Source: Haloferula sp. BvORR071 (lineage in GTDB: Bacteria > Verrucomicrobiota > Verrucomicrobiia > Verrucomicrobiales > Akkermansiaceae). Taken from it: a stretch of DNA of 64,000 nt. Shown piece after piece: positions 1 through 64,000 of this stretch. Within the stretch, counting starts at the first letter, position 1; each line of letters opens with the position of its first letter. The notes beneath the pieces are model-generated. The model was not told where the DNA came from, did no database searches, and worked only from the letters and a program-made list of their open reading frames with translations. The position numbers were made by a program, and so were the translations under genes. The stretch covers positions 310,001 to 374,000 of the forward strand of contig NZ_BATP01000003.1 of NCBI RefSeq assembly GCF_000739615.1. Direction: 5' to 3'.

Positions 1-1130
1 AAGATGCCGTGCGGATCCTCGTAGTCGCCGACCAATTCCATCGGCTTGGAATTCATGATCGAAAAACCACGGCGCGGATCCTTGGTCGAGCGCACCGCGA
101 GGATCTCCTTCTTCTCACGCTTGGCGGGATCGCCGAAAGCGGAGAAGGCAACGGTCCACCCGCGCCACTCGCCGCTGGGGCGGTCGAAGAAGAGATGCGA
201 GGCGAGCTCATTCCGAAGCAAACCATCGCCACGGTCGAAGACTATCATGCCTTCGAAGCGCGGATCGAAGATGCCGGGGTTCATACTGAAGACACCTTGT
301 GCGGGATTCGGCAAGCCACCGCCGCGCGTGGTGGCCGTGAACCAGAGACGGCCATCGTCTAACAGAGGAGTCCCCTCTTCATTCGTGATCGCGCGGATGT
401 CGGCTTGGCCGATGCCGGGCGTGAGTGCGGCGCTGGCGCGATCGACCACGGCATACACACCATCCTGACCCGCGGCGCGAACCCAGGTGGACATCTTGCG
501 GAAGACCTCCTGGCGGCGAATGTCGAGGTGCTGGACGATATCGGCTCGGCCCATCAGGCGGATCTCGCCGCGGTCGCGCAGGTAGACATTGAAGCCCACG
601 GCACACATCTGCACGACGAGCGAAACGGGATGATCCGCAGGGATCGGGCTGAATTTAGCAGCTTCGCCGGAGAAGAGTTGCTTGCCTTCCTTGTCCATCC
701 CCCAACGCAGGCCGGTGATCGTGCCCTTGCCGAAAACAAGCTCAACACGCAGACGCTCGCCCGCCTCATGCACGAACTCCAGTCCCGCGCTGCCACCATC
801 CCAGGCGCTCAGTTCCAGCTCGTAGGTGGCGAAGGGATTGAAGCCGGAGAACCAGAGCGAGGTATCCGAGACACCAGCACCGCGGATCATGAGCTTGCCA
901 TCCTTGAGCGTGAACTCGGCATTTCCCGCCCTGCGCTTGATGGGATGCATCACCGGGAGATCCACAATTGAGGCGGGATCGAGGGCAGCCAGAGGCAGTG
1001 CCTGCTCGCGATCGAAGACCATCCGCTTGCTGGCCTGGCGGGTGAAGTGGATATCGGCCGGAGTGATCTCTCCGTGGAGCGGGAAGCTCAGGGCGAGAAT
1101 CGTGAGGAGGGATCGGAGCGGCCGCAGCAT
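1..1130 (-). CDS. Secreted protein of unknown function, 3' end cut by window edge
   Basis: An uninterrupted minus-strand frame runs from an ATG at 1130-1128 off the left edge, giving about 376 residues. The N-terminus (MLRPLRSLLTILALSFP) is a signal peptide, so the product is exported. Residues after it read as a beta-rich secreted protein with segments such as FSGFNPFATYELELSAWDGG and FNVYLRDRGEIRLMG, which suits a concanavalin-like or laminin-G-like module. The visible C-terminal part (FDPRFEGMIVFDRGDGLLRN, then GDYEDPHGI) looks like a propeller or glycosidase-like region. No catalytic residues can be assigned. It is divergent from nothing on its 5' side except a repeat-containing gap. I do not recognise the family with certainty; the gene call itself is firm. 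Confidence 0.75.
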   Translation of the reverse strand, partial: MLRPLRSLLTILALSFPLHGEITPADIHFTRQASKRMVFDREQALPLAALDPASIVDLPVMHPIKRRAGNAEFTLKDGKLMIRGAGVSDTSLWFSGFNPFATYELELSAWDGGSAGLEFVHEAGERLRVELVFGKGTITGLRWGMDKEGKQLFSGEAAKFSPIPADHPVSLVVQMCAVGFNVYLRDRGEIRLMGRADIVQHLDIRRQEVFRKMSTWVRAAGQDGVYAVVDRASAALTPGIGQADIRAITNEEGTPLLDDGRLWFTATTRGGGLPNPAQGVFSMNPGIFDPRFEGMIVFDRGDGLLRNELASHLFFDRPSGEWRGWTVAFSAFGDPAKREKKEILAVRSTKDPRRGFSIMNSKPMELVGDYEDPHGI

Positions 1131-1432
1131 GGGGAAATTGAGGAGAAGGACGGTGCGAGTGTCGAGGGCGGTCGTGTGGCATCCCGAGTGATGATCCCGT
1201 TTGAGCCGCAGGATCTTTCGGAGTGCGCGCGAGGATCGTCGCTTTGAGGGTGCGCTCGCCCCGATCAAGGCCAGACAAGTTCTAGGTGAGCCCAACCCAC
1301 TCGGACGGCCCGTGAGGGGTGGACTCACCTAGAACTTCAACGCTGACATCCGGGCACATTCACCCATAAAGCGGCGATTCCCGCCGCACTCCGAAAGCGG
1401 CTATGCAGCAAAGGGGGCCACCACTCGTAGCC
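1131..1432. other. Intergenic region with a hairpin-forming inverted repeat
   Basis: About 300 bases lie between the 5' end of the secreted protein gene and the 3' end of the hydroxylase gene. The only structure seen is a perfect 14-base inverted repeat, listed separately. No coding frame here resembles a protein. Confidence 0.6.
1277..1337. repeat. Perfect 14-bp inverted repeat
   Basis: AAGTTCTAGGTGAG at 1277-1290 is matched by its exact reverse complement at 1324-1337, around a 33-base loop. There is no T-run after either arm, so a simple intrinsic terminator is unlikely. It differs in sequence from the REP family seen at 11.4 kb. It could be a small miniature element, a REP of another family, or an RNA hairpin. 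Confidence 0.75.
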
Positions 1433-2230
1433 CTAGGCTTGCTCCCTCGGCCGGCTGGTCACCTCGCGGAAGCGCTTCTCATACTCCGCGTGATTGGTCT
1501 TCATGATGCGGTCCCAGAAGTTGAAGTAGAGGCCGTAGTTCCCTCGCAGCTTCTCGTGGTGCATCGCGTGGTTCGTCGGCGTGTTCAGGAACTTGCCGAG
1601 CCACGAATCCATCATCCACTTCGGGTAGATCTCGAAGCCGGTATGGCCGATGATATTGAAGGTAATCTGCCAAGCCATGAACAGGCCGAAGGCCGCGACG
1701 TGCATGGGGATGATCATCAGCACCAGCGGGAAGATCAGTGCCTGCACCACCGCCTCCGCAGGATCGAAGGCATAGGCGGCCCATGGACTGGGATTGTGCG
1801 AGAGGTGGTGCGTGCGGTGGAAGAAGCGGAAGAGCTTGCGGTGATGCATCAGGCGATGCGTCCAGTAGAACCAAGTATCGTGGATGAAGATCGCGCAGAT
1901 GATGCTGAGCCAGAACCACAGCATCGGATACTCATCCGTGTGGCGATACATCCGCGTCCAACCGTCTTTCGCCAGGGTGTAGGTCAGCACCCCGATTGCC
2001 GCGAAGATCAAGACCGAGCAAGCGGAGTAGAGCATCTCGCGCCGGATCTCCGAGGCCGCGGGAAGCTTCTGCACCACCTTGCGGTGCTTCCAGCGGCGGT
2101 AGAAGATCACATAGGCCAGCAACCAGGCGATCCCCGCGAAGAGGCTGTAGCGGATCGCGAGGGCGATCGAGGTCTGCGAGACCCCGCGGAAGAACTCCAC
2201 GACGGGCTCCAGAAGCGGCAGATCATTCAT
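1433..2230 (-). CDS. Sterol desaturase / fatty acid hydroxylase family membrane protein
   Basis: This is a 265-residue integral membrane di-iron enzyme of the fatty acid hydroxylase superfamily, expected to hydroxylate or desaturate a lipid or sterol-like substrate in the membrane. Family histidine clusters are visible: an HDTWFYWTHRLMHH segment, then FHRTHH, then NHAMHHEK near the C-terminus. Hydrophobic stretches lie at the N-terminus (IRYSLFAGIAWLLAYVIFY) and in the middle. I chose the ATG at 2230 (MNDLPLLEP) because residues upstream of it look non-coding and would overlap the divergent gene's leader. The length matches short bacterial members. The exact substrate cannot be inferred from context. 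Confidence 0.88.
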   Translation of the reverse strand: MNDLPLLEPVVEFFRGVSQTSIALAIRYSLFAGIAWLLAYVIFYRRWKHRKVVQKLPAASEIRREMLYSACSVLIFAAIGVLTYTLAKDGWTRMYRHTDEYPMLWFWLSIICAIFIHDTWFYWTHRLMHHRKLFRFFHRTHHLSHNPSPWAAYAFDPAEAVVQALIFPLVLMIIPMHVAAFGLFMAWQITFNIIGHTGFEIYPKWMMDSWLGKFLNTPTNHAMHHEKLRGNYGLYFNFWDRIMKTNHAEYEKRFREVTSRPREQA

Positions 2231-2300
2231 CGGCGGAAGAATGCGGTTTGAAATGAAGGACAGGGTTGACTGTGGCACTCCTACGGGTGGACTGCCAGTC

Positions 2301-2933
2301 ATGCTTTCGCTGAATGACTCACTCCGGCAGATCAACGCGGGGCTGGCGCGGATCCGGGAGTTCCGGCCGCTGTGGGAGAAGGAGTATTCCTACGACCCTG
2401 TGCTGACGCCGGAAGAGGTTGCAGCATTCGAGGAGAAGCACTCGTGCCGACTCCCGGAGGAATACCGGGAATTCCTCCTGCAGGTGGGCAATGGCGGCTT
2501 CGGAGGAGTCTACGAACTCAATCAGCACTTCAGCGACTCCGGCCATGAGGAGTGCCTGAAGGATGACGTCGGCCTCTCGCTCCCCTTTCCGGGCCTGCGC
2601 TATTTGAAGGACGAAGACTGCGAGGATGCCGAGGACCGCTTCAGCCCGCGACATGCACCGGGTTCGATCATCATCTGTGACGAGGGTTGCGGAACCTGGT
2701 TACGCCTCGTTATCACTGGGCCCTTCGCCGGCGAGATCTGGGTGGACGACCGAATCAATATCGACGAAGGCTTCTATCCCCACCTTGCGCCGGATGGTCC
2801 CACCTATAGGTTCCTGCCGTGGTGCCGGGATTGGGTGGCCCGGTGTGTCTATCAATATGGGCACAAAGGGAATCCGAATCGCGATCCCGGCGAGGGCGGG
2901 GCCGACTTGTCCGAATTGATGAAGGACCGCTAG
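2301..2933 (+). CDS. SMI1/KNR4 (SUKH) family protein
   Basis: This 210-residue soluble protein carries the SUKH fold signature: an LTPEEVAAFEEKHSCRLPEE helix-strand start, then YREFLLQVGNGGFGG. SUKH proteins often act as immunity proteins against polymorphic or contact-dependent toxins, but many are free-standing with unknown roles. The ATG at 2301 (MLSLNDS) fits the domain boundary better than an upstream in-frame ATG at 2241. It is followed after 3 bases by a second gene, which suggests a two-gene operon. No toxin gene is visible beside it, so an immunity role here is inference from the family. Confidence 0.85.
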   Translation: MLSLNDSLRQINAGLARIREFRPLWEKEYSYDPVLTPEEVAAFEEKHSCRLPEEYREFLLQVGNGGFGGVYELNQHFSDSGHEECLKDDVGLSLPFPGLRYLKDEDCEDAEDRFSPRHAPGSIIICDEGCGTWLRLVITGPFAGEIWVDDRINIDEGFYPHLAPDGPTYRFLPWCRDWVARCVYQYGHKGNPNRDPGEGGADLSELMKDR

Positions 2934-2936
2934 ACG

Positions 2937-3437
2937 ATGAGTTTGCTCACGAAGATCATTCGCTCCCTGCTATGGGAAAGGATCGGCGACCTTGAGTTCA
3001 GGGGCAAGGGACGCGATTCCATTCTCGTGTCACTCGGCTCGGCCACCTTCGAGGTGTATTGCGAGGACTACGAGCAAGGAGGTGAATGCCACAGCGACTG
3101 GCACCTTGCCGGATCGAAGGAGATCGCAAGCGGCAGAGAAATCAACCAGGAGGAGATCGTGAAGGTCCGGCAGGAAGCATCCAAGGACCCGAGGATTAAG
3201 ATCCGCACTTGGCGCCGGACCTCAGCCCATCTTCAACCCATCTTCAGCCGCTTGCGCAGGTCCGCCATCGCGGCCTGCCAATCCGGATCGTCTTCCCAGA
3301 GCTCCGGGAGCTCTGAGGGCTCGCGCTGGATGCGGTCGAGCGCGTCGAGCGCCTTGCGGACCAAGTTGTCTGATGCCTCCAGCTCGTTGGAACCCACCCA
3401 CTCGTTGATATCGTCCGCACCGGAGGATGCCGGGTAA
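2937..3437 (+). CDS. Hypothetical protein, probably with a damaged or overrun C-terminus
   Basis: Only 3 bases separate this ATG from the stop of the SUKH gene, so the two are probably co-transcribed. The first ~98 residues (MSLLTKIIRSLLWER... to KIRTWRR) look like real protein with a compact alpha/beta pattern. From about 3233 the frame becomes Ser/Arg-rich and lies antisense over the whole 3' part of a DUF4259 gene, which is typical of read-through beyond a lost stop. The functional protein probably ended near 3230. I do not recognise the family. A tandem 'cccatcttca' duplication sits exactly at the junction. Confidence 0.5.
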   Translation: MSLLTKIIRSLLWERIGDLEFRGKGRDSILVSLGSATFEVYCEDYEQGGECHSDWHLAGSKEIASGREINQEEIVKVRQEASKDPRIKIRTWRRTSAHLQPIFSRLRRSAIAACQSGSSSQSSGSSEGSRWMRSSASSALRTKLSDASSSLEPTHSLISSAPEDAG

Positions 3438-3631
3438 CCCCGCAGGGCCGCGACGACTTCCGCGGCGGCGATCGCCTCACAGGCGGTGTCGCACTCGATG
3501 TAGTCGTCGCCCGCGCTCAGCACGGCCTGCAGCGCTTCCTGGACGAAGGAAAGGTCTTCGTAGCCTTCCAAGTCGCCGAGCCAGTCGCAGGCGGCGTCAT
3601 TCCCGAAACTTGTGGCATTCCATGCACCCAT
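3233..3631 (-). CDS. DUF4259 domain-containing protein
   Basis: The 132-residue product starts MGAWNATSFGNDAACDWLGD, the characteristic opening of DUF4259 proteins, and continues through SFVQEALQAVLSAGDDYIE and EAIAAAEVVAALRG. These are small acidic cytosolic proteins of unknown function, often found beside immunity-type genes. The ATG at 3631-3629 is chosen because it gives the conserved MGAWN start; frames upstream are low quality. It converges with, and overlaps by 205 bases, the frame of the preceding plus-strand gene. Family identity is fairly sure; function is unknown. Confidence 0.88.
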   Translation of the reverse strand: MGAWNATSFGNDAACDWLGDLEGYEDLSFVQEALQAVLSAGDDYIECDTACEAIAAAEVVAALRGYPASSGADDINEWVGSNELEASDNLVRKALDALDRIQREPSELPELWEDDPDWQAAMADLRKRLKMG

Positions 3632-3834
3632 GATGATCGGAGGTAGGTTGGTGGATTGGTGGTTGGTTCGGGTCCTTGATTGGTACTCGGCGCAAGAAGA
3701 GCCCAAGCCCGGCGGACAATTCAACCCCAAAGCGGACCATGCCGGGAAAGAGGCGGAGAATGTGCCGTGCCGCGAAATGTCGGCCAGCTTGCCTGCCCTA
3801 CCCCTCTTGACATCCGCCGTCGTGAAGTGTTCTT

Positions 3835-4473
3835 TTGAACATAATACACGACGACGACCTGGAGATCCCCTGGAAGCACTACCGCCGCGAGAAGTTCAAG
3901 ACCGCCCGCGAGGACCTGCCGCCGCAGCCCGTGGCGCCTTGGTATCGCGGCCCGAATCCCCGCTTCCCCCGCCCCGGCTCGGTCCTGCCGATGCCGCCGC
4001 CCAGCAACATCATTCCCCTGACCGTCCTTGCCAGCGCCAAGACCCAACAAGAACAAGACGATGACGACGACGCCAGCCTGCCTCGCTGAAGGATCAGTAT
4101 CTACACCAGTGCCACCAGCAACACGAGCGCCAGCCACAGCCCAGGCATCGGCACCCGCCGCCGCAACAATCGCAAGGGCCAGCGCCAGCGCCCCGGGATC
4201 GGTATCGTCCCCGCCCGGGAAGGAGCAACCCGCCCCGCCGCGTTGCGCCGGCAGCCGCGCGCGCTGCCGCGTCGGCGATTGGGAATACCCCGCCTACATC
4301 ACCGCCTGGTGGGCCGCCGCGAGATCCAGCGCTGCCAACCCGGCCGCGAGGATACCTTCGACGTCGACAACTTCGATCCCGCCCAGCCCGTCTGGCTCTT
4401 CGAACGCTGCCCCCACCCCGCGCTCAAGTACATCCGCGGGCAGGTTTGCGATGTGTGGATGCGGGTGGGGTGA
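3835..4473 (+). pseudogene. Broken or split hypothetical gene with one in-frame stop
   Basis: One reading frame is interrupted only by a TGA at 4087-4089. The first part (TTG start at 3835, 84 residues) reads DDDLEIPWKHYRREKFKTAR and is Pro-rich. The second part ends with GREDTFDVDNFDPAQPVW and CPHPALKYIRGQVCDVW, which looks like genuine protein. Between them is a Ser/Arg/Pro low-complexity stretch. Either a single gene gained a stop codon, or there are two adjacent small genes, the second without a clear start before 4243. No family is recognised. It sits immediately before the ABC-3C operon and may be debris at its insertion boundary. Confidence 0.35.
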
Positions 4474-4598
4474 GGAGGCCCCAGAACTGCTCTCTCGCTT
4501 CCCAATAAGGCGATGGGGCTCTACCATTTCTCCTGTTTTCAACAAAATGCGTAAAGCTTGACTCTCTACGAGCATATCGGGACCTTTCTCAAGCAGAA

Positions 4599-5834
4599 AT
4601 GGAGGGACCTGACTTAACCCCTGCTCTAACCGGGACATGCTCCAGCGAGTCTTCGCAGAAGCTTTCTCATGATGCTACCGCGAGCGCGAAAGGCACAGTT
4701 TACCAAGTGGGAGTGTCAGCCTTGAAGTGCTTTGAGCTGAAGCCCAACGAAACGCTGTATTTCGAGAAATTCGGAGACGTGACAATTTCTGGATCGACAC
4801 AGATTGAAGCCAAGCATGTCGCGGAACCGCTCACCGACGGCCATATCAATTTCTGGAAAACCCTCCACAATTGGAGTCGAGCTGAATTCAATCCATCTCA
4901 TTATAGGTCTCTTATACTACTTACTACGCAAGAGTTTGGGCCTCGCTCTGAAATTCGAAAATGGGAAGATTTAGATACCGGTTTGCGCCTACAGCTCCTC
5001 CACAAGATCGGAGCCAAATCCGTAGCAAAGGCTGCCGAAAGAAAAGCCAAGAAAAGCTCGAAGAAGGCAGCCAAAAAGGCCGCTACTCAGGAGGACAAGA
5101 GACTCTCGGTTACGAAGCTCCAACAGGCGGTGCTCGACCCCGCCAATTCCATGCGGTTGCGTGAAATAGTCGAACGCTTTTCCATCGAGGCGACTTCACA
5201 ATCGCTACCGGAGCTCTACGAGAAAATCAAAAATGAGCACATCCGGCACGTAATGGCTCCCAAGCGTTCCGATTACCTCGATGCTTTGATCGGGTTCCTC
5301 ATAAACCCTTCAACCATCTCAAACAACTGGGAGATCTCTTGCGAGCGGTTCAACAACAAGTGCGCGGAGCTGACCTCCCTTTACTGCCGCCACACAAGAA
5401 CCTTCCCCCAAAAAGTCACAACTACCAATAAACCCCACCTTCCAAGCGCCTCCACATATTACAACCATCGATTTGTGGAGAAGATTCGCGAAATCGACCA
5501 CGATGAGGCAATAGTGGAAGCGATCAGAGATTACCTCTCCGCGATGGACACGATCAATGAAGAGTTTGCAACCTACGAGATTTCCAGCACAAGGACGGCC
5601 ATTTATGCTCAGGAGCTGGTCGAGCAGTTTGTGAAGAAACGTCGAATCGCCCACCGCAACTCCACTAACAGCATCGTGGACTCACAGAATTTTTATGACA
5701 AATTCACTTCTGATCCACCTCTCGAATTCTCGGGATTTTCAAGTACACCCGTCTCCTTCAGGAACGGTGTGATTCACAGTGAGATTGACGATGCCGCCAA
5801 AGATCTAGCTTGGAAGGTAGGTTCAAATCCATGA
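4599..5834 (+). CDS. ABC-3C system effector: PD-(D/E)xK nuclease-like domain plus C-terminal helical domain
   Basis: This 411-residue protein is the first gene of a three-gene operon. Residues 30-115 resemble the restriction-endonuclease-like domain of conflict effectors: KGTVYQVGVSALKCFEL, then YFEKFGDV (E56, D60) and QIEAKH (E70, K72), giving a D-x9-E-x-K catalytic pattern, then INFWKTLHNW. A Lys-rich linker (residues ~145-165) leads to a helical C-terminal domain (~170-411) that in ABC-3C systems contacts the ATPase and middle component. I infer DNA cleavage as the defensive activity. Its stop overlaps the next gene's start (ATGA, 5831-5834). Codon use is less GC-biased than that of neighbouring genes, which suggests transfer. 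Confidence 0.75.
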   Translation: MEGPDLTPALTGTCSSESSQKLSHDATASAKGTVYQVGVSALKCFELKPNETLYFEKFGDVTISGSTQIEAKHVAEPLTDGHINFWKTLHNWSRAEFNPSHYRSLILLTTQEFGPRSEIRKWEDLDTGLRLQLLHKIGAKSVAKAAERKAKKSSKKAAKKAATQEDKRLSVTKLQQAVLDPANSMRLREIVERFSIEATSQSLPELYEKIKNEHIRHVMAPKRSDYLDALIGFLINPSTISNNWEISCERFNNKCAELTSLYCRHTRTFPQKVTTTNKPHLPSASTYYNHRFVEKIREIDHDEAIVEAIRDYLSAMDTINEEFATYEISSTRTAIYAQELVEQFVKKRRIAHRNSTNSIVDSQNFYDKFTSDPPLEFSGFSSTPVSFRNGVIHSEIDDAAKDLAWKVGSNP

Positions 5835-6292
5835 GCAATGCAATAGCACACCTCCGAACGCTTCATAATAATTCATTCATCTTTTCACCTCTCTTTTGGC
5901 GCTTCTACAACACAACTGAACCCAAGGACAACTCGATTCTTCTCTCTTATTTGGTGCTACCATTGGTCCTCCCCCGGTTGAGCCGAGGAGCTTTGGCTAA
6001 CAGCACTAAGGCTAGCTCTGTCTTCACCTTGCTTCGCCGCCGGGAGATTCTACATGGCTTCCAAAGACGCCTGGAGGACCATCGAGGACTAACCGAAAGA
6101 AGCATTCAATACCTCATTGACAATGAATGCATTAAGATCACCACTGGGGCTTCAGTGGAACTCAATGGGAGGAATCTCGACGAAGATTTCTGCCCTCCCG
6201 GCACCATAATGGCGGCCCAGAAGCTAGGGAGACTGCTTTCGCCCTATGACATCCCCACGATTTTTCGACTGCTGGACATAAGAAGACTATGA
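5831..6292 (+). CDS. ABC-3C system middle component
   Basis: The 153-residue protein starts at ATG 5831, overlapping the upstream stop by 4 bases, and its own stop overlaps the ATPase start in the same way (ATGA at 6289-6292). Such tight coupling marks a stoichiometric complex. The sequence (NSFIFSPLFWRFYN, SYLVLPLVLP, RREILHGFQRRLE, SIQYLIDNECIKI) fits the small 'three-component ABC system middle component' families, which bridge the effector and the ATPase. It contains no catalytic motif. The assignment rests mostly on position and pattern; the exact middle-component subfamily cannot be named by eye. Confidence 0.75.
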   Translation: MSNAIAHLRTLHNNSFIFSPLFWRFYNTTEPKDNSILLSYLVLPLVLPRLSRGALANSTKASSVFTLLRRREILHGFQRRLEDHRGLTERSIQYLIDNECIKITTGASVELNGRNLDEDFCPPGTIMAAQKLGRLLSPYDIPTIFRLLDIRRL

Positions 6293-8340
6293 GATCCTTT
6301 GTAAGATACATTGGAGTAATGGATTACCACAATAAGGTTCACGGCGTGAATTTCAAGCCAGGCGTGAATGTGGTTACGGGCCGATCCTCGACCGGCAAGA
6401 GCGCTCTAATCGAGATATTTGATTTCTGCTTCGGCAGCTCCGATTTCACCGTGCCGGAAGGGATCATAACGCAGCATGCGGATTTGTATTTCACTATCAT
6501 CAGCGTTCGAGATCTCACCCTTGTGCTAGCTCGGCGAGAAGATGCCCGAAAGGCTTTCCTCAAGGTGGAGGTCGATTCCGAAATAATCGATAATGTCGAA
6601 AAGTTCAATCGCGACTATTTCAGCGACGCGTATTTCTCAACGTTGGATCACTTCAAGAAGGAGTTAGCCTCATACTTCGGATTGGACATCACCGATGTTG
6701 ATGAAAACTTGGAGGAGAGGGTTTATCGAGGAGGCCAGAAACAATCGCGTCCATCGATTCGCAGCTTCACTTCCTTCCTGCTTCAGCATCAAAATCTGAT
6801 CGCGAATAAGCATGCTATTTTCTACCGTTTCGACCAGAAGGAGAAGCGGGATCAGGCCATCGATCACTTCAAGATCTTCACAGGCTTTGTGGATCAAGAC
6901 TACTTCTTGAAGACTCAGAGTCTCAATGAGCTGCGGGCCCAGCAGCGCCTGCTGGAACAGAGGATTCCCCGCGCAGCAGCACTGAAGGAGCAAGCCAAAT
7001 TGCGCCTCCAGGATGCGATCAACGCTTACTCTGCCGCTACTGGAATACAACTGAATCTTGGGGCGATTGATGAATTACTGGAGAAGCCCCAAGTGGCAAT
7101 TGATGCATTGGAAATGTCCGAAGTGCAATTGGTCGCGGCTTCGGATCAACACATGAAGATTCGCGAGCACCTCGAAAAAAATAGAGCCAAGCTGACTGGC
7201 GAATTAAGAAAGCGGGAACTCAAAAGATCTGCCGTTCGGTCATCCATATCCTACGCTGATCGCTACTACAGCAATGTGCAATCGGTTCTCCTTCCTGATC
7301 GCGCCGATCTAGTCGAATCGGAATGTCCATTCTGCCATTCTCTTGGAAGCCCCATCACAAAGGAAGCAAACTTGCTTGAAGGGGCCATCACTTGGCTGAA
7401 TGGTGAACTCGAAAAGTCGCCTAAAATGCTCAGTTCCTTTGCGGAAGAAGAGGCAAAGCTGACTCGTTCAATCGATAGCATTAAAGAAGAGATCTCTCAC
7501 ATTTCTCGGCAGTTCGAGACGCTGGATCGGCAGATCGAGAGCCTCAACAAAGGAAAGTCTCAGCACGAGATCGCGTTGAAGGAGAAGCTTCGCATTGAAG
7601 GCATTCTGGGAGAGTTGCTCGAAAAGCCTGACGAGAAGCTGGCGGACGAGTTGTCCGACATCAAATCTAAGATCACTCAGCTCACACGCTTGATCTCTTC
7701 GACCTACGACCTAGACCGGAAGCTAAGGTCTGCTGAAGATCGGATCCGCGTTCTAATGAGCGAGATTTCCGAAGGTTTTGAATTTGAGAAGACATACGAC
7801 CCCGTCTGCCTTCAGTTCTCACTGACAACATTTGACCTATGGCATCAATCCCCCACCAAAGAGGTTTTTCTCCGATCCATGGGTAGTGGCGCGAATTGGC
7901 TGTCCTGCCACCTAACGCTATTCCTCGCTCTTCATAGATATTTCTGCGAACTCGGGGATTCATGCTTGATCCCATCTTTCATGTTTTTTGATCAACCCAG
8001 CCAAGTATATTTCCCAAGTGTGGTAGATCAATCTTCCGAATTCGACCCCCAAAAATTGGGGGAGTTGACCCATAAATCCACGGTCCGCATCGACGAAGAC
8101 ATTGTTGCAGTGACGAACCTGTATTCGCAACTCGTCGCATACTGTAAGACGACTCTAGAAGAAACTGGAATTGAGCCCCAGATTATTGTTACAGATCACG
8201 CTGATCATCTGAGAATTGCCGGAGATCGGGACTTCGAGGAACTAGTCTCTGGCCGCCGCTGGAGGAAACAGACCGAGGGATTTATCCAGCTGGATTCTGA
8301 GCCGCCGGAGCCTTCCCCTTCCGCTCCCTCAAATTCCTAG
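6289..8340 (+). CDS. DUF3732 ABC-type ATPase of the ABC-3C system, with zinc-hook-like CxxC
   Basis: This 683-residue SMC/Rad50-like ATPase has a Walker A at residues 31-38 (GRSSTGKS), long coiled-coil arms, and a CPFC motif at C346/C349 midway between them, like a Rad50 zinc hook. An ABC signature-like segment (GSGANWL, residues 532-538) is followed by a Walker B ending MFFDQP with D568 and Gln in place of the usual catalytic Glu. These match DUF3732, the ATPase of ABC-3C systems. I infer that it senses foreign nucleic acid or protein and licenses the upstream nuclease. It overlaps the middle component gene by 4 bases. It is less GC-rich than its surroundings. Confidence 0.88.
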   Translation: MRSFVRYIGVMDYHNKVHGVNFKPGVNVVTGRSSTGKSALIEIFDFCFGSSDFTVPEGIITQHADLYFTIISVRDLTLVLARREDARKAFLKVEVDSEIIDNVEKFNRDYFSDAYFSTLDHFKKELASYFGLDITDVDENLEERVYRGGQKQSRPSIRSFTSFLLQHQNLIANKHAIFYRFDQKEKRDQAIDHFKIFTGFVDQDYFLKTQSLNELRAQQRLLEQRIPRAAALKEQAKLRLQDAINAYSAATGIQLNLGAIDELLEKPQVAIDALEMSEVQLVAASDQHMKIREHLEKNRAKLTGELRKRELKRSAVRSSISYADRYYSNVQSVLLPDRADLVESECPFCHSLGSPITKEANLLEGAITWLNGELEKSPKMLSSFAEEEAKLTRSIDSIKEEISHISRQFETLDRQIESLNKGKSQHEIALKEKLRIEGILGELLEKPDEKLADELSDIKSKITQLTRLISSTYDLDRKLRSAEDRIRVLMSEISEGFEFEKTYDPVCLQFSLTTFDLWHQSPTKEVFLRSMGSGANWLSCHLTLFLALHRYFCELGDSCLIPSFMFFDQPSQVYFPSVVDQSSEFDPQKLGELTHKSTVRIDEDIVAVTNLYSQLVAYCKTTLEETGIEPQIIVTDHADHLRIAGDRDFEELVSGRRWRKQTEGFIQLDSEPPEPSPSAPSNS

Positions 8341-8491
8341 TGTCTCGCACGCCATGGGAATTTCCCTCGATCCTTGCCCTCCCAGCAAAATCGGGCTCGG
8401 ATTCCCCGTAGTCCGGGCCTCCCGGGTCCGTCCATCGGTCCAGGCCGTCCGTCACCAATCCTCTCTTACTCAGCTTCCTCAACCAAATCCC

Positions 8492-9664
8492 ATGAAATCC
8501 CTGCTTCTGACATTCGCCTTCGCCGCTGCGGCAGGCACTGGCGTCACCTTTGCCGCGGATCCCCCTACCCCGCCGGTTTTGGCCATCGGGCAGCCGGTGC
8601 CGGACTTCTCCCTGAAGGGCATCGATGGCAAGACCCACACGCTGTCCGAGTATGCGGATGCCAAGGTGCTGTGCCTGATCTTCACCTGCAACCATTGCCC
8701 GGACGCGATCGCGGCGGCGCCGCGGATGGAGGAGGTCCACCAGGCCTACAAGGACAAGGGCGTGCAGGTGGTCTGCATCAACAGTAGCAGCCCGATGGGC
8801 TTGACCCCGGACGAGTTGGGCTACGGCGCGCACGGCGATACTTTTGAGGAGATGACCCCCTTCGCGAAGGATAGCGGCTTCACCATGCCCTACCTCTACG
8901 ATGGCGAGACCCAGACCCTGACCGCCGCCGTCGGCGCGCAGGCCACGCCGCATGTCTTCATCTTCGGCAAGGACCGCAAGCTGGCCTACTCCGGCCGGAT
9001 GGACGATGCCGGCCGCAAGAAGGGCCCGGTGGAAAAGAGCTACATCAAGAACGCCCTGGATGAGATCCTGGCCGGCAAGCCGGTCACCGAGCCGGTTACC
9101 CGCTCCGTCGGCTGCTCGACCAAGTGGAAGTGGAAGCAGGCCTGGCGCGAGAAGGACCAGAAGAGCTGGGAAGCCAAGGAAGTGACCGTGGACAAGCTGG
9201 ATGACGAAGGCGCGAAGAAGCTGCGCGCGAATGCCGCCGGCACCGTGCGCGTGATCAATTTCTGGTCCACCACCTGCGGCCCCTGCATCGCGGAATTCCC
9301 CGAGCTGGTGGATGCCTACCGCCGCTTCCAGAACCGCAACTTCGACTTCGTGACCATCAGCATGGACCCACCGGCGGATGAGGCGAAGGTGCAGAAGTTC
9401 CTGCAGAAGCAGACCGCCGCGCTCTCCGACAAAACCAAGCCGGCGGTCGAGAAGGAAGGCCGCAAGAGCAACAACTACATCTATAGTGGCCCGAATGCCG
9501 ACAAGCTGGCAGAGGCGATCGACAAGGATTGGACCGGTGCCCTGCCGCTGACCGTGGTGCTCTCGCCGAAGGGTGAGATCGTCTTCCGCCACGAAGGCCA
9601 GGTGGAGGGCGTGGAGCTGCGCCGGCAGATCGTGAAGGCGCTGGAGGATTCGGGAGCGCCCTGA
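8492..9664 (+). CDS. Secreted protein with two thioredoxin-fold domains
   Basis: The 390-residue protein begins at ATG 8492 with a signal peptide (MKSLLLTFAFAAAAGTG...FAA). The first redoxin/AhpC-TSA-like domain (residues ~25-190) has a CNHCP site in the position of a redox CxxC. The second domain (~235-390) has the thioredoxin-like motif FWSTTCGPC and a cis-Pro region (GALPLTVVLSPKGE). This is expected to be a periplasmic thiol-disulfide oxidoreductase, comparable to ResA/TlpA. It appears to be monocistronic and is followed by a strong hairpin terminator at 9715. The tandem pair of domains is common in Verrucomicrobiota and Planctomycetota secretomes. Confidence 0.88.
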   Translation: MKSLLLTFAFAAAAGTGVTFAADPPTPPVLAIGQPVPDFSLKGIDGKTHTLSEYADAKVLCLIFTCNHCPDAIAAAPRMEEVHQAYKDKGVQVVCINSSSPMGLTPDELGYGAHGDTFEEMTPFAKDSGFTMPYLYDGETQTLTAAVGAQATPHVFIFGKDRKLAYSGRMDDAGRKKGPVEKSYIKNALDEILAGKPVTEPVTRSVGCSTKWKWKQAWREKDQKSWEAKEVTVDKLDDEGAKKLRANAAGTVRVINFWSTTCGPCIAEFPELVDAYRRFQNRNFDFVTISMDPPADEAKVQKFLQKQTAALSDKTKPAVEKEGRKSNNYIYSGPNADKLAEAIDKDWTGALPLTVVLSPKGEIVFRHEGQVEGVELRRQIVKALEDSGAP

Positions 9665-9982
9665 GTGAGAAATTACTAATTTCTAAGCACTAATTTTCAA
9701 ACGAAGAGCCTGAGGCGGCACCTGCGATGAGCGGGTGCCGCTTTGTTTTGTTCCGCTTGGGCGGAGAGCGCGGATCGATACTCTCGATGTTTGCTTTCCG
9801 ATTCTCGATGGAAGTAACGTGATCGGCGGCTTGCTGCATAGGAACCAGATTTTCACGCAGCGCTGATGGCCGGTGTGAGCAGAGGCCATCGGCTTTTTCG
9901 GGTTCCGCCGACGAGCGCGGGATGCGAGACTGAGGGGCAAAGGCGGTTCTCTTGGTGCCGCCTGACAAGCCCCTCCTCCACG
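9665..9982. other. Intergenic region
   Basis: This gap of about 320 bases carries the terminator listed at 9715-9750. The rest, up to the next gene's ATG, shows no protein-like frame or recognised RNA. Confidence 0.5.
9715..9750 (+). terminator. Intrinsic terminator-like hairpin
   Basis: GCGGCACC (9715-9722) pairs with GGTGCCGC (9734-9741) around an 11-base loop and is followed by a T-rich TTTGTTTTG. It is placed about 50 bases after the double-thioredoxin gene. Confidence 0.8.
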
Positions 9983-10909
9983 ATGAAAGTCCGCTTCATT
10001 CTCCTCCCCCTGCTCTTGGTGCTCGGAGCGATCTTCTGGATGCTCACCTCTGGCACGACGGCGTGCTTCTACGGTCGCGTGGTCGATCAGCACGGTGCCG
10101 GTGTGCCCCATGCGGAGGTGGAATACTACCGCGACCGGCGTTACTGGGACAGCACCCAAGCCTCCGATCTTCTTCAGACGGATGAGTCCGGTAATTTCCA
10201 GATTATCGCGCCGCGAACCCAGGCTCTCAGCATCACCGCCTTGGTCCCCGCGGGCTACAACTCCACCAATGAGCGGTTTGGGAATTTCACCTTCTCCCGG
10301 CTTGCCTACCTTTTGCCGGCGAGCGTTGCAGTCCCGCCGCATCATGCGGATCCCGCCAAGCCGGTGCTCTTCAAGCTCTCCAAAATGGGCGAGACGGTGC
10401 CTCTGCTACACATCGAGAGAGCGGGACCGATCCAATCTTTCAACCGCTACCGCACCGGCCGGAAGGCGGAGCACGTCCTGCAATTCGATTTCACCTTCAA
10501 CGACACCCCGCTCCCGAAGCAAACGAACCAGAGATGGGATATCTACGACTGGAGCATCCACCTCGCGGTGCCCGGCGGTGGCATGGTCGAGCGGGTGAAC
10601 CGCGAGCTGCTCGACGCGACTTCATTCATCGCGCCCGAGGATGGCTACCAAGACACACTCCTCTACTCTCCCAAGCCTGAGCCGGGGACCTATCGCAACG
10701 ACCTGAACAAGGAGTTCTTCGTCCGTTATGGCGACGGGTCTTACGGGCGGATCGAGGTGAGAATCCAGTTGGACTTGAATGAGGACCCGAACCGCAAGCG
10801 GCGTCACTTCGCGGTGATCGATAGCTATCTGGACCCGGCCGGAGGCAGGGCACTGGAGTATGAGCAGACCAAGGCCCTTGAGGTTCCCGACTCCCTGCTG
10901 AAGAACTGA
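9983..10909 (+). CDS. Membrane-anchored or secreted protein with carboxypeptidase regulatory-like domain
   Basis: The 308-residue product has a hydrophobic N-terminus (MKVRFILLPLLLVLGAIFW). It then has a beta-sandwich of the carboxypeptidase regulatory-like type: CFYGRVVDQHGAGVPHAEVE and TDESGNFQI, the usual 'G-x-V-x-D-x-x-G-x-P-x-x-x-A-x-V' pattern. The remaining ~200 residues are beta-rich without a recognised fold. The start at 9983 puts the hydrophobic segment at the N-terminus. An extracytoplasmic location is likely; a Cys near residue 27 does not fit a normal lipobox. The function is unknown beyond probable ligand or surface interaction. Confidence 0.75.
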   Translation: MKVRFILLPLLLVLGAIFWMLTSGTTACFYGRVVDQHGAGVPHAEVEYYRDRRYWDSTQASDLLQTDESGNFQIIAPRTQALSITALVPAGYNSTNERFGNFTFSRLAYLLPASVAVPPHHADPAKPVLFKLSKMGETVPLLHIERAGPIQSFNRYRTGRKAEHVLQFDFTFNDTPLPKQTNQRWDIYDWSIHLAVPGGGMVERVNRELLDATSFIAPEDGYQDTLLYSPKPEPGTYRNDLNKEFFVRYGDGSYGRIEVRIQLDLNEDPNRKRRHFAVIDSYLDPAGGRALEYEQTKALEVPDSLLKN

Positions 10910-10922
10910 GCCCAGCGCCGCT

Positions 10923-11288
10923 TCAGGATAGCGAGCAGACTTCCATGCCCCGGATCAGGCCATGCTCGATGGTGAAGCGATGGCCCACCCGATCGTCGCC
11001 GAGCAGGTTTCCGGCTTTGTCTCGCACGACCTGTTGCACTTCGACCAGGATCGTTCCGGTGTCCTCTGGATGGAATGCCAGCGGCTCCACATTCGGATCG
11101 ATCTCGCTCCACTGCTCCGTCCAGTAGGCGCGGACTTCCTCCGGCCCGCGGACGAAGCCACCCTTGAAGGCGCGCGGCCAAGCGACGTCAGCCGTCATGA
11201 GAACGAGAGCGGCGTCGATGTCCCGTGAATTGAAGGCAGCATAAGCGGCGCGGAGAAGTTCGGTTTCGGAGGCGAGGGTGCTGGGCAT
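10923..11288 (-). CDS. NTF2-like (SnoaL-type) family protein
   Basis: The 121-residue soluble protein shows the nuclear transport factor 2-like pattern: LRAAYAAFNSRDIDAALVLM, then DVAWPRAFKGGFVRGPEEVRAY and a final beta-sheet ending RFTIEHGLIRGMEV. The family is a cone-shaped fold used by isomerases, dehydratases and binding proteins, so no reaction can be assigned. It converges with the preceding gene, with 13 bases between their ends. The start at 11288 gives the usual length. Confidence 0.85.
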   Translation of the reverse strand: MPSTLASETELLRAAYAAFNSRDIDAALVLMTADVAWPRAFKGGFVRGPEEVRAYWTEQWSEIDPNVEPLAFHPEDTGTILVEVQQVVRDKAGNLLGDDRVGHRFTIEHGLIRGMEVCSLS

Positions 11289-11387
11289 GGCGGTGGATTG
11301 AATCTTTCGGCTGTCGCTAGCCCTGCCCTGTGGCGAGCGCCAACGGAGAGTTCGTCATCCGGGGTGGCTTGATGACACGAGCGGCCT

Positions 11388-11525
11388 ACTGGGTGCGCCG
11401 ACTTTAGTCGGCTCGAGTGGGCTGCGGCTGATGATGCCTAGACGTGGTCAAGCATACTTCTTGGACGCCCCGGGGTTCAGACCAAGCACCAACCATTCAA
11501 GCCGACTAAAGTCGGCGCACCCAGT
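11388..11525. repeat. Pair of 26-nt REP-like sequences in inverted orientation
   Basis: A 26-base unit at 11388-11413, with core GCCGACTTTAGTCGGC, is repeated as an exact reverse complement at 11500-11525, with 86 bases between. Each unit itself contains a small palindrome (GCCGACTAAAGTCGGC). This is the organisation of REP/BIME elements mobilised by REP-associated tyrosine transposases. A diverged copy lies at 40909-40937, next to a transposase remnant. Confidence 0.88.
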
Positions 11526-11550
11526 GCTGTCGCTCGATCGGGACCGCAAT

Positions 11551-12843
11551 CTACTTCCCCACCCCGCCCCCAAGCCCCGCCTTCCACGCCGCGGCGGCGT
11601 TCGCATCCTGCTCCTTCCACATGAATTCCAGGCGCTCGCTGGCAGCCTGGCGGATCTCCGCGTCCCCCATACCGGCAATCCAGCGCGCGGCATCCGTGAA
11701 TTGTTGCTTCTGGATCAGCGTGGGAATCAGGGAAGATGCCAAGGCGTCGCGCTGCACGGAGGGCGGTTGCTCGTCAAACCATGCCTGCACCTTGTCCGGA
11801 TACTTGTTCTGCCACTGGGTCATCGCCTCGCGCATCGGTGCGGGCGCTTCGCGGCTGTCGGAGTGCTCTTGCATCCACCACATCAGGCCAGCCTGATCAT
11901 ACTCGCGGTAGATCGCGGCGGCCACCGCAGTGCCATCCGATTGCAAGCGCTGGTCCGCCGGGATCGCGCCGGACTCCTGGTAGTCCTTCAGCTCATAGAG
12001 ATAGCTCATCATGCCCGCGGTGTCTTCCTGCGGCCAAGCCTTGAGCAACTCGTGATTCAGCTCCGCGTGGTCCCGCGGATTGCCGGTGGACTTCGCGAAC
12101 TCTAACAGACGGCCGCGCATCAGCGGGTCATCCGCATACATGTCGCCCCAGGCGCCCATCAGGTTGAATTCGTCGCGGCCCCATCCCTCCGGCCGCTTGA
12201 TCTTCAGAAACTCCGCGGTGGTACGCTCGAAGTCGCGCTCGATCAGCCCGTACATCGCGTTGCCGCGCAGCTCATCCCGCAGCTTCGCGAATTCCTCCGG
12301 CAGCTCCGCGGAGTCCAGCCAGGCGAAGGCATCTTCCGGATGATCCTGCGCCCAGTTGGAAAAGGCAGTCCGCACCTGCCAATTGCCATAGCCTGGAGCC
12401 TTCTTCTCCAGCAGCCCACGCAGTGCCGCATCCGGATCCTTGATCATCCACGCGGTTGCCAGCTTCTCCGAGAGCACCCGGAAGCTATCCTGGCCCTGAT
12501 CCAGCATGAGATAGAGTTCCCCCAACTCGGCGGCATTCAGCTTGCCGATGAGATCATCCATCTGTGCCTGCGCCTCCAAATCAAAGAAAGAATTCGGGCT
12601 GCGTTCCACCAGCGCATTGAGGCGCTTGAGCGTGCTGGCAGCCATGTCGGCGCGAGCAGCTTCCTTCTTGCGGGTTTGCTGCGGGGCGGCTTCGCCCGTC
12701 TTTGCAGCTTTCTGCGTCGACACCGTCCGATCTATGATGCCGGAGCGCGCCATCTGCTGGCCCGCCTTCTTGCCCGCGAAGCCCAGCAGGCCGAGGCAGA
12801 GCAGCAACGCGCCGCCTTTCAGGAGTGACTTAGCGCGTGGCAT
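11551..12843 (-). CDS. Secreted alpha-helical DP-repeat protein, cassette copy A gene 2
   Basis: The 430-residue product has an N-terminal signal or anchor (KSLLKGGALLLCLGLLGFAG). Its body of helical repeats carries the recurring pattern DP-x-A-A or WA-x-D-x-P-x-x-A-x-x-W (for example WAQDHPEDAFAWLDS and REYDQAGLMWWMQEH). These resemble TPR/HEAT-like solenoids used as binding scaffolds; no catalytic motif is visible. Its start overlaps the stop of the preceding gene by 14 bases, so the pair is co-transcribed and probably translationally coupled. It is a close paralogue of the gene at 14143-15429. Verrucomicrobial proteomes hold many such proteins; the function is unknown. Confidence 0.8.
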   Translation of the reverse strand: MPRAKSLLKGGALLLCLGLLGFAGKKAGQQMARSGIIDRTVSTQKAAKTGEAAPQQTRKKEAARADMAASTLKRLNALVERSPNSFFDLEAQAQMDDLIGKLNAAELGELYLMLDQGQDSFRVLSEKLATAWMIKDPDAALRGLLEKKAPGYGNWQVRTAFSNWAQDHPEDAFAWLDSAELPEEFAKLRDELRGNAMYGLIERDFERTTAEFLKIKRPEGWGRDEFNLMGAWGDMYADDPLMRGRLLEFAKSTGNPRDHAELNHELLKAWPQEDTAGMMSYLYELKDYQESGAIPADQRLQSDGTAVAAAIYREYDQAGLMWWMQEHSDSREAPAPMREAMTQWQNKYPDKVQAWFDEQPPSVQRDALASSLIPTLIQKQQFTDAARWIAGMGDAEIRQAASERLEFMWKEQDANAAAAWKAGLGGGVGK

Positions 12844-14041
12844 CGTTGGGGGATGAAGAAAGGTGCTTGCGCATATCGGAGGGCATGGTCTTCAGCCAGG
12901 TCTCGGCAGCAGCGGCGTCCAGCTTGCGCCAGGCCTCGTATTGCTGGATCACGCCCTTCACGTAAGGGCTGCCGCGCTCATCCCTCACGCCCGGTTGCCA
13001 GTTGGTGCGCAGCAGGCTCATGGATTGCTGCTTCACCGCGTTCTCCACCAGATCCGCCCGCCCGTTCTGTGCTGCCCAAGCGATGGCCTTGTCCGGTTCA
13101 TTGATTGACCACGACGAATAGGTGGCGTTCTGCCTCGCCTCGGGCAGGCTGCTGTCCACTTCGGTGATTTTCACCGGCGGCTCGTGACGGTAGAAGGAGT
13201 ATTTCAGGTCGTTCTTGATTTCGGCCAAGCGCTCTTCCGGCAGGCCGGAGCGATCGATCTCCGCGAGCAAGCTTTGCGAAAGCTCCGGGTTGGTGGCCAC
13301 CCGACTTGCCAGAGCCCTGACATAGTAGGTCAGCGCCTGCCCGTTGTTGGTCAGCCCCGCCAAGCGCAGCAGGGTCGCGCGGCGCGATTCCTCCGTCTCG
13401 CCCGGCCGGTCGGCCAGAGCCTTGGCCACGCCGTTTACGGCCGTTGCGGGAAACTCCGCGATCGCCCGCTCAAGGGCCGTCGCCGGGTCTTGCTGCACGA
13501 GCATCTTTCCTACCGCGTTGCCCACCGTCTGCTGCACGAAGCCCCGCCCGGACTTATCAGCCAAGCGCATGGCTCCCTCGGGGTCGTGATCCGCCCATGC
13601 GGTCGCGACAAAGGCAATGGTGTAAAGATTGTTGTAGGCAGGCTGGCCGGCCATCTCCGCCGCAGCCTCGGGGTCGAGCTGGCCCCAGCGGAAGAAGAGC
13701 ATGGAGATCAGGGCCTCATTCACCCGCCGCCGCGGCTCCATCGGGATCTCCTCCAGGTAGGCCTTCACATCCTCCGCAGACATCGCGCGGATGATCTTCC
13801 ATGCCGCCGCTGTCTCATCCGGGGATGGCTGGCTGTGTCCCGCGCGGTGGCGCAGCTCATTCAGCTTGTCGATCTGCTGGGTGCGGGCCTTCGGCGCAGT
13901 GACCCGCCGCACCACGGATTGGAGGGTGATCGGCTTGTTCCCGGCCGAGTCCATCACCCTGCACTCCGCCCGGTAGCCAGCCCAAGTGGTAATCGCCAGC
14001 GTGCTAGCGGCGAGGAGGGCGATGGCTTTCTTGGAGGGCAT
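12830..14041 (-). CDS. Secreted alpha-helical DP-repeat protein, cassette copy A gene 1
   Basis: The 403-residue product starts MPSKKAIALLAASTLAITTWAG, a signal peptide or signal anchor. It continues through a Gln/Lys-rich segment into helical repeats with 'WGQLDPEAAAEMAG', 'WADHDPEGAMRLAD' and 'NEPDKAIAWAAQNGR'. It is the upstream member of a two-gene cassette and overlaps the downstream member by 14 bases. Its paralogue at 15416-16615 is nearly identical over the first 55 residues. The two proteins of the cassette may form a heteromeric extracytoplasmic complex; that is inference from coupling and co-duplication. Confidence 0.8.
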   Translation of the reverse strand: MPSKKAIALLAASTLAITTWAGYRAECRVMDSAGNKPITLQSVVRRVTAPKARTQQIDKLNELRHRAGHSQPSPDETAAAWKIIRAMSAEDVKAYLEEIPMEPRRRVNEALISMLFFRWGQLDPEAAAEMAGQPAYNNLYTIAFVATAWADHDPEGAMRLADKSGRGFVQQTVGNAVGKMLVQQDPATALERAIAEFPATAVNGVAKALADRPGETEESRRATLLRLAGLTNNGQALTYYVRALASRVATNPELSQSLLAEIDRSGLPEERLAEIKNDLKYSFYRHEPPVKITEVDSSLPEARQNATYSSWSINEPDKAIAWAAQNGRADLVENAVKQQSMSLLRTNWQPGVRDERGSPYVKGVIQQYEAWRKLDAAAAETWLKTMPSDMRKHLSSSPNDATR

Positions 14042-14142
14042 GTTAAATCAGGGCGCGATCGGACATAACTACCCGGGCGGAGGCAGGTCAATGCGGCTCT
14101 TCCCGGACGGCACCTTTCCTTTCCCGCAAGGGCTGCCACTAC

Positions 14143-15429
14143 TCACTTCCCGGTGCCCAAGCTCGCCTTCCACTCCGCGGCGGCATTGGCATCCTGTTCA
14201 CTCCACAGTAGCATCAGGCGCTCGCTGGAATCCTGGCGAATCTCCGCATCCTGCATCCCGCCGATCCATCGCGCGGCATCCGTGAATTGTTGTTTCTGGA
14301 TCAGGCCGGGGATCAATGCCGAGGCGAGGGCATCGCGCTGCACGGAGGGCGGCTGCTCGTCGAACCAGGCCTGAACCTTGTCGGGATACTTGTTCTGCCA
14401 CTGCGCCATCGCCTCGAGCATCGGTCCCGGTGCCTCGCGGCTGTCGGAGTGCTCTTGCATCCACCACATCAGCGCGGCCTGGTCATACTCGCGGTAGATC
14501 GCCGCGGCCACCGCCGTGCCATCCGTTTCCAGCCGCTTGTCCGCCGGGATCGCCCCGGACTCCTGGTAGTCCTTCAGCTCGTAGAGGTAGTTCATCATGC
14601 CCGCGGTGTCCTCCTGGGGCCAGGCCTTGAGCAACTGATGGTTCAGCTCCGCGTGGTCCTGCGGATTGCCGGTGGACTTCGCAAACTCTAACAAGCGCTC
14701 GCGCATCAGCGGATCATCCGCATACATTCGCCCCCAGTTGCCCATCGGGCTCATCCTCCCATACTGCTCTTCTTCCGGCCGCTTCCACTTGAGATACTCC
14801 GCTGTGGTTTGCTCGAAGTCCCGCTCGATCAGTCCGGACATCGCCGTGACCCGCAGGTCCTCGCGGAGATTCGCCGGTGCGTCCGGCAACTCCGCGGAGT
14901 CCAGCCAGGCAAATGCATCCTGCGGATGGTCCTGCGCCCAAGTGGCAAAGGCTCTGCGCAGCTGCGAGTTGTCGGCCCCGGGAAACTTCTGCACCAGCCA
15001 TTGAAAAGCCGCATCCGGATCCTTGGCCATCAGCTCGTCGTCCAGCTTCGCGATCAGGATTTGAAAGCTCTCCTGCCGCTGATCCACCATCTTGTAGAGT
15101 TCCATCAACTCAGCGCCATTCAGCTTCGCGATGAGATCGCCAATCTGCGCTTGGGCCTCGCAATCCATCCGCAGGTTCGGGCTGCCCTTGATCACTGCAC
15201 TCAAGCGCTTGAAAGTGCTGGCGGCGAGTCCGTCGCGGGCGGCTTCCTGCTTGCGGGTCTCGCGGGAAGCTTCACCCGCCTTCGCCGCCTTGGACGGAGC
15301 CGTGCTGCGGGCCACGATGCCGGAGCGCGCGAGTTGCTCGCCCGCCCTCTTGCCCGTGAAGGCGAGCAGCCCAAGGCAGAGCAGCAGCGCACCGCCCTTG
15401 AGGAGTGATTTGGCTTTAGCGCGTGGCAT
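14143..15429 (-). CDS. Secreted alpha-helical DP-repeat protein, cassette copy B gene 2
   Basis: This 428-residue protein is the paralogue of the product of 11551-12843. They share the N-terminus (SLLKGGALLLCLGLL) and an almost identical C-terminal third (EYDQAALMWWMQEHSDS, then QWQNKYPDKVQAWFDEQ). The middle is more divergent. As in copy A, the start overlaps the upstream gene's stop by 14 bases. Relative to copy A it carries a two-residue insertion (MPRAKAKSLL versus MPRAKSLL). No catalytic motif is visible. An exported scaffold or binding role is likely. Confidence 0.8.
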   Translation of the reverse strand: MPRAKAKSLLKGGALLLCLGLLAFTGKRAGEQLARSGIVARSTAPSKAAKAGEASRETRKQEAARDGLAASTFKRLSAVIKGSPNLRMDCEAQAQIGDLIAKLNGAELMELYKMVDQRQESFQILIAKLDDELMAKDPDAAFQWLVQKFPGADNSQLRRAFATWAQDHPQDAFAWLDSAELPDAPANLREDLRVTAMSGLIERDFEQTTAEYLKWKRPEEEQYGRMSPMGNWGRMYADDPLMRERLLEFAKSTGNPQDHAELNHQLLKAWPQEDTAGMMNYLYELKDYQESGAIPADKRLETDGTAVAAAIYREYDQAALMWWMQEHSDSREAPGPMLEAMAQWQNKYPDKVQAWFDEQPPSVQRDALASALIPGLIQKQQFTDAARWIGGMQDAEIRQDSSERLMLLWSEQDANAAAEWKASLGTGK

Positions 15430-16615
15430 CGAGGGTGGATGGGGAAAGGTGCTTGCGGAGATCGGCCGGCATGGTCTTCAGCCAGGCTTCGGCAGCGGCG
15501 GGGTCGAGTCGCTGCCAACCTTGGTACTGCTGCACCACGCTCTTTACCGCGGGATTGCGCACCTCCTGCCTCACACCGGGCTGCCAGCTGCTGCGCAGCA
15601 GGTCCATGGCTTCCCGCTTCACCTGGGGTTCCAGCAGGTCCGTCCGGCCATTCTCTTCCGCCCAGGCGAAGGCCTTGGCCGGGTCCCGGTAAGACCAGCG
15701 GAAGTAGTCCTCATTGGTCACGGGCTGGGCGCCATTCGTGCCGGGCTGCGGGGGGACATAGTGGGCCAAGCAGGAATCCAACGAGGACTTGATGCTGGCT
15801 ATGCGGTCTGCGGGCAGGCCGGAACGATCGATTTCCGCGAGGAGACTCGGCCCGATTCCCGGGTCCTTCCGCGAAGGGAGCGCCATCCCTTGGAGAAAGT
15901 AGTTGAGCGCCTGCCTGTTGTTCTTCAGACCTGCCAAGCGCAGCAGGGTTACCTGCCTCGACTCCTCCGTCTCGCCCTCCCGGGTGGCCAAGGCCATGGC
16001 CACGCTGTTCAGGGCCCCGGGGAACTCTGTGATCGCCCGCTCTAGGGCCGTTGCCGGATCCTGTTGCATCAGCATCATCCCCCCGGCGTAGCCCACCACG
16101 TTCTGCACGGCACCCGGTCCGAGCTTATCGGCCCAACGCATGGCTCCTTCTGGATCACGGTCCGCCCATGCGGTGGCCACAGCGAGGATGAGGTTGGAAT
16201 CTCTCGCGTAGGGAGCCTGGACCGCCGCCTCTGCCGCCGCCTGGGGGTCGAGCTGGCCCCAGCGGAAAAAGAGCATCCGCACCAGCGCTTGGTTCACGTT
16301 GCGGGGAGGCTCCAGCGGGATCTCATCCAGGCAAGCCTTCACGTCCTCCGCCGTAAGCGCACGGATGATCTCCCAAGCGGTCTTGGTATCGCCGGCAGAC
16401 ATCGCGGTGCGGCCGGCTCGTTGGCGGATTGCGTTGAGCTTGTCGATCTGCTGGGTCCGGGACTTCGGCGCAGTCACCCGCCGCACCACGGATTGGAAGG
16501 TGATCGGCTTGTTCCCCGCCGAATCCATCACCCGGCACTCCGCGCGATACCCCGCCCAGGTGGCGACGCCCAGCGTACTTGCTGCGAGGAGCGCGATGGT
16601 CTTCTTGGAGGGCAT
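15416..16615 (-). CDS. Secreted alpha-helical DP-repeat protein, cassette copy B gene 1
   Basis: The 399-residue product (MPSKKTIALLAASTLGVATW signal) is the paralogue of the product of 12830-14041 and the first gene of the four-gene minus-strand array. Repeats include WGQLDPQAAAEAAV, WADRDPEGAMRWAD and RDPAKAFAWAEENGR. The ~150 bases upstream, between 16615 and the divergent gene at 16766, must hold the promoter of the array; no clear -35/-10 pair could be fixed by eye. The about 100-base gap between copies (14042-14142) would allow a separate promoter for copy A. Confidence 0.8.
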   Translation of the reverse strand: MPSKKTIALLAASTLGVATWAGYRAECRVMDSAGNKPITFQSVVRRVTAPKSRTQQIDKLNAIRQRAGRTAMSAGDTKTAWEIIRALTAEDVKACLDEIPLEPPRNVNQALVRMLFFRWGQLDPQAAAEAAVQAPYARDSNLILAVATAWADRDPEGAMRWADKLGPGAVQNVVGYAGGMMLMQQDPATALERAITEFPGALNSVAMALATREGETEESRQVTLLRLAGLKNNRQALNYFLQGMALPSRKDPGIGPSLLAEIDRSGLPADRIASIKSSLDSCLAHYVPPQPGTNGAQPVTNEDYFRWSYRDPAKAFAWAEENGRTDLLEPQVKREAMDLLRSSWQPGVRQEVRNPAVKSVVQQYQGWQRLDPAAAEAWLKTMPADLRKHLSPSTLDATR

Positions 16616-16765
16616 GTTAGATCAGAATCTCACGAGAGATATCTGTAGAGCCGGAGGCAGGTCAATCCGGGACCTTCCAATTGCCGGCTTTCCTCTCATG
16701 CACCACCCGCCGTTTGAGCAAAGATTGAATTCCCCTCCACATTCCGACCTGCTAACGGAATCCCG

Positions 16766-17118
16766 ATGAAACCCTCTCTCCTCCTCGCTGCCTTCGCCAT
16801 CCTCGGCCCGATCACCCCGCTCCGGGCTGAAGACCCCGCTCCCGCCGCCATCGAGGCGCCGGCGGTGGAGAAGCTGGAGGGCACTTCCTGGAAGTGGGAA
16901 TCCGGCGGCACGCTCCGCCTGCTGCCCAAGGGCGTGGCCACCCACACCCGCTGGAACTCCAAGGGCAAGTGGAAGCGCAACAAGAAGGGCGACATCGAAC
17001 TCTCCGGGCCGAAGACTCCTTCGTGCTCCAATTCATGTCCGAGACCAAGGCCTTCGTCACCTCGAAGGGCCAGCGCCACACCGTCATCACCCAGCTCAAG
17101 GACGAGAAGCCGGAGTAG
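16766..17118 (+). pseudogene. Small secreted protein gene with a frameshift
   Basis: The frame from ATG 16766 gives a clear signal peptide (MKPSLLLAAFAILGPITPLRAE) and a small beta-rich domain (LEGTSWKWESGGTLRLLPKG, WNSKGKWKRNKKGDIELSG). After about 17014 this frame turns into Ser/Pro/Arg nonsense. The next frame continues sensibly (DSFVLQFMSETKAFVTSKGQ) to a stop at 17116-17118. One base appears to be missing near 17008-17016, either as a real mutation or a sequencing error. The restored protein would be about 118 residues. The family is not recognised; the design resembles small secreted verrucomicrobial proteins with a WxW fold start. Confidence 0.7.
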
Positions 17119-17389
17119 CCCCCAGATTGTAAGGAAAAGCTTCCTTCCAACCGAAAATCCGGAAATCGCCCCTCCGGACCGAAGCGGTGCGGCCTTTTGC
17201 AGCGCTGATTTAAACGGCTCAAAGCTCCGTTTTTCCTTGGAATGCAATCGCGTGCAACTCCCGGGATTTTTCCGCCACCCCCGGCGAAAATAAACAAGAC
17301 ACGGATTCTTGTAAACCAACCCCCTGTTTCGCACCGTATAGGGACTGCCAAGCAGCGAAACCACAACCCGCAACCGGCACCCGCTATTC

Positions 17390-19666
17390 ATGAATCAAGC
17401 AACCGTGCGACGAACCCTCGTCAGTCTAGCCCTTCTCACCGCCGCGCCCTCCGCCTTTGGTCAGGAGAAGGATTGGTACAAGAACATGCAAATCGGTCCG
17501 GCCTGGAGCGATACCTTCGCCGGCACGCTGGGCGGCAAGGAAGGCCCGGTCGCAGTCAAAGGCATCCTCGTCGATATCGGCGAGGGCAACCGCGTGCTCT
17601 TCGACACCGAGACCCTGCGCGTGGTCTCCGCCTACCATGGTGACATCAAGTGGGGCGGCACCCCATGGACCGGCGAGCACGGCAAGCTGATCGCGATCGA
17701 CAACGGCGGCGACAAGGCGCTCGTCAGCATCCCCGCCGGCCCCGGCTGGGCGGATGCCTCCGGCAATTTCACCGACAAGCGCGACAAGGAGCTCCACGGC
17801 TGGGGCAATCTCGAGCACGCGAAATACAAGGGCTTCTTCCGCGACGGCAAGAAGATCATCTTCTCCTACGAGGTGCTCGGCACCCCGGTTTACGAGTCCT
17901 ACGAATCCATCCCGAATGGCATCGTCCGCCAGTTCCAGGTGGCCGCGCACAAGCAGGCTCTCAGCTTCGCGGTCGCGGGTGCCGATGACGCCCTGACGGT
18001 GAGCGCGGACAAGGCCGGCCTGAAGTCCGGCGCCTCGGTCGCCATTGGCGGCAAGGGCCCGAGCCTCGCGAAGGACGGCGGCCTCGTGGTTGCCCGGCTT
18101 TCCGCCTCTTCCGCGCCGATCACCTTCACCGTCGCCTACACCAAGGGCGAAGCCGCAGCCCCCGCGCCCGTGGACTTGGCGGCCCTCACCAAGGGCGGCG
18201 ATCCGCTCTGGGGCAAGGAGATCAAGGTCGCTGGCAACGTCTCGACGGACACCAAGGCCCCGTGGGTCACCGATACCATCCCGGTGCCGAGCGACAACCC
18301 GTGGAAGGCCAGCATTCGCTTCAGCGGCTTCGACTTCATCGATGAAGACACCGCCGCCGTCTGCACCTGGAACGGCGACGTCTGGACCGTCTCCGGCCTG
18401 AAGGGCGACTGGTCGAGCCTCACCTGGAAGCGCTTCGCCTCCGGTCTCTTCGAGCCCCTCGGCCTGAAGGTCGTCGATGGCAGCGTTTACGTCCACGGCC
18501 GCGACCAGATCACCAAGCTGACCGACCTGAACAAGGACGGCGAGGCGGACCGCTACGACGCCTTCTTCCGCGATGAAGCGGTCTCCCCGAACTTCCACGA
18601 GTTCGGCTTCGAGCTGCAGACCGACAAGCAGGGCAACTTCTACACCTGCAAGGCCTCCCCGGTCCGCGGTGGCGGTCGTGGCTTCGATACCATCTACCCG
18701 AGCCATGGCACGGTCCTGCAGATCTCGGCAGACGGCACGAAGAGCCGCGTGATCGCCACCGGTCTGCGCGCGCCCGGCGGTCTGGCAGTCGGTCCGAACG
18801 GTGAGATCACCACCGGCGAGAACGAGGGCACCTGGCAGCCCTGCTGCAAGCTGAACTACTTCACCCCGAAGGATTTCAAGGACGGTCCGGTCTTCCTCGG
18901 CACCGAGCCGAGCAAGCACGACGCCAAGAAGGACCTCCACGAGCCGCTCTGCTACTTCCCGATGAGCGTGGACAACTCCGGAGGTTCCCAGGTCTGGGTG
19001 CCGGAGGGCGTGGACTTCGGTCTGAAGCCCGGCGAGCTCATCCACGGTTCCTACGGCCAGTCTTCCCTCTTCCGCGTGCTGCCGGATCCGGTGGATGGCG
19101 TAATGCAGGGCGGCGTGGTGAAGCTGCCGATCACCCTGGGTGCCTCCGCAATGCGCGAGCGTTTCCACAAGGATGGCTCGATGTATGTCTGCGGCCTGCG
19201 CGGCTGGCAGACGAATGCAGCGAATGAAACCGCCTTCCAGCGCATCCGCTACAACAAGGGCGTCGCAGTGCCGCTGCCGAACAAGGTGGAATTCACCAAG
19301 ACCGGCGTGCGTATCAGCTTCGAGAAGTCGATCAGCGCTGACCTCGCCAAGGATCCCGCCAGCTACAACGCCGAGCGTTGGAACTACGTCCGCGGCCCGC
19401 AATACGGTTCCGGCGAGTTCTCCGTGGATAACGTCGACCAAGACGCCGAGAAGCGTGCCCTCGACAAGGAATCCCACGATTACAAGAAGCACGACGCGAT
19501 CAAGATCACCGCTGCCCGCCCCTCCAAGGACGGCAAGTCGGTCGAGCTCGATTTCGAAGGCCACAAGCCCTCGATGACCCTCAAGGTCGCCTGGGATCTG
19601 GAAGACAGCGCCGGCGAAGTGGTCAAGGGCGAATACTACGGCACCTATCGGAAGGCCGGGAAGTAA
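17390..19666 (+). CDS. Secreted DUF6797-type protein with beta-propeller (glucose/sorbosone dehydrogenase-like) region
   Basis: The 758-residue exported protein (signal MNQATVRRTLVSLALLTAA...FGQ) has an N-terminal module containing KGILVDIGEGNRVLFDTETL and YHGDIKWGGTPWTGEHG, typical of DUF6797. A six-bladed propeller-like region follows (VCTWNGDVWTVSGL, LNKDGEADRY, GLRAPGGLAVGPNGEITTGE). Such proteins are abundant in Planctomycetota and Verrucomicrobiota and usually sit in polysaccharide-utilisation contexts. No heme CxxCH motif is present, so a c-type cytochrome role is excluded. It is single, and a strong terminator follows. Confidence 0.8.
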   Translation: MNQATVRRTLVSLALLTAAPSAFGQEKDWYKNMQIGPAWSDTFAGTLGGKEGPVAVKGILVDIGEGNRVLFDTETLRVVSAYHGDIKWGGTPWTGEHGKLIAIDNGGDKALVSIPAGPGWADASGNFTDKRDKELHGWGNLEHAKYKGFFRDGKKIIFSYEVLGTPVYESYESIPNGIVRQFQVAAHKQALSFAVAGADDALTVSADKAGLKSGASVAIGGKGPSLAKDGGLVVARLSASSAPITFTVAYTKGEAAAPAPVDLAALTKGGDPLWGKEIKVAGNVSTDTKAPWVTDTIPVPSDNPWKASIRFSGFDFIDEDTAAVCTWNGDVWTVSGLKGDWSSLTWKRFASGLFEPLGLKVVDGSVYVHGRDQITKLTDLNKDGEADRYDAFFRDEAVSPNFHEFGFELQTDKQGNFYTCKASPVRGGGRGFDTIYPSHGTVLQISADGTKSRVIATGLRAPGGLAVGPNGEITTGENEGTWQPCCKLNYFTPKDFKDGPVFLGTEPSKHDAKKDLHEPLCYFPMSVDNSGGSQVWVPEGVDFGLKPGELIHGSYGQSSLFRVLPDPVDGVMQGGVVKLPITLGASAMRERFHKDGSMYVCGLRGWQTNAANETAFQRIRYNKGVAVPLPNKVEFTKTGVRISFEKSISADLAKDPASYNAERWNYVRGPQYGSGEFSVDNVDQDAEKRALDKESHDYKKHDAIKITAARPSKDGKSVELDFEGHKPSMTLKVAWDLEDSAGEVVKGEYYGTYRKAGK

Positions 19667-19700
19667 GCCCAAGCTCCAGTAGCCAGTTGATTCAATCGAA

Positions 19701-19733
19701 GGAGGCAGGACGAAAGTCCTGCCTCCTTTTTCG
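19701..19733 (+). terminator. Intrinsic terminator
   Basis: A perfect 11-base stem (GGAGGCAGGAC, loop GAAA, then its complement) at 19701-19726 is followed by a T-rich tract. It ends the DUF6797 gene. Confidence 0.92.
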
Positions 19734-19746
19734 TCTCCGGCTAAGT

Positions 19747-20166
19747 TCACTCCTTGAGCCCGCCATCATGCCCTTCCAGCGGCGTTGAAAGCGGAGCGCC
19801 TTTCGGATTCACCACAAAGGCGATGACCACCGTCTTCTCCGTGGCGTCCGGATTCTTCGCCACCATGTGATGGCTGCCCGCGGGCTCGAAAAAGGTGTCA
19901 CCCGCCTTCAGCTTCAGGAGCGGCCCATCCTTCAGCTGGAACTCCAGCTTGCCGCTCTCTACATAGCCCGTGACCATGCCGGCATGCACGTGCGGCGGTG
20001 CTTCGGCCCCGGGCTGGAGCTCGATGCGTTTGACGAGGATCTCCTTGTCGGCTTGCTCGGGGTAGGCGCGCTTGAAAATCTCCGTGATCTTCACGGGCTC
20101 TTCCGCAGCGGCTGCCAGGGCGAAGGAGGCGGCTGCAGCCATCAGGATACGAATCGGTGTTCTCAT
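19747..20166 (-). CDS. Secreted cupin-domain protein
   Basis: The 139-residue product has a signal peptide (MRTPIRILMAAAASFALAAAA) and a single cupin barrel. Its metal-site motif has H-x-H (PPHVHAGMVTGYVESGKLEF) and a second motif PAGSHHMV. Small secreted cupins of this type bind a metal and are often of unknown activity. I prefer the ATG at 20166; an in-frame ATG at 20184 is also possible. It converges with the DUF6797 gene, and the terminator between them may serve both strands. Confidence 0.82.
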   Translation of the reverse strand: MRTPIRILMAAAASFALAAAAEEPVKITEIFKRAYPEQADKEILVKRIELQPGAEAPPHVHAGMVTGYVESGKLEFQLKDGPLLKLKAGDTFFEPAGSHHMVAKNPDATEKTVVIAFVVNPKGAPLSTPLEGHDGGLKE

Positions 20167-20316
20167 AGTGGTGATCGGTTTCATCTCCCTTCCAACGAGA
20201 TTGCCTGCCGGAGCGTGACAGCCCGGGGCGGAAATTCCGGACCTGACCGGAAGGAATAAAAATTTCTCCCTTAATCGTGGCTTAATTGTCACAAACCTAG
20301 GGTGCGGCCTGAAACG

Positions 20317-22869
20317 ATGACCGCAAGAAACCTGATCGCCCGTGCGACTTGCCTGATTCTCTCCGCTGCCCCCGCCGCCGTGACAGCCGCGGATCGGGAC
20401 CGCATTGAGGACTCCGACTACAGCAAAACTGTCACGATCGTCTTCAGCGGCGACTCCTCCACCGTGACGAACGGCGCGGGCGTCACCATCAGCTACGGTG
20501 CCAATACCGCCAGCATCGCGATCAGCTCTGCCATGGAGGGCGTCCAGTATGTCCTCTCCGGCACCTCGGCGAATGGCTATGTGCAGATCACCAGCACTTA
20601 CGCCTCCAAGGTCACCCTCAATGGGGTCAATCTCACCAGCAGCACCGGCCCGGCGCTTTCGATGATCTCGGCCGCGCGGAATTTCGTGGTCACTGCGAAT
20701 GGCAGCACGAACTCACTGACGGACGGCAGCACCTACACCCGCAGCGGCTCCGGCACGCTCTACACCAGCGGCCCGATGATCCTCAGCGGCAAGGGTAGCC
20801 TCAGCGTCGCCGGAGTGAAGTCCCACGCCATTTACGGCGGCAGCTACATCCGCTGCATGGGCGGCGATGTGAAGGTCAGCTCCGCCGTGAAGGACGCCAT
20901 CCACTCGAAGACTCTCTTCCGCATGGACCAAGGCTCCCTCGATCTCACCGCCACAGGCGATGGCATCGATGGCGACTCCGGCGCGATCCAGGTCAATGGC
21001 GGCAGCATCAACATCCGCAGCCTGGTGGACGACACCAAGGCGATGGGTTGCGAGGGCCTGATCACCATCAACGGCGGCAACCTCAACCTGACCGTCAATG
21101 GCGTGCAGTCCAAGGGCATCTCCGGTAAGTCCGACATCGCCATCAATGGCGGCACCTTGGCCTGCAATCTTGCCGGCGCGGTTTATCTGGAAACGGTCAC
21201 CGACGTCACCACCTACGTCGATCCCTCCTACTGCACCGGCGTGAAGTGCGATGGCAACCTGACCGTGGGCGGCGGCAGCGTCACCATCACCCACACCGGT
21301 CTCGCGGGCAAAGGCATCTCCGCAGATGGGAATGTCGCGATCAATGGCGGCACTGTGGACGTCTTCACCAGCGGTGCGCGCTCGGCCTCTTTCACCAATT
21401 CGCTCGGTGCCACGGATACTGCCTCCGCCGATTGCATCGATGCGGATGGCACGCTCACCATCAGCTCCGGAACGGTCATCGCGCGCAGCACCGGGATCGG
21501 TGGCGACTGTCTGTCTTCGGACCTCGCCCTTACGGTGGGTGGCGGCAATCTGACCCTCACCACCGATGGTGCCTCCGGCGATTGCCTGGCCACGAACAGC
21601 ACCCTCGCAGTCAATGGCGGCACCCTCGCCCTCACCGTGAAGGGCGGCCAGGGCAAGGGCTTCAAGAGCACCGGTGTCATGACGGTCGGCGGCGGCAGCA
21701 GCACCTTCACCATGTCTGGCGGCGTGGTCCAGGAAAACGTCACTGCCAGCACCTACAATCCCGTCTACTGCACCGCGATGAAGAGCGATAGCACCATCGC
21801 CATCACCGCAGGCAATATCACCATGACCCACAGCGGCATCGCCGGGAAGGGCATCTCTGCGGATGGCAACCTGACGATTTCCGGCGGCACTCTCAATCTC
21901 ACTAACAACGGCGCGAACTCGGCCACCTTCACCAATTCGTCGAACGCCACCGACATGGCCTCGGCCGATTGCATCAAGGCGGATGGCACCCTGAGTATCA
22001 CCGGCGGCAGCATCACCGCCACCAGCACCGGGGGCGGCGCGGACGCCATCAGTGGCGATGGCGTGGTCACCATCGGCACCGCTGGCATCACCGCCACGCC
22101 GCTGATCACCGCCAGCGTCAGCGGTGCGCGGGTGCTGGTCTCCGGTTCGGACTACATGAATGCAAAGGCCCTCAAGGCCGACGGCAACCTGACCATGAAT
22201 GGTGGCACCTACAAGGGCACTACCACCACCAACGGCAGTGAGGCCATGGAGAGCAAGGCCACCCTGACGATCAACGGTGGCATCGTGGAGATCAACTCCT
22301 ACGATGACGGCATCAACGCCGCGACCAAGATCGCCATCACCGGCGGCTTGATCTACTCCTACGCCAGCAACAACGACGGCATCGACTCGAACGGCACCTT
22401 CGCGATCAGCGGCGGCACCATCATCAGCTCCGGTGCCAGCGCCCCGGAAGAAGGCTTCGACTGCGACCAGAATAACTTCGCTGTCACCGGCGGCACCCTG
22501 ATCGGCACCGGCGGCGCTACCAGCACGCCGACCACCGCCAGCAGCACCCAGCGCACAGTCCTCTACAAGGGCACCGGCACCGCCAACACGATCCTGCACA
22601 TCACCTCCGCAAGCGGCACAAATCTGGTTTACAAGATCCCGCGCACCTACGCCGCCGGCGGTGGCGGCCCAGGTGGCGGCGGGACCACCCCGATGACCAT
22701 GCTGATCAGCAATGCGGGCCTCGTCTCGGGCACCACCTACTCGATCATCAGTGGCGCCACTGTCACCGGCGGCACGGAATTCCACGGCTATTACACCGGC
22801 GCGACCGTCACCGGCGGCACCACGCTGAAGACCTTCAATCCGACCGCAATCGTTACCACCGTCCAATAA
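20317..22869 (+). CDS. Cthe_2159-like (DUF4353) secreted beta-helix carbohydrate-binding protein
   Basis: The 850-residue secreted protein consists of short repeated 'INGG-x-hydrophobic' turns (AINGGTL, TVGGGS, SISGGT), the pattern of the right-handed parallel beta-helix family represented by Clostridium thermocellum Cthe_2159, a polygalacturonate-binding protein. Asp/Ser-rich GKGISADGN and ASADCI-x-ADG turns probably bind calcium. The protein is longer than usual because about 100 residues (21220-21510 region) recur at 21760-22060. A Gly-rich hinge (GGGGPGGGG) precedes the C-terminal ~70 residues. The start may be ATG 20317 or the GTG at 20302. It is followed closely by an LRR protein gene. 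Confidence 0.82.
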   Translation: MTARNLIARATCLILSAAPAAVTAADRDRIEDSDYSKTVTIVFSGDSSTVTNGAGVTISYGANTASIAISSAMEGVQYVLSGTSANGYVQITSTYASKVTLNGVNLTSSTGPALSMISAARNFVVTANGSTNSLTDGSTYTRSGSGTLYTSGPMILSGKGSLSVAGVKSHAIYGGSYIRCMGGDVKVSSAVKDAIHSKTLFRMDQGSLDLTATGDGIDGDSGAIQVNGGSINIRSLVDDTKAMGCEGLITINGGNLNLTVNGVQSKGISGKSDIAINGGTLACNLAGAVYLETVTDVTTYVDPSYCTGVKCDGNLTVGGGSVTITHTGLAGKGISADGNVAINGGTVDVFTSGARSASFTNSLGATDTASADCIDADGTLTISSGTVIARSTGIGGDCLSSDLALTVGGGNLTLTTDGASGDCLATNSTLAVNGGTLALTVKGGQGKGFKSTGVMTVGGGSSTFTMSGGVVQENVTASTYNPVYCTAMKSDSTIAITAGNITMTHSGIAGKGISADGNLTISGGTLNLTNNGANSATFTNSSNATDMASADCIKADGTLSITGGSITATSTGGGADAISGDGVVTIGTAGITATPLITASVSGARVLVSGSDYMNAKALKADGNLTMNGGTYKGTTTTNGSEAMESKATLTINGGIVEINSYDDGINAATKIAITGGLIYSYASNNDGIDSNGTFAISGGTIISSGASAPEEGFDCDQNNFAVTGGTLIGTGGATSTPTTASSTQRTVLYKGTGTANTILHITSASGTNLVYKIPRTYAAGGGGPGGGGTTPMTMLISNAGLVSGTTYSIISGATVTGGTEFHGYYTGATVTGGTTLKTFNPTAIVTTVQ

Positions 22870-22887
22870 CCCACGACCGCCACGGAC

Positions 22888-24546
22888 ATGAACAAGCTTC
22901 TCTCTCTCGCCGCGGTTTGGGTGGTCTTCGCCCAGAGCGCCATAGCCCAGAGCTTCACCTTCACGACGGAGAACAGCAAAACCACCATCACCGGTTTCTC
23001 CGCCGAGCCCAGTGGTGCAGTCAGCGTGCCCGCCACCCTCGGCGGCTACACGGTCACGGAGATCGGCCGCTCCGCCTTCAAGGATCGCACCGGCATCACC
23101 AGCATCAGCTTCGCTTCCGGGGCCAGCGTCACCAAGCTCGGCGCGAACGCCTTCCAAGGCTGCACCGGTCTGACTTCGATCAGCCTGCCCAGCGGAACCA
23201 CCGCCCTGCCGACGGGATTGTTCAGTGGCTGCGCCAGCCTGACGTCGGCAACGATTCCCTCGACGGTCACGAGTATCGGCGACAGCGCCTTCACCGATTG
23301 CCGCAGCCTCAACTCACTCACCCTGCCCACCAGCCTGAGCAACCTGGGTGAGTCGACCTTCCTGAACTGCCGCAGCCTCACCGCGCTGGCGATCCCCAGC
23401 GGAGTCACAGGTATTCCCGGCCAACTCTGCAGCGAGTGCCGATCACTCGCCACGCTCAGCCTGCCCTCCGGCATCACTTCGGTCGGCTACTCAGCCTTTG
23501 CCAATTGCGCCTCTCTAACAGGAATGACCTTGCCATCCTCGCTCACATCTCTGGGCGATACAGCATTCCAAGGCTGCAGTGGTATCACCAGCTTCGCGAT
23601 CAATGCCTCGCTGGCCAGCATCGGCAGCCAGGCCCTCGATGGTTGCAGCGGCCTGAGTTCCATCACCGTCGCCGCTGCGAACCCCAACTTCAGCAGCACG
23701 AATGGCGTGCTCTTCAACAAGGCTGGCAGCACGCTCCTGCTCTGCCCCGCGGGCCTGGGCGGCAGCTACACCATCCCGCCCAGTGTCACAGCCTTGGCCG
23801 AGGGCGCGCTCGCCCACTGCGATGACCTTACCAGCGTGACCCTGCCCGCGAGCGTCACCAACATCGCCCAGGATGCCCTCTACTACGCCAGCGGCCTGAC
23901 CAGCCTCACGATCCCGGAAGGCGTCACCGCCATCGGAGCTTGGGCTTTCGGCGGCTGCTCCGCGCTCAGCGCCGTGACCTTGCCGGCGACTCTCACGACC
24001 ATCGGTGCCGATGCCTTCCACTACAGCACCAGCCTGCAGCAGGCGACCTTCAAGGGCAATGCGCCGACAATGAGCACCAACGTCTTCGCGGGCACTGCCA
24101 GCGGCTTCACGGTCTACTTCTACGCCGCCAGCACCGGCTTCACCACCCCCACCTGGCAAGGCTACCCGGCACAGGTGATCGGTTCCGGCCAGACCGCAAT
24201 CAACACCTGGCTCACCCAGAATGGCTTCAGCAGCGGCACCGACCTCAACTCGGATCCGAACAATGACGGCGTCAGCCTGCTCATGGCCTACGCCCTCGGC
24301 CTCGATCCCAACCAGAACCTCGCCAACAGCCTGCCCAAGCCGGTGCTCGATGGCGGCTATCTCACGCTCAGCTTCCACGGCAATGCCGAAGGCATCACCT
24401 ACTCCGTGCAAGGCAGCCTCGATCTCCAAGGCTGGGATGCCACAGGCCTCACCCTCTCGGAGCCCGATGCCAGCGGCATCCGCACCGCCACCCTGCCCGT
24501 GGGCAGCGGCCAGAATGGCTTCATGCGGATCGTAATCACGAACTGA
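22888..24546 (+). CDS. Secreted BspA-like leucine-rich repeat protein
   Basis: This 552-residue protein has a signal peptide (MNKLLSLAAVWVVFAQSAIA) and about 15 LRR_5 (BspA/Treponema-type) repeats of ~23 residues. They carry the pattern 'I-G-x-x-A-F-x-x-C-x-x-L-x-x-I-x-L-P' (IGDSAFTDCRSLNSLTLPTS). These form an extracellular adhesion or protein-binding solenoid. The last ~120 residues hold DLNSDPNNDGVSLLMAYALG, an Asp/Asn-rich calcium-binding-like hinge common before C-terminal beta domains of verrucomicrobial exoproteins. It starts 18 bases after the beta-helix gene, so the two are probably an operon. Confidence 0.85.
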   Translation: MNKLLSLAAVWVVFAQSAIAQSFTFTTENSKTTITGFSAEPSGAVSVPATLGGYTVTEIGRSAFKDRTGITSISFASGASVTKLGANAFQGCTGLTSISLPSGTTALPTGLFSGCASLTSATIPSTVTSIGDSAFTDCRSLNSLTLPTSLSNLGESTFLNCRSLTALAIPSGVTGIPGQLCSECRSLATLSLPSGITSVGYSAFANCASLTGMTLPSSLTSLGDTAFQGCSGITSFAINASLASIGSQALDGCSGLSSITVAAANPNFSSTNGVLFNKAGSTLLLCPAGLGGSYTIPPSVTALAEGALAHCDDLTSVTLPASVTNIAQDALYYASGLTSLTIPEGVTAIGAWAFGGCSALSAVTLPATLTTIGADAFHYSTSLQQATFKGNAPTMSTNVFAGTASGFTVYFYAASTGFTTPTWQGYPAQVIGSGQTAINTWLTQNGFSSGTDLNSDPNNDGVSLLMAYALGLDPNQNLANSLPKPVLDGGYLTLSFHGNAEGITYSVQGSLDLQGWDATGLTLSEPDASGIRTATLPVGSGQNGFMRIVITN

Positions 24547-24593
24547 GGCGGGCTTGAACCCCGCGCCGCCACCGCTCAGGCTGGCGGCAGCCC

Positions 24594-24983
24594 ATGAATG
24601 ACACCATCGTCCACTGGATACTCCTGGCTCTCGCCGCCATGATATTTCCCGTGGCCTATGCCTTGGTCTTGCGGCGGATGAATCGGGCGGCAATCCCGCG
24701 CCCGCCACGCTTGGCCTTCTTCTTCCTGTTCGGCACCTTGGGCGGTTGGGCTCTTGCCTTCCTGCTCTCGCCCTCGGGCCTCGCCGCAAGCTGCATGCTG
24801 CTGCTGATCATCGCGGCCCCGATTGCGCTCATGGTCTTATCGATCCTTCTTGCGACCCGCCCAGAGCGCACCTGCTTCCATCGCTTCGCGATGTGGGCAG
24901 GCTTCGTCTTCGTCCTGCTGCCACCCCTCGGCATGTACGCGGGACTCTTCGTCATGGCCCTCACGGGATCGCTGCATGACTGA
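24594..24983 (+). CDS. Small integral membrane protein of unknown function
   Basis: The 129-residue protein has four hydrophobic segments: WILLALAAMIFPVAYALVL, LAFFFLFGTLGGWALAFLL, a Leu/Ile-rich third, and MWAGFVFVLLPPLGMYAGLF. No conserved functional motif is visible. It lies 47 bases after the LRR gene on the same strand, but its role need not be related. Gene reality is supported by the clean membrane-protein composition. Confidence 0.65.
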   Translation: MNDTIVHWILLALAAMIFPVAYALVLRRMNRAAIPRPPRLAFFFLFGTLGGWALAFLLSPSGLAASCMLLLIIAAPIALMVLSILLATRPERTCFHRFAMWAGFVFVLLPPLGMYAGLFVMALTGSLHD

Positions 24984-25049
24984 GTCGGGCGGCCCCATGC
25001 CAGTCCCTCTTCTTGCACGGTCTTCCCCCTCGCCTAGCCTCCGGGCCTG

Positions 25050-26801
25050 ATGAGGAAGCTCGCACTGCGACTGATCTGCGCTTGGTTCGCTATCGCCTCG
25101 GCTGCCGCTGACATCGCAGCGCCACCTGGAGGCAGCGATCTAGCCCTTGCCAGCGAGCTGAAAGCTTACGCCGATCCTGCCTGCGGCACGGTCAGCAAGA
25201 TCGACAACGGAGGCTGGAAAGTCGTGATCACCAAGCCGGACGAAGCCAAGGCCTACGCCGCACAAGTCGCCTTGGACTGTCCTGCCGAAGCCCTTGCTCC
25301 CGGCGAGACGGTGCTCGCCCTGGTCAAGGCCCGAGCTACCCAAGGCAAGGCCAGCATCGAGGCCAAACTTCAACTCGGCAAAGCGCCCTACACCCCTGCT
25401 GCTGCCACGACCGGCCTAGAGCTAAGCTCCACCTTTCAAGAACTCCCGGTCCTTTTCACGATCACCGCGGAGATCCCTCAAGGCGGCGCGGTCCTCACCT
25501 TCCTCTGCGCAGGCAAAGCCCAGAGCGTGGAGATCCAATCCGCCCGGGTCTTCCGCTATCCCGCGGGAACCGATATCAGCAAGTTCCCACGCATCCGCCG
25601 CAGCTATGCCGGCCGCGAGCCCGATGCACCATGGCGCAAGGCTGCTCTTGATCGCATCGAGAAGCAACGCAAGTCGGACTTCAGCGTCCGCGTCACCGGA
25701 CCCGACGGCAAGCCGCTCGCCAATGCCCGCATCACCCTCAAGCTGCGCCGTCACGAGTTCGGCTTCGGTTCCGCCGTCACCGCCGACCTTCTAACAGCCG
25801 ATACCGAGGATGCCCGCCGCTACCGCGAGATCGTCGACCGGCTCTTCAGCCAGATCGTCTTCGAGAATGATCTCAAGGACTTCGGCTGGGAACCGGAAGC
25901 CGAGGGCAAGGAAGAGCACAAGCAGAAGCTCGACCGTGCCTTCACTTGGCTTGCGGAGCGAAACATCTCCATCCGCGGCCACTACCTCATGCAAGTCGCC
26001 GTGCCGCCGAACCTCGCCGGCCAGACCGATGTCGCGGCAATCCGCAAGCACGTCCTCGGCACGATGGAAGAGCGCCTCGCCTTCGCCGGCAATCGCGTCG
26101 TCGAATGGGACGTGATCAATCACCCGGTCGCATGGAGCGGTGCCGAACTGCTTACCAAAATCCCCGGCTTGGAGACGATCGACCGCGAAGTCTACGCCGC
26201 AGCCCGGAGTCGCAGCCCCCTGCCCTTCTTCGTGAACGAAGACCAGATCTTCCGCCCCGGCCGCCAAGCGGATGAGACCTACAACTACCTCGCAGCCTTC
26301 AAGCGCGACGGCCTCCGCATTGATGGCCTCGGCAACCAATCCCACTTCGACGAAAGCTTCCTGCCCTCGCCAGAGGAACTTCTCGCCACCACCGATCGCT
26401 TCGCCGCCGTGGTCCCGCGCCAAGCGGTCACCGAATACGACATCGTCACCCAAGCCGACGAGGACCTCGCCGCGGACTACACCCGCGATGCCCTGATCGC
26501 CTGCTTCAGCCACCCCGCCTACTCCAGCTTCCTCCTCTGGGGATTCTGGGAAGGCAGTCACTGGAAGGCAGAAGCCGCGTCATGGAACCGCGACTGGTCG
26601 ATCCGCAAGCGCGGCGAAGTCTTGGAAGAATGGCTCGGCCGCCGCTGGGCCACGGAAGTGACGCTCACCACTGACAAAGACGGCACCGCCCGCTGGCGGG
26701 GTTTCCCAGGCTACTACGAACTCAGAACGGAAGCTTCCGGGGCACCCCTTGTCTTCAGGGTCTCCAAGGTCACGCCCGAAGCAAAGCTGGACCTGCCTTG
26801 A
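25050..26801 (+). CDS. GH10-like secreted protein with altered acid/base position
   Basis: The 583-residue product has a signal peptide, an N-terminal carbohydrate-binding-like beta-sandwich (residues ~25-195) and a C-terminal (beta/alpha)8 barrel of glycoside hydrolase family 10. The barrel has the family's start (HEFGFGSAVTADLL), the position of the acid/base motif as VVEWDVINHP (His358 where xylanases have Glu in DVVNE), and the nucleophile motif TEYDIV with Glu462. The usual GHTLVWH segment is GHYLMQV. It may therefore be inactive, use another acid, or act on a different substrate. No sugar transporter or regulator is adjacent. Confidence 0.85.
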   Translation: MRKLALRLICAWFAIASAAADIAAPPGGSDLALASELKAYADPACGTVSKIDNGGWKVVITKPDEAKAYAAQVALDCPAEALAPGETVLALVKARATQGKASIEAKLQLGKAPYTPAAATTGLELSSTFQELPVLFTITAEIPQGGAVLTFLCAGKAQSVEIQSARVFRYPAGTDISKFPRIRRSYAGREPDAPWRKAALDRIEKQRKSDFSVRVTGPDGKPLANARITLKLRRHEFGFGSAVTADLLTADTEDARRYREIVDRLFSQIVFENDLKDFGWEPEAEGKEEHKQKLDRAFTWLAERNISIRGHYLMQVAVPPNLAGQTDVAAIRKHVLGTMEERLAFAGNRVVEWDVINHPVAWSGAELLTKIPGLETIDREVYAAARSRSPLPFFVNEDQIFRPGRQADETYNYLAAFKRDGLRIDGLGNQSHFDESFLPSPEELLATTDRFAAVVPRQAVTEYDIVTQADEDLAADYTRDALIACFSHPAYSSFLLWGFWEGSHWKAEAASWNRDWSIRKRGEVLEEWLGRRWATEVTLTTDKDGTARWRGFPGYYELRTEASGAPLVFRVSKVTPEAKLDLP

Positions 26802-26858
26802 GTCTGCCTTTCGGCTCGTCTGCCCGGGACCTCACCTGTTACTCCACGAGGACAGCTG

Positions 26859-27320
26859 ATGGCCGCCCGCACTCTCCTGATTGCATCCCTCGTCCTCTTT
26901 GGGGTCTCGCTGGCCCTGCCGGCCTTGCGGTTCGTCCATCAACCCGCGGTCCGCGGTTACACACTGCTGTGCTGGGGCTGGTGGGGCATGCTCACCGGTG
27001 ATTTCCCGTGGTTCGCAAACCCCGTCTATTTTGCCGGACTTCTCGCCTGCCGTTTTCACAAACCCCGCTTGGCATTCATTTTCTCGGGACTCTGCATTCC
27101 CATCGGCTTGCTCACCCTAGGGGTCGATGAATGGTATTTCAACGAGGGCAGCGGCACCCCGATCAATGGCTTCGGCCTCGCCTTCCCTGCCTGGCTCTTG
27201 AGCTTCATCGCCCTTTTCTTTGCCGCCGCCATCCAGATACGCAACCGCAAGTCAGGCATAGCCTCACCTCCGCCCCTACCCGTCAAAAACGAGGAATCGC
27301 CGGTTCACGACACGGAATAA
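26859..27320 (+). CDS. Hypothetical four-helix membrane protein
   Basis: The 153-residue product starts MAARTLLIASLVLFGVSLAL and has three further hydrophobic segments. These include the aromatic GYTLLCWGWWGMLTGDF, FSGLCIPIGLLTLGV and FPAWLLSFIALFFAAAI. A Pro-rich cytosolic tail (ASPPPLPVKNEES) follows. No family is recognised. It is 57 bases after the GH10-like gene and converges with the glycosyltransferase gene, whose stop is 6 bases away. Confidence 0.6.
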   Translation: MAARTLLIASLVLFGVSLALPALRFVHQPAVRGYTLLCWGWWGMLTGDFPWFANPVYFAGLLACRFHKPRLAFIFSGLCIPIGLLTLGVDEWYFNEGSGTPINGFGLAFPAWLLSFIALFFAAAIQIRNRKSGIASPPPLPVKNEESPVHDTE

Positions 27321-27326
27321 AAACCT

Positions 27327-28337
27327 TCAGCACAGCGCCCAGAAGTCCCGGCCATCCACATAGCCCGCCTCACGCGCCATCCCTGCGATATCATCCCGCG
27401 CCCCCGGCACTCCCACCGCGCCGAGCATCACCGCTTCCCGCCAGCACTTCCCGAAGTCCTCCAGCCCCGCTACCGCCGCGCCATGGATCTTCTCGCCGAT
27501 CCGACGCGGGTGGACCTCGTAGAATCCCTTCACCTCGATCCCGCGCAGCAGCAGTTCCTGCGCGATCGCCTTGCCGATCGGCCCGGCGCCCGCGACCACC
27601 ACGCCATGCTCGCGGATCCGGGGCATGCGTGACAGGAAGTGCGCCCGCATCTTGTTGCGGAAGACATCCCCGTAGCGCGGATCATTGCGCGTCAGCCGCG
27701 TCGCGGAATCACGCCAGCCGAGCAGCGTTTCCGGCACCTTCCCAAAGACCGAGCCGCGTTCGAGCAAGCGCAGCCACAAATCGTGATCCTCCGCCCATGG
27801 CACCTCCCGATAGCCGCCCACCGCGTTGACGGCAGCCTTGCGCATCAGCGCGCTGGGATGGACCAGCGGGTTCTCGATGAAACGGGCGTTGGCGATCGCC
27901 TCCGGCTCGGCCAGTGAGTTCACCCACTCCACATGCCGCGCCATCCCGTCTCCCAGCGGAGTCAAGATCTCAACCCCGCAACCGATCACATCCAGATCAG
28001 GCCGCGCCTGTGCCATCGCCCACTGCCGTGCCAGACGCTCCGGGTGGCTCACATCATCAGAATCCATTCGCGCCAACCATTCCGCCCGTGCAACCCGCCC
28101 CGCAGTCTCTGAAGCTCCCACCACCCCGCGCCCGGAATCATTCTGCAGCAGCCTCACCCGCGGGTCCCCCGCTGCGAACTCGCGCACAATCTCCGCCGAG
28201 TCGTCGGTCGAGCGATCATCTACCGCCAGCAATTCCCAGTCCCCGAAACTCTGCGCAGACACACTCGCCAGTGCCTCCGGCAGCGTCGCCGCCGAGTTCC
28301 GGAACGGCATCACGATCGAAATCTTCTCCAGCGACAC
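27327..28337 (-). CDS. Family 2 glycosyltransferase with extra C-terminal domain
   Basis: The 336-residue cytosolic protein has a GT-A fold: ISIVMPFRNSAATLPEALAS, then LLAVDDRSTDDS, the DxD motif in WLARMDSDDVSHPERL, and EDHDLWLRLLERG. After residue ~240 it carries an additional ~95-residue segment starting VVVAGAGPIGKAIAQELLLR, a Rossmann-like nucleotide-binding pattern unusual for GT2 enzymes. The start is a GTG at 28337 (MSLEKISIV). The acceptor and pathway cannot be told; no cell-envelope gene cluster surrounds it. The fusion suggests sugar-nucleotide or redox sensing. Confidence 0.88.
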   Translation of the reverse strand: MSLEKISIVMPFRNSAATLPEALASVSAQSFGDWELLAVDDRSTDDSAEIVREFAAGDPRVRLLQNDSGRGVVGASETAGRVARAEWLARMDSDDVSHPERLARQWAMAQARPDLDVIGCGVEILTPLGDGMARHVEWVNSLAEPEAIANARFIENPLVHPSALMRKAAVNAVGGYREVPWAEDHDLWLRLLERGSVFGKVPETLLGWRDSATRLTRNDPRYGDVFRNKMRAHFLSRMPRIREHGVVVAGAGPIGKAIAQELLLRGIEVKGFYEVHPRRIGEKIHGAAVAGLEDFGKCWREAVMLGAVGVPGARDDIAGMAREAGYVDGRDFWALC

Positions 28338-28378
28338 TCCGGTTTGGAAATTAGTAATTAATCATTAGTGCTTTGCAT

Positions 28379-28549
28379 TCAGTCACCCAAGCCCCTTGCG
28401 AAGGCTCCCGATTCGTCAAAAACGATGATCATCGGCCGACAGCAGATCTCACAATCGTAGTCCACCTCCGTCGGCAATTCGTCGAAGGAGGGCATCACCA
28501 CCTCGAAGGTCTCGAAGCAGGTCGGACATTGCACCAGAACCGTATCCAT
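28379..28549 (-). CDS. CPXCG-type cysteine-rich zinc-ribbon protein
   Basis: A 56-residue protein on the minus strand, starting at ATG 28549-28547: MDTVLVQCPTCFETFEV, then VDYDCEICCRPMIIVF. Two Cys pairs (C8/C11 and C33/C36, plus C37) form the zinc ribbon of the CPXCG family, small conserved bacterial proteins of unknown function with an acidic middle. It is upstream of the GT2 gene on the same strand, 41 bases away. Its shortness makes it easy to miss. Confidence 0.85.
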   Translation of the reverse strand: MDTVLVQCPTCFETFEVVMPSFDELPTEVDYDCEICCRPMIIVFDESGAFARGLGD

Positions 28550-28675
28550 GGGGCGAGAGTGCTACAAATTTACGAGAGAGGCTAGTTTGACCGCTGCGCA
28601 ATGCGTGTTAGACTGGAACATTGCGGTCCCCTGCTTTTTCCGGGGCCGCGGTCCATCAACCGAAACAACCATCCC

Positions 28676-28984
28676 ATGAAACTCCATCAACTTCTGGCGA
28701 TCGCCGCCCTACCGCTAGCATTTGCCGCCTGCAATGAATCGGACAAAACCGAAGCGGAAAAGAAGGTCGACAAGGCCAAGGAAGAAATGAAGGCCGCAGG
28801 CCAAGATGCCGCGGACAAAATGAAAAAGGCGGGCGAGGACGTGAAAGCGGCCACAAAGGACGCCGCCGACAAGGCCAAGGCCGCCGGCGACGATGCCGCC
28901 GCCAAGGTCAAGGACGCCACCAAAGACATGAAGGACAAGGCTGCCGACGGGCTCGACAAAGCCGCGGAAGAGCTCCGCAAGTAA
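28676..28984 (+). CDS. Lipoprotein with LEA/apolipoprotein-like amphipathic repeats
   Basis: The 102-residue product has a lipobox (LAFAAC, Cys19) and then an almost entirely charged helix built of 11-residue repeats such as KKAGEDVKAATKDAADKAKA. Such Lys/Ala/Asp-rich helices resemble LEA proteins and small stress-induced lipoproteins. It is likely anchored to the outer membrane, facing the periplasm. The ATG at 28676 gives the lipoprotein signal. It is followed by a hairpin terminator. Confidence 0.82.
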   Translation: MKLHQLLAIAALPLAFAACNESDKTEAEKKVDKAKEEMKAAGQDAADKMKKAGEDVKAATKDAADKAKAAGDDAAAKVKDATKDMKDKAADGLDKAAEELRK

Positions 28985-29002
28985 GACGCCCCCCGGATTT
29001 CC

Positions 29003-29043
29003 CTGCCCCAGGCCATCGAAAGATGGTCATGGGGCATTTTTGT
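29003..29043 (+). terminator. Intrinsic terminator
   Basis: An imperfect stem (TGCCCCAGGCCATC, loop GAAA, then GATGGTCATGGGGCA) is followed by TTTTTG. It lies about 20 bases after the lipoprotein gene. Confidence 0.85.
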
Positions 29044-29130
29044 TTCACGGAAGCGGGACCTTTCGCCGCTTGCATTGGACCTTGCGACGGGAAACAGTCC
29101 CCCCGCGTCCGCAACGCCACCGTTCCACCC

Positions 29131-30201
29131 ATGAAACCACGTCTCGCCTGGCTCTTTCTCATGGCTGGCGCCGGCCTCCTGCCGGCACAGCAGCCTCCTC
29201 AGGCTAATCCTGCGCCAGCCCCTGCTCCCGCTCCCGCCAGGCCTTTGCCTCCGCTGCCACAGGGCCCCTTCGAGGTGAACGGCATCGCCGCCAAGGTCAA
29301 CGGCCGGGTCATCACCAAGAACAAGGTCGGCTTCATGCTCGCCCGGATCTACGCCGAGCTGGCCGCCCAATTTCCCCGCCGCGGCGCCGAATTCGAGCGG
29401 CAGGTCTTGGAGGCCCGCAACAAGATCCTCCAAGAGCTGATCGACCGCGAAATCATCCTTTCCGAGTTCAAGCAGATGGAGGCCAAGGGGGCCGCTCTGC
29501 CGGAACACGTGGTGAAGCGGGAAATCGACCGCCAGATCCGCGAGGAACATGGCGGCAATCGCGCCTCCTTCGAGCAGGAACTTTCCCGCGCCCGGATGAC
29601 CATGGACGGCTATTCCCAGATGGTCCGCGAGCAGTTGATCGTCCAGGCGATCCGCTCCGAGCACATCGCCGAGGTGGCCCCACCGGACAGCAAGGAGATG
29701 GCCAAGGAATACTCCGAGGTGAAGCTCCTGATGCGCGACATGACCAAGGACAAGATCACCTTCTACAAGATCTTCCTGCCGCGCCAAGATCCTCAAAATC
29801 CCCTCGCCACGCCGGAAACGCAGCTTGCCCTGGGCGAGCAGATCGCCGCTGACGTGAAGGCCGGCTCCAATATCGCCGATCTCGCGAAAGCCCATTCCCG
29901 CGACGCCTTCGCCGCGGAAGGTGGTTTCCAAAAGGATCTGCCGCGCACCGACTTGGCCCCCGAATTCGCCGCGATCATCTTCAACGGCAAGGACGGCGAC
30001 CTCCTCGGCCCCTTGGAAGACCCAGCCGGTTTCACGATCGTGAAGATCGTCAATATCGCCTACGGTCCCACCCCATCGCTCTCCGACCCGGAAGTGAAGA
30101 AGAGCATCGAGGACCGCGTGACCCGCAAGAAGTCCGCCGCGGCCTACGAGAAGTGGATCGAGAAGAAGCGCCGCTCGGCTAACATCGAGAGGAAGATCTG
30201 A
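29131..30201 (+). CDS. surA: SurA-type periplasmic chaperone / peptidyl-prolyl isomerase
   Basis: The 356-residue exported protein has a signal peptide (MKPRLAWLFLMAGAGLLPAQ), a Pro/Ala linker and a SurA_N-like helical chaperone domain (VNGRVITKNKVGFML ... ELIDREIILSEF). A parvulin-like PPIase domain follows in the C-terminal half (FYKIFLPRQDP, DLAKAHSRDAFAAEGGFQKD, PEFAAIIF). The family assists outer membrane protein folding. Adjacency to pdxA, 6 bases downstream, reproduces the surA-pdxA order known in gammaproteobacteria and supports the name. The PPIase catalytic strength is uncertain. Confidence 0.82.
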   Translation: MKPRLAWLFLMAGAGLLPAQQPPQANPAPAPAPAPARPLPPLPQGPFEVNGIAAKVNGRVITKNKVGFMLARIYAELAAQFPRRGAEFERQVLEARNKILQELIDREIILSEFKQMEAKGAALPEHVVKREIDRQIREEHGGNRASFEQELSRARMTMDGYSQMVREQLIVQAIRSEHIAEVAPPDSKEMAKEYSEVKLLMRDMTKDKITFYKIFLPRQDPQNPLATPETQLALGEQIAADVKAGSNIADLAKAHSRDAFAAEGGFQKDLPRTDLAPEFAAIIFNGKDGDLLGPLEDPAGFTIVKIVNIAYGPTPSLSDPEVKKSIEDRVTRKKSAAAYEKWIEKKRRSANIERKI

Positions 30202-30207
30202 GCAGCG

Positions 30208-31065
30208 ATGCCGCGCGTCCTCATCACCCTCGGCGATCCCGCCGGGGTCGGTCCCGAGGTCGTCGCGAAGGCGCTCGACTCAGGTCTCCTGCCCGCTGGC
30301 TTTGACTTTCAAGTGCTTGGCGACAGCCGCGCTGCGGTTCCTGGAAAGCCCGATGCCCGCTCGGCACAACAGGCACTCGACGCACTGGAATCCTCTGTCG
30401 CGATCCTGCGCTCGGACCCCGATGCGGTCGCCGTAGTGACCGCTCCAGTCTCGAAAGCGAGCCTACAGGGGGCCGGGTTCGCATTTCCGGGGCAAACGGA
30501 ATTTTTCGCACATCGATTTGGTTGTGAAGATTTTACGATGTGCCTGAGTGGTGCCACACTGAGCGTTGGGCTCGTCACCATCCACATCCCACTAGCGAGC
30601 GTTTCAAGCAGCCTGACCAAGGGAGCGATCATGCGCTCCGGACGCCTTCTTGCCGACTTCGCCCGGCGCCGTTTCAGACGCGAACCCCGAATCGCGGTCG
30701 TCGGACTGAACCCTCACGCCGGCGAAAACGGCCTCTTTGGGAACGAAGAAAGCCTCGTCATCGCCCCCTCGATCGCCGCCTTAAGCGCCGAGCAACCTGG
30801 CGTTTTCTCGGGGCCTCATGTGCCGGATGCCATTTTCCGTCGTGCTGCGGACGGAGAGTTCGATGCCGTCTTGGCGATGTATCATGACCAAGGTCTGATC
30901 CCCTTGAAGTTGCTGGATTTCGACACCGGGGTAAATGTCACCTTGGGTCTGCCCAAACCCCGGACCAGCCCGGACCACGGCACCGCTTTCGACATTGCCG
31001 GCAAGGGCATTGCACGGGCGGACTCGATGATCCATGCGATCCGCCTCGCCTGCGAACTCGCCTGA
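30208..31065 (+). CDS. pdxA: 4-hydroxythreonine-4-phosphate dehydrogenase
   Basis: PdxA catalyses NAD(P)-dependent oxidation of 4-phosphohydroxy-L-threonine in the DXP-dependent pyridoxal phosphate pathway. The 285-residue cytosolic protein has the hallmark motifs GDPAGVGPE, TAPVSKASL, PGQTEFFAH, VGLNPHAGE, MYHDQGLIPLK (metal His) and RTSPDHGTAFDIAG. It is ~45 residues shorter than E. coli PdxA, mainly in surface regions of the N-terminal half. It is 6 bases downstream of surA. Another pathway gene is not in the window. Confidence 0.93.
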   Translation: MPRVLITLGDPAGVGPEVVAKALDSGLLPAGFDFQVLGDSRAAVPGKPDARSAQQALDALESSVAILRSDPDAVAVVTAPVSKASLQGAGFAFPGQTEFFAHRFGCEDFTMCLSGATLSVGLVTIHIPLASVSSSLTKGAIMRSGRLLADFARRRFRREPRIAVVGLNPHAGENGLFGNEESLVIAPSIAALSAEQPGVFSGPHVPDAIFRRAADGEFDAVLAMYHDQGLIPLKLLDFDTGVNVTLGLPKPRTSPDHGTAFDIAGKGIARADSMIHAIRLACELA

Positions 31066-31075
31066 CCACCGCAAC

Positions 31076-31852
31076 ATGCTCTACGACAGCACCGCCGACG
31101 TGATCCGAAAGGCCCTCCGCGGGCTGGACTTGGCCCCGTCCGCAGCCGCCGCACGGGCTGGATTGCCTGAACGGGACGTTCTGGCCTCCAGCCGCGGACC
31201 GGTGGACAAGGAGATCCTGCGGACCTTGGCGCCGGCCTTGGGCCTTGACCCGGATGCGCTTGCGGGACTTCCGGGCTACCTGCCACCCGCTTGCCCCCTT
31301 ACCGGAGTGAGCCGCCTGGAGCTGCCCTTCGACGACGAGACTGTAAACGCCTGGCTGCTGGATGATGGAGCAGGAGGGAAGATTCTCTTTGATGCCGGCG
31401 ATGGCCGACTGGATGTCCGCTGGGCCCTGGAGGAGCGGGGCGTCCGGGAAGTCGTGGTTTTCATCACCCACGCGCACGGAGATCATACCGGCGGCTTGGC
31501 TGGCCTTGGCGAAATGGCCAAGAGCGTGGCTGGCCCCAAGGACTTGAAGCCCGGTGAAACCCGGTTGCAGGGCAAGTTGTCGGTGCGCGTGATCGATCTG
31601 CCGGGGCACTGCCCGGGAGCTCTGGGCTACGTTGTAGAAGGCTTGGGCCTGCCGCTTTGCGTGACCGGGGACGCTTTGTTCGCTGGATCCATGGGCGGCT
31701 GCGGCCCGGGCCGGCCTTATCAGTCCGCCTTGGCAGCCCTGAAGGCGGGCGTGATGAGCCTGCCAGACGAGACGGTGCTCCTTCCCGGCCATGGTCCGGA
31801 GAGCACGGTGGGCAGTGAGCGACTGGGGAACGCGTTTCTGGCCGGGCGCTAG
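31076..31852 (+). CDS. MBL-fold metallo-hydrolase with N-terminal HTH-like region
   Basis: The 258-residue cytosolic protein has an N-terminal region (residues ~1-65) resembling an XRE-type helix-turn-helix (VIRKALRGLDLAPSAAAARA, then a DKEILRTLAPALGLDPDAL helix). It is followed by a metallo-beta-lactamase domain with HAHGDHTGG (H132, H134, D136, H137) and later LPGHCPGALG, GDALF and PGHGPES ligand motifs. Glyoxalase II-like hydrolysis is plausible. It begins 10 bases after pdxA and is probably co-transcribed. The HTH-like reading is from pattern only, and those helices may not bind DNA. Confidence 0.82.
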   Translation: MLYDSTADVIRKALRGLDLAPSAAAARAGLPERDVLASSRGPVDKEILRTLAPALGLDPDALAGLPGYLPPACPLTGVSRLELPFDDETVNAWLLDDGAGGKILFDAGDGRLDVRWALEERGVREVVVFITHAHGDHTGGLAGLGEMAKSVAGPKDLKPGETRLQGKLSVRVIDLPGHCPGALGYVVEGLGLPLCVTGDALFAGSMGGCGPGRPYQSALAALKAGVMSLPDETVLLPGHGPESTVGSERLGNAFLAGR

Positions 31853-31859
31853 GCGCGGC

Positions 31860-32579
31860 TCACTTCCGCAAGCCCTTGGGAGCCTTTGCTCCGTCGTCGT
31901 TGAACTTGATGGCGGTCCGTGAAGTGGTGCGGTATTCGCCGCCCTTGTCTTCCAAGGTTTTCACCAGCATTTCCTTCACCGTGTAGCCCTTGCCACCGGG
32001 AACCTGCATCACGCTGTTCACTTGGAATTCCTTGATCGGATTGCCGGCGCGGTCGTGGGCGCGGACTTGCCAAAAGGCACCGTAGCTCTTGTGGACCCAG
32101 ACGTAGACCTTGCCAAAGGCCCCATCCTTGCCGGGATTGGTCAGGGCGATGCGGTAACAGTCGGCACCGTTGACCTTTTCTTCGCCTTCCAACTTGGCAC
32201 CCTGCCAGTAGAGGAAGCGCAGGGTGAGGTCCTCGTAGGTGACGTCGGTTCCGGCAATGGGAGTGGCCAGCTTCGCGACCGGGAAGCGGCTGGTCTTGTT
32301 GTCCCCGTCGATGGTGAGGAGCTCGCAGTTCTCATCCCCCATGCGGATGTGGAAGCGCTCGCCGTTCCCAAGTGAGAACTGGAGGTTGTTGCCCTCGCGC
32401 ACGAACATGCTGATCCCGACATCCTTGCTGCCGTCCTTATGGATTACGCCATTGAGGTCCATTTTTTGAACCGTGGCGGAAAGCCGGATCGAGCGGATCA
32501 AGGCGTCCGCATCCGGGGCTTGGGCGTGGAGCGGCGCAACGGCGGCGAAAAGCGTGGCGGCGGCGAGGAAAGCTTTCAT
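31860..32579 (-). CDS. Outer-membrane lipoprotein-sorting (LolA-like) protein
   Basis: The 239-residue secreted protein (signal MKAFLAAATLFAAVAPLHAQ) fits the LolA-like family annotated as outer membrane lipoprotein-sorting protein: ADALIRSIRLSATVQKMDLN, then FSLGNGERFHIRMGDEN and YEDLTLRFLYW, with a late AFGKVYVWVHKSYGAFWQV strand pair. The fold is a half-open beta-barrel that binds lipids or lipoprotein acyl chains in the periplasm. It converges with the MBL gene; 7 bases separate them. No partner LolB or transporter is adjacent. Confidence 0.82.
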   Translation of the reverse strand: MKAFLAAATLFAAVAPLHAQAPDADALIRSIRLSATVQKMDLNGVIHKDGSKDVGISMFVREGNNLQFSLGNGERFHIRMGDENCELLTIDGDNKTSRFPVAKLATPIAGTDVTYEDLTLRFLYWQGAKLEGEEKVNGADCYRIALTNPGKDGAFGKVYVWVHKSYGAFWQVRAHDRAGNPIKEFQVNSVMQVPGGKGYTVKEMLVKTLEDKGGEYRTTSRTAIKFNDDGAKAPKGLRK

Positions 32580-32764
32580 GGTTGGCTAAGGAAAGACCAT
32601 CCCCTGAAATGCTACTTTTGCAAGCAGAAGCGGGGATTCGCAAAAAGAGCGCCCCGGATGACCGGGAATTTTCAAATTCCTGCCATTAGGTGCTTGATGC
32701 AAGGTGTCACGGCGAAGTGGAATTCGCCCACCGCCCAAATCGCGCCCGTTTTTTTTCACCCACG

Positions 32765-33757
32765 ATGAGCCTTCGCACGCAGCTTACGGATATCCTCCCG
32801 CCCTTGTTGCCGAGCAACCCCGCCGAGTCGATCAAGGGAACCGAGTTGATCCGGCTCGCGCGATTGCAGCTCAATGGCGCGTATTCGGATGCCTCGCTGC
32901 GTTACCATTTCTCGATCATGTCCTGCGATCCGGCCTCGCCGATCGCCAAGGTGGAGAAGGGCCAGGGCTACTACCGCCGCACTGCGCCGGTGCCGGCCCT
33001 GACCGGGGCGCAGGAGCTGCTGGCGCTCAGCCATGGGCGCTTGGATGACTTCGGTGCCGATCATGAAGCGGTGGACCAAGCGCTGGAGCGGCTGCGGAAG
33101 TTCCGCGCGGTGGTGATGCGCTACTACGATGTGGAAGGCCGCTTCCCCTTCGTCTTCCGCCAAGCTTTCGCGCAAAGCTCGCCACTGGGCAACCTCTGGA
33201 AGTTCCCGGAAGTCGCGCTGGTTGACTGGGAAACCGGTGACGCGCCGGACGGCGAGTTGACCCTCGATCCGACCATGCTCGCTCTCAAGCAGCGGATGGG
33301 CCTGCCGCCCTTCCGCCTGCATGCCGCCCGCCTGCGGATCCAACCCTCGCTCGACAGCTTCCGCGAGGATTTCTTCCAAGCGCTCTCCGCCTCGCAGTGG
33401 GCGCAGGGTGGCGAACTGATCTATGCCGCCCCGGTGGTGGATGAGGCGCTGGCGGACGGCCTGCGGCACCTGAACGCGACCTTCGGTGTGGGTGTGGTTT
33501 CCTTCGGCCTCACGCCGCAGATGCTGGATGACCTGCCGCGCCCGGCGAACATCCTGAACGCGCACCCGAAGGAAACCGAGGCCCTGATGGAACGACTCGA
33601 CGTGCACCGGATCGCCGCTGCCCATACCCGCCAGCATATCGACTGGCAGGCGCTCGACGGTCTGCGCCGCGAAAGCCCGGAGATCGACCAACTGATCCAG
33701 TGGCTGGTTTCTTGCATCAACAAGGGTCGCGCGGAAGCCTTCAAGGAAGAGGCCTGA
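32765..33757 (+). CDS. Hypothetical cytosolic protein with winged-helix-like N-terminus
   Basis: The 330-residue product starts at ATG 32765. Residues ~8-70 look like a winged helix-turn-helix (ELIRLARLQLNGAYSDASLR, YHFSIMSCDPASPIAKVEKG). The rest (VEGRFPFVFRQAF, FPEVALVDWETG, HAARLRIQPSL, ELIYAAPVVDEALADGLR) is mixed alpha/beta with a pattern reminiscent of nuclease-like hypothetical proteins, but I see no firm catalytic triad. There is no signal peptide. I do not recognise the family. It is flanked by unrelated genes. Confidence 0.6.
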   Translation: MSLRTQLTDILPPLLPSNPAESIKGTELIRLARLQLNGAYSDASLRYHFSIMSCDPASPIAKVEKGQGYYRRTAPVPALTGAQELLALSHGRLDDFGADHEAVDQALERLRKFRAVVMRYYDVEGRFPFVFRQAFAQSSPLGNLWKFPEVALVDWETGDAPDGELTLDPTMLALKQRMGLPPFRLHAARLRIQPSLDSFREDFFQALSASQWAQGGELIYAAPVVDEALADGLRHLNATFGVGVVSFGLTPQMLDDLPRPANILNAHPKETEALMERLDVHRIAAAHTRQHIDWQALDGLRRESPEIDQLIQWLVSCINKGRAEAFKEEA

Positions 33758-33818
33758 TTCCGATTCCAGTAGATCGATCTTTGCGGCTCCCCGGCCGTGG
33801 ACCTACTCTCCGCCACCG

Positions 33819-34580
33819 ATGCCCGGAGCGCCCGTTAACGTCATCTGCATGAAGTGGGGTAAGCGATACCCCACTTGCTACGTCAATATTCTGTTCCGCT
33901 CGCTGCAGCGGCACCTCTCGCGGCCCTTCCGCTTCGTCTGCCTGACGGACAACACCGAGGGACTAGTGGAAGGTATCGAGACCCTGCCATTCCCGGAAAA
34001 TCCCGGCGTGACCCAGGCCAAGTGGCCGAATGTCTTCCTGAAGCTGGTGATGACCCGCGACGGCTTCGCCAATCTGGAAGGCCCTACGCTGTTCCTGGAT
34101 CTCGATATCGTGATCCTCGGTTCGATGGATTGTTTCTTCGACTACCAGCCGGGAAAGAACTGCATCATCCACAACTGGATCGAACGCCGTAAGCAGATCC
34201 TCAAGAAGCGTCCGGAGATCGGCAACTCCTCGATCTTCCGCTTCGAGGCCGGGAAGTCCCAATACATCTACGACACCTTCGTCCGCGAGATGGAGCGGGC
34301 ACAGGACCGTTCGATCTTCCAGACCGAGCAGGCTTTCCTGACTTATGCGATGAAGGAGCGCTACTGGTGGCCGGAGGAATGGGTGCGCAGCTTCAAGTTC
34401 AACTGCCGCCCGATCTTCCCGTTCAACCTGGTGAGCGCGCCGAAGAAGCCGGAGGGCGCAAGGGTGCTAGTTTTCCACGGCAAGCCGGATCCGCCGGATG
34501 CGGTGACGGGGATCGCCGGTGGGAAGTTGCATCATCGGGTGCTGCCGTCGCCTTGGGTGGCGGAGTATTGGAGGGAGTGA
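33819..34580 (+). CDS. Glycosyltransferase-like protein (GT-A fold)
   Basis: The 253-residue cytosolic product has a GT-A pattern: VNVICMKWGKRYPTCYVNIL, FRFVCLTDNTEGL and the DxD metal site in LFLDLDIVILGS, followed by EQAFLTYAM and RVLVFHGKPDP. These fit a family of bacterial proteins related to GT8/GT32-like glycosyltransferases with unknown acceptors. The start at 33819 gives the usual length. It stands alone, with 21 bases to the next small gene. Confidence 0.75.
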   Translation: MPGAPVNVICMKWGKRYPTCYVNILFRSLQRHLSRPFRFVCLTDNTEGLVEGIETLPFPENPGVTQAKWPNVFLKLVMTRDGFANLEGPTLFLDLDIVILGSMDCFFDYQPGKNCIIHNWIERRKQILKKRPEIGNSSIFRFEAGKSQYIYDTFVREMERAQDRSIFQTEQAFLTYAMKERYWWPEEWVRSFKFNCRPIFPFNLVSAPKKPEGARVLVFHGKPDPPDAVTGIAGGKLHHRVLPSPWVAEYWRE

Positions 34581-34601
34581 GGGAACAGACCTATTCAACC
34601 C

Positions 34602-34796
34602 ATGAGCGAACTCATGCGACAGTTGGCCGCCCGCAAGGTGGAACGCCGTTGCCAACTCGCCGCGCTGCCGTTGGGCGAGAAGTTGCGTATGCTTGAGGAG
34701 ATGGTGGCGGCCACGAGGGCCATCAGCGCGACCCGGCCGCCCAAGCAGGTGAATGCGGTGTCGCCGCGTCATTTTTCATGGACGGATCTTGGGTAG
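34602..34796 (+). CDS. Small antitoxin-like protein, partner gene absent
   Basis: The 64-residue basic protein (MRQLAARKVERRCQLAALPL, GEKLRMLEEMVAATRAI) has the helical pattern of small proteins normally encoded just before AbiEii/AbiGii-type nucleotidyltransferase toxins. Here no nucleotidyltransferase follows; the next gene is divergent and membrane-bound. It could be an orphan antitoxin left after toxin loss or simply an unrelated small helical protein. Confidence 0.5.
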   Translation: MSELMRQLAARKVERRCQLAALPLGEKLRMLEEMVAATRAISATRPPKQVNAVSPRHFSWTDLG

Positions 34797-34875
34797 GAAC
34801 GGCGGATGGAGGTGGGTTGAAACGGGCGGGGCGGGGTCGGATTCAAGATTCAAGGACTCACCCGTTTCATGCCAG

Positions 34876-35181
34876 TCACCCCCCACCGCCGGCCCCCGGT
34901 CTCTCGTTGTGATACGCTTTGGCAAGGTAGATCCACCCAGCCAAACCAAACGCTAGCATCAGCCCGGCATTGGTAGCCTTGTGACGGCGGTAGGATGTTT
35001 CATCGACCTTCTCGATACGATCCGGCCGCTCGTAGAACACCGAGCCTTGCCCGTGGTGCCGGATCGCCTCCTGCATTTCCTGGCAGCCCCCGATGACCAG
35101 AAATCCCAGACTCGCGCCGTAGAGCATGGGCCGGTTGAAGATCCATCCTAGACCGCTGATCTTCTCAGGAACGCTAGCCAT
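34876..35181 (-). CDS. Hypothetical small membrane protein
   Basis: The 101-residue protein has two hydrophobic stretches (RPMLYGASLGFLVIGG and AGLMLAFGLAGWIYLA) joined by a charged segment (YERPDRIEKVDETSYRRHKA). The start ATG lies at 35181-35179. No family is recognised. The composition is coherent enough to be a real gene, and its GC-rich tail is Gly/Pro-rich. Confidence 0.55.
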   Translation of the reverse strand: MASVPEKISGLGWIFNRPMLYGASLGFLVIGGCQEMQEAIRHHGQGSVFYERPDRIEKVDETSYRRHKATNAGLMLAFGLAGWIYLAKAYHNERPGAGGGG

Positions 35182-35523
35182 CTCCCACAGCTACCAGTGG
35201 GATTGAATGGGGGCCAGCTCGAACCCCGGCAGACGCATCGGACACCCCTTTCGCGAGCAGCCCCGCCTCCACCGAGCCCATAGCAATCTCGCCATGCGGA
35301 GCCTATCGCAACTCCTTATAACAGCATCCAAAATATCTCAAAACTCATGCATTAACCTCACCCTGAAAAGGGAGGATTTCCGAACCTCAAAGGGAAATAA
35401 AGTTAAGCCGATTTGCATCATGAAATTTCGCAAGATGAATAAAAAAAGACATCATGGCGTCTTCCGTTCGGTTAATCAAATGACTCCACCATCAGGAGCA
35501 GAAGCAACAAACAAAGCAACACC
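35182..35523. other. Intergenic region, AT-richer than the surroundings
   Basis: About 340 bases with no convincing protein frame. The right half is distinctly AT-rich (poly-A tracts near 35440-35450) and must contain the promoter of the secreted paralogue pair. No known RNA or repeat was recognised. Confidence 0.5.
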
Positions 35524-36003
35524 ATGAAATCAGGACTCATCTCCTTCATTGCCCGCATCACCATGACAATCGGAGCCTCCGTGCTACTTCAGCCTGCGGC
35601 ATTGGCCGAGGACGCGAATGCGAAACTCCAAGGTGCAAAAATTGTCTTCGACACGCCTGATGGCGACGACAAGGACAAGGACACCAAGATCACCGTCACG
35701 CTCTACACAAAGGAGAACAACGAATACAAACGCATCGTAGCCAGCAAGAAAGACTTCGACGGCGACAATACAACGTACGAAGACCCCTCCAAACACGAGA
35801 AGGAGCTCGATATCCAAGGAGAGATTACGCGAGCCCAGGTGGACGGACTTCGCGTCGTCATTGAGGTTCAAACAAACGGCAACGACACTTGGATCTTCAA
35901 CTACAAGGTTCAGCTAAACTTTGCTGACGGCACGACCCTCGAAAAGGGCGCCGATGGCGTGAAACTCAAGGAGGATGACCGCAAGCATGAGAAGACCTAT
36001 TAG
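35524..36003 (+). CDS. Secreted beta-sandwich protein, paralogue 1
   Basis: The 159-residue exported protein (signal ending QPAALAED) has a conserved core of YKRIVASKKDFDGD, KELDIQGEITRAQVDGLRVV and DTWIFNYKVQLNF. Asp-rich DDKDKDTKITVTLYTK at the start of the core could bind calcium. The topology suggests a PLAT/C2-like sandwich; no enzymatic residue is seen. A close paralogue follows at 36150. Both are less GC-rich than nearby genes. Confidence 0.68.
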   Translation: MKSGLISFIARITMTIGASVLLQPAALAEDANAKLQGAKIVFDTPDGDDKDKDTKITVTLYTKENNEYKRIVASKKDFDGDNTTYEDPSKHEKELDIQGEITRAQVDGLRVVIEVQTNGNDTWIFNYKVQLNFADGTTLEKGADGVKLKEDDRKHEKTY

Positions 36004-36149
36004 GTCTTCCACCCAATGGAAATGACTGGTGCCGGGCGAAGTCGGCCAGACTTCAAAGCCTTGGAAAGGCAGCGCCGAAGTTTGTCCCTTTTCGCCCGCA
36101 TCCATTGCCAACCCTCCTAACCTGCGAATTAATCCGAAGAGTTCAGCCC

Positions 36150-36671
36150 ATGAAAGCGACAGCTATGGGATTGGTCACTCTAATCCTTTCCGCCCTAGTT
36201 ATTCTTGCGGTCGCGGCACTAGTCCACTCCCCCTCCGGTGTTCAGCCCCCGTCCCACGTCAGGCCTCCCTCCACCGCCACCACCTCAGGCGCAAAACTCA
36301 AAAGTGCAAAGATTGTCTTCGACACGCCTGCTGAGGACGACAAGGACGCCGACACCAAAATATCGGTCACACTTTTCACGAAGGAAAAGGGCAAATACAA
36401 ACGCATTGTAGCTAGCAAGAACGACTTCGACGGCGATACTGATTACGAGGCCCCCTCCAGACACGAGAAAGAACTCGACATCCAAGGAGAAATTACGCGA
36501 GCCCAGGTGGGCGGGCTTCGCGTCGTCATAGAGATTCAACCGATGGGCCTCGACACTTGGATCTTCAGTTACAAGGTCCAACTAAACTTTGATGACGGCA
36601 CCACCCTCGAAAGAGCTGCCGACTCAGTAAAGCTCAAGGAGGATGACCGAAAGCACGAGAGAACCTATTAG
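36150..36671 (+). CDS. Secreted or membrane-anchored beta-sandwich protein, paralogue 2
   Basis: The 173-residue product begins with a transmembrane-type signal (MGLVTLILSALVILAVAALV) and a Pro-rich linker, then the same core as the upstream gene: FDTPAEDDKDADTKISVT, YKRIVASKNDFDGD, GEITRAQVGGLRVVIEIQ and DTWIFSYKVQLNF. The two genes are 146 bases apart and clearly arose by duplication; the leaders have diverged. The function is unknown. The ATG at 36150 is preferred because it starts the hydrophobic segment. Confidence 0.68.
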   Translation: MKATAMGLVTLILSALVILAVAALVHSPSGVQPPSHVRPPSTATTSGAKLKSAKIVFDTPAEDDKDADTKISVTLFTKEKGKYKRIVASKNDFDGDTDYEAPSRHEKELDIQGEITRAQVGGLRVVIEIQPMGLDTWIFSYKVQLNFDDGTTLERAADSVKLKEDDRKHERTY

Positions 36672-36721
36672 GATCCTTCACCTTCGAAGATATCTCTCTA
36701 CCCCTCTCGCAAAGCCCCCCG

Positions 36722-37100
36722 TTACCCGCCCCTGATCCGCATCCTCCCCTCCGCCGCCTCCACCCCGTTAGGCAAGCCCCCCACACTCAGCGCGCTGGCA
36801 GGCCCCGGGATGCTGCTCGGCCGGTATGTCCCGTAGATCTGATCGAATGTCAGCAAGCCAGCGATCGTCTGGACTTCGAAGTGGAAGTCGAGGAATCACT
36901 CCACGTAACCGCCGCTCGCCGAACCCATCGACCAGAACTCCGGGTAAACCCCGTAGCTCACGATCTTTTCATACTTCCACCGTTGATCCGTCGAAACCGC
37001 GTCCGATTTGAGAAATGCCCGCTCACCGTCTCCCCCGGCGGAACGGTGATCACGATCTCACCTTCGGAGAACTTCCACCCACTGGCCGCCACGCACACCC
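36722..37100 (-). pseudogene. Decayed minus-strand gene fragment left of the TIR gene
   Basis: Reading the minus strand, pieces of protein-like sequence appear in shifted frames: SEGEIVITVPPGETVSGHF, then WKYEKIVSYGVYPEFWSMGS, then after one in-frame TGA, VQTIAGLLTFDQIYGTY and IPGPASALSVGGLPNG, ending at a TAA (36722-36724). At least one frameshift and one stop interrupt it. I do not recognise the parent family. It is likely debris of an older gene cassette. Confidence 0.5.
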
Positions 37101-37142
37101 GTACATTGACGGATCGCTCGGTTTCGCATCATCTTACTAACA

Positions 37143-37988
37143 ATGAAAGTCTTCCTCAGTTGGTCAGGAGAGCGCAGTAAGCAAATCGCGGAGTTTCTTG
37201 ATGTTTGGCTGCCATCAGTTGTTCAGGCTGTTCAGCCGTGGATCTCGACTCGGCACATCGACGGCGGAGCAGCCTGGTTCGGAGACATCTCAGAGCAACT
37301 CACCGAGGTGACCGTGGGTATTGTCTGCCTGACCAAGGAAAACCTCGATAAGCCATGGATCCTTTTCGAATCCGGAGCGCTAGCCCGAGGGCTCACAAGT
37401 CAACGCGTGATCATCCTTGCTTGTGACCTGGAAGTTAGTGCCATTCGCCCGCCACTCAGCCTTTTCAACATCGTCGCGCCTGACCGTGAAGGGGTGTGGA
37501 AAATGGTCTCCACCATAAACTCACGCTTGGGCGAGAGATCGCTCAAGCCCGCTGCTCTCGACCGAGCCTTCGAAGCTTACTGGAGTGAATTCACCGCCGA
37601 ATTCAAACGAATTGTAGAAAGCACCCCCGAGACCACGGAGCACCCCAAGGTCGATGAAAAGACAATGCTCGTGGAAGTCCTCGGCCATGTCCGCGGCATG
37701 GACAAAAGACTGAGATCATTAGAAAGCAGCTCGGCGAAACGAAAGCCCCTAACAGGAGCCGTGCCAGCAGGAGTTGACCACTATCTGTCGAAAGGACTGG
37801 CCGAGAGGGCCGCCGAAATCTTCGAACGCAACAAGCGACTGGACCGGGCTACGACGACTGCCGATGCCCTTTATCGGGCAGGAAGATCGAAGGATGAAGT
37901 TTGCGACTCCCTTCGCGAGCACTTTAGCGATGATGAGGTTGAGTTTGCATTGCATCAAGCTTTGGCGTTCGATCGGGACGAAACTTAA
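37143..37988 (+). CDS. TIR-domain protein, probable antiviral/NADase-type effector
   Basis: This 281-residue cytosolic protein has an N-terminal TIR domain (residues ~1-140): KVFLSWSGERSKQIAEFL, then a helix with ISEQLTEVTVGIVCLTKENL and WILFESGAL, where Glu76 occupies the position of the catalytic glutamate of NAD-cleaving TIRs. The C-terminal ~100 residues (KGLAERAAEIFERNKRLD, VCDSLREHFSDDEVEF) are helical and probably sense or oligomerise. No sensor protein is adjacent, so it would act alone. It sits between decayed gene pieces, which suggests insertion into a hypervariable site. Confidence 0.82.
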   Translation: MKVFLSWSGERSKQIAEFLDVWLPSVVQAVQPWISTRHIDGGAAWFGDISEQLTEVTVGIVCLTKENLDKPWILFESGALARGLTSQRVIILACDLEVSAIRPPLSLFNIVAPDREGVWKMVSTINSRLGERSLKPAALDRAFEAYWSEFTAEFKRIVESTPETTEHPKVDEKTMLVEVLGHVRGMDKRLRSLESSSAKRKPLTGAVPAGVDHYLSKGLAERAAEIFERNKRLDRATTTADALYRAGRSKDEVCDSLREHFSDDEVEFALHQALAFDRDET

Positions 37989-38345
37989 GCCTCACGGTAG
38001 GCTCATTTGCTACCTCCCAGTCACAATCCCCGCCGCGAAAGGCGATTCGCCCACCTCGCTCCCTTCCACCGCATCCGCCGTGATGGCCCCGCTCATGTGG
38101 CTCCCGCATATGATGCACCTCAGCATCGAATCCGTCCTAACCCGCGATGGCAGCCCGCGCTTCCGCATGTCATCCTAGCCCTCCGAGATCCGCTTCCTTT
38201 CTTGTCCCGCAGGAATAGCCGACTCGTCAGCTGCCGCTTCGTCTCCAGATCCGGCTCCCCGATATTTAAATCCCCGCGCTCGATCCGCCTCACGCCCTGC
38301 ATCCACACCTCCGAGATCTGGTTCGAGTAGTCATCTCTCGTCTGG
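37989..38345 (-). pseudogene. Decayed minus-strand gene fragment right of the TIR gene
   Basis: Minus-strand reading gives DYSNQISEVWMQGVRRIERG and LNIGEPDLETKRQLTSRLFL in one frame. After a shift near 38180 it continues as DDMRKRGLPSRVRTDSMLRC and GSHMSGAITADAVEGSEV to a TAG close to the TIR gene stop. The text is protein-like but fragmented. I cannot name the parent gene. Together with the left fragment it forms the scar on either side of the TIR gene. Confidence 0.5.
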
Positions 38346-38569
38346 ATGGAGTCAGTTCTCGCACTTTACGCTGGCCCTAGCCAGCTTCGCAGATAACGAA
38401 GCCGCGGGGTGTGTCTTGAGCTCGCCAACTATTCGGGCCGGCTAAAGCTGTCCGCAGAAGATGGAATGAAGTCGCAGACCACCTTCGCTACGCTCCGGTT
38501 GGCGCTCCCAGTGCTGGCGCTCCACGGAATCCGCTTAACTGAGTGCCACTCAGAACTGACGCCGGTTCG
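38346..38569. other. Intergenic region with degenerate REP-like sequence
   Basis: A GGCCGGCTAAAGC segment near 38434-38446 resembles the core of the REP family seen at 11.4 and 40.9 kb, but it is diverged. 'GGCGCTCCCAGTGCTGGCGC' (about 38503-38522) is another short palindromic patch. No coding frame is credible. Confidence 0.45.
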
Positions 38570-40381
38570 CTAGTCGGCTTTTTCCGCGGGGCGCGGTTCA
38601 AGCTCTTCTTCGATGAGCCGCGCGATGTCTTTCAACATGCCCAGCTGCGCGGCGCTCAGGCTTCTTGGCTTATGATCGACGATGCAAAACGCGCCGACGC
38701 ATGCGCCGTCAGCGGCGTGCAAGGGGACTCCCGCATAGAAGCGGACGTGCGGATCACCAATGACCACCGGATTCTCGGCAAAACGATCGTCCCGCAGTGC
38801 ATCGTTCACGACCAGCGGTTCGCTTTGAAGGATGGCGTGAGAGCAAAAGCCCATGTCGCGCGAGGTCTCGCTGAAATCGAATCCGTAATGGGCCTTGTAC
38901 CACTGCCGCTCCCGGTCGATCAGCGATACCAGCGCAATCGGCGCTGCGAAGGAAGCGGCCGCGATGCGCACGTGGCGATCGAATCTTTCTTCGGCATCCG
39001 TATCCAGCAGGCCGAGCCGATATACGGCTGCGAGGCGCTCTTCTTCGTCCGGCGGCAGTGCTGCCTTGCGCCAGCGCAGCATCGAACGCATCAGCCACGC
39101 ACGCATGCGTGAGCGCGCGTATTGCAGGCTGTAAGGGCGCGTCAGCCAATCGGTGACAAGGGTGGGCAGGTCTTTGCCGATGGGCACTTGCGATTGATTG
39201 GCGACGATGATGATTGGCGTTTCCTTCGCATCCTCCCCCGGGAGCGCCCGGATCTCGGCACAAAGCGCGACGGGGTCCGGCAATGCATCACCGAGGAAGA
39301 TGAGCGAGGGGCGACCGTTTAGCACCGCATCCTTCAAATCCCCGATCGCCACTTCGGAAACGCTGGGAATGCCGTCCGCCTTCGCCGCCGCAGTCAGGAT
39401 GGCGCGATCCTTGGCCGGGACGCCTGCGATGAAAACCAGTTCCTCGGAGATGCTACTTCTGGGTTGCACCAGGCTGGAACGGAGGAATGGCGTGGCCTTG
39501 ATCGCATCGGCCGCGCGGCGCAGTTCGATGACGCTGCCTTCGGCGGCGCCAACGACGCTCAAATCGTCACCGGCGGTGGCAACACGTTCGCAGGCGATGG
39601 AGACGAGTTGATCCACCGCGTCGTCGCTACGATCGGGATCATGGTGGAAAAGCGCGAGCTTCCTGACCCTGGCGGCGATTGCAACGTCGACGGCATATTC
39701 GACGGTGCTGTGGCCCCAACCAATTTTCGTCCGGTATTCCGCCGCGGTGTATTGCGTGTCATGGATGACAAGGTCGGCGCCGCGCATGAACTCGACATGC
39801 GCGGCGTCGCCGCTTTCGGGGGCTTCCACGAGACCTTCCGCCGCGCGCCGATTGTGGGGTTCATGGTCGGAGGCGTAAACCATACTGGCGCCGTCCGCCT
39901 CAAGGCGATAGCCGACCGTGAGCGCCGGGTGATTGAGATAATGCGTGGCGATCCAGATATCCTCGATCGAAAAGGCGCCCTCGACGACCTCATGATAATG
40001 CAACTTCGCCGTGAACGCATTCAGCGCGATGGGGAAGTATGAATAGTCCATCTGCGCGGCGAGCACCTCCTGGAGCGTCTTGCCAATGCCGCGCGGACCG
40101 TAAATGTGCCATTCGGCGTCGGCGACGAAGAGCGGCGCGAAGAATGGCAGGCCCTGGATATGATCCCAATGCGTGTGCGAGATGAGGATGTGGCCGCGCG
40201 CAGCGCGCCCTTGCTCCATCAGGGCCTTGCCGAGCAGATGGGCGCCGGTGCCCGCGTCAATGAGGATCGTGGTCCCTAAATCGGACATCACCTCCACGCA
40301 TGAGGTGTTGCCGCCATAGCGAAGTGTCGCGCTGCTTGGCGTGGCAATCGATCCGCGTGTCCCCCAGAAGCGCACTTTCAT
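38570..40381 (-). CDS. MBL-fold hydrolase fused to a receiver-like and a GAF domain
   Basis: The 603-residue cytosolic protein has three parts. Residues ~1-290 are an MBL hydrolase (GTRGSIATPSS, HTHWDH at 69-74, HDTQYTAAEY, GHSTVEYAV). Residues ~310-430 look like a degenerate response-regulator receiver (LVFIAGVPAKDRAILTAA, RPSLIFLGDALPDPVAL, PIIIVANQ). The C-terminal ~150 residues are a GAF domain (RLAAVYRLGLLDTDAEERFD, FAAPIALVSLIDRERQWYKA, FYAGVPLHAADGACVGAFCI). It probably converts a small-molecule or redox signal into hydrolysis of a cyclic nucleotide or phosphodiester; that is inference from the architecture. Confidence 0.85.
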   Translation of the reverse strand: MKVRFWGTRGSIATPSSATLRYGGNTSCVEVMSDLGTTILIDAGTGAHLLGKALMEQGRAARGHILISHTHWDHIQGLPFFAPLFVADAEWHIYGPRGIGKTLQEVLAAQMDYSYFPIALNAFTAKLHYHEVVEGAFSIEDIWIATHYLNHPALTVGYRLEADGASMVYASDHEPHNRRAAEGLVEAPESGDAAHVEFMRGADLVIHDTQYTAAEYRTKIGWGHSTVEYAVDVAIAARVRKLALFHHDPDRSDDAVDQLVSIACERVATAGDDLSVVGAAEGSVIELRRAADAIKATPFLRSSLVQPRSSISEELVFIAGVPAKDRAILTAAAKADGIPSVSEVAIGDLKDAVLNGRPSLIFLGDALPDPVALCAEIRALPGEDAKETPIIIVANQSQVPIGKDLPTLVTDWLTRPYSLQYARSRMRAWLMRSMLRWRKAALPPDEEERLAAVYRLGLLDTDAEERFDRHVRIAAASFAAPIALVSLIDRERQWYKAHYGFDFSETSRDMGFCSHAILQSEPLVVNDALRDDRFAENPVVIGDPHVRFYAGVPLHAADGACVGAFCIVDHKPRSLSAAQLGMLKDIARLIEEELEPRPAEKAD

Positions 40382-40508
40382 GGCGACTTTGCCTAGGACT
40401 ATGTCCGGATTATGCGCGGACTGCTAGGAAATTGCTTTTGAGGTGAGGGACGCGTGCCATTCGGGTCAGTAGGCATTTTAACATGCTTAGCTTCTTGTCT
40501 CGTCCGAA

Positions 40509-40661
40509 GTGGTCCGATGGGCGCGCACCTTGCGATTCCAGTATCCCGGCGTGATCTACCATGTGATGGCTCGCGGCGATGGCGGCAAGACCGTCTTAGA
40601 AACCGACGACGATCGTAGGCCCTTCCTTTCCCGCCGGGATGCCTCCGCGCAGGAGGGGTAG
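40509..40661 (+). pseudogene. Remnant of a REP-associated tyrosine transposase (IS200-like)
   Basis: From a possible GTG at 40509 the frame reads ARTLRFQYPGVIYHVMARGD, the signature N-terminus of REP-associated tyrosine transposases (Y1_Tnp, HUH family), followed by ETDDDRRPFL. The frame then turns unrelated and stops at 40659-40661. Only ~50 of an expected 200-300 residues remain, and the HUH catalytic motif and Tyr are missing. The REP copy within 250 bases fits the known RAYT-REP association. Confidence 0.82.
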
Positions 40662-40795
40662 AGGTCGATAGTGACTAAGGTGAGGCGATCGGCGCGGGGG
40701 GGCGATTTGAAATTTGAAATTTCAAAGTAGAGGAAGAGCCGGGATGAGATTTCGGCTGTCCAAGCGGAGAGTGCGATCGCAGCTCCTTGTCGACT

Positions 40796-40887
40796 TGGAC
40801 GACGGCGTCACCCAGCCCGTGAAATGTCGCTCGGAGAGACGGCACTCCATTGGGCTTGGCGACGGAGTCACCTGTCCCGAGAAATGA
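40796..40887. repeat. Two imperfect direct repeats of ~30 bases
   Basis: 'GACGGCGTCACC..CCCGTGAAATG' (about 40801-40824) and 'GACGGAGTCACC..CCCGAGAAATG' (about 40861-40884) share most positions and lie about 60 bases apart. They may be another short interspersed repeat family mobilised in this gap. Confidence 0.5.
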
Positions 40888-40908
40888 CGGGCAGAACTCG
40901 ACACCCCG

Positions 40909-40937
40909 GCCGACTGAAGACCGGCGCACCCAGTGGG
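40909..40937. repeat. Diverged REP copy
   Basis: GCCGACTGAAGACCGGCGC followed by ACCCAGTGGG matches the right-hand REP of the 11.5 kb pair with a few changes. It lies downstream of the transposase remnant. Confidence 0.65.
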
Positions 40938-40963
40938 CCGTTTTTGAGGCGAGGCTTGGGGGG

Positions 40964-41599
40964 TCAGTTTCGGCCGCCTCCGCGGCGTCCGCCACCGGCG
41001 GTGCGGTTGCCACCGCCGCCCTGAGCGCCGCCACCGAAATTGCGGCCGCCGCGGTCGCCGCCGCCTTGGGCCATGCGCTCGCTCATGCCATCCATCATGG
41101 CCTGCTGCTCGGTGGCATCGAGGACTCCATCGCTGTTCTTGTCGGCGCGATCGAAGAAGCGCTGCATACGCTCGGAGACTTCAGTCTTCGCCAGCATGCC
41201 GTCGTGGTTGGTATCCTGCTCCTTGAAGCGATTGGCCATTGCCTGGGTCGCCTCGGCCGTGCGCTTGGCACGCTGTTCGGCACGGTAGGCATCGCGCTCC
41301 GCCTGGGTCTTAGGCGCGGCGTTGAGAGGGTCGACCGGAGCGGTCTGGGCCGTAGAAGGAGTGGCGGGTGCCAGTGGCTCGGTCTGGGCGGCTTGGGTGC
41401 TTCCTGCGGCGGCGACTTCCCCGGCTGCCGGAACCTCTAAAGTCTCCGCGGCGGCCTCGCTCTCGACCGGTTTGGGCTTCGGCTTGGCGGCCACCGTGTG
41501 GGCCTTCGGCTTGGGCTTGGCGGCATCCGCAGCCTCCTTCTGGTCACAGGATGAGAGGAAGGCGGCGACAGGCAGGATCCAAAGAAGCTTCGCTTTCAT
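40964..41599 (-). CDS. EF-hand-containing lipoprotein with Ala/Pro/Lys-rich linker
   Basis: The 211-residue product starts at ATG 41599 with a lipobox (VAAFLSSC). A low-complexity Lys/Pro/Ala segment follows (residues ~20-110). Two EF-hand loops then bind calcium (DTNHDGMLAKTE and DKNSDGVLDATE), with a Met-rich helix between. The C-terminus is Gly/Arg/Asn-rich. This design is frequent in Verrucomicrobiota and Planctomycetota; the role is unknown, possibly a calcium-dependent surface linker. Confidence 0.8.
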   Translation of the reverse strand: MKAKLLWILPVAAFLSSCDQKEAADAAKPKPKAHTVAAKPKPKPVESEAAAETLEVPAAGEVAAAGSTQAAQTEPLAPATPSTAQTAPVDPLNAAPKTQAERDAYRAEQRAKRTAEATQAMANRFKEQDTNHDGMLAKTEVSERMQRFFDRADKNSDGVLDATEQQAMMDGMSERMAQGGGDRGGRNFGGGAQGGGGNRTAGGGRRGGGRN

Positions 41600-41842
41600 A
41601 GGCAGGGTCACGCTGAGGAAAGGCTACGACCGTCGGGGTGGTCAAAAGGAACGAACCGATGCTTGCGGCAGAAGTTGCGGCGAAAAGTTCACATAGCCCA
41701 GCCGATCCAATTACTGGAGTCACCATAGCACACACCACTTCGAGGCGAAGGGAACGAATGCCTCCGGAGGAGGATCGGGGTTGATCCCCGGGAAACACCG
41801 GATTGACGCAAGATACCGGGCTTTTGCTACGAATGGGGGAGC

Positions 41843-43081
41843 ATGATTTTCCAAACGCTGCCCGCCCGGCAAATCACCCGCACGCTACTGGTCGTGGCGC
41901 AGCTCTGTGCCCTCAGCGCAGGGATCGCCCAAGAGGCGCCCCCTGCCCCCGCTCCGGCACCGGAGCAGCCCGCCAAGCCCGCAGTCACCCCGGCCTTCCG
42001 CGACTGGGCCGTGGAGACCATGGAGGTGCTTCACAAGGACCTGTGGATTCCGGAGACGAAGCTCTATGCAGAGAAAGCGGATGTGACCACAGGCACACCG
42101 GATCATCCGTCCTTCATGTGGGGCGTGGGCGTGCAGCTCAGCGCGATGGCCGCGGCGGCGAAGGCAGAGCCCGACAAATACCTCGAACCGCTGAAGAACT
42201 ATGCCGATGCGATCCAAGTCTATTGGCTGAAGCACGACGGAATCGAGGGCTTCGACGTGCAGCCGGGACCGAAGGCCTCCGACCGCTACTACGACGACAA
42301 TGCGTGGCTGGTGTTGGCGCTGGCCGAGGTCTTCGAGGTGACCAAAGATCAGAAGTATCTCGACCGCTCGGTAGCGACCTTCCGCTTCGTGATGAGCGGT
42401 GAGGACGACAAGCTCGGCGGCGGACTCTACTGGCGCGAGCTGGAGAAAACCTCAAAGAACACCTGCACGAATGCGCCCGCGATCGCGAGCGGACTGCGGC
42501 TCTATCAGCTCACGAAGGACGAGAAACATCTGGAGGCGGCGAAGCGGCTCTACGCTTGGACCTGCAAGACGATGCAAGATGGCGACGGGCTCTTCTGGGA
42601 CAACATCAAACTCGATGGGCAGATTGACCGCCGGAAGTTTACTTACAATTCGGCGCTGATGATCCGCTCCAACTGTCTGCTGAACGAGATCACCGGCGAA
42701 GCGAAATACCTGGACGAGGCCAAGCGCATCGCCACGGCCGCCGAGAAGCAGTGGATCCAAGCGAGCGGGGCGATCGCCGACAGCGGGCGCTTCGCGCACC
42801 TCTTGTTAGAGTCCTTCCTCGAGCTTCACGAGCGCGACAAGGATCCGCACTGGACGGAGACCGTGAGCCGCTGCCTGGTGAATCTCCACAGCGAGATGCG
42901 GGATGAAAACGGCCGCTATCCACACCAGTGGGCCCGCTGGGGACGTCGCGGTGGAGACCGCCGTCCAGCGGGGCCGATCAGGGAAGCCGTGCTGCTGAAC
43001 CAAGCCAGTCCGGCGCGCATCTACTGGCTGGCCGCAGCGGAAATCCCGAAGCCGAAGGAAGAAGCGGCTCCGGCGAAGTAG
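41843..43081 (+). CDS. GH76-like secreted glycoside hydrolase
   Basis: The 412-residue exported protein has an (alpha/alpha)6-barrel pattern with the family signature YYDDNAWLVLALAEVFEVTK. The adjacent Asp pair in YYDDN is the catalytic feature of GH76 endo-alpha-1,6-mannanases. Further motifs are GLYWRELEKTSKNTCTNAPA and FTYNSALMIRSNCLLNEITG. The start at 41843 has a good ribosome-binding site (gggggagc). It is likely periplasmic or secreted and acts on alpha-mannan-type glycans. A second, larger GH76-like gene lies at 48.8 kb on the other strand. Confidence 0.82.
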   Translation: MIFQTLPARQITRTLLVVAQLCALSAGIAQEAPPAPAPAPEQPAKPAVTPAFRDWAVETMEVLHKDLWIPETKLYAEKADVTTGTPDHPSFMWGVGVQLSAMAAAAKAEPDKYLEPLKNYADAIQVYWLKHDGIEGFDVQPGPKASDRYYDDNAWLVLALAEVFEVTKDQKYLDRSVATFRFVMSGEDDKLGGGLYWRELEKTSKNTCTNAPAIASGLRLYQLTKDEKHLEAAKRLYAWTCKTMQDGDGLFWDNIKLDGQIDRRKFTYNSALMIRSNCLLNEITGEAKYLDEAKRIATAAEKQWIQASGAIADSGRFAHLLLESFLELHERDKDPHWTETVSRCLVNLHSEMRDENGRYPHQWARWGRRGGDRRPAGPIREAVLLNQASPARIYWLAAAEIPKPKEEAAPAK

Positions 43082-43093
43082 CCCCGGACTGCG

Positions 43094-43981
43094 CTACTTG
43101 CCGGAGAGAAAGGCCTTCTGGCGGACTTTCCGACGGCGACCGAGCCATGCGGATACCTCCGCACCGGCGAGGAAGGCTTGGATCGAGACGAAGAGCCAGA
43201 AGAGAAAGAGCAGGAGGTTCAGACCGTTACCGATGAAGGATTTCCACATGCTGTAGCGGAAATAGACGTCCAAGAAGGTCTTGAGCGAGACAGTGATCAA
43301 GGCGGCAATGCCGCCTCCGACGAAGGCATGCTTCCACATCGGCCGCCGCCGCGGCAGGACCTTCATGATCAGCGCAAAGGCCAGCGTGAGCAGGAAGTAA
43401 GTGGTGAGCCAACCGGTGGAGCGCTGGAAGATATCCAACTCCGCCAGCCATGGTGCATCCATGTGCGCTGCCACGTAAGCGGTGAAGCCCTGAGCCACCG
43501 TGGCGGCCACTAACAGGACGCCGAAGGCAAGGATCAGCCCGGCACAGAGGGCACGCGCTCCCAATCGCCGCAACCAGGGCCGGGAGGGATCCGCGGGCGC
43601 GGATTCATTCACGATATTCAGGGTGTTTCGCAGCTTCGTCAGCACGTGGGAACCGGCGTAGGCCAAGGTCACCATCGCGACGAGGAAGGGCAAAGGCTGG
43701 TCACGCGGGGCAATCCGCGCGCCTTGCAAAATGCCATCGATGCCGGTGGCGAGATCCGGCCCGAGCACGGTGGACATCTGCTTCTCCAGTTCACCGTGCG
43801 CGACCTTTTCCCCCAGAACCATGCCCGCGACCGTGACCCCGATCAGCAGTAGCGGCGGGAACGAGATCAGCGCGTAGAAGGCCAGCGCGGCCGAGTTATC
43901 GGTATGCCGATGATGCACCCAACGGCGGGACAAACGCCGCCAGAAGAGAATGGATCGAAGCCGTCGAATGCGAAACACCAC
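43094..43981 (-). CDS. YihY/BrkB-family membrane protein
   Basis: This 295-residue integral membrane protein has six hydrophobic segments and the family text (AALAFYALISFPPLLLIGVT, YAGSHVLTKLRNTLNIV, LFGILLVAATVAQGF-like, LLLFLFWLFVSIQAFLAGAE). BrkB proteins are widespread inner membrane proteins of unknown function. The start is a GTG at 43981, with no ATG nearby. It is convergent with the GH76 gene. Confidence 0.85.
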   Translation of the reverse strand: MVFRIRRLRSILFWRRLSRRWVHHRHTDNSAALAFYALISFPPLLLIGVTVAGMVLGEKVAHGELEKQMSTVLGPDLATGIDGILQGARIAPRDQPLPFLVAMVTLAYAGSHVLTKLRNTLNIVNESAPADPSRPWLRRLGARALCAGLILAFGVLLVAATVAQGFTAYVAAHMDAPWLAELDIFQRSTGWLTTYFLLTLAFALIMKVLPRRRPMWKHAFVGGGIAALITVSLKTFLDVYFRYSMWKSFIGNGLNLLLFLFWLFVSIQAFLAGAEVSAWLGRRRKVRQKAFLSGK

Positions 43982-44049
43982 CTGATCCTAACACCTCAGG
44001 GACAGGGGGAAAGTGGAGAAATTCGGGGATTCTCCCTTATGCCCTGACG

Positions 44050-44098
44050 CGCCGGTGGATCATAGGCCCTATAGGACTTATAGGACCTATGGCCCGGG
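44050..44098. repeat. Imperfect palindromic TATAGG-type repeat
   Basis: CATAGGCCCTATAGG, then ACTTATAGGACCTATGG form overlapping, partly self-complementary units in the gap just before the end of the peroxiredoxin gene. They may act as a hairpin at the 3' end of that minus-strand gene. The role is uncertain. Confidence 0.45.
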
Positions 44099-44103
44099 AA
44101 GCT

Positions 44104-44730
44104 TCAGTTCGCGAGGTAGCTGGAGACGCCCTCGTGGTCGGGGACCATGGCCTTGTCGCCGCGGTTCCAGTCCATCGGGCAGACTTCGCCGAATTGCTCG
44201 AAGTGCTGCAGGGCATCCACGAGGCGCAGGGCCTCACGGATCGAGCGGCCGAGCGGCATATCGTTGACCACCTGGTGGCGGACGATGCCTTCCTTGTCGA
44301 TGAGGAAGAGGCCGCGGTAGGCGACCAGCTCTCCCTTCACCGTGAGGTTGCCATTTTCGTCCACCTCGTAGTCGCCGGCGAGCACGTCGTAAGCGTCGGA
44401 AATGGTCTTATTCACATCGGCCACGAGGGGGTATTTCACTCCTTGGATGCCGCCCTTGGCCTTCGGGGTCTGGAGCCAGGCCCAGTGGGAGAACTCGGAG
44501 TCCGTGGAGCAACCGACGACGGCGACATTGCGGGATTCGAATTCTTCCAGCTCTTCCTGGAAGCGATGAAGCTCAGTCGGGCAGACAAAAGTGAAGTCCT
44601 TCGGGTAGAAGAAGAGGATGACGTATTTCTCGCCGAGATACTGATCCAGGGAGAAGTTTTCGACGATGGTATCGCCTTGGACAGCCTTGGCGCTGAAGGA
44701 GGGGGCTTTCTTGCCTACGAGTACGGACAC
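44104..44730 (-). CDS. 2-Cys peroxiredoxin (AhpC/Prx1 type)
   Basis: The 208-residue cytosolic enzyme reduces peroxides using thiols. The peroxidatic Cys is in FTFVCPTE (C50) and the resolving Cys in EVCPMDW (C184), the classical typical 2-Cys arrangement. Other conserved features are FFYPKDFTF and VVGCSTDSEFSHWAW. The start is GTG at 44730. No AhpF or reductase is adjacent, so electrons presumably come from thioredoxin. Confidence 0.93.
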   Translation of the reverse strand: MSVLVGKKAPSFSAKAVQGDTIVENFSLDQYLGEKYVILFFYPKDFTFVCPTELHRFQEELEEFESRNVAVVGCSTDSEFSHWAWLQTPKAKGGIQGVKYPLVADVNKTISDAYDVLAGDYEVDENGNLTVKGELVAYRGLFLIDKEGIVRHQVVNDMPLGRSIREALRLVDALQHFEQFGEVCPMDWNRGDKAMVPDHEGVSSYLAN

Positions 44731-44923
44731 GGTTCGGTGGTGTGGTGGTTTGAAAAAAGCTCTGCCACGGGGGTGGCTGACGGCCGCGCCGTAGAGGCTC
44801 CCGGTGCGGCGGGCAACCCTTTATCCGGCACTCGGCCGAAAGCATGGCGCGGACCAGCTTCCGGCTTGCCTTTCAGCGGGCGATGAAAGGTGATCCTAGC
44901 AAACAAATCTCCCACCCCCATCT

Positions 44924-45343
44924 ATGCCTACTCCCAGCAGCGTCGCCCGCGGATTCATCGAGGAAGTCCTGAACCAAGGAAACATCGAGGCCTGTGGGAA
45001 ATACTTCCACGAGGACATGGTGGAGCAGGTGCCGATGCCCGGCCAAGGCCCGGGGCTCAAGGGCTTGAAGGAAATGCTCACAGGCTTCCGGGCGACCTTT
45101 CCGGATATCCATTGGACGATCGAGGAGCAGATCGAAGAGGGTGACAAGGTGGTCACGCGCTTCGAGTGGTCGGCCACGCATCAGGCGGAATTTTTCGGGG
45201 TGCCGGCAACCGGGAAGCCGGTGAAGACCTGGGGCATGGTGATCGACCGGCTGGAGGGCGGGAAGATCCAGGACACGCGGATCATCATGGATTCGCTGGG
45301 GATTTTGATCCAGCTCGGGGCAGTGCCGATGCCGGGGGCGTAG
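44924..45343 (+). CDS. Ester cyclase / SnoaL-like protein
   Basis: The 139-residue protein has the SnoaL-like polyketide cyclase pattern: ARGFIEEVLNQGNIEACGKY, then LKGLKEMLTGFRATFPDIHW and VTRFEWSATHQAEFFGVP, with the typical T-G-K-P-V motif. Members are mostly of unknown function. Four bases separate its stop from the SUKH gene's ATG, which suggests co-transcription. Confidence 0.87.
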   Translation: MPTPSSVARGFIEEVLNQGNIEACGKYFHEDMVEQVPMPGQGPGLKGLKEMLTGFRATFPDIHWTIEEQIEEGDKVVTRFEWSATHQAEFFGVPATGKPVKTWGMVIDRLEGGKIQDTRIIMDSLGILIQLGAVPMPGA

Positions 45344-45347
45344 TCTT

Positions 45348-45791
45348 ATGAGCAAGCACAAACGGGTCATCGGAACGACCCCTGAGGCGATCGCAAGAGC
45401 GGAGCAGCAGCTTGGCCGAAGTCTGCCTAAGTCCTTCCGCGAGTGGTTGCTGGCCAACAACGGGCTCGGCCTCGGCTCGATCAGTATTTTTCCCGTTCAG
45501 GACGACCGGGATGTCCGCAAGACTTGGGCATCCATCGTTCAGAACTACCAAAATGGCTGGGAGGCGTGGCTTGAGATTTATGAAGATGAGCGGGACGCCC
45601 TCTCGTCTTTGCTGCCTTTCGCGGAGTTTAGCACCGGGGACTACTACTGTTTCGACTATTCGCGTGTCGGCCTCCATGGTGAGCCGCCGGTGGTTCTGTG
45701 GTCGCATGAATCCGAGAATCTCGAGCCGCGTGGAGAGTGGTTTGTCGAGTTCAAGGAGCGGCTTCTCAAGGGTGAATTCGAATACGACTAA
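45348..45791 (+). CDS. SMI1/KNR4 (SUKH) family protein
   Basis: The 147-residue protein shows the SUKH pattern: IARAEQQLGRSLPKSFREWL, then LANNGLGLGS and a late FAEFSTGDYYCFDYSRVG and EPPVVLWSHESENLEP. SUKH proteins are often immunity factors, but this one has no visible toxin partner. It is the second SUKH gene in the window and is not close in sequence to the first. It is followed by an ABC-F gene 66 bases away. Confidence 0.87.
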   Translation: MSKHKRVIGTTPEAIARAEQQLGRSLPKSFREWLLANNGLGLGSISIFPVQDDRDVRKTWASIVQNYQNGWEAWLEIYEDERDALSSLLPFAEFSTGDYYCFDYSRVGLHGEPPVVLWSHESENLEPRGEWFVEFKERLLKGEFEYD

Positions 45792-45857
45792 GGGGAAAAG
45801 CTCGCCATTCCCCCTTGCCTTTCCCGGCGGCATGGATGGCAATCCCCGCCTTCATCC

Positions 45858-47741
45858 ATGTCCGCCCTGCTATCCGCCAATGAGATCCGCCTCGCCTTCA
45901 GCTACCAGACGCTGCTGGACGGTGTAACGCTGGCCGTGGCGGCGGGCGAGAAGGTCGGCCTGGTGGGCCGGAACGGCTGTGGGAAGACCTCGCTGCTAAA
46001 GATCCTGACGGGGAGCGAAAAGGCAGATTCCGGGGAAATCTCGGTGCGCCGGGCACTGCGGATCGGGTATCTGCCGCAGGAGTTCGAATTGGATCCGGAG
46101 CTCTCGGTGCATGAGAACATCGCGGCAGGCGCGGCTGACATCGTGGACGCCATTCGCCGCTATGAGGATGGCGAAGGCTCTGAGGCAGAGCTCTCCGAGT
46201 TGCTACATCTGATCGAGCATGCCGATGGCTGGAACCTCGACGCGCGGATCAAGGCCACCGCAACGGCCCTCGGCACGCCGCCGCTTGAAGTAGCAGTGGG
46301 CCCGCTCTCCGGTGGTGAGAAGCGCCGGGTGGCACTATGTCGGGCGCTGGCATCGCAGCCGGATCTGCTGCTGTTAGACGAGCCGACGAACCATCTGGAT
46401 GCGGAATCGATCCGCTGGCTGGAAGACTTTCTCAAGACCTACTCGGGCGCGGTCATCTTCGTCACCCACGACCGCTACTTCCTGGATGTGATCGCCACCC
46501 GGATCATCGAGATCGACCAAGGCAAGGCATTCTCCCATCCGGGCAACTACACCGCCTATCTGGAATCGAAGGCGGTGCGCCAGCAGATCGCCGAACAGAC
46601 CGAGCGCCGTCGCCAGCGTTTCCTGCGCGAGGAGCTGGAGTGGGTGCGCTCTGGGGTGAAGGCACGTGGCACGAAGTCCCGCCACCGCTTGGATCAGTTT
46701 TATGAGATCGAGGGCCTGCAGGCTCCGCCGGAAGAACGGGAGATGGATCTCTTGATCCCTCCCCCGCCAGATCTCGGGAACATCGTCGTGGAGTTGGAAG
46801 GTGCGGGTGTGAATGTCGGCACGGCGAACTCGCCGCGCTGGCTCTTCCGCCACCTCAATCTGGAGCTCCGGCCCGGCCAATGCACCGGCATCGTCGGACG
46901 CAACGGCGTGGGCAAGACAACCCTGCTGAAGCTCTGTCTCGGCCAGCTCGAACCGACCGAGGGCAAGGCCACGGTGGGCAAGAAGGTCAAAGTGAACTAC
47001 ATCGACCAGACGCGGATGGCGCTCGATGGCACCGGCTCGCTGTTAGATGAAGTGGCGGACGGCAATGAGAAGGTGCAATTCGGCAACCAGACCCTCGGTG
47101 CTCGGACCTATCTGCGACGCTTCCTCTTCGATGACCGGCGGATCAACGAGCGTGTGGACCTGCTTTCCGGTGGCGAGCGTGCCCGTCTCATGCTCGCGAA
47201 GGTGCTGAAGACCGGCGGCAATCTGATCGTGCTCGACGAGCCGACCAACGACCTCGACCTGCCCTCGCTGCGGATGCTGGAAGAAGCGCTCGCCGACTTC
47301 GATGGCACGGTGCTGGTGGTTTCCCACGATCGCTACTTCCTCGATCGGATCTGCGATCAAGTAGTGGCCTTTGAAGACAATGGTGTATTCGTCCAGCCGG
47401 GCAACTACTCCTACTATCTCGAAAAGCGTCAGGCCCGCGAACAGGTCCAGCGTTTCCACGCCCAAGCTGCGGCCCGCGATGCCGCCGCACGCCAGAAGGC
47501 CACTGGCCCCGCGGAGACGAAGCCGCGCAAGTTGACGATGGCCGAGCGCAAGGAGCTGGAAGCCATGGAGGAGACCATCATGGTCGCGGAGGAAGCCGTA
47601 GCTGGGCTGGAGGGCAAGCTGGCGGATCCTGAGTTTCAGAAAAATTTCGCGGAGATTCCCAGGGTGGCCGCGAAGCTGGAAGAGGCGAAGACCGAGGTCG
47701 CGCGGCTGTATGCTCGCTGGGAGGAGCTGGAAGCGATTTAA
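45858..47741 (+). CDS. uup: ABC-F ATPase, Uup-type
   Basis: The 627-residue cytosolic protein has two ABC domains: Walker A GRNGCGKTS, signature LSGGEKRR and Walker B LLLDEPTNHLD, then GRNGVGKTT, LSGGERARL and LIVLDEPTNDLD. A linker with YTAYLESKAVRQ and an Arg-rich RSGVKARGTKSRHR follows the first domain, and a C-terminal coiled coil (EAMEETIMVAEEAVAGLE) matches Uup. ABC-F proteins act on the ribosome; Uup also affects precise excision and DNA topology. It overlaps the convergent DP-repeat gene by 4 bases. Confidence 0.92.
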   Translation: MSALLSANEIRLAFSYQTLLDGVTLAVAAGEKVGLVGRNGCGKTSLLKILTGSEKADSGEISVRRALRIGYLPQEFELDPELSVHENIAAGAADIVDAIRRYEDGEGSEAELSELLHLIEHADGWNLDARIKATATALGTPPLEVAVGPLSGGEKRRVALCRALASQPDLLLLDEPTNHLDAESIRWLEDFLKTYSGAVIFVTHDRYFLDVIATRIIEIDQGKAFSHPGNYTAYLESKAVRQQIAEQTERRRQRFLREELEWVRSGVKARGTKSRHRLDQFYEIEGLQAPPEEREMDLLIPPPPDLGNIVVELEGAGVNVGTANSPRWLFRHLNLELRPGQCTGIVGRNGVGKTTLLKLCLGQLEPTEGKATVGKKVKVNYIDQTRMALDGTGSLLDEVADGNEKVQFGNQTLGARTYLRRFLFDDRRINERVDLLSGGERARLMLAKVLKTGGNLIVLDEPTNDLDLPSLRMLEEALADFDGTVLVVSHDRYFLDRICDQVVAFEDNGVFVQPGNYSYYLEKRQAREQVQRFHAQAAARDAAARQKATGPAETKPRKLTMAERKELEAMEETIMVAEEAVAGLEGKLADPEFQKNFAEIPRVAAKLEEAKTEVARLYARWEELEAI

Positions 47742-48721
47742 GGACGCTTCGCGCCGGTCCTTTCTGTGATCCGGGCCAACTCCATTTCGGCGCGTTCCCG
47801 CATCCTGCCCTCGGGAAACTCAGCGACCCATTCGTGAGCTTGGGCCATGTCTTTAAAAGCGAGGCGCTGGACGATTCCAACGACGGCATTCTCCGTAAGG
47901 GAATCGCTGTTTACGGCATCGATCACGAGGCCTGCTGCGGCGGTCGGATCTTGATCTGACAAAGACATTGCCGCGGCGGTGATGAGCTTGTCTTTCAGCG
48001 AAGGGTCTTTCATTCCGCTCGCCCAGCTCAATGCTGCCTGGGGGTCCTTGGCCGCCCAAATGCCTGTTGCCTGACCGAGAAGTTCTTCCGCGGCCGGGCT
48101 AGCTCCGGCCTCCTGTGCGAGTTCAATGGCCTGTTTGGGATTGTCGGATGCAAGGTGGTTGCCTGTTCCGATGAGGGCTGCTTGGCGACGGCCTCCTTCG
48201 GGCAATTGCCTTGCCCAGATTAGGCTCGCGGTAGAGTCGTGCTTCGCCCACGTCTCTGCGATCACGCGACAAGCATCTGCTGGAATGGTTCCTCCAAGTG
48301 CGAATGATGCCGCGGCACTTGGGTCCTTTTCAGTCCAAGCTTGCAGCAGCTTCAGGCGGAGTTCGGCGATGGCGGGATCTTTTCCCTGCCCTTCCAGGCT
48401 GGCTAGTTCCGCCAACACGCCTGCGAAGTCATCCGAGCTGAAGGAATCCACCATCCGGTGGAAACTACTCTCACCGTCTCTTGCGGCCTCAGTCATCGTG
48501 CTCTCGCCGGGCATCCCGAGCAAGCGCGCCGCAAGCCGCTGGTAGCGGGCGGGATCGAGTCTCCGATCTCTCGGTGACTGACCCTCTGCATGGACTTGGG
48601 TGGTCCTTGCAGTGGACTTCTTTTCAATCGGGCTGCGGGATGACGGCTTCCACAATGCCACGGCAATCCCTGCGACCACGATGGCCGTGAACATTCCTGC
48701 AACGCGAAGGGTGCTTTTCAT
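47738..48721 (-). CDS. Secreted alpha-helical DP-repeat protein, singleton
   Basis: The 327-residue product has an N-terminal hydrophobic anchor (RVAGMFTAIVVAGIAVALW), then a basic linker and helical repeats. Their pattern (WTEKDPSAAASFALGG, WAAKDPQAALSWASGM, LSDQDPTAAAGLVID) matches that of the tandem cassettes at 11.5-16.6 kb, but the sequence is more divergent. It is single, not paired. Function is unknown; a scaffold-like solenoid is likely. Confidence 0.78.
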   Translation of the reverse strand: MKSTLRVAGMFTAIVVAGIAVALWKPSSRSPIEKKSTARTTQVHAEGQSPRDRRLDPARYQRLAARLLGMPGESTMTEAARDGESSFHRMVDSFSSDDFAGVLAELASLEGQGKDPAIAELRLKLLQAWTEKDPSAAASFALGGTIPADACRVIAETWAKHDSTASLIWARQLPEGGRRQAALIGTGNHLASDNPKQAIELAQEAGASPAAEELLGQATGIWAAKDPQAALSWASGMKDPSLKDKLITAAAMSLSDQDPTAAAGLVIDAVNSDSLTENAVVGIVQRLAFKDMAQAHEWVAEFPEGRMRERAEMELARITERTGAKRP

Positions 48722-48778
48722 GAGTTCAGGAAGGCATCGCAGGCAGCAAAAGATGCCTGCGATGCCCGATCGCTGTGA

Positions 48779-50374
48779 TTACTGGATCTTGCAGGAGGTC
48801 ATCTGGTCATTGGGGGCAGTGCCGACCCACCCTGTACTCGAACTGAAGGTCCAGGAGGTACCGGTGAAGTTGTCATTCTGATACATGATCACGGTCCAAC
48901 CCGCAGGGATTCTCGAGGAAGATGCCCAGTCGTTCGGGACCCCGGCTGCCTGAAGCTGGGCCATGGTGTAGTTGCCCTTCGCCAGGGTATTGCCACGGGA
49001 GGCACCGTAGTTCACATCCTGATAGAAGATCACGCCGGTATTCTCCACTTTGCAGGAACTCACCACGTCGTTGGCCGCGCCGACCCAATTGGTGTCGGCG
49101 GTGTAGCTCCAACTGGTGCCGGTCTGGTTGTCGTCTTGGTAGAGCGTTACCTTCCAACCGCTCGGCACGCGAAGGGAGGTCACGGAGTTGTCCCCGACGT
49201 TCAAGGCCTGGAGCTGTGCCATGCTGTAGTTCCCCGGTGCGATCAACTGGCTCGGAGCGCCCTGGTAGTCGATGTCCTGACAGAGCATCACGCCCTCGCC
49301 ATCGGAGGGGATCACCTGCAGGATCAGCGGCATGCTGGCGCAGCCCCAGGAATAGCGCGTCCCCGTCGGTGTGTTGGAGCGCCAGTTGTTCCAGCCGATG
49401 TTGTCCGAGGTGCGGCGTGCATTCCATGCGGCGTTGGCATTGAGCTGCAGCCAAGGCTGGTAAGTACTCTGAAGGCTGCGGTCCTTCATGAACTTCGCCA
49501 TCCAGCGGATGAAGATTCCGTTAAAGCCGCCACCGTCGCTGTTCTCGGTGGCGTCAGGGAGGATCGCGTTGGTGCAGAGGGTGTTCTTGGTGCAGTTCGC
49601 CGCCAGGGTGGCATCGCTCACGTTCGCCAGGAAATTGGCCGCGCCGATGAAGGTTCCCTGATTGTAGGTGAAAACCCAATTCGTGATGACGCCGCTGGAA
49701 CTGATATTATCGTAAACCTGCCCGGTCGAGGCGTTAAAGAGCGTGTTGCGAGTCCAGTTGTAGAGGCCCTGCGACTTGGTCAGGTAGGCGGAGTCGCCGG
49801 TGATCTGATAGAGCAAATAGGAGCCGATCGATGCCGGACAATTGACGCAGGCGTTCTTCGAGCCCTTGCCGGTGGTCCACCACAAGCCGCCGCCCAGGGC
49901 AGTGTCGTAGGCGCGGGCGTACATCGCATCGAAATTCCCCTTCGCCCGGTCGCGGAAGGCGGTGTTGCCGGTGATCTGGTAGGCTCTTGCAAAGGCGATC
50001 ACCGCCCAAGCGATGTCGTCGTTGAAGCTATTTGAGGTCCACGAGGTCCCGTATTGGGCCACGAAGCCATTGCACAAGGCCGAGACGATATTCTTGTTGC
50101 CAGTCGTGGGATTGCGGTCGTGCGCGTCCTCCGCCATCTCCATCTCTTCCGCCAAGGTCCACCAGCCGGGTCCGGTGCCGGTGCCGGTGTCCAACTTGTA
50201 GTAGGCATTGCCTCCAGTGCTTACATAGAAGGCGTTGTTGTAGGAGTTGAACGCGGTGTCCGCATCAGCGGGCCAGAAGGCATTTGCCGACATGATGCCG
50301 AGTGCGGCCAAGGCTGCCACCAGGCTCAAACGTGAGAAATGTACATAGTTCTTCCGTGTTTGGTAGGTTTGCAT
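48779..50374 (-). CDS. GH76-like hydrolase with C-terminal betagamma-crystallin repeats
   Basis: The 531-residue secreted protein has a GH76-like (alpha/alpha)6 barrel: FNDDIAWAVIAFARAYQITG carries the Asp pair in the catalytic position, then GGGLWWTTGKGSKNACVNCP and WVFTYNQGTFIGAANFLANV. The C-terminal ~160 residues contain two betagamma-crystallin-like repeats ('VMLCQDIDYQGAPSQL', 'VIFYQDVNYGASRGNT', each followed by WKV/WTV-type strands and an SVTSLRVP / ASSSRIP turn). These give a calcium-binding or carbohydrate-targeting surface. I prefer the ATG at 50374 (MQTYQTRKN) with the signal peptide after it. Confidence 0.85.
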   Translation of the reverse strand: MQTYQTRKNYVHFSRLSLVAALAALGIMSANAFWPADADTAFNSYNNAFYVSTGGNAYYKLDTGTGTGPGWWTLAEEMEMAEDAHDRNPTTGNKNIVSALCNGFVAQYGTSWTSNSFNDDIAWAVIAFARAYQITGNTAFRDRAKGNFDAMYARAYDTALGGGLWWTTGKGSKNACVNCPASIGSYLLYQITGDSAYLTKSQGLYNWTRNTLFNASTGQVYDNISSSGVITNWVFTYNQGTFIGAANFLANVSDATLAANCTKNTLCTNAILPDATENSDGGGFNGIFIRWMAKFMKDRSLQSTYQPWLQLNANAAWNARRTSDNIGWNNWRSNTPTGTRYSWGCASMPLILQVIPSDGEGVMLCQDIDYQGAPSQLIAPGNYSMAQLQALNVGDNSVTSLRVPSGWKVTLYQDDNQTGTSWSYTADTNWVGAANDVVSSCKVENTGVIFYQDVNYGASRGNTLAKGNYTMAQLQAAGVPNDWASSSRIPAGWTVIMYQNDNFTGTSWTFSSSTGWVGTAPNDQMTSCKIQ

Positions 50375-50636
50375 TTCCAGGGTTTGTTGGGTTGTGGGTT
50401 TGCTTACCCCAAAGCCGGGTTTCGAAGCCTTGAGGAGAAATCCCACATATCACCACCCATCCACCTGCCAAGAAATATCTAGGGCACAACCAACATAAGT
50501 TATTCACACGGATGCAAAAGCAGACATCATGTCCGGTTTCACCCACCTCCGCACGGCCCCATGATCCGCGATGTAACAAAATGCACCACCGGAGCCGGAA
50601 GCAGAGTCGCTTCGCGGCCCCAACATCTGCCCCTTC

Positions 50637-51407
50637 CTACTTTTCGCTGCTGAAGTCGGTGTCCGCCTTATCGATATCCACTTCCTTGATCCAGATGTTG
50701 CGGTAGCGCACATCGTGGCCTTCACACTGGAGCTTGATCCCCTGCGGAGTATCGGTGATCCCTTTGCCGCCGTCATTGCCGCCATCCACACCGGAGTTAG
50801 CGCCGCCCCAGACTTGGCTGATCGCCTGATTGGAGTGGATCTTCTTGCCGTTAAAATAGATGGTCACGATCGCCTTCTCAGTCAGCTTGCCATCCTTGAA
50901 GCGGGCCGCGCGGAAGTTGATGTCATAGGCATTCCACTTGCCCGTGCCGTTGTAGGCATCGATCGGCGCGGCGGCCTCGTTGATCACGGCGGCCATGCCA
51001 TGCGTGCCTTTATCGCCGTCCAGCACCTGGATCTCGTAGCGGTTCTGGAGGTAGACGCCGCTGTTGCCGCCTTCCTTGGCGATATTGAATTCGATGTGCA
51101 GGCGGAAATCCTTGTAGGCCTTCTTGGTCACGATGTCGGCGGAGCCATACTTGCCGCCAGCGGCCGCTGGGTCATCGGTCATCACCACCGTGCCCTTGTC
51201 GACCGGATCATCGACGATCTTCCACTTGATCGGCAGCGCGGACTTGAAGCCCGGGCCTTGCCAGTAAGTCCACTTGGCGTCCAACATTTCGCGCGAGCCA
51301 TCGAAGACGACTTCTGCTCCTTCGAGCGGTTTGGCACCTACACCGGTTCCGGCATGGGCGAGGGTGGCGGGCAGCACGGCGAGAAGCGCGAAAGGCAGGA
51401 GTTTCAT
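50637..51407 (-). CDS. DUF1080 (3-keto-disaccharide hydrolase-like) secreted protein
   Basis: The 256-residue exported protein (signal MKLLPFALLAVLPATLAHA) is a single DUF1080 beta-sandwich, related to GH16 folds: EVVFDGSREMLDAKWTY, KWKIVDDPVDKGTV, DFRLHIEFN, NSGVYLQNRYEIQVLDG, and a closing KLQCEGHDVRYRNIWIKEVD strand. Such proteins are very common in Verrucomicrobiota. It is divergent from the AraC regulator gene ~100 bases away, which could control it. Confidence 0.88.
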   Translation of the reverse strand: MKLLPFALLAVLPATLAHAGTGVGAKPLEGAEVVFDGSREMLDAKWTYWQGPGFKSALPIKWKIVDDPVDKGTVVMTDDPAAAGGKYGSADIVTKKAYKDFRLHIEFNIAKEGGNSGVYLQNRYEIQVLDGDKGTHGMAAVINEAAAPIDAYNGTGKWNAYDINFRAARFKDGKLTEKAIVTIYFNGKKIHSNQAISQVWGGANSGVDGGNDGGKGITDTPQGIKLQCEGHDVRYRNIWIKEVDIDKADTDFSSEK

Positions 51408-51505
51408 TCCCCGAATACTAGGTGATGGCCGTCGCACTTTCCAAGTGCGGAAAGAATGACAGCACTGGCCGAAAGGCCCGACCTGCGCTTCACTTGCAAC
51501 GGCAC

Positions 51506-52411
51506 ATGAAACGCGAAGCCATTCCTGCGGTCGCGCTCGGCGACTACCGGCAGTCCGACCTCCGCGGCGAGGGTTTCGTGGCCGTGCCCTATCAGGAATC
51601 GCGGGCGTGGAATCCCACCCTTCTGACCCCGCACTACCACGACTTCTTCCAGGTCTCGCTGATCCGCGGCGATGCCCGGCTGATGCACGATTTCCGTGAG
51701 ACCAAGGTCAGCGGCCACACCCTTTTCTTCCTTAGCCCGGGTCAGGTCCATGCGGTAAAGTCCGGCAGTGACACCGATGGCACGATCCTCTCGTTCACCC
51801 GCGAGTTCTTCGATGCCGGCGCGGCGGGCTCCACCGAGCTGCTCTTGGGTCTGCCGTTCTTCTATCCCGCGGACTCCGCACCATGGATGAAGGTCCCGCG
51901 CCATGGGGTCGCTCCTGCCTGCGAGCTCTTCCGTGAATTGCAGCAGGAATTCGATGCTGCCCGCGAGGGTGCCGTGGAGATCATCCGGGCGCTGCTCCGG
52001 ATTCTCCTGATCAAGGCCAGCCGCTGGCGTGGCCTGGTGCCTGCCAGTCCGGCGGCGGTTCATCGTGGCAATGCCCTGGTGCGGAACTTCCAGCTCCTCG
52101 TCGAACGTCATTTCAATGACTGGCAGACGCTTCCCCAGTATGCCAAGCAACTGGGCGTCACCGCCAACCACCTGAACGACGTGGTCAGCGAGGCCACCGG
52201 CAAGGCAGCGGGCGAGCACCTCAGGCAGCGCCGTTTGCTTGATGCCAAGCGCCTGCTGCTCTACTCGGAGCTCGGTGTGGCCGAGATCGGCTACCAGCTG
52301 GGTTTCAAGGATCCTTCCTATTTCTCCCGGTTTTTCCGGCGCTACGAAGAGCGGACGCCGGCGGAGTTCCGCGAGGCGATCCGTGAAAAATACCAGCAAG
52401 AGGGCGGCTAG
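51506..52411 (+). CDS. AraC-family transcriptional regulator
   Basis: The 301-residue protein has an N-terminal cupin-like arabinose-binding type domain (LTPHYHDFFQVSLIRGDARL and FLSPGQVHAV) and a C-terminal AraC HTH pair (YAKQLGVTANHLNDVVSEAT and EIGYQLGFKDPSYFSRFFRR). It presumably binds a small ligand and regulates nearby genes. A 53-base gap precedes the Fsr-type transporter gene on the same strand, a typical regulator-transporter pairing, and the DUF1080 gene diverges from it. Confidence 0.92.
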   Translation: MKREAIPAVALGDYRQSDLRGEGFVAVPYQESRAWNPTLLTPHYHDFFQVSLIRGDARLMHDFRETKVSGHTLFFLSPGQVHAVKSGSDTDGTILSFTREFFDAGAAGSTELLLGLPFFYPADSAPWMKVPRHGVAPACELFRELQQEFDAAREGAVEIIRALLRILLIKASRWRGLVPASPAAVHRGNALVRNFQLLVERHFNDWQTLPQYAKQLGVTANHLNDVVSEATGKAAGEHLRQRRLLDAKRLLLYSELGVAEIGYQLGFKDPSYFSRFFRRYEERTPAEFREAIREKYQQEGG

Positions 52412-52464
52412 CACCGGTCGGAGAATTTGCCCGCGCGGCTGCTCGGGGCGAGGCTCCCCGCCCC

Positions 52465-53694
52465 ATGCAAGAAACCATCGCCCCGGACGAGCCCGCGGCC
52501 ATGCCCGCAACAACGCGGCCGGCCACCGACACCGTGCTCACGCTGATCTTCGCGATCAGTGCGGCACACCTGCTGAATGACACCATCCAGGCGCTGCTGC
52601 CCTCGATCTATCCGATCCTCAAGAATTCCTACCAGCTGAGCTTCACCCAGCTCGGGCTGATCACCTTCACTTTCCAGCTCACGGCCTCGCTGCTGCAGCC
52701 GCTTGTGGGCGTGATCACCGACCGTAAGCCCCTGCCCTACGCACTGCCGGTAGGCATGACCTTGACGCTGATCGGCCTGATCTCGCTGGCAAACGCCGGA
52801 AGCTTCCCGGCGATCCTTATATCCGCAGCGATGATTGGCACGGGCTCGGCGGTGTTCCACCCGGAGGCATCCCGCATCGCCTTCATGGCAGCTGGCAAGC
52901 GCCGTGGCCTGGCCCAGTCAGTATTCCAAGTCGGCGGCAATGCCGGCAGCGCGATCGGGCCCTTGATGGCCGCTCTAGTCATTGTCCCCCACGGCCAGCA
53001 CTCAATCATCGCCTTCTCCGCGGTCGCGCTGTTGGGCGTGGTGATCCTGAGCTTCATCGGCCGCTGGCAGAGCAAGAACTTCCACCGCATGAAGCCTAAG
53101 GTAAAGGCGGGGGGAAGCCACACGGTCTATCCGCGCAAGACAGTGGCGCTTGCACTGGCCGTGCTGGTGGCGCTGACCTTCTCGAAGTACGTCTACTTGT
53201 CCTCGCTCACCAGCTACTACACCTTCTACCTGATCGACCGCTTCCACATCTCGGTGCAAAGCTCGCAGTATTACCTCTTCCTGCTGCTGGCCGCAGTGGC
53301 GGTGGGCACCATCGCGGGTGGCCCGATCGGTGACCGCATCGGCCGCAAGCGGGTGATCTGGGCCTCGATCCTCGGCGTTGCGCCCTTCTCCTTGCTACTG
53401 CCGCACGTGGGTCTGGGCATGACCGCCGCGTTGAGCGTGGTGATCGGCTTGGTGCTGGCTTCGGCCTTCTCCGCAATCCTCGTCTATGCACAGGAACTGC
53501 TGCCCGGGAAGGTCGGCATGATCGCCGGGCTCTTCTTCGGTCTGGCCTTCGGCATCGCGGGCATCGGCTCCGCCGTGCTGGGCAAGGTAGCGGACATGCA
53601 CGGAATCAACTTCGTGTTCCAGATCTGCGCCTTCCTGCCGCTGATCGGGATCCTGACAGTGTTCCTGCCCGACGTGGAGACAGATAAGGATTGA
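52465..53694 (+). CDS. fsr: MFS transporter of the fosmidomycin-resistance (Fsr) type
   Basis: This 409-residue inner membrane protein has twelve predicted hydrophobic segments and Fsr hallmarks: SAAHLLNDTIQALLPSIYPI, then FTFQLTASLLQPLVGVITDR and GTGSAVFHPEASRIAFMAAG. It exports a small molecule by drug:H+ antiport in characterised members; the real substrate here is unknown. The AraC gene immediately upstream may regulate it. Confidence 0.9.
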   Translation: MQETIAPDEPAAMPATTRPATDTVLTLIFAISAAHLLNDTIQALLPSIYPILKNSYQLSFTQLGLITFTFQLTASLLQPLVGVITDRKPLPYALPVGMTLTLIGLISLANAGSFPAILISAAMIGTGSAVFHPEASRIAFMAAGKRRGLAQSVFQVGGNAGSAIGPLMAALVIVPHGQHSIIAFSAVALLGVVILSFIGRWQSKNFHRMKPKVKAGGSHTVYPRKTVALALAVLVALTFSKYVYLSSLTSYYTFYLIDRFHISVQSSQYYLFLLLAAVAVGTIAGGPIGDRIGRKRVIWASILGVAPFSLLLPHVGLGMTAALSVVIGLVLASAFSAILVYAQELLPGKVGMIAGLFFGLAFGIAGIGSAVLGKVADMHGINFVFQICAFLPLIGILTVFLPDVETDKD

Positions 53695-53701
53695 AGGCGA
53701 A

Positions 53702-55339
53702 TCAGGGCGCGGGCTTCACGTTCTCCAGCAAGAACACCGCGTCCTGATAGTCGCCGTTGGCCGCTTCTTCAAAACCGACCAACCACGCATTCTCCATGAC
53801 CCGGCCTTGGAAGTCGCTCACCGGATAAATGCGTGCCGTGTGCTTGATGGTGGCGCCTTCCACAGGCTCCGAGCCAGTGGTGCTGCGGTACTTCGGGCCC
53901 TTCATCCAGAATTTGAAAGACGCGTCGGCCGGGGTGATCTCCACGAAGGAAGCCCCGGCCTGCATCGGCGGGAAAAGACATTGGTGGGCATCAGCCACCT
54001 TCGAGGAATCCGCCAGTTCTCCCGCTTCAAAGTCTGCTTGCCCTTGAACTGAGACCCCGAAGGGCGTCACTCCCGGCGGGGAGAAGCGGGCAACGGGTGT
54101 GATCTTTACCTTCTTGCCTGCCACCGCGGTAAAGCCGGTTGCCGCGGCCCCGGCTCCGATTGCGTCGGCATTGGTATCCAGCTCCAACTTGGTCCCGCCT
54201 ACATCGAGCGGAATGCCCAAGGCATGGACCACTGATTGCAATGCCGGCTCGTTCTTGCCTTCAAAGGCGGCCAAGCCGATCCCCTGCAAGGTTACGAAGG
54301 TGCCGCTCTCCGGGGTGCCGATGCGCAGGCCGGCACTGTAACGCCCCGCACCGCGCGTGGGACGAAAGTTCAGGTTCACCTCCATCTTTTCGCCCGGGGC
54401 CAAGACCATCTTTCCGGCACGGGCGGTGAAGGCCGCCGCGTCTGCCCCGATGATCGAAAGGTCGGCCGGCAAGGGATGGTCCAAGGGATTGCTCACCACC
54501 AGCGTCTGCCCGCGAGCGGGCTTGTCCGCGACCGCACTAAGACTGGCCACAGTGCGGTCCACCCACAGTGGTTCATCCAGCTCGCGAATCTGGATATCCC
54601 GATACTCGATCTCCGCGCCCTCGAGTTGCAGGCAAATCTTGCCTTCCTTCAGCGGCCCACCTGTCAGGTGGCGGATGTTGGAGAGGCGCGAGCGAACGTG
54701 GCCATTGAGAATGTGCTCCGCCGATTCATCGGCCTGCACGATCACCTCGGCGCGATTCCATCCGGTCAGGTGATCGTATTCGGGAAAGCGGCCGAAGTAG
54801 GTCTGGTTCTGGGCGATCCGCGGGTAGCCGCCATCCTCCGGCAAAAGCGCAGCATCCCCCTGCCCTTTCGGCGCGAGCTCGGGATTGGGATGCATCCAGC
54901 TCAGCCCGCTTTCCTGGATGAAGATGATGTCGCCGCTATCGCCTTCCTGGATCTGATACTCGACCGAAGGCGGCCAGATCGTGTCCGTGCGCGAGGCGTG
55001 ATAAAGCAGGCCCGCATCGCGGATCGCGTCCTTGCGGGGCGCAAACTTCTTGTCCCGCCACCGGTATTCCAACGCGAGGTGGAAGCGGGAAAAAGTCTTC
55101 TCGTGCGTGATCACGCCGAAGGGCACCTTCCTTTCCGGATCCGTGTCCGCATACATGTGGATCGCGCCATCTCGGACCTGCACCAGCTTGTCCGGATCTT
55201 CACCGGGAGCCGCGTCCTTGATCGTGATCGTCCAGCCGCTCAGGTCCTTGCCGTTGAAGAGGCTGGTCCACTCGCTGGCGGCGAGGGCTGGCAGACCAAG
55301 CACGAGCGAGAAGGCGGAGACGGGAAAGAGCGCTTTCAT
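53702..55339 (-). CDS. DUF1080 secreted protein with C-terminal Ig-like domains
   Basis: The 545-residue exported protein starts with a signal peptide and a DUF1080 domain (TSLFNGKDLSGWTITIKD, RFHLALEYRWRDKKFAPR, GLLYHASRTDTIWPPSVEYQ and IEYRDIQIREL). After residue ~255 a CARDB/HYDIN-like Ig-type beta-sandwich (NPLDHPLPADLSIIGADAAA, GEKMEVNLNFRPTRGAGRYS) and a third beta-rich domain follow. It is convergent with the fsr gene, with 7 bases between them. A cell-surface sugar-binding or hydrolytic role is inferred from the family. Confidence 0.87.
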   Translation of the reverse strand: MKALFPVSAFSLVLGLPALAASEWTSLFNGKDLSGWTITIKDAAPGEDPDKLVQVRDGAIHMYADTDPERKVPFGVITHEKTFSRFHLALEYRWRDKKFAPRKDAIRDAGLLYHASRTDTIWPPSVEYQIQEGDSGDIIFIQESGLSWMHPNPELAPKGQGDAALLPEDGGYPRIAQNQTYFGRFPEYDHLTGWNRAEVIVQADESAEHILNGHVRSRLSNIRHLTGGPLKEGKICLQLEGAEIEYRDIQIRELDEPLWVDRTVASLSAVADKPARGQTLVVSNPLDHPLPADLSIIGADAAAFTARAGKMVLAPGEKMEVNLNFRPTRGAGRYSAGLRIGTPESGTFVTLQGIGLAAFEGKNEPALQSVVHALGIPLDVGGTKLELDTNADAIGAGAAATGFTAVAGKKVKITPVARFSPPGVTPFGVSVQGQADFEAGELADSSKVADAHQCLFPPMQAGASFVEITPADASFKFWMKGPKYRSTTGSEPVEGATIKHTARIYPVSDFQGRVMENAWLVGFEEAANGDYQDAVFLLENVKPAP

Positions 55340-55419
55340 GGAGACGGATGGAGCAAGCAGTCCTACCTCCAGCGAGCAACAAAGCTGTCAGACAGATTGT
55401 CATAATCTTGAGTTGAAAA

Positions 55420-55449
55420 AGGCCCGCCGGCACAGCGGCAGGCGGGCCT
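55420..55449 (-). terminator. Intrinsic terminator for the VOC gene
   Basis: On the minus strand AGGCCCGCCTGCCG pairs with CGGCGGGCCT and is followed by TTTTTC. It lies 18 bases beyond the end of the VOC gene. Confidence 0.88.
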
Positions 55450-55466
55450 CCAAGATCAGCCGTGGA

Positions 55467-55844
55467 TCAGGCAACGCTGTGCAGTCCCACCAGATTGCCA
55501 TCGAGATCCTCGAAGACCCCAATGAAGCCGTGTGGCGGAATCGCCATGCGCGGGCGGATCACCTTGCCACCGGCAGCCGGGATCCGCTCCAAGACTCCGT
55601 CGAGATCGCCTTCGACATTCAGGTAGACCATCGTGCCACCGGCACCGGGCTTGTAGTTCTCGCCCTGGGTCAGGGCACCGCCCACGCCGAGTTCCTGATT
55701 GTAGTTGAAGATCGCCATGCTGCAGCCGGATGCGGCGGCCGTGATAGCAGTCATGGGGGCCTTGAGAATCGCTTCGTAGAAGGCTTGGGCTTTGGCGAGG
55801 TCGCTGACGAAGATCTCGAACCAGTTCAATGCGTCGTCTTTCAT
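55467..55844 (-). CDS. VOC-family (glyoxalase/bleomycin resistance-like) protein
   Basis: The 125-residue cytosolic protein has the vicinal-oxygen-chelate pattern: MKDDALNWFEIFVSDLAKAQ with FYEAIL, then GGTMVYLNVEGDLDGVLERI, and a final GVFEDLDGNLVGLHS. Start at ATG 55844; the residues upstream in frame look non-coding. Members can be lyases, isomerases or binding proteins. A terminator follows. Confidence 0.9.
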   Translation of the reverse strand: MKDDALNWFEIFVSDLAKAQAFYEAILKAPMTAITAAASGCSMAIFNYNQELGVGGALTQGENYKPGAGGTMVYLNVEGDLDGVLERIPAAGGKVIRPRMAIPPHGFIGVFEDLDGNLVGLHSVA

Positions 55845-55943
55845 GGTAGTCTTGCGTTTGGTGGTGTTTGGCTTTGCCCTTCCTTCGGGCTCACGAACGC
55901 AAGAAAACACGGGCGACTGACAACCCTATGTCAGGAGCGTTTT

Positions 55944-55981
55944 CGGAATCGTCCCGACCCGACGGTGACGGGACGATTCCG
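55944..55981. repeat. 13-bp perfect inverted repeat hairpin
   Basis: CGGAATCGTCCCG (55944-55956) and its reverse complement (55969-55981) enclose a 12-base loop, just downstream of the PEP-CTERM gene. No T-run follows on the minus strand, so it may protect the transcript end rather than terminate transcription. Confidence 0.7.
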
Positions 55982-56001
55982 AATACAAAACGCGCTGCCG
56001 A

Positions 56002-56643
56002 CTAGCACCTGCGACGCCTGCGGATGCCCGCAGCGCCTAGAGCAGTGATCCCGAAAATCGCCAAGGAGCCAGGCTCGGGAACCACTGTCAGCGTAAAGGG
56101 GATACGCTCCCCTGGAGGTGTTGAGGCGGATTCGTTTACGCCGAGAACGCGCGAATCGCCCAATCCCAAGCCGAAATCCGCTACCTGATAGAAACCTGAG
56201 GTGGAGCCAAAGCTGAAGGAAGTGGGCAGGCTCGCGTCACTGAACATGGTCCCGGAAGGATCAGTGACCTGCATCTTGAAGGCCCAGACATCCGCTCCGA
56301 GGAGTGTGTATTCCGGATCCAGCAAATTGCCGACAAACATCACCTGATAAACGTCTCCGTCTGAGATATTGTTGTAGATGGTGATGGCAGAGCCTGCGGC
56401 CGCCGAAATCGTCTCGGCACCAAGTTTGATCTCCAGAGAGGAAAGCGGGCCGTAGGAGACACCGAGACCATCGGGTGTGGGGGCCAAGGCGGAATCGAAG
56501 GAATAGGTGACAACCAGGGGCGTGGAGGCAGTACCTCCAAACTCGGTAGTATTCAGGGTGGTTTCAAAGCGCATCATCACGGTCGCCGCAGGGGCGAGAC
56601 TCGTGAGAAGGAGAGACGAAATAAGGAACGGAGTGAATTTCAT
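56002..56643 (-). CDS. PEP-CTERM sorting-domain secreted protein
   Basis: The 213-residue product has a signal peptide (MKFTPFLISSLLLTSLAPAA), a beta-rich body and the C-terminal PEP-CTERM signal: VPEPGSLAIFGITALGAAG followed by a basic cluster of Arg residues. This signal directs processing by an exosortase after export, which links it to EPS-associated surface display. No exosortase is in the window. The ATG at 56643 gives the signal peptide directly. Confidence 0.9.
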   Translation of the reverse strand: MKFTPFLISSLLLTSLAPAATVMMRFETTLNTTEFGGTASTPLVVTYSFDSALAPTPDGLGVSYGPLSSLEIKLGAETISAAAGSAITIYNNISDGDVYQVMFVGNLLDPEYTLLGADVWAFKMQVTDPSGTMFSDASLPTSFSFGSTSGFYQVADFGLGLGDSRVLGVNESASTPPGERIPFTLTVVPEPGSLAIFGITALGAAGIRRRRRC

Positions 56644-56797
56644 GGATGAGTCGAGGAGTAAACTTCGACCTATCTTCCCTATATTTCGCACCCGCAGACA
56701 AGAAGGATCTCTTTACTACAGAGGATCAAGATCTTGCGTCAGACATCTTCGAAGCTGGACGACAAATACGAAAAAGCCGCGGATGATGTGTCCGATT

Positions 56798-57760
56798 TCA
56801 CACCCCCGCCAAGTCCTCCGCATATCTCGCCGCCACCGCCATGGCGGCCTCGCGCAGCGCTTCGCGCAATTCAGGAGGATCCAGCGCCTTCACCTCGGTC
56901 CCGAAGCTCAGTAGCCATGAGGCGAGCCAAGGCTGCGAGCAGGTGAGGATCTCGACCTCGACGCTGCCGTCTGCGCGACGTTGCTCCTCCATCGCGGTGC
57001 AGGGCATCTCCGAGCGGAAGCGGTCGAAGACTTCGCGGCTAACACGGATTCTTGCCGGGCTGAGCTCGTCGCTATCGATCTTTTCCTGGAGGAAAACTTT
57101 CACGGAGAAGCCCGCGTGACCTTCGTAAAACTCTTCTAACACCTCCCAGCCCTCAAAGCGATCGAGCCGGAAGTCACGGAAATCCTTCCGCAAGCGGCAC
57201 CAGGCGATGAGATGCCATTGGCGCGAATAGAAGACGAGCCCCAGCGGCTCCACCACCCGGGTGGAGATCTTGCCCTTCCCGGCGGCATCGTAGCGCAGGC
57301 TGAGACAACGCCGCCGCACCACGGCATCCTGGATCGGCATGAGCGATAGCTCCCGTGCTTCATTGCCACTGCGGCGGAACCGCACGCCGATGGCATTCTT
57401 GAGTCGACCCAAGTAGTCGCGCTTCTCCTGGGGGAGAACCGATTTGATCTTCAACAAGGCCGAGCGCAGCGATTGCTTCAGCGAGTCATCCGCCACCTGC
57501 TCGGTCACCTCCCCACTCATGAAGAGCGCTGCGGCCTCCTCCTCCGTGAACATCACCGGCGGCATGTGGTAGCCGCGCATCAGGCTGTAACCGATCCCCG
57601 CCTCGGCGATGATCGGCACGCCGGCTTCGCCCAGTGCAGCTAGGTCTCGATAGACCGTGCGGACGCTGATCTCGAAATGCTCCGCGATCTGCTCCGCCGT
57701 GATCACCCGCTGGCCCTGCAGCAGCAGGATCATCCCAGTGAGTCGGTCGATGCGGTTCAT
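56798..57760 (-). CDS. YafY-type HTH/WYL transcriptional regulator
   Basis: The 320-residue protein has an N-terminal HTH (DRLTGMILLLQGQRVITAEQ, then EHFEISVRTVYRDLAALGEA) and a WYL domain (residues ~145-230: LSLRYDAAGKGKISTRVVEP, WHLIAWCRLRKDFRDFRLDR). WYL domains sense nucleotides or oligonucleotides and often regulate defence or DNA repair genes, but a target here is not evident. It is divergent from the large secreted gene at 57922 and could regulate it. Confidence 0.92.
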   Translation of the reverse strand: MNRIDRLTGMILLLQGQRVITAEQIAEHFEISVRTVYRDLAALGEAGVPIIAEAGIGYSLMRGYHMPPVMFTEEEAAALFMSGEVTEQVADDSLKQSLRSALLKIKSVLPQEKRDYLGRLKNAIGVRFRRSGNEARELSLMPIQDAVVRRRCLSLRYDAAGKGKISTRVVEPLGLVFYSRQWHLIAWCRLRKDFRDFRLDRFEGWEVLEEFYEGHAGFSVKVFLQEKIDSDELSPARIRVSREVFDRFRSEMPCTAMEEQRRADGSVEVEILTCSQPWLASWLLSFGTEVKALDPPELREALREAAMAVAARYAEDLAGV

Positions 57761-57921
57761 GCGAGCGGCTGCATCCCTAGCGAGCGGTCCCTAGCCGGAC
57801 AAGACGGGAGTGCGACCATAAAAATTATGGGATAAGGGCCAAAAGTTTGACTTCAACAAAACTTAAGTTCTATCTATGCGCGCCGTATTCTCAACGGCAT
57901 CCAACAGTTGCCCACCCCCTC

Positions 57922-59370
57922 ATGAATCGCAACCCTGCGGTCTCTGCCGCCTGTAAGGCCCTGCCGGCCGCCGCCCTCGCTCTCTTAATTCCTGCGCAGA
58001 GCCGCGCTGCCGACTCGCTCCCACCACCTTTCGTGGTCGCGAAGGTGCAACTGGTTTACTCGGTGGTCAGCCACTACTCGTACATCGCGGACCGGGTCAA
58101 TTTCTACAACACCCAGGGCAACCCCAGCGGCAATACCAACTACGTGGTCCCGATGCTGGTCTGCGATCCCCTGGTGACGCTTTACAACCCGTCCAACGCC
58201 ACGGTGTCAGTGCCGCGGGTGCGGATCGCCATCTGGGATCCGCCCATCGGCTTCAAGTTCAAGAAGAACGGCGAATACCTGAGACCGGAATTTGAGGCGG
58301 CCAATGGATTCCTGCCGATGGCGAGATTCCAGATCGCCAATGAAAACAACGCCGCGGCCCGCAAGTCCTTCACCTTGTCGCTCACGGATCCGGCACAAGC
58401 CCTCTCCTACGGCGGACCGGTCCAGCTCATTCCCGGGCAAAGCAAGACCTATGGAGCTTTCGTGGAGAAGAGCTGGACTTGGGGGCTGGAAACGGCGGCA
58501 GGCTATGTGCCGCGCTCATTCTACGACTGGAATACGGGCTACGACTTTACCAACAGGGATGGCAGAACCGCGAATGCCTACGGCGTGGAAGCCACGCCCG
58601 ACTGGGATCCCCGCGCTGGCTTTCAGGTCGATCAGCTCTCGACCAATTTCAACCGACCGGCGGCCACGCTGTATGACTTCGAGAATGCCAATGGCTGGAG
58701 CGCGGGCTGGGTGGCGATCAAACTGGCCGACACCTTCACGGTGGAAGCCAAGGCGATGCGCGCCCATGCCCCATCAAATCTGCCTGATTTCAATGTTGGC
58801 TTGCTCAAGGGGACTACGGTGGAGCCCACCGCTGACATCCAGCATGAGTATCCGATGAGCCTCTCCGGACTCCCGCCGCAGTCGGTGATCCAGCGCCAAT
58901 TCGAGGCTGGGGATCTGCTGCAGACTCCGTCAGACAAAACCAAAGGGGGGAAGACACCGATCGCGGTGGTGACCATGGTCGCCAAGGCCGAGGCGCTCCA
59001 ACAAAACCGCTTCTACACGAATCCGGCTCTTCCCAGCGAGTCCCTCTACGAACTGCGCTTCGACCCGATGAGCGACTTCGGCCAAGTAGAAGCCATGGGT
59101 AGCTCTGATGTCCTTCCAGAAGGTTTCAAGGTCACGGGGATCGAAAGGAAGGGCGACCAACTCTTCCTCGACTTCATGGCAGCGCCGGATGTCTTCGGCC
59201 TGAAGGTGGTCGGCACGGATTCGCTGGAGGCAGGCTTCACCGACGACCTCAACAATCAAACGATTGCGACCCCCGGCCCGCCTGGGACCGGGCTCTACAA
59301 ACTGATCGTCGATGTGACCGGTAAAGGCCCGAATTACTTCGTCCGGATCGAGGGCGAGGCTGATCCTTGA
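57922..59370 (+). CDS. Large secreted protein of unknown function
   Basis: The 482-residue exported protein (signal ending QSRAADS) is rich in beta strands, with aromatic Tyr/Asn-rich text such as SHYSYIADRVNFYNTQGNPS, VTLYNPSNATVSVPRVRIAI and GYVPRSFYDWNTGYDFTN. It resembles verrucomicrobial surface or beta-barrel-associated proteins; the repeated 'YNPSNATVSVPRVRIAI' element suggests a lamin-tail or Ig-like domain. No catalytic motif is recognised. The start at 57922 is chosen because it begins the signal peptide. Confidence 0.65.
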   Translation: MNRNPAVSAACKALPAAALALLIPAQSRAADSLPPPFVVAKVQLVYSVVSHYSYIADRVNFYNTQGNPSGNTNYVVPMLVCDPLVTLYNPSNATVSVPRVRIAIWDPPIGFKFKKNGEYLRPEFEAANGFLPMARFQIANENNAAARKSFTLSLTDPAQALSYGGPVQLIPGQSKTYGAFVEKSWTWGLETAAGYVPRSFYDWNTGYDFTNRDGRTANAYGVEATPDWDPRAGFQVDQLSTNFNRPAATLYDFENANGWSAGWVAIKLADTFTVEAKAMRAHAPSNLPDFNVGLLKGTTVEPTADIQHEYPMSLSGLPPQSVIQRQFEAGDLLQTPSDKTKGGKTPIAVVTMVAKAEALQQNRFYTNPALPSESLYELRFDPMSDFGQVEAMGSSDVLPEGFKVTGIERKGDQLFLDFMAAPDVFGLKVVGTDSLEAGFTDDLNNQTIATPGPPGTGLYKLIVDVTGKGPNYFVRIEGEADP

Positions 59371-59381
59371 CGGGAGCGGAA

Positions 59382-59828
59382 CTAAGGCGCCACAAAGGCG
59401 ATTCCGTGCTCGGCCGCGATGGCGAAAATCTTCTCCATCTCCGGGCCGCCTTCCTTGGCAAATTCGTCCGCACACTTGGCGAAGAAGATTTCGAAGCCAG
59501 CTGGTGCAGTGTGGATCAGGAGCTTGAGGGGGATGTCGCCGGGATTCCGGAAGGAATGGACGGAGCCGCGTGGCATGAAGGCCGCCGTGCCGGGCCCTGC
59601 GGAAGTCCAGACCCCATCGACCAGGAACTCTGCCTGTCCTTCCAGCACCAGGAACCACTCATCCTCGGCATCGTGGCGGTGCGGTGGCGGGCCACCACCC
59701 GGCGCGGTCACGTATTCGAACATGGTGTAGGCGCCGCCGGTGTGCTCACCGGTGAGCAGGAAGGTCGCTTGATCGCCGAAGGCGGTGTGGGACTTGTTTT
59801 GTCCGGGAGGGATGAGGGCTGGAATCAT
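59382..59828 (-). CDS. Cupin-domain protein
   Basis: The 148-residue cytosolic protein has a cupin fold with both motifs: GGGPPPHRHDAEDEWFLVLE (metal His and Glu) and GSVHSFRNPGDIPLKLLI. The start ATG at 59828 (MIPALIPPGQ) is preferred; upstream text is Pro/Arg noise. It could be a dioxygenase, sugar-binding or small-ligand protein. It is separated by ~170 bases from the divergent glucosidase gene and converges with the large secreted gene. Confidence 0.87.
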   Translation of the reverse strand: MIPALIPPGQNKSHTAFGDQATFLLTGEHTGGAYTMFEYVTAPGGGPPPHRHDAEDEWFLVLEGQAEFLVDGVWTSAGPGTAAFMPRGSVHSFRNPGDIPLKLLIHTAPAGFEIFFAKCADEFAKEGGPEMEKIFAIAAEHGIAFVAP

Positions 59829-59999
59829 CCAAGGAGCATCATTCTGGATACTCCGATCGGAAAGCTTCCTTTTGGTCGCATTTCTAGAGGAGCCCCGGTG
59901 TTTTTCCGGGCCGGATGACCTATTCGGAATCAGAGGCTTGTGGAGACGAATTTTCAGGACCTTGGCAATCCTGCACGGTTTCTGCTCTAACGGTCGCGG

Positions 60000-62684
60000 A
60001 TGACGCGCGAACACGAGCGGCTGGAGGAGGATCGCCAGCGGGGGAAGAATTGGAAACGCTGGGGGCCCTACCTCAGCGAGCGCCAGTGGGGCACCGTGCG
60101 CGAGGACTACTCCGAGCACGGCTGGAGTTGGGGCGAGTTCCCCCACGACCACGCCCGGCGCCGAGCCTACCGCTGGGGCGAGGACGGCCTGCAGGGCTGG
60201 TCAGACCGCCAGTGCCGCCTGTGTTTTGCGCCCGCGCTTTGGAACGGCAACGACACGATTCTGAAAGAGCGCCTCTTCGGCCTCGGCGGGAATGAAGGCA
60301 ATCACGGTGAGGACGTGAAGGAGTGCTACTACTACCTCGATTCCACGCCCACCCACTCCTACACCAAGGCGCTCTACAAGTATCCCCACGCCAAATTCCC
60401 CTACACCGAGATCCGCGAGGAGAACGCCCGCCGCGGCCGGGAGGGCACGGAGCTGGAGCTCGCCGACATGGGGATCTTCGACGAGGGCCGCTATTTCGAC
60501 GTCCTGCAGGAAGTCGCGAAGCGCTCGCCGGAAGACATCTTGTGGCGGATCACGGTGACCAACCACGGTCCTGAGGCGGCGGATATCCACGTGCTGCCGA
60601 CCCTGTGGTTCCGCAATGTGTGGAAGTGGGGCAGCGAGCGCGAGACGCCGCTGCGGAAGCCTTCGATCGCGCAGCACGGCGAGCATGTCTTCGCCTCGCA
60701 CGAGACGCTGGGCGACTATCTCTTCTACGCGGATTCACCGGATTTCGACGAGGAGGCCCGATGGCTCTTCACCGAAAATGAAACCGACTACCCTGCCATC
60801 TACGGCATCGGCGGACCCAGCGAGTATGTGAAGGACGCCTTCCACAAGCTGCTAATCCAAGGCCAGGAGGATGCCGTTTCACCGCTGGGGATGGGCACCA
60901 AGGCGGCGCCGCACTTCCACTTCAGTGTTCCACCCGGTGGCACGGTGACAGTGCGCTGCCGCCTGCACTCGACGATCGGGGGGAATGATATCGCTGGCCT
61001 CGATGGCTTCGATGAGAGCTTCACCGAACGGATCGCGGAGTGCGATGCCTTCTACGATGAGGTGATCACCACCGGCCTAGAGCCGGAGGAATATCTCATC
61101 TGCCGCCAAGGCTACGCAGGCCTGCTCTGGACCAAGCAATTCTACCACTACGTGGTGGAGGACTGGCTAAAGGGCGACAGCGATGGACCTGCACCGCCGG
61201 AGGCGCGGCTTCACGGGCGCAACTCGGATTGGTCCCATTTGTTCGCGCGCGACATTCTCTCGATGCCCGACAAGTGGGAGTATCCGTGGTTCGCGGCTTG
61301 GGACTCGGCCTTCCACATGATCCCCTTTGCGGCGGTCGATCCGGCCTTCGCGAAGGATCAATTGCTGATGCTACTGCGGGAGTGGTACATGCACCCGAAC
61401 GGCCAGCTCCCGGCTTACGAGTGGAATTTCTCCGACGTGAATCCGCCGGTCCATGCCTGGGCCGTCTGGCGGGTTTACAAGATCGCGAATACCGATGGTG
61501 CCCGCGACCTGCTCTTCCTGGAGCGGGCCTTCCAGAAGCTGCTGCTGAACTTCACCTGGTGGGTAAACCGCAAGGACGTGGAAGGCCGCCACGTCTTCGG
61601 TGGCGGATTCCTGGGCTTGGATAACATCGGGGTCTTCGACCGCTCACACGCCTTGCCGGACGGCGGCAAGCTCCATCAGGCCGACGGCACAGCGTGGATG
61701 GCTTCCTACTGCCTGTTGATGTTAGCCATGGCGCTGGAGTTGGCAGAAGGAAATCCAGCTTACGAGGACATCGCCTCAAAGTTCTTCGAGCACTTCGTGA
61801 GCATCACCGATGCGATCAATTCGCTGGGCGGCACCGGCCTGTGGGACAACAAGGACGGCTTCTATTATGACCAGCTCATCGTCAACCACGACGATCCGGT
61901 CCCTCTGCGGATACGATCGCTGGTTGGCTTGTTGCCGATGTGCGCGGTGACGGTGTTGAAGCAATCGAAGATCGAATCGCTTGAGGGTTTCCGCAAGCGC
62001 ATGGACTGGTTCCTGAGCAGCCGTCCGGAGCTGCTGAAGTACATCAGCATCCGCCGCCACACCGGCGACAAGAAGTCGGCGCTCTGCCTACTGGCGATTC
62101 CCTCCGAAGCGCAACTCCGCGCAACGCTCTCCCGCATGCTGGATCCGAAGGAATTCCTCTCGGAATACGGGATCCGCTCGTTGAGCAAGGCGCATGAAAA
62201 GGAGCCCTTCGTCTTCGAGCATGGCGGAGTGCGCAATGAGGTGCGCTATACGCCGGGTGAATCGGACTCGGATATGTTCGGCGGCAACTCGAACTGGCGC
62301 GGGCCGATCTGGTTTCCGACCAACTTCCTCATCATCGAGGCACTGGAGCGCTACCACCACTTCTACGGTGACAGCTTCAAGATCGAGTATCCGACCGGCT
62401 CGGGCGTCGAGAAGAGCCTCAAGGAGGTGGCGATCGATATCTGCGACCGCTTGATCTCGCTCTTCTGCCCGGATGAGAAGGGCTACCGGCCTTGCTTTGG
62501 TCCCTCGGACGAAGCGAAGCGCTACACCGAGGTCTCCCACTGGCAAGACCTGCTGCTCTTCCACGAATACTTCCATTCGGAGACCGGAGAGGGCTTGGGG
62601 GCATCGCACCAGACGGGCTGGACCTCGCTGGTGGTGCGGCTTGTTAGAGACCGGCGGGAGAAGCTTTGCCAGAAGACGCTGTAG
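60000..62684 (+). CDS. MGH1-like / GH63-type glucosidase
   Basis: This 894-residue cytosolic protein shows the family pattern: RWGPYLSERQWGTVREDYSE at the N-terminus, then HDHARRRAYRWGEDGLQGWS, CYYYLDSTPTHSYTKALYKY, and in the (alpha/alpha)6 barrel NSDWSHLFARDILSMPDKWE, YPWFAAWDSAFHMIPFAAVD and GNSNWRGPIWFPTNFLIIEA. Asp/Glu residues in the AWDSAF and NWRGP segments are the likely acids. It probably hydrolyses an alpha-glucoside such as mannosylglycerate or glucosylglycerate. It is not linked to a sugar gene. Confidence 0.9.
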   Translation: MTREHERLEEDRQRGKNWKRWGPYLSERQWGTVREDYSEHGWSWGEFPHDHARRRAYRWGEDGLQGWSDRQCRLCFAPALWNGNDTILKERLFGLGGNEGNHGEDVKECYYYLDSTPTHSYTKALYKYPHAKFPYTEIREENARRGREGTELELADMGIFDEGRYFDVLQEVAKRSPEDILWRITVTNHGPEAADIHVLPTLWFRNVWKWGSERETPLRKPSIAQHGEHVFASHETLGDYLFYADSPDFDEEARWLFTENETDYPAIYGIGGPSEYVKDAFHKLLIQGQEDAVSPLGMGTKAAPHFHFSVPPGGTVTVRCRLHSTIGGNDIAGLDGFDESFTERIAECDAFYDEVITTGLEPEEYLICRQGYAGLLWTKQFYHYVVEDWLKGDSDGPAPPEARLHGRNSDWSHLFARDILSMPDKWEYPWFAAWDSAFHMIPFAAVDPAFAKDQLLMLLREWYMHPNGQLPAYEWNFSDVNPPVHAWAVWRVYKIANTDGARDLLFLERAFQKLLLNFTWWVNRKDVEGRHVFGGGFLGLDNIGVFDRSHALPDGGKLHQADGTAWMASYCLLMLAMALELAEGNPAYEDIASKFFEHFVSITDAINSLGGTGLWDNKDGFYYDQLIVNHDDPVPLRIRSLVGLLPMCAVTVLKQSKIESLEGFRKRMDWFLSSRPELLKYISIRRHTGDKKSALCLLAIPSEAQLRATLSRMLDPKEFLSEYGIRSLSKAHEKEPFVFEHGGVRNEVRYTPGESDSDMFGGNSNWRGPIWFPTNFLIIEALERYHHFYGDSFKIEYPTGSGVEKSLKEVAIDICDRLISLFCPDEKGYRPCFGPSDEAKRYTEVSHWQDLLLFHEYFHSETGEGLGASHQTGWTSLVVRLVRDRREKLCQKTL

Positions 62685-62757
62685 CCGGGAGGCCGCGACG
62701 AGGCGGAAAGCCTTTCCCTTTCGGGGCAGCCACGCTAGCTCTCGGGCCTTCCGTCAC

Positions 62758-63627
62758 GTGGACTTCCCGCTTCCGCCACCCGAGAGCCTGTTCTTCGTCT
62801 GCGGCCCCACGGCCTCGGGCAAGAGCGCTCATGCCGTCGGGGTGTGCCGTGAACTGGATGGCGAGATCGTCAATGCCGATGCCTTCCAGCTCTACCGTGG
62901 CGTGGAGGTGCTGACTGCGGCGCCCTCCGCGGAGGACCGGGCGAAGGTCCCCCATCATCTCTACGGCGTGCTCGCGCCCGACCAGCCCGTGGATGCGATG
63001 GCCTACCTGCGGATGGTGGTGCCGGTGATCGAGGGACTCCGCTCACGAGGCAAGACGCCGGTGATCACGGGGGGCTCGGGGCTTTACCTGAAGTTCCTTT
63101 CGCACGGGCCCTCGCCGCTGCCACCTGGAGACCCGGAGATGCGCAAGGAGCTCGACGCCTTGCCGCTGGAGGAACTAGTCTCGCGGCTGCGAGAGCTCGA
63201 TCCCGTGGAGGCTGCGCGCACGGATCTGCACAACCGCCGCTACGTGTCGCGGGCATTGGAGGTGTGCCTGCTTGCAGGGGTCCCCTGCTCCAGCTTGCGG
63301 GATGACTGGGAGCATGCCACGCAAAAGCGGGCGGCAAAGCTACGGGGTGTCTTTCTTCAGCGTGATCGCCAAGATCTTCATCACCGCATCGCGCTGCGCA
63401 CTCGAGCCATGCTGGATGGCGGTGCGGTTGAAGAGGTTTCGGCATTGACCCAAACCACGCCGGGCTTGGAGAAGGCGATCGGCCTTGGGGAGATCCGGCG
63501 TTTGCTGGCGGGTGAGATTGACCGGGCCGAGTGCGAGGAGCTGATCAACGCGGCGACGCGGCAGTACGCCAAGCGGCAAGAGACTTGGTTTCGGAGGGAG
63601 ACTTGGCTGCGGCCGAAATCATCTTGA
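62758..63627 (+). CDS. miaA: tRNA dimethylallyltransferase
   Basis: The 289-residue cytosolic enzyme transfers a dimethylallyl group to A37 of tRNAs reading UNN codons. Motifs: P-loop FFVCGPTASGKSAHA, then EIVNADAFQLYRGVEVLTAA, VPHHLYGVL and VITGGSGLYLKFL, and late the DLHNRRYVSRALEVCLLAG and QYAKRQETWFRRE segments. No ATG lies close to the domain start; a GTG at 62758 (MDFPLPPPESLFF) gives the right length, slightly short of E. coli MiaA. Confidence 0.93.
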   Translation: MDFPLPPPESLFFVCGPTASGKSAHAVGVCRELDGEIVNADAFQLYRGVEVLTAAPSAEDRAKVPHHLYGVLAPDQPVDAMAYLRMVVPVIEGLRSRGKTPVITGGSGLYLKFLSHGPSPLPPGDPEMRKELDALPLEELVSRLRELDPVEAARTDLHNRRYVSRALEVCLLAGVPCSSLRDDWEHATQKRAAKLRGVFLQRDRQDLHHRIALRTRAMLDGGAVEEVSALTQTTPGLEKAIGLGEIRRLLAGEIDRAECEELINAATRQYAKRQETWFRRETWLRPKSS

Positions 63628-63661
63628 TCCTATCTTCACGAAGGATACGCTGGCGGATGCT

Positions 63662-64000
63662 ATGGGACTCATCACCAATATCCTGACTACGGTCATCGGA
63701 AATCCGACCGTTCAAGCCGCGGCAAAACAAGCCGCTGCCAGCGTATCGGCCGCGACTACGGCCACAACAACAGCAGCAGCGCCTCCCGCTGCTACCGTCG
63801 CCCCGCCGCCTCCTGCGGCAGTGCCACCGCCGCCAGCTCCCGCGGAAGAGGTGGATGTCAGTGCCGTCTTGAATGGCTTGGCCAAGAAGAACGCCGAGAA
63901 GCTCGATTGGAAGAAGTCCATCGTCGACCTGATGAAGCTGATCGGCATGGATAGCAGCCTGAGCACCAGGAAAGCACTGGCGAAGGAGCTGAACTATCCC
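63662..64000 (+). CDS. DUF3597-domain protein, 3' end cut by window edge
   Basis: The visible 113 residues start MGLITNILTTVIGN and run through an Ala/Thr/Pro-rich linker into the DUF3597 core: VDVSAVLNGLAKKNAEKLDW and SIVDLMKLIGMDSSLSTRKA, ending in ELNYP. DUF3597 proteins are small cytosolic or membrane-associated bacterial proteins of unknown function. The product would normally be ~130-150 residues, so little is missing. It lies 34 bases after miaA. Confidence 0.88.
   Translation, partial: MGLITNILTTVIGNPTVQAAAKQAAASVSAATTATTTAAAPPAATVAPPPPAAVPPPPAPAEEVDVSAVLNGLAKKNAEKLDWKKSIVDLMKLIGMDSSLSTRKALAKELNYP

Follow-up and report, generated by a model that had tools for sequence, protein, structure and literature searches.

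A tandem pair of overlapping two-gene units encoding predicted membrane-anchored alpha-solenoid proteins in Haloferula sp. BvORR071

The stretch of Haloferula sp. BvORR071 DNA analysed here (the window; 64,000 nucleotides, contig NZ_BATP01000003.1 positions 310,001–374,000) contains four adjacent genes that raise the questions of how a two-gene unit came to be present twice, why its copies are so unevenly similar, and what the paired products do.

Organization of the tandem units

All four genes are transcribed from the minus strand in the order A1 > B1 > A2 > B2. The first pair consists of A1 (coordinates 15416–16615; 399 aa) and B1 (14143–15429; 428 aa), and the second of A2 (12830–14041; 403 aa) and B2 (11551–12843; 430 aa); these open reading frames agree with the original prediction of tandem paralogous pairs in the same order. 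The A proteins share 64% amino acid identity and the B proteins 74%. Each pair overlaps by 14 nt, as predicted, and the two minus-strand overlaps are identical in sequence (15416–15429 and 12830–12843; ATGCCACGCGCTAA), with A1 ending in ...DATR* and B1 starting with MPRAK.... Direct repeats in nine blocks with a spacing of 2571–2586 bp span both A/B units. One of these is a 51-nt block situated 5′ of A1 (16652–16702, minus strand) and containing the common string ATTGACCTGCCTCCG; its counterpart 5′ of A2 (14078–14128, minus strand) is 71% identical. By eye the block is a possible promoter, but a sigma-70 promoter scan provides no backing; the scan gave no minus-strand site and a single site on the opposite strand, and the block was dropped as a putative sigma-70 promoter. 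Terminator-like sites in the same scan occur at chance frequency.

The 14-nt overlap is a trait of the family. An overlap is possible at 22 of the 23 distinct A/B junctions read, and one of 14 nt at 11 of them; at the nine junctions with a B score above 500 bits the 14-nt overlap is present in eight, the exception being that of Haloferula luteola (G005), which has none. Because the overlap is this widespread, it is no sign of a recent duplication, and its use as a mark of this one was rejected. Junctions were taken from stop-to-stop open reading frames because a simple codon-usage gene caller misplaced some starts (those of A3, B3 and the G006 B gene).

Extent and age of the duplication

A1 and A2 (100/99) and B1 and B2 (100/100) are sister rows in the trees, apart from the syntenic G008 genes, and the closest relatives of the window copies are each other. 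The upstream DNA was copied too, and the proposed duplication of the two-gene unit is supported; in the preferred reading the whole A/B unit was copied once in tandem, the copies then diverging under ordinary purifying selection. The predicted recency of the duplicates did not hold: dS is 0.74 for A1/A2 and 0.64 for B1/B2, against 0.50, 0.58, 0.72, 0.75 and 1.46 for five flanking genes compared between the window and G008, and the duplication is not recent.

Copy number varies among relatives. Single-protein searches find A and B in the same eight of 18 genus genomes, a co-occurrence that is partly expected of linked genes, and a B profile search raises the count to nine of 18. G008 has an A-A-B arrangement (Aa, Ab, then B), and its Aa and Ab group together (89/89) as the window copies do. 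The pairs are therefore not fixed single-copy genes of uniform identity; copy number is variable and identity uneven. Tajima rate tests between copies give p values of 0.20 or more in all six amino acid comparisons, and two of the six silent-codon tests fall under 0.05 (0.017 and 0.041) in opposite directions; rate asymmetry between copies was rejected on these results. B1 has no plasmid match. Tandem duplication as such is ordinary.

Uneven divergence of the copies

Windowed identity between A1 and A2 is 90% over the first 50 codons, falls to a minimum of 33% at codons 276–325, and is 64% at codons 351–400. Between B1 and B2 it is 75% in the first 50-codon window, 57% at codons 101–175, 80–92% over about codons 226–400, and 78% at codons 376–425. 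The uneven similarity noted from the sequence is real, as the nonsynonymous variance is reached by none of 2000 column shuffles in either gene. The accompanying description of nearly identical signal and C-terminal ends is overstated, with the start of A at 90% and the remaining ends at 64–78%. The unevenness resides in the amino acids; silent-site variation is no greater than chance, with the variance of silent divergence between windows giving p values of 0.17 (A) and 0.97 (B) against shuffles. Pairwise NG86 estimates in 40-codon windows peak at dN/dS values of 0.79 (A) and 0.71 (B), and none reaches 1. Identity between the paralogues also tracks how strongly the other family members are conserved (B, rho 0.60, p = 0.024; A, rho 0.48, p = 0.10).

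These patterns argue against the original explanation, in which diversifying selection or gene conversion produced the uneven similarity, and we consider it very unlikely. Positive selection was rejected on the dN/dS values. For conversion there are weak hints: copies group within genomes, in the window genome and G008 alike; G008 Aa and Ab have 80% nucleotide identity over the first 60 codons and 39–59% in windows from codon 91 on; the lowest silent window of A (codons 31–60, pS 0.21) has p = 0.079; identity in A drops as silent divergence rises (rho -0.53, p = 0.06); and the two B copies are identical over as many as 38 nt in a row (p = 0.058). Against these stand the silent variance matching that of shuffles, the correlation with family conservation, and silent differences over the first 52 codons (14/46 for A1/A2 and 11/45 for Aa/Ab) that are ordinary beside those between genomes (11/37 to 16/38), and conversion tracts were rejected on the silent variance and N-terminal counts. 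Uneven purifying constraint fits better than diversifying selection; it would be tight over the initial ~50 residues of A and over the C-terminal half of B, and more relaxed in the other regions.

Protein models and family searches

The AlphaFold2 model of A1 (mean pLDDT 83.2) has an N-terminal hydrophobic helix at residues 4–27 and is all-helical thereafter; that of B1 (mean pLDDT 82.1) has a hydrophobic helix at residues 5–35 and a low-confidence linker, followed by an all-helical remainder. There are 23 helices in A1 and 24 in B1, with no strands. The helical solenoids described from the sequence are thus backed by models with mean pLDDT of 82–83, in which both proteins are predicted to be alpha-solenoids, most of each chain being made up of helix pairs stacked on one another. 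Their best structural neighbours are mostly solenoids, and VIA-align scores (B1, Z 10.6, rmsd 15.1, 336 aligned; A1, Z 7.8, rmsd 9.1, 233 aligned) are no higher than a common arrangement would give. Among the matches listed, neither this comparison nor Foldseek (best E 0.018 and 0.055) gives a specific match for either model. Export of the proteins is plausible; their membrane orientation, judged by eye from charges, is ambiguous.

Pfam and NCBIfam list no family for A1, and all B1 matches are below curated cut-offs; the near-miss families (DarP, DUF7089, MgtE_N and others) were rejected for this reason. DUF7089 is the sole recurring near-miss, in both B copies. The family matches listed for the four window proteins at E 10 include no Sigma70 domain and no TPR, Sel1, HEAT or PPR, and none of the four matches the PADLOC-DB 2.0.0 anti-phage defence models at E 0.1.

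Comparison of the A and B profiles gives a 97.9% probability over 374 columns, making the two proteins distant homologues. For four related pairs without a sigma domain, themselves found by A/B searches, the first genes match A (314, versus 113 for B) and the second match B (286, versus 100 for A); six more distant pairs have no preference for either profile. The A and B distance matrices (eight pairs) correlate in a mirror-tree comparison with r = 0.83, the true matching alone being that good among 40,320, although the history common to the genomes confounds this signal: r is still 0.824 when A1 is matched with B2 and A2 with B1.

A superfamily with sigma-fused members

A profile search of this 7.8 Mb genome finds 129 superfamily stretches, corresponding to about 99 open reading frames, many in adjacent pairs, and growth of the superfamily is at least partly by tandem copying. 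It is large and apparently undescribed, no description being found among the literature records listed. A Pfam scan of 32 superfamily (A3) members at E 0.01 gives no consistent family and no TPR, Sel1, HEAT or PPR (three families with one member each, best E 0.003), and the superfamily profile has 11 weak matches among PDB sequences (best E 0.01).

At least 11 of the stretches are in open reading frames with a Sigma70_r2 match. These sigma-fused relatives contain ECF-type sigma regions, a hydrophobic stretch at residues 221–251, and a repeat domain. Thirteen such sigma-TM open reading frames were read; a solenoid gene is next downstream in ten, seven of which overlap it by 4 nt, and two of the downstream partners begin with what we take to be lipobox-like signals. 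One sigma-TM-solenoid fusion aligns near full length in G004, G008, G010 and G015.

Possible roles of the paired proteins

A and B would form a fixed pair of distantly homologous alpha-solenoids, each with a single N-terminal membrane helix as its anchor. The solenoids are probably outside the cytoplasmic membrane, a placement we infer because homologous sigma-fused members must keep the sigma domain cytoplasmic. The overlapping bicistron suggests that A and B are made together, presumably by translational coupling, and most likely associate in a complex that would bind an envelope ligand or partner as a scaffold or sensor arm. It is about an even call that they are co-translated extracytoplasmic binding or sensing solenoids, with an A–B complex probable.

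That A and B share only a transcript, with no binding between them, is improbable given that order and overlap are kept across the family and that both occur in the same genomes, although the G008 A-A-B arrangement indicates that an A need not have a B of its own. A purely structural role, as coat-like scaffolds of the envelope or membrane that take no part in signalling, would agree with the all-helical models and N-terminal hydrophobic helix, and coat-like proteins with an N-terminal beta-propeller followed by a solenoid are described in PVC bacteria (PMC2799638). The alpha-helical solenoid in a PVC bacterium is the likeness to these; the A1 and B1 models have no beta-propeller half, and A and B are short proteins of 399–430 aa with an N-terminal hydrophobic helix. 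Patchy presence (eight of 18 genus genomes, nine by B profile) is also ill-suited to a core structure, and we regard the scaffold role as unlikely.

It is similarly doubtful that the window pairs are sigma-less offshoots of the sigma-TM-solenoid operons, acting as modulators or decoys of sigma signalling by occupying or tuning the partners that the fusions have outside the cytoplasm. The two groups share a superfamily and a two-gene layout with small overlaps (4 nt in seven of ten partnered sigma-fused genes), and in G004 a 471-aa sigma gene (L063 1991–3406) and an A-type gene lie on opposite strands about 4 kb apart. However, the sigma-fused solenoids score equally against the A and B profiles (113.3 and 113.2), so that A cannot be singled out as the sigma-fused half without its sigma domain; profiles of the sigma-fused solenoids and of their partners prefer neither, and the assignment of A as the fused half and B as the partner was rejected. 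Because the six distant pairs have no preference either, positional orthology with the sigma operons is not supported. On the contig of the window pairs, no Sigma70_r2 match is closer to them than about 84 kb; the nearest match is about 17 kb from a second A/B array.

For the preferred reading as binding or sensing solenoids, a wider extension is tentative and rather less probable: paired membrane-anchored solenoids may make up a large, as yet undescribed system for envelope sensing in Verrucomicrobiota. One partner could carry a cytoplasmic ECF sigma, making the pair a one-step outside-to-promoter switch, and sigma-less pairs such as those of the window would be ligand-binding arms that are interchangeable and have multiplied through tandem duplication. 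Ligand binding, sensing and a sigma link of the window genes are likewise what we infer. If the paired layout is such a system, these bacteria would have a large unexplored signalling repertoire, and the tandem pairs would be a natural experiment on the multiplication and divergence of its modules.

Membrane-spanning ECF extensions have been described (IutY/ECF243 and ECF52 SCO4117; PMC8999054), and the superfamily relatives in this genome share with them an ECF sigma and a hydrophobic stretch followed by an extension. None of the four window proteins has a sigma domain; an N-terminal hydrophobic helix is predicted in the A1 and B1 models. The extension in the relatives is a helical solenoid accompanied by a second, downstream solenoid gene, unlike the anti-sigma and carbohydrate-binding domains described. 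ECF42, in the same source, has a TPR extension whose proposed mode of action is protein interaction. The likeness, a sigma domain with a helical-repeat extension, is confined to the sigma-fused relatives, in which the scanned proteins have no TPR match and the repeats are separated from the sigma part by a hydrophobic helix.

A two-gene unit duplicated in tandem

The tandem duplication in the window is real and old, and the two genes that it copied form a fixed unit. The four predicted open reading frames are present, all on the minus strand; in the direction of transcription they run A1 (15416–16615), B1 (14143–15429), A2 (12830–14041) and B2 (11551–12843), and each A/B pair has the expected 14 nt overlap, identical in sequence. 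Residue identity is 64% between A1 and A2 and 74% between B1 and B2, and the units are spanned by nine direct-repeat blocks (spacing 2571–2586 bp), one of which is a 51 nt block upstream of each A gene. The upstream regions of A1 and A2 are identical at 66 of 88 columns of a local alignment, 30 coding bases among them. Just 3′ of B2 (11388–11525) is an inverted repeat with 33 nt arms, 94% complementary and 72 nt apart, built on the motif GCGCCGACTTTAGTCGGC; this motif has 15 genome sites with at most one mismatch (none for a reversed control), ten of them in five close opposite pairs, and the repeat may be a REP-like sequence or a small mobile element.

AlphaFold2 models of B1 and A1 (mean pLDDT 82.1 and 83.2, from 9- and 10-row alignments) contain helices only, 24 and 23 respectively, the first covering the N-terminal hydrophobic stretch; linker 32–58 of B1 is of low confidence. 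Foldseek finds nothing in the PDB below E 0.001 (best 0.018 for B1, 0.055 for A1), and the VIA-align neighbours are mostly solenoid proteins of unrelated kinds (top for B1: Z 10.6, rmsd 15.1, 336 aligned; for A1: Z 7.8, rmsd 9.1, 233 aligned). Profile comparison shows A and B to be homologous (probability 97.9% over 374 columns).

Age and manner of divergence

In protein trees of ten A proteins (without the G005 row) and nine B proteins (without G015, whose gene is truncated at the edge of a contig), the window copies pair as sisters (A1/A2 with support 100/99, B1/B2 with 100/100) to the exclusion of the genes of G008, a genome whose neighbourhood matches that of the window (a 751 aa homologue of window 17390–19666, a cupin and a redoxin). 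The syntenic G008 locus (L058 6950–10689) is arranged A-A-B rather than A-B-A-B, with 61 nt separating its two A genes. The trees would place the duplication after the split from G008, but it may instead have come before the split and been followed by loss. The window copies differ by dS of 0.74 (A) and 0.64 (B), compared with 0.50, 0.58, 0.72, 0.75 and 1.46 for five flanking genes between window and G008, and the duplication is therefore old; dS between window and G008 A/B genes is 0.81–1.20. A1 and B1 are 42–53% identical to their G008 counterparts and the five flanking proteins 56–84%, so A and B change faster than most of their neighbours.

The original prediction described uneven identity with both ends nearly identical and suggested diversifying selection or conversion. 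The unevenness is real in amino acids, although its pattern is not quite as described: A1/A2 identity is 90% over codons 1–50 and 64% over codons 351–400, and the most conserved stretch of B1/B2 is ~226–400 (80–92%). Nonsynonymous differences vary more from one 30-codon window to the next than in any of 2000 codon-column shuffles, whereas the variance of silent differences is unremarkable (A: p 0.17; B: p 0.97), and dN/dS in 40-codon windows reaches at most 0.79 for A and 0.71 for B. Identity between the paralogues also follows conservation in the remaining family, measured without the G015 A row and the G005 B row (B: rho 0.60, p 0.024, 14 windows; A: rho 0.48, p 0.10, 13 windows). The uneven identity fits uneven purifying constraint, and the copies have diverged in an ordinary manner. 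Some results run contrary to this: in A the lowest silent window is codons 31–60 (pS 0.21, p 0.079) and silent divergence rises as identity falls (rho -0.53, p 0.06), the longest identical run in B is 38 nt (p 0.058), and in trees the copies group within each genome.

An unnamed superfamily

The chief interest of the duplication is its membership in an unnamed superfamily. A 32-row superfamily alignment matches at least 129 stretches of the window's own genome at E 1e-3, grouped into 99 ORFs; 150 of 315 candidates were scored, and weaker matches are less certain. These comprise 44 singletons and 18 pairs, the others falling into longer runs of four (two runs), five (one) and six (one), by our grouping of ORFs on one strand with match edges less than 1000 bp apart. 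At least 69 of 288 genomes in a phylum sample match at E 1e-8 (up to six candidates scored per genome), and group g3 of the same family has no matches in its 20 genomes listed. A further member in the window (47738–48721, a 346-codon open frame; profile match C64:357798–358721, E 1.9e-27) is outside any run. Locus L044 (G000:C40:105737–115759) has six co-oriented members in three consecutive pairs, with larger proteins (478–585 aa as called) and 4 nt overlaps in two of the three.

The literature searched, with long result lists partly covered and most subscription papers outside reach, yielded no description of the superfamily or the A/B pair. Coat-like proteins are defined by a beta-propeller followed by a solenoid (PMC2799638), and that beta-propeller is absent here; among ECF sigma factors, ECF48, ECF52, ECF53 and IutY carry extensions that span the membrane, IutY being released by proteolysis, and ECF42 has TPR extensions (PMC8999054).

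Sigma-fused relatives

The window's genome has 66 Sigma70_r2 matches (three below Pfam's cut-off), and in 11 cases the solenoid profile matches the same ORF. Thirteen sigma-TM ORFs were read, these 11 plus L043 3409–5376 and L192 545–2566; each has a sigma domain confirmed by Pfam, with region 4 only in L184 and L043. Across the 13 ORFs the hydrophobic stretch peaks at residues 221–251; the portion behind the helix in L192 matches no profile built here. A solenoid gene is next downstream in ten of the 13, with a 4 nt overlap in seven, and one sigma-solenoid fusion aligns near full-length in G004, G008, G010 and G015. Sigma domains act in the cytoplasm, so a solenoid that follows the membrane helix is expected on the outer side, and by homology the A/B solenoids would also be outside the membrane. 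For the window pairs, the nearest sigma match on the contig is ~84 kb away. A/B neighbours in other genomes were assessed from N-termini alone; G004 (L063) has a 471 aa sigma gene (1991–3406) on the opposite strand ~4 kb from an A-type gene. Locus L185 (G000:C33:3001–10200) contains two consecutive sigma-TM-solenoid genes, each followed after a 4 nt overlap by a solenoid gene starting with a lipoprotein-like signal (LACASC, LAMAAC).

Distribution of the A/B pair

Single-protein searches (E 1e-10) of the 18 genus genomes find B in eight, and these eight are also the ones with A. The B profile (E 1e-15) matches at least 11 of 244 family genomes (at least nine in the genus, adding G001, and at least two in group g13), lower bounds with up to seven candidates scored per genome. 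Named records with B are Luteolibacter marinus NBU1238 and Haloferula luteola YC6886 (two of 19 pattern stretches confirmed). Stop-to-stop ORFs from all loci collected, assigned to a type at E 1e-12 when the two profile scores differed by 20 bits (109 A-type and 96 B-type redundant records), give 23 distinct A/B junctions, with possible overlaps of 14 nt (11), 17 nt (2), 8 nt (2) and 4 nt (7), several allowing more than one start and the start being chosen by judgement; only that of H. luteola has none.

Among eight pairs, A and B distances correlate (r 0.83, reached by the true matching alone of 40,320), but exchanging partners between the window copies still gives r 0.824, so partner specificity does not follow from the correlation. 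The A/B searches also brought up four related pairs without a sigma domain, whose first genes score 314 against the A profile and 113 against B, and whose second genes score 286 against B and 100 against A; in six pairs of more remote kinship there is no such preference.

A second A/B array is on the window's contig (L041/L042, G000:C64:505303–524511), with pairs at 505303, 511468, 514154 and 522015; the match of its B-type gene 515415–516665 crosses two TAG codons and the gene end may be broken. L063 (G004:C1:229001–249000) is a dense superfamily array in which several A/B-type pairs overlap by 4 or 14 nt.
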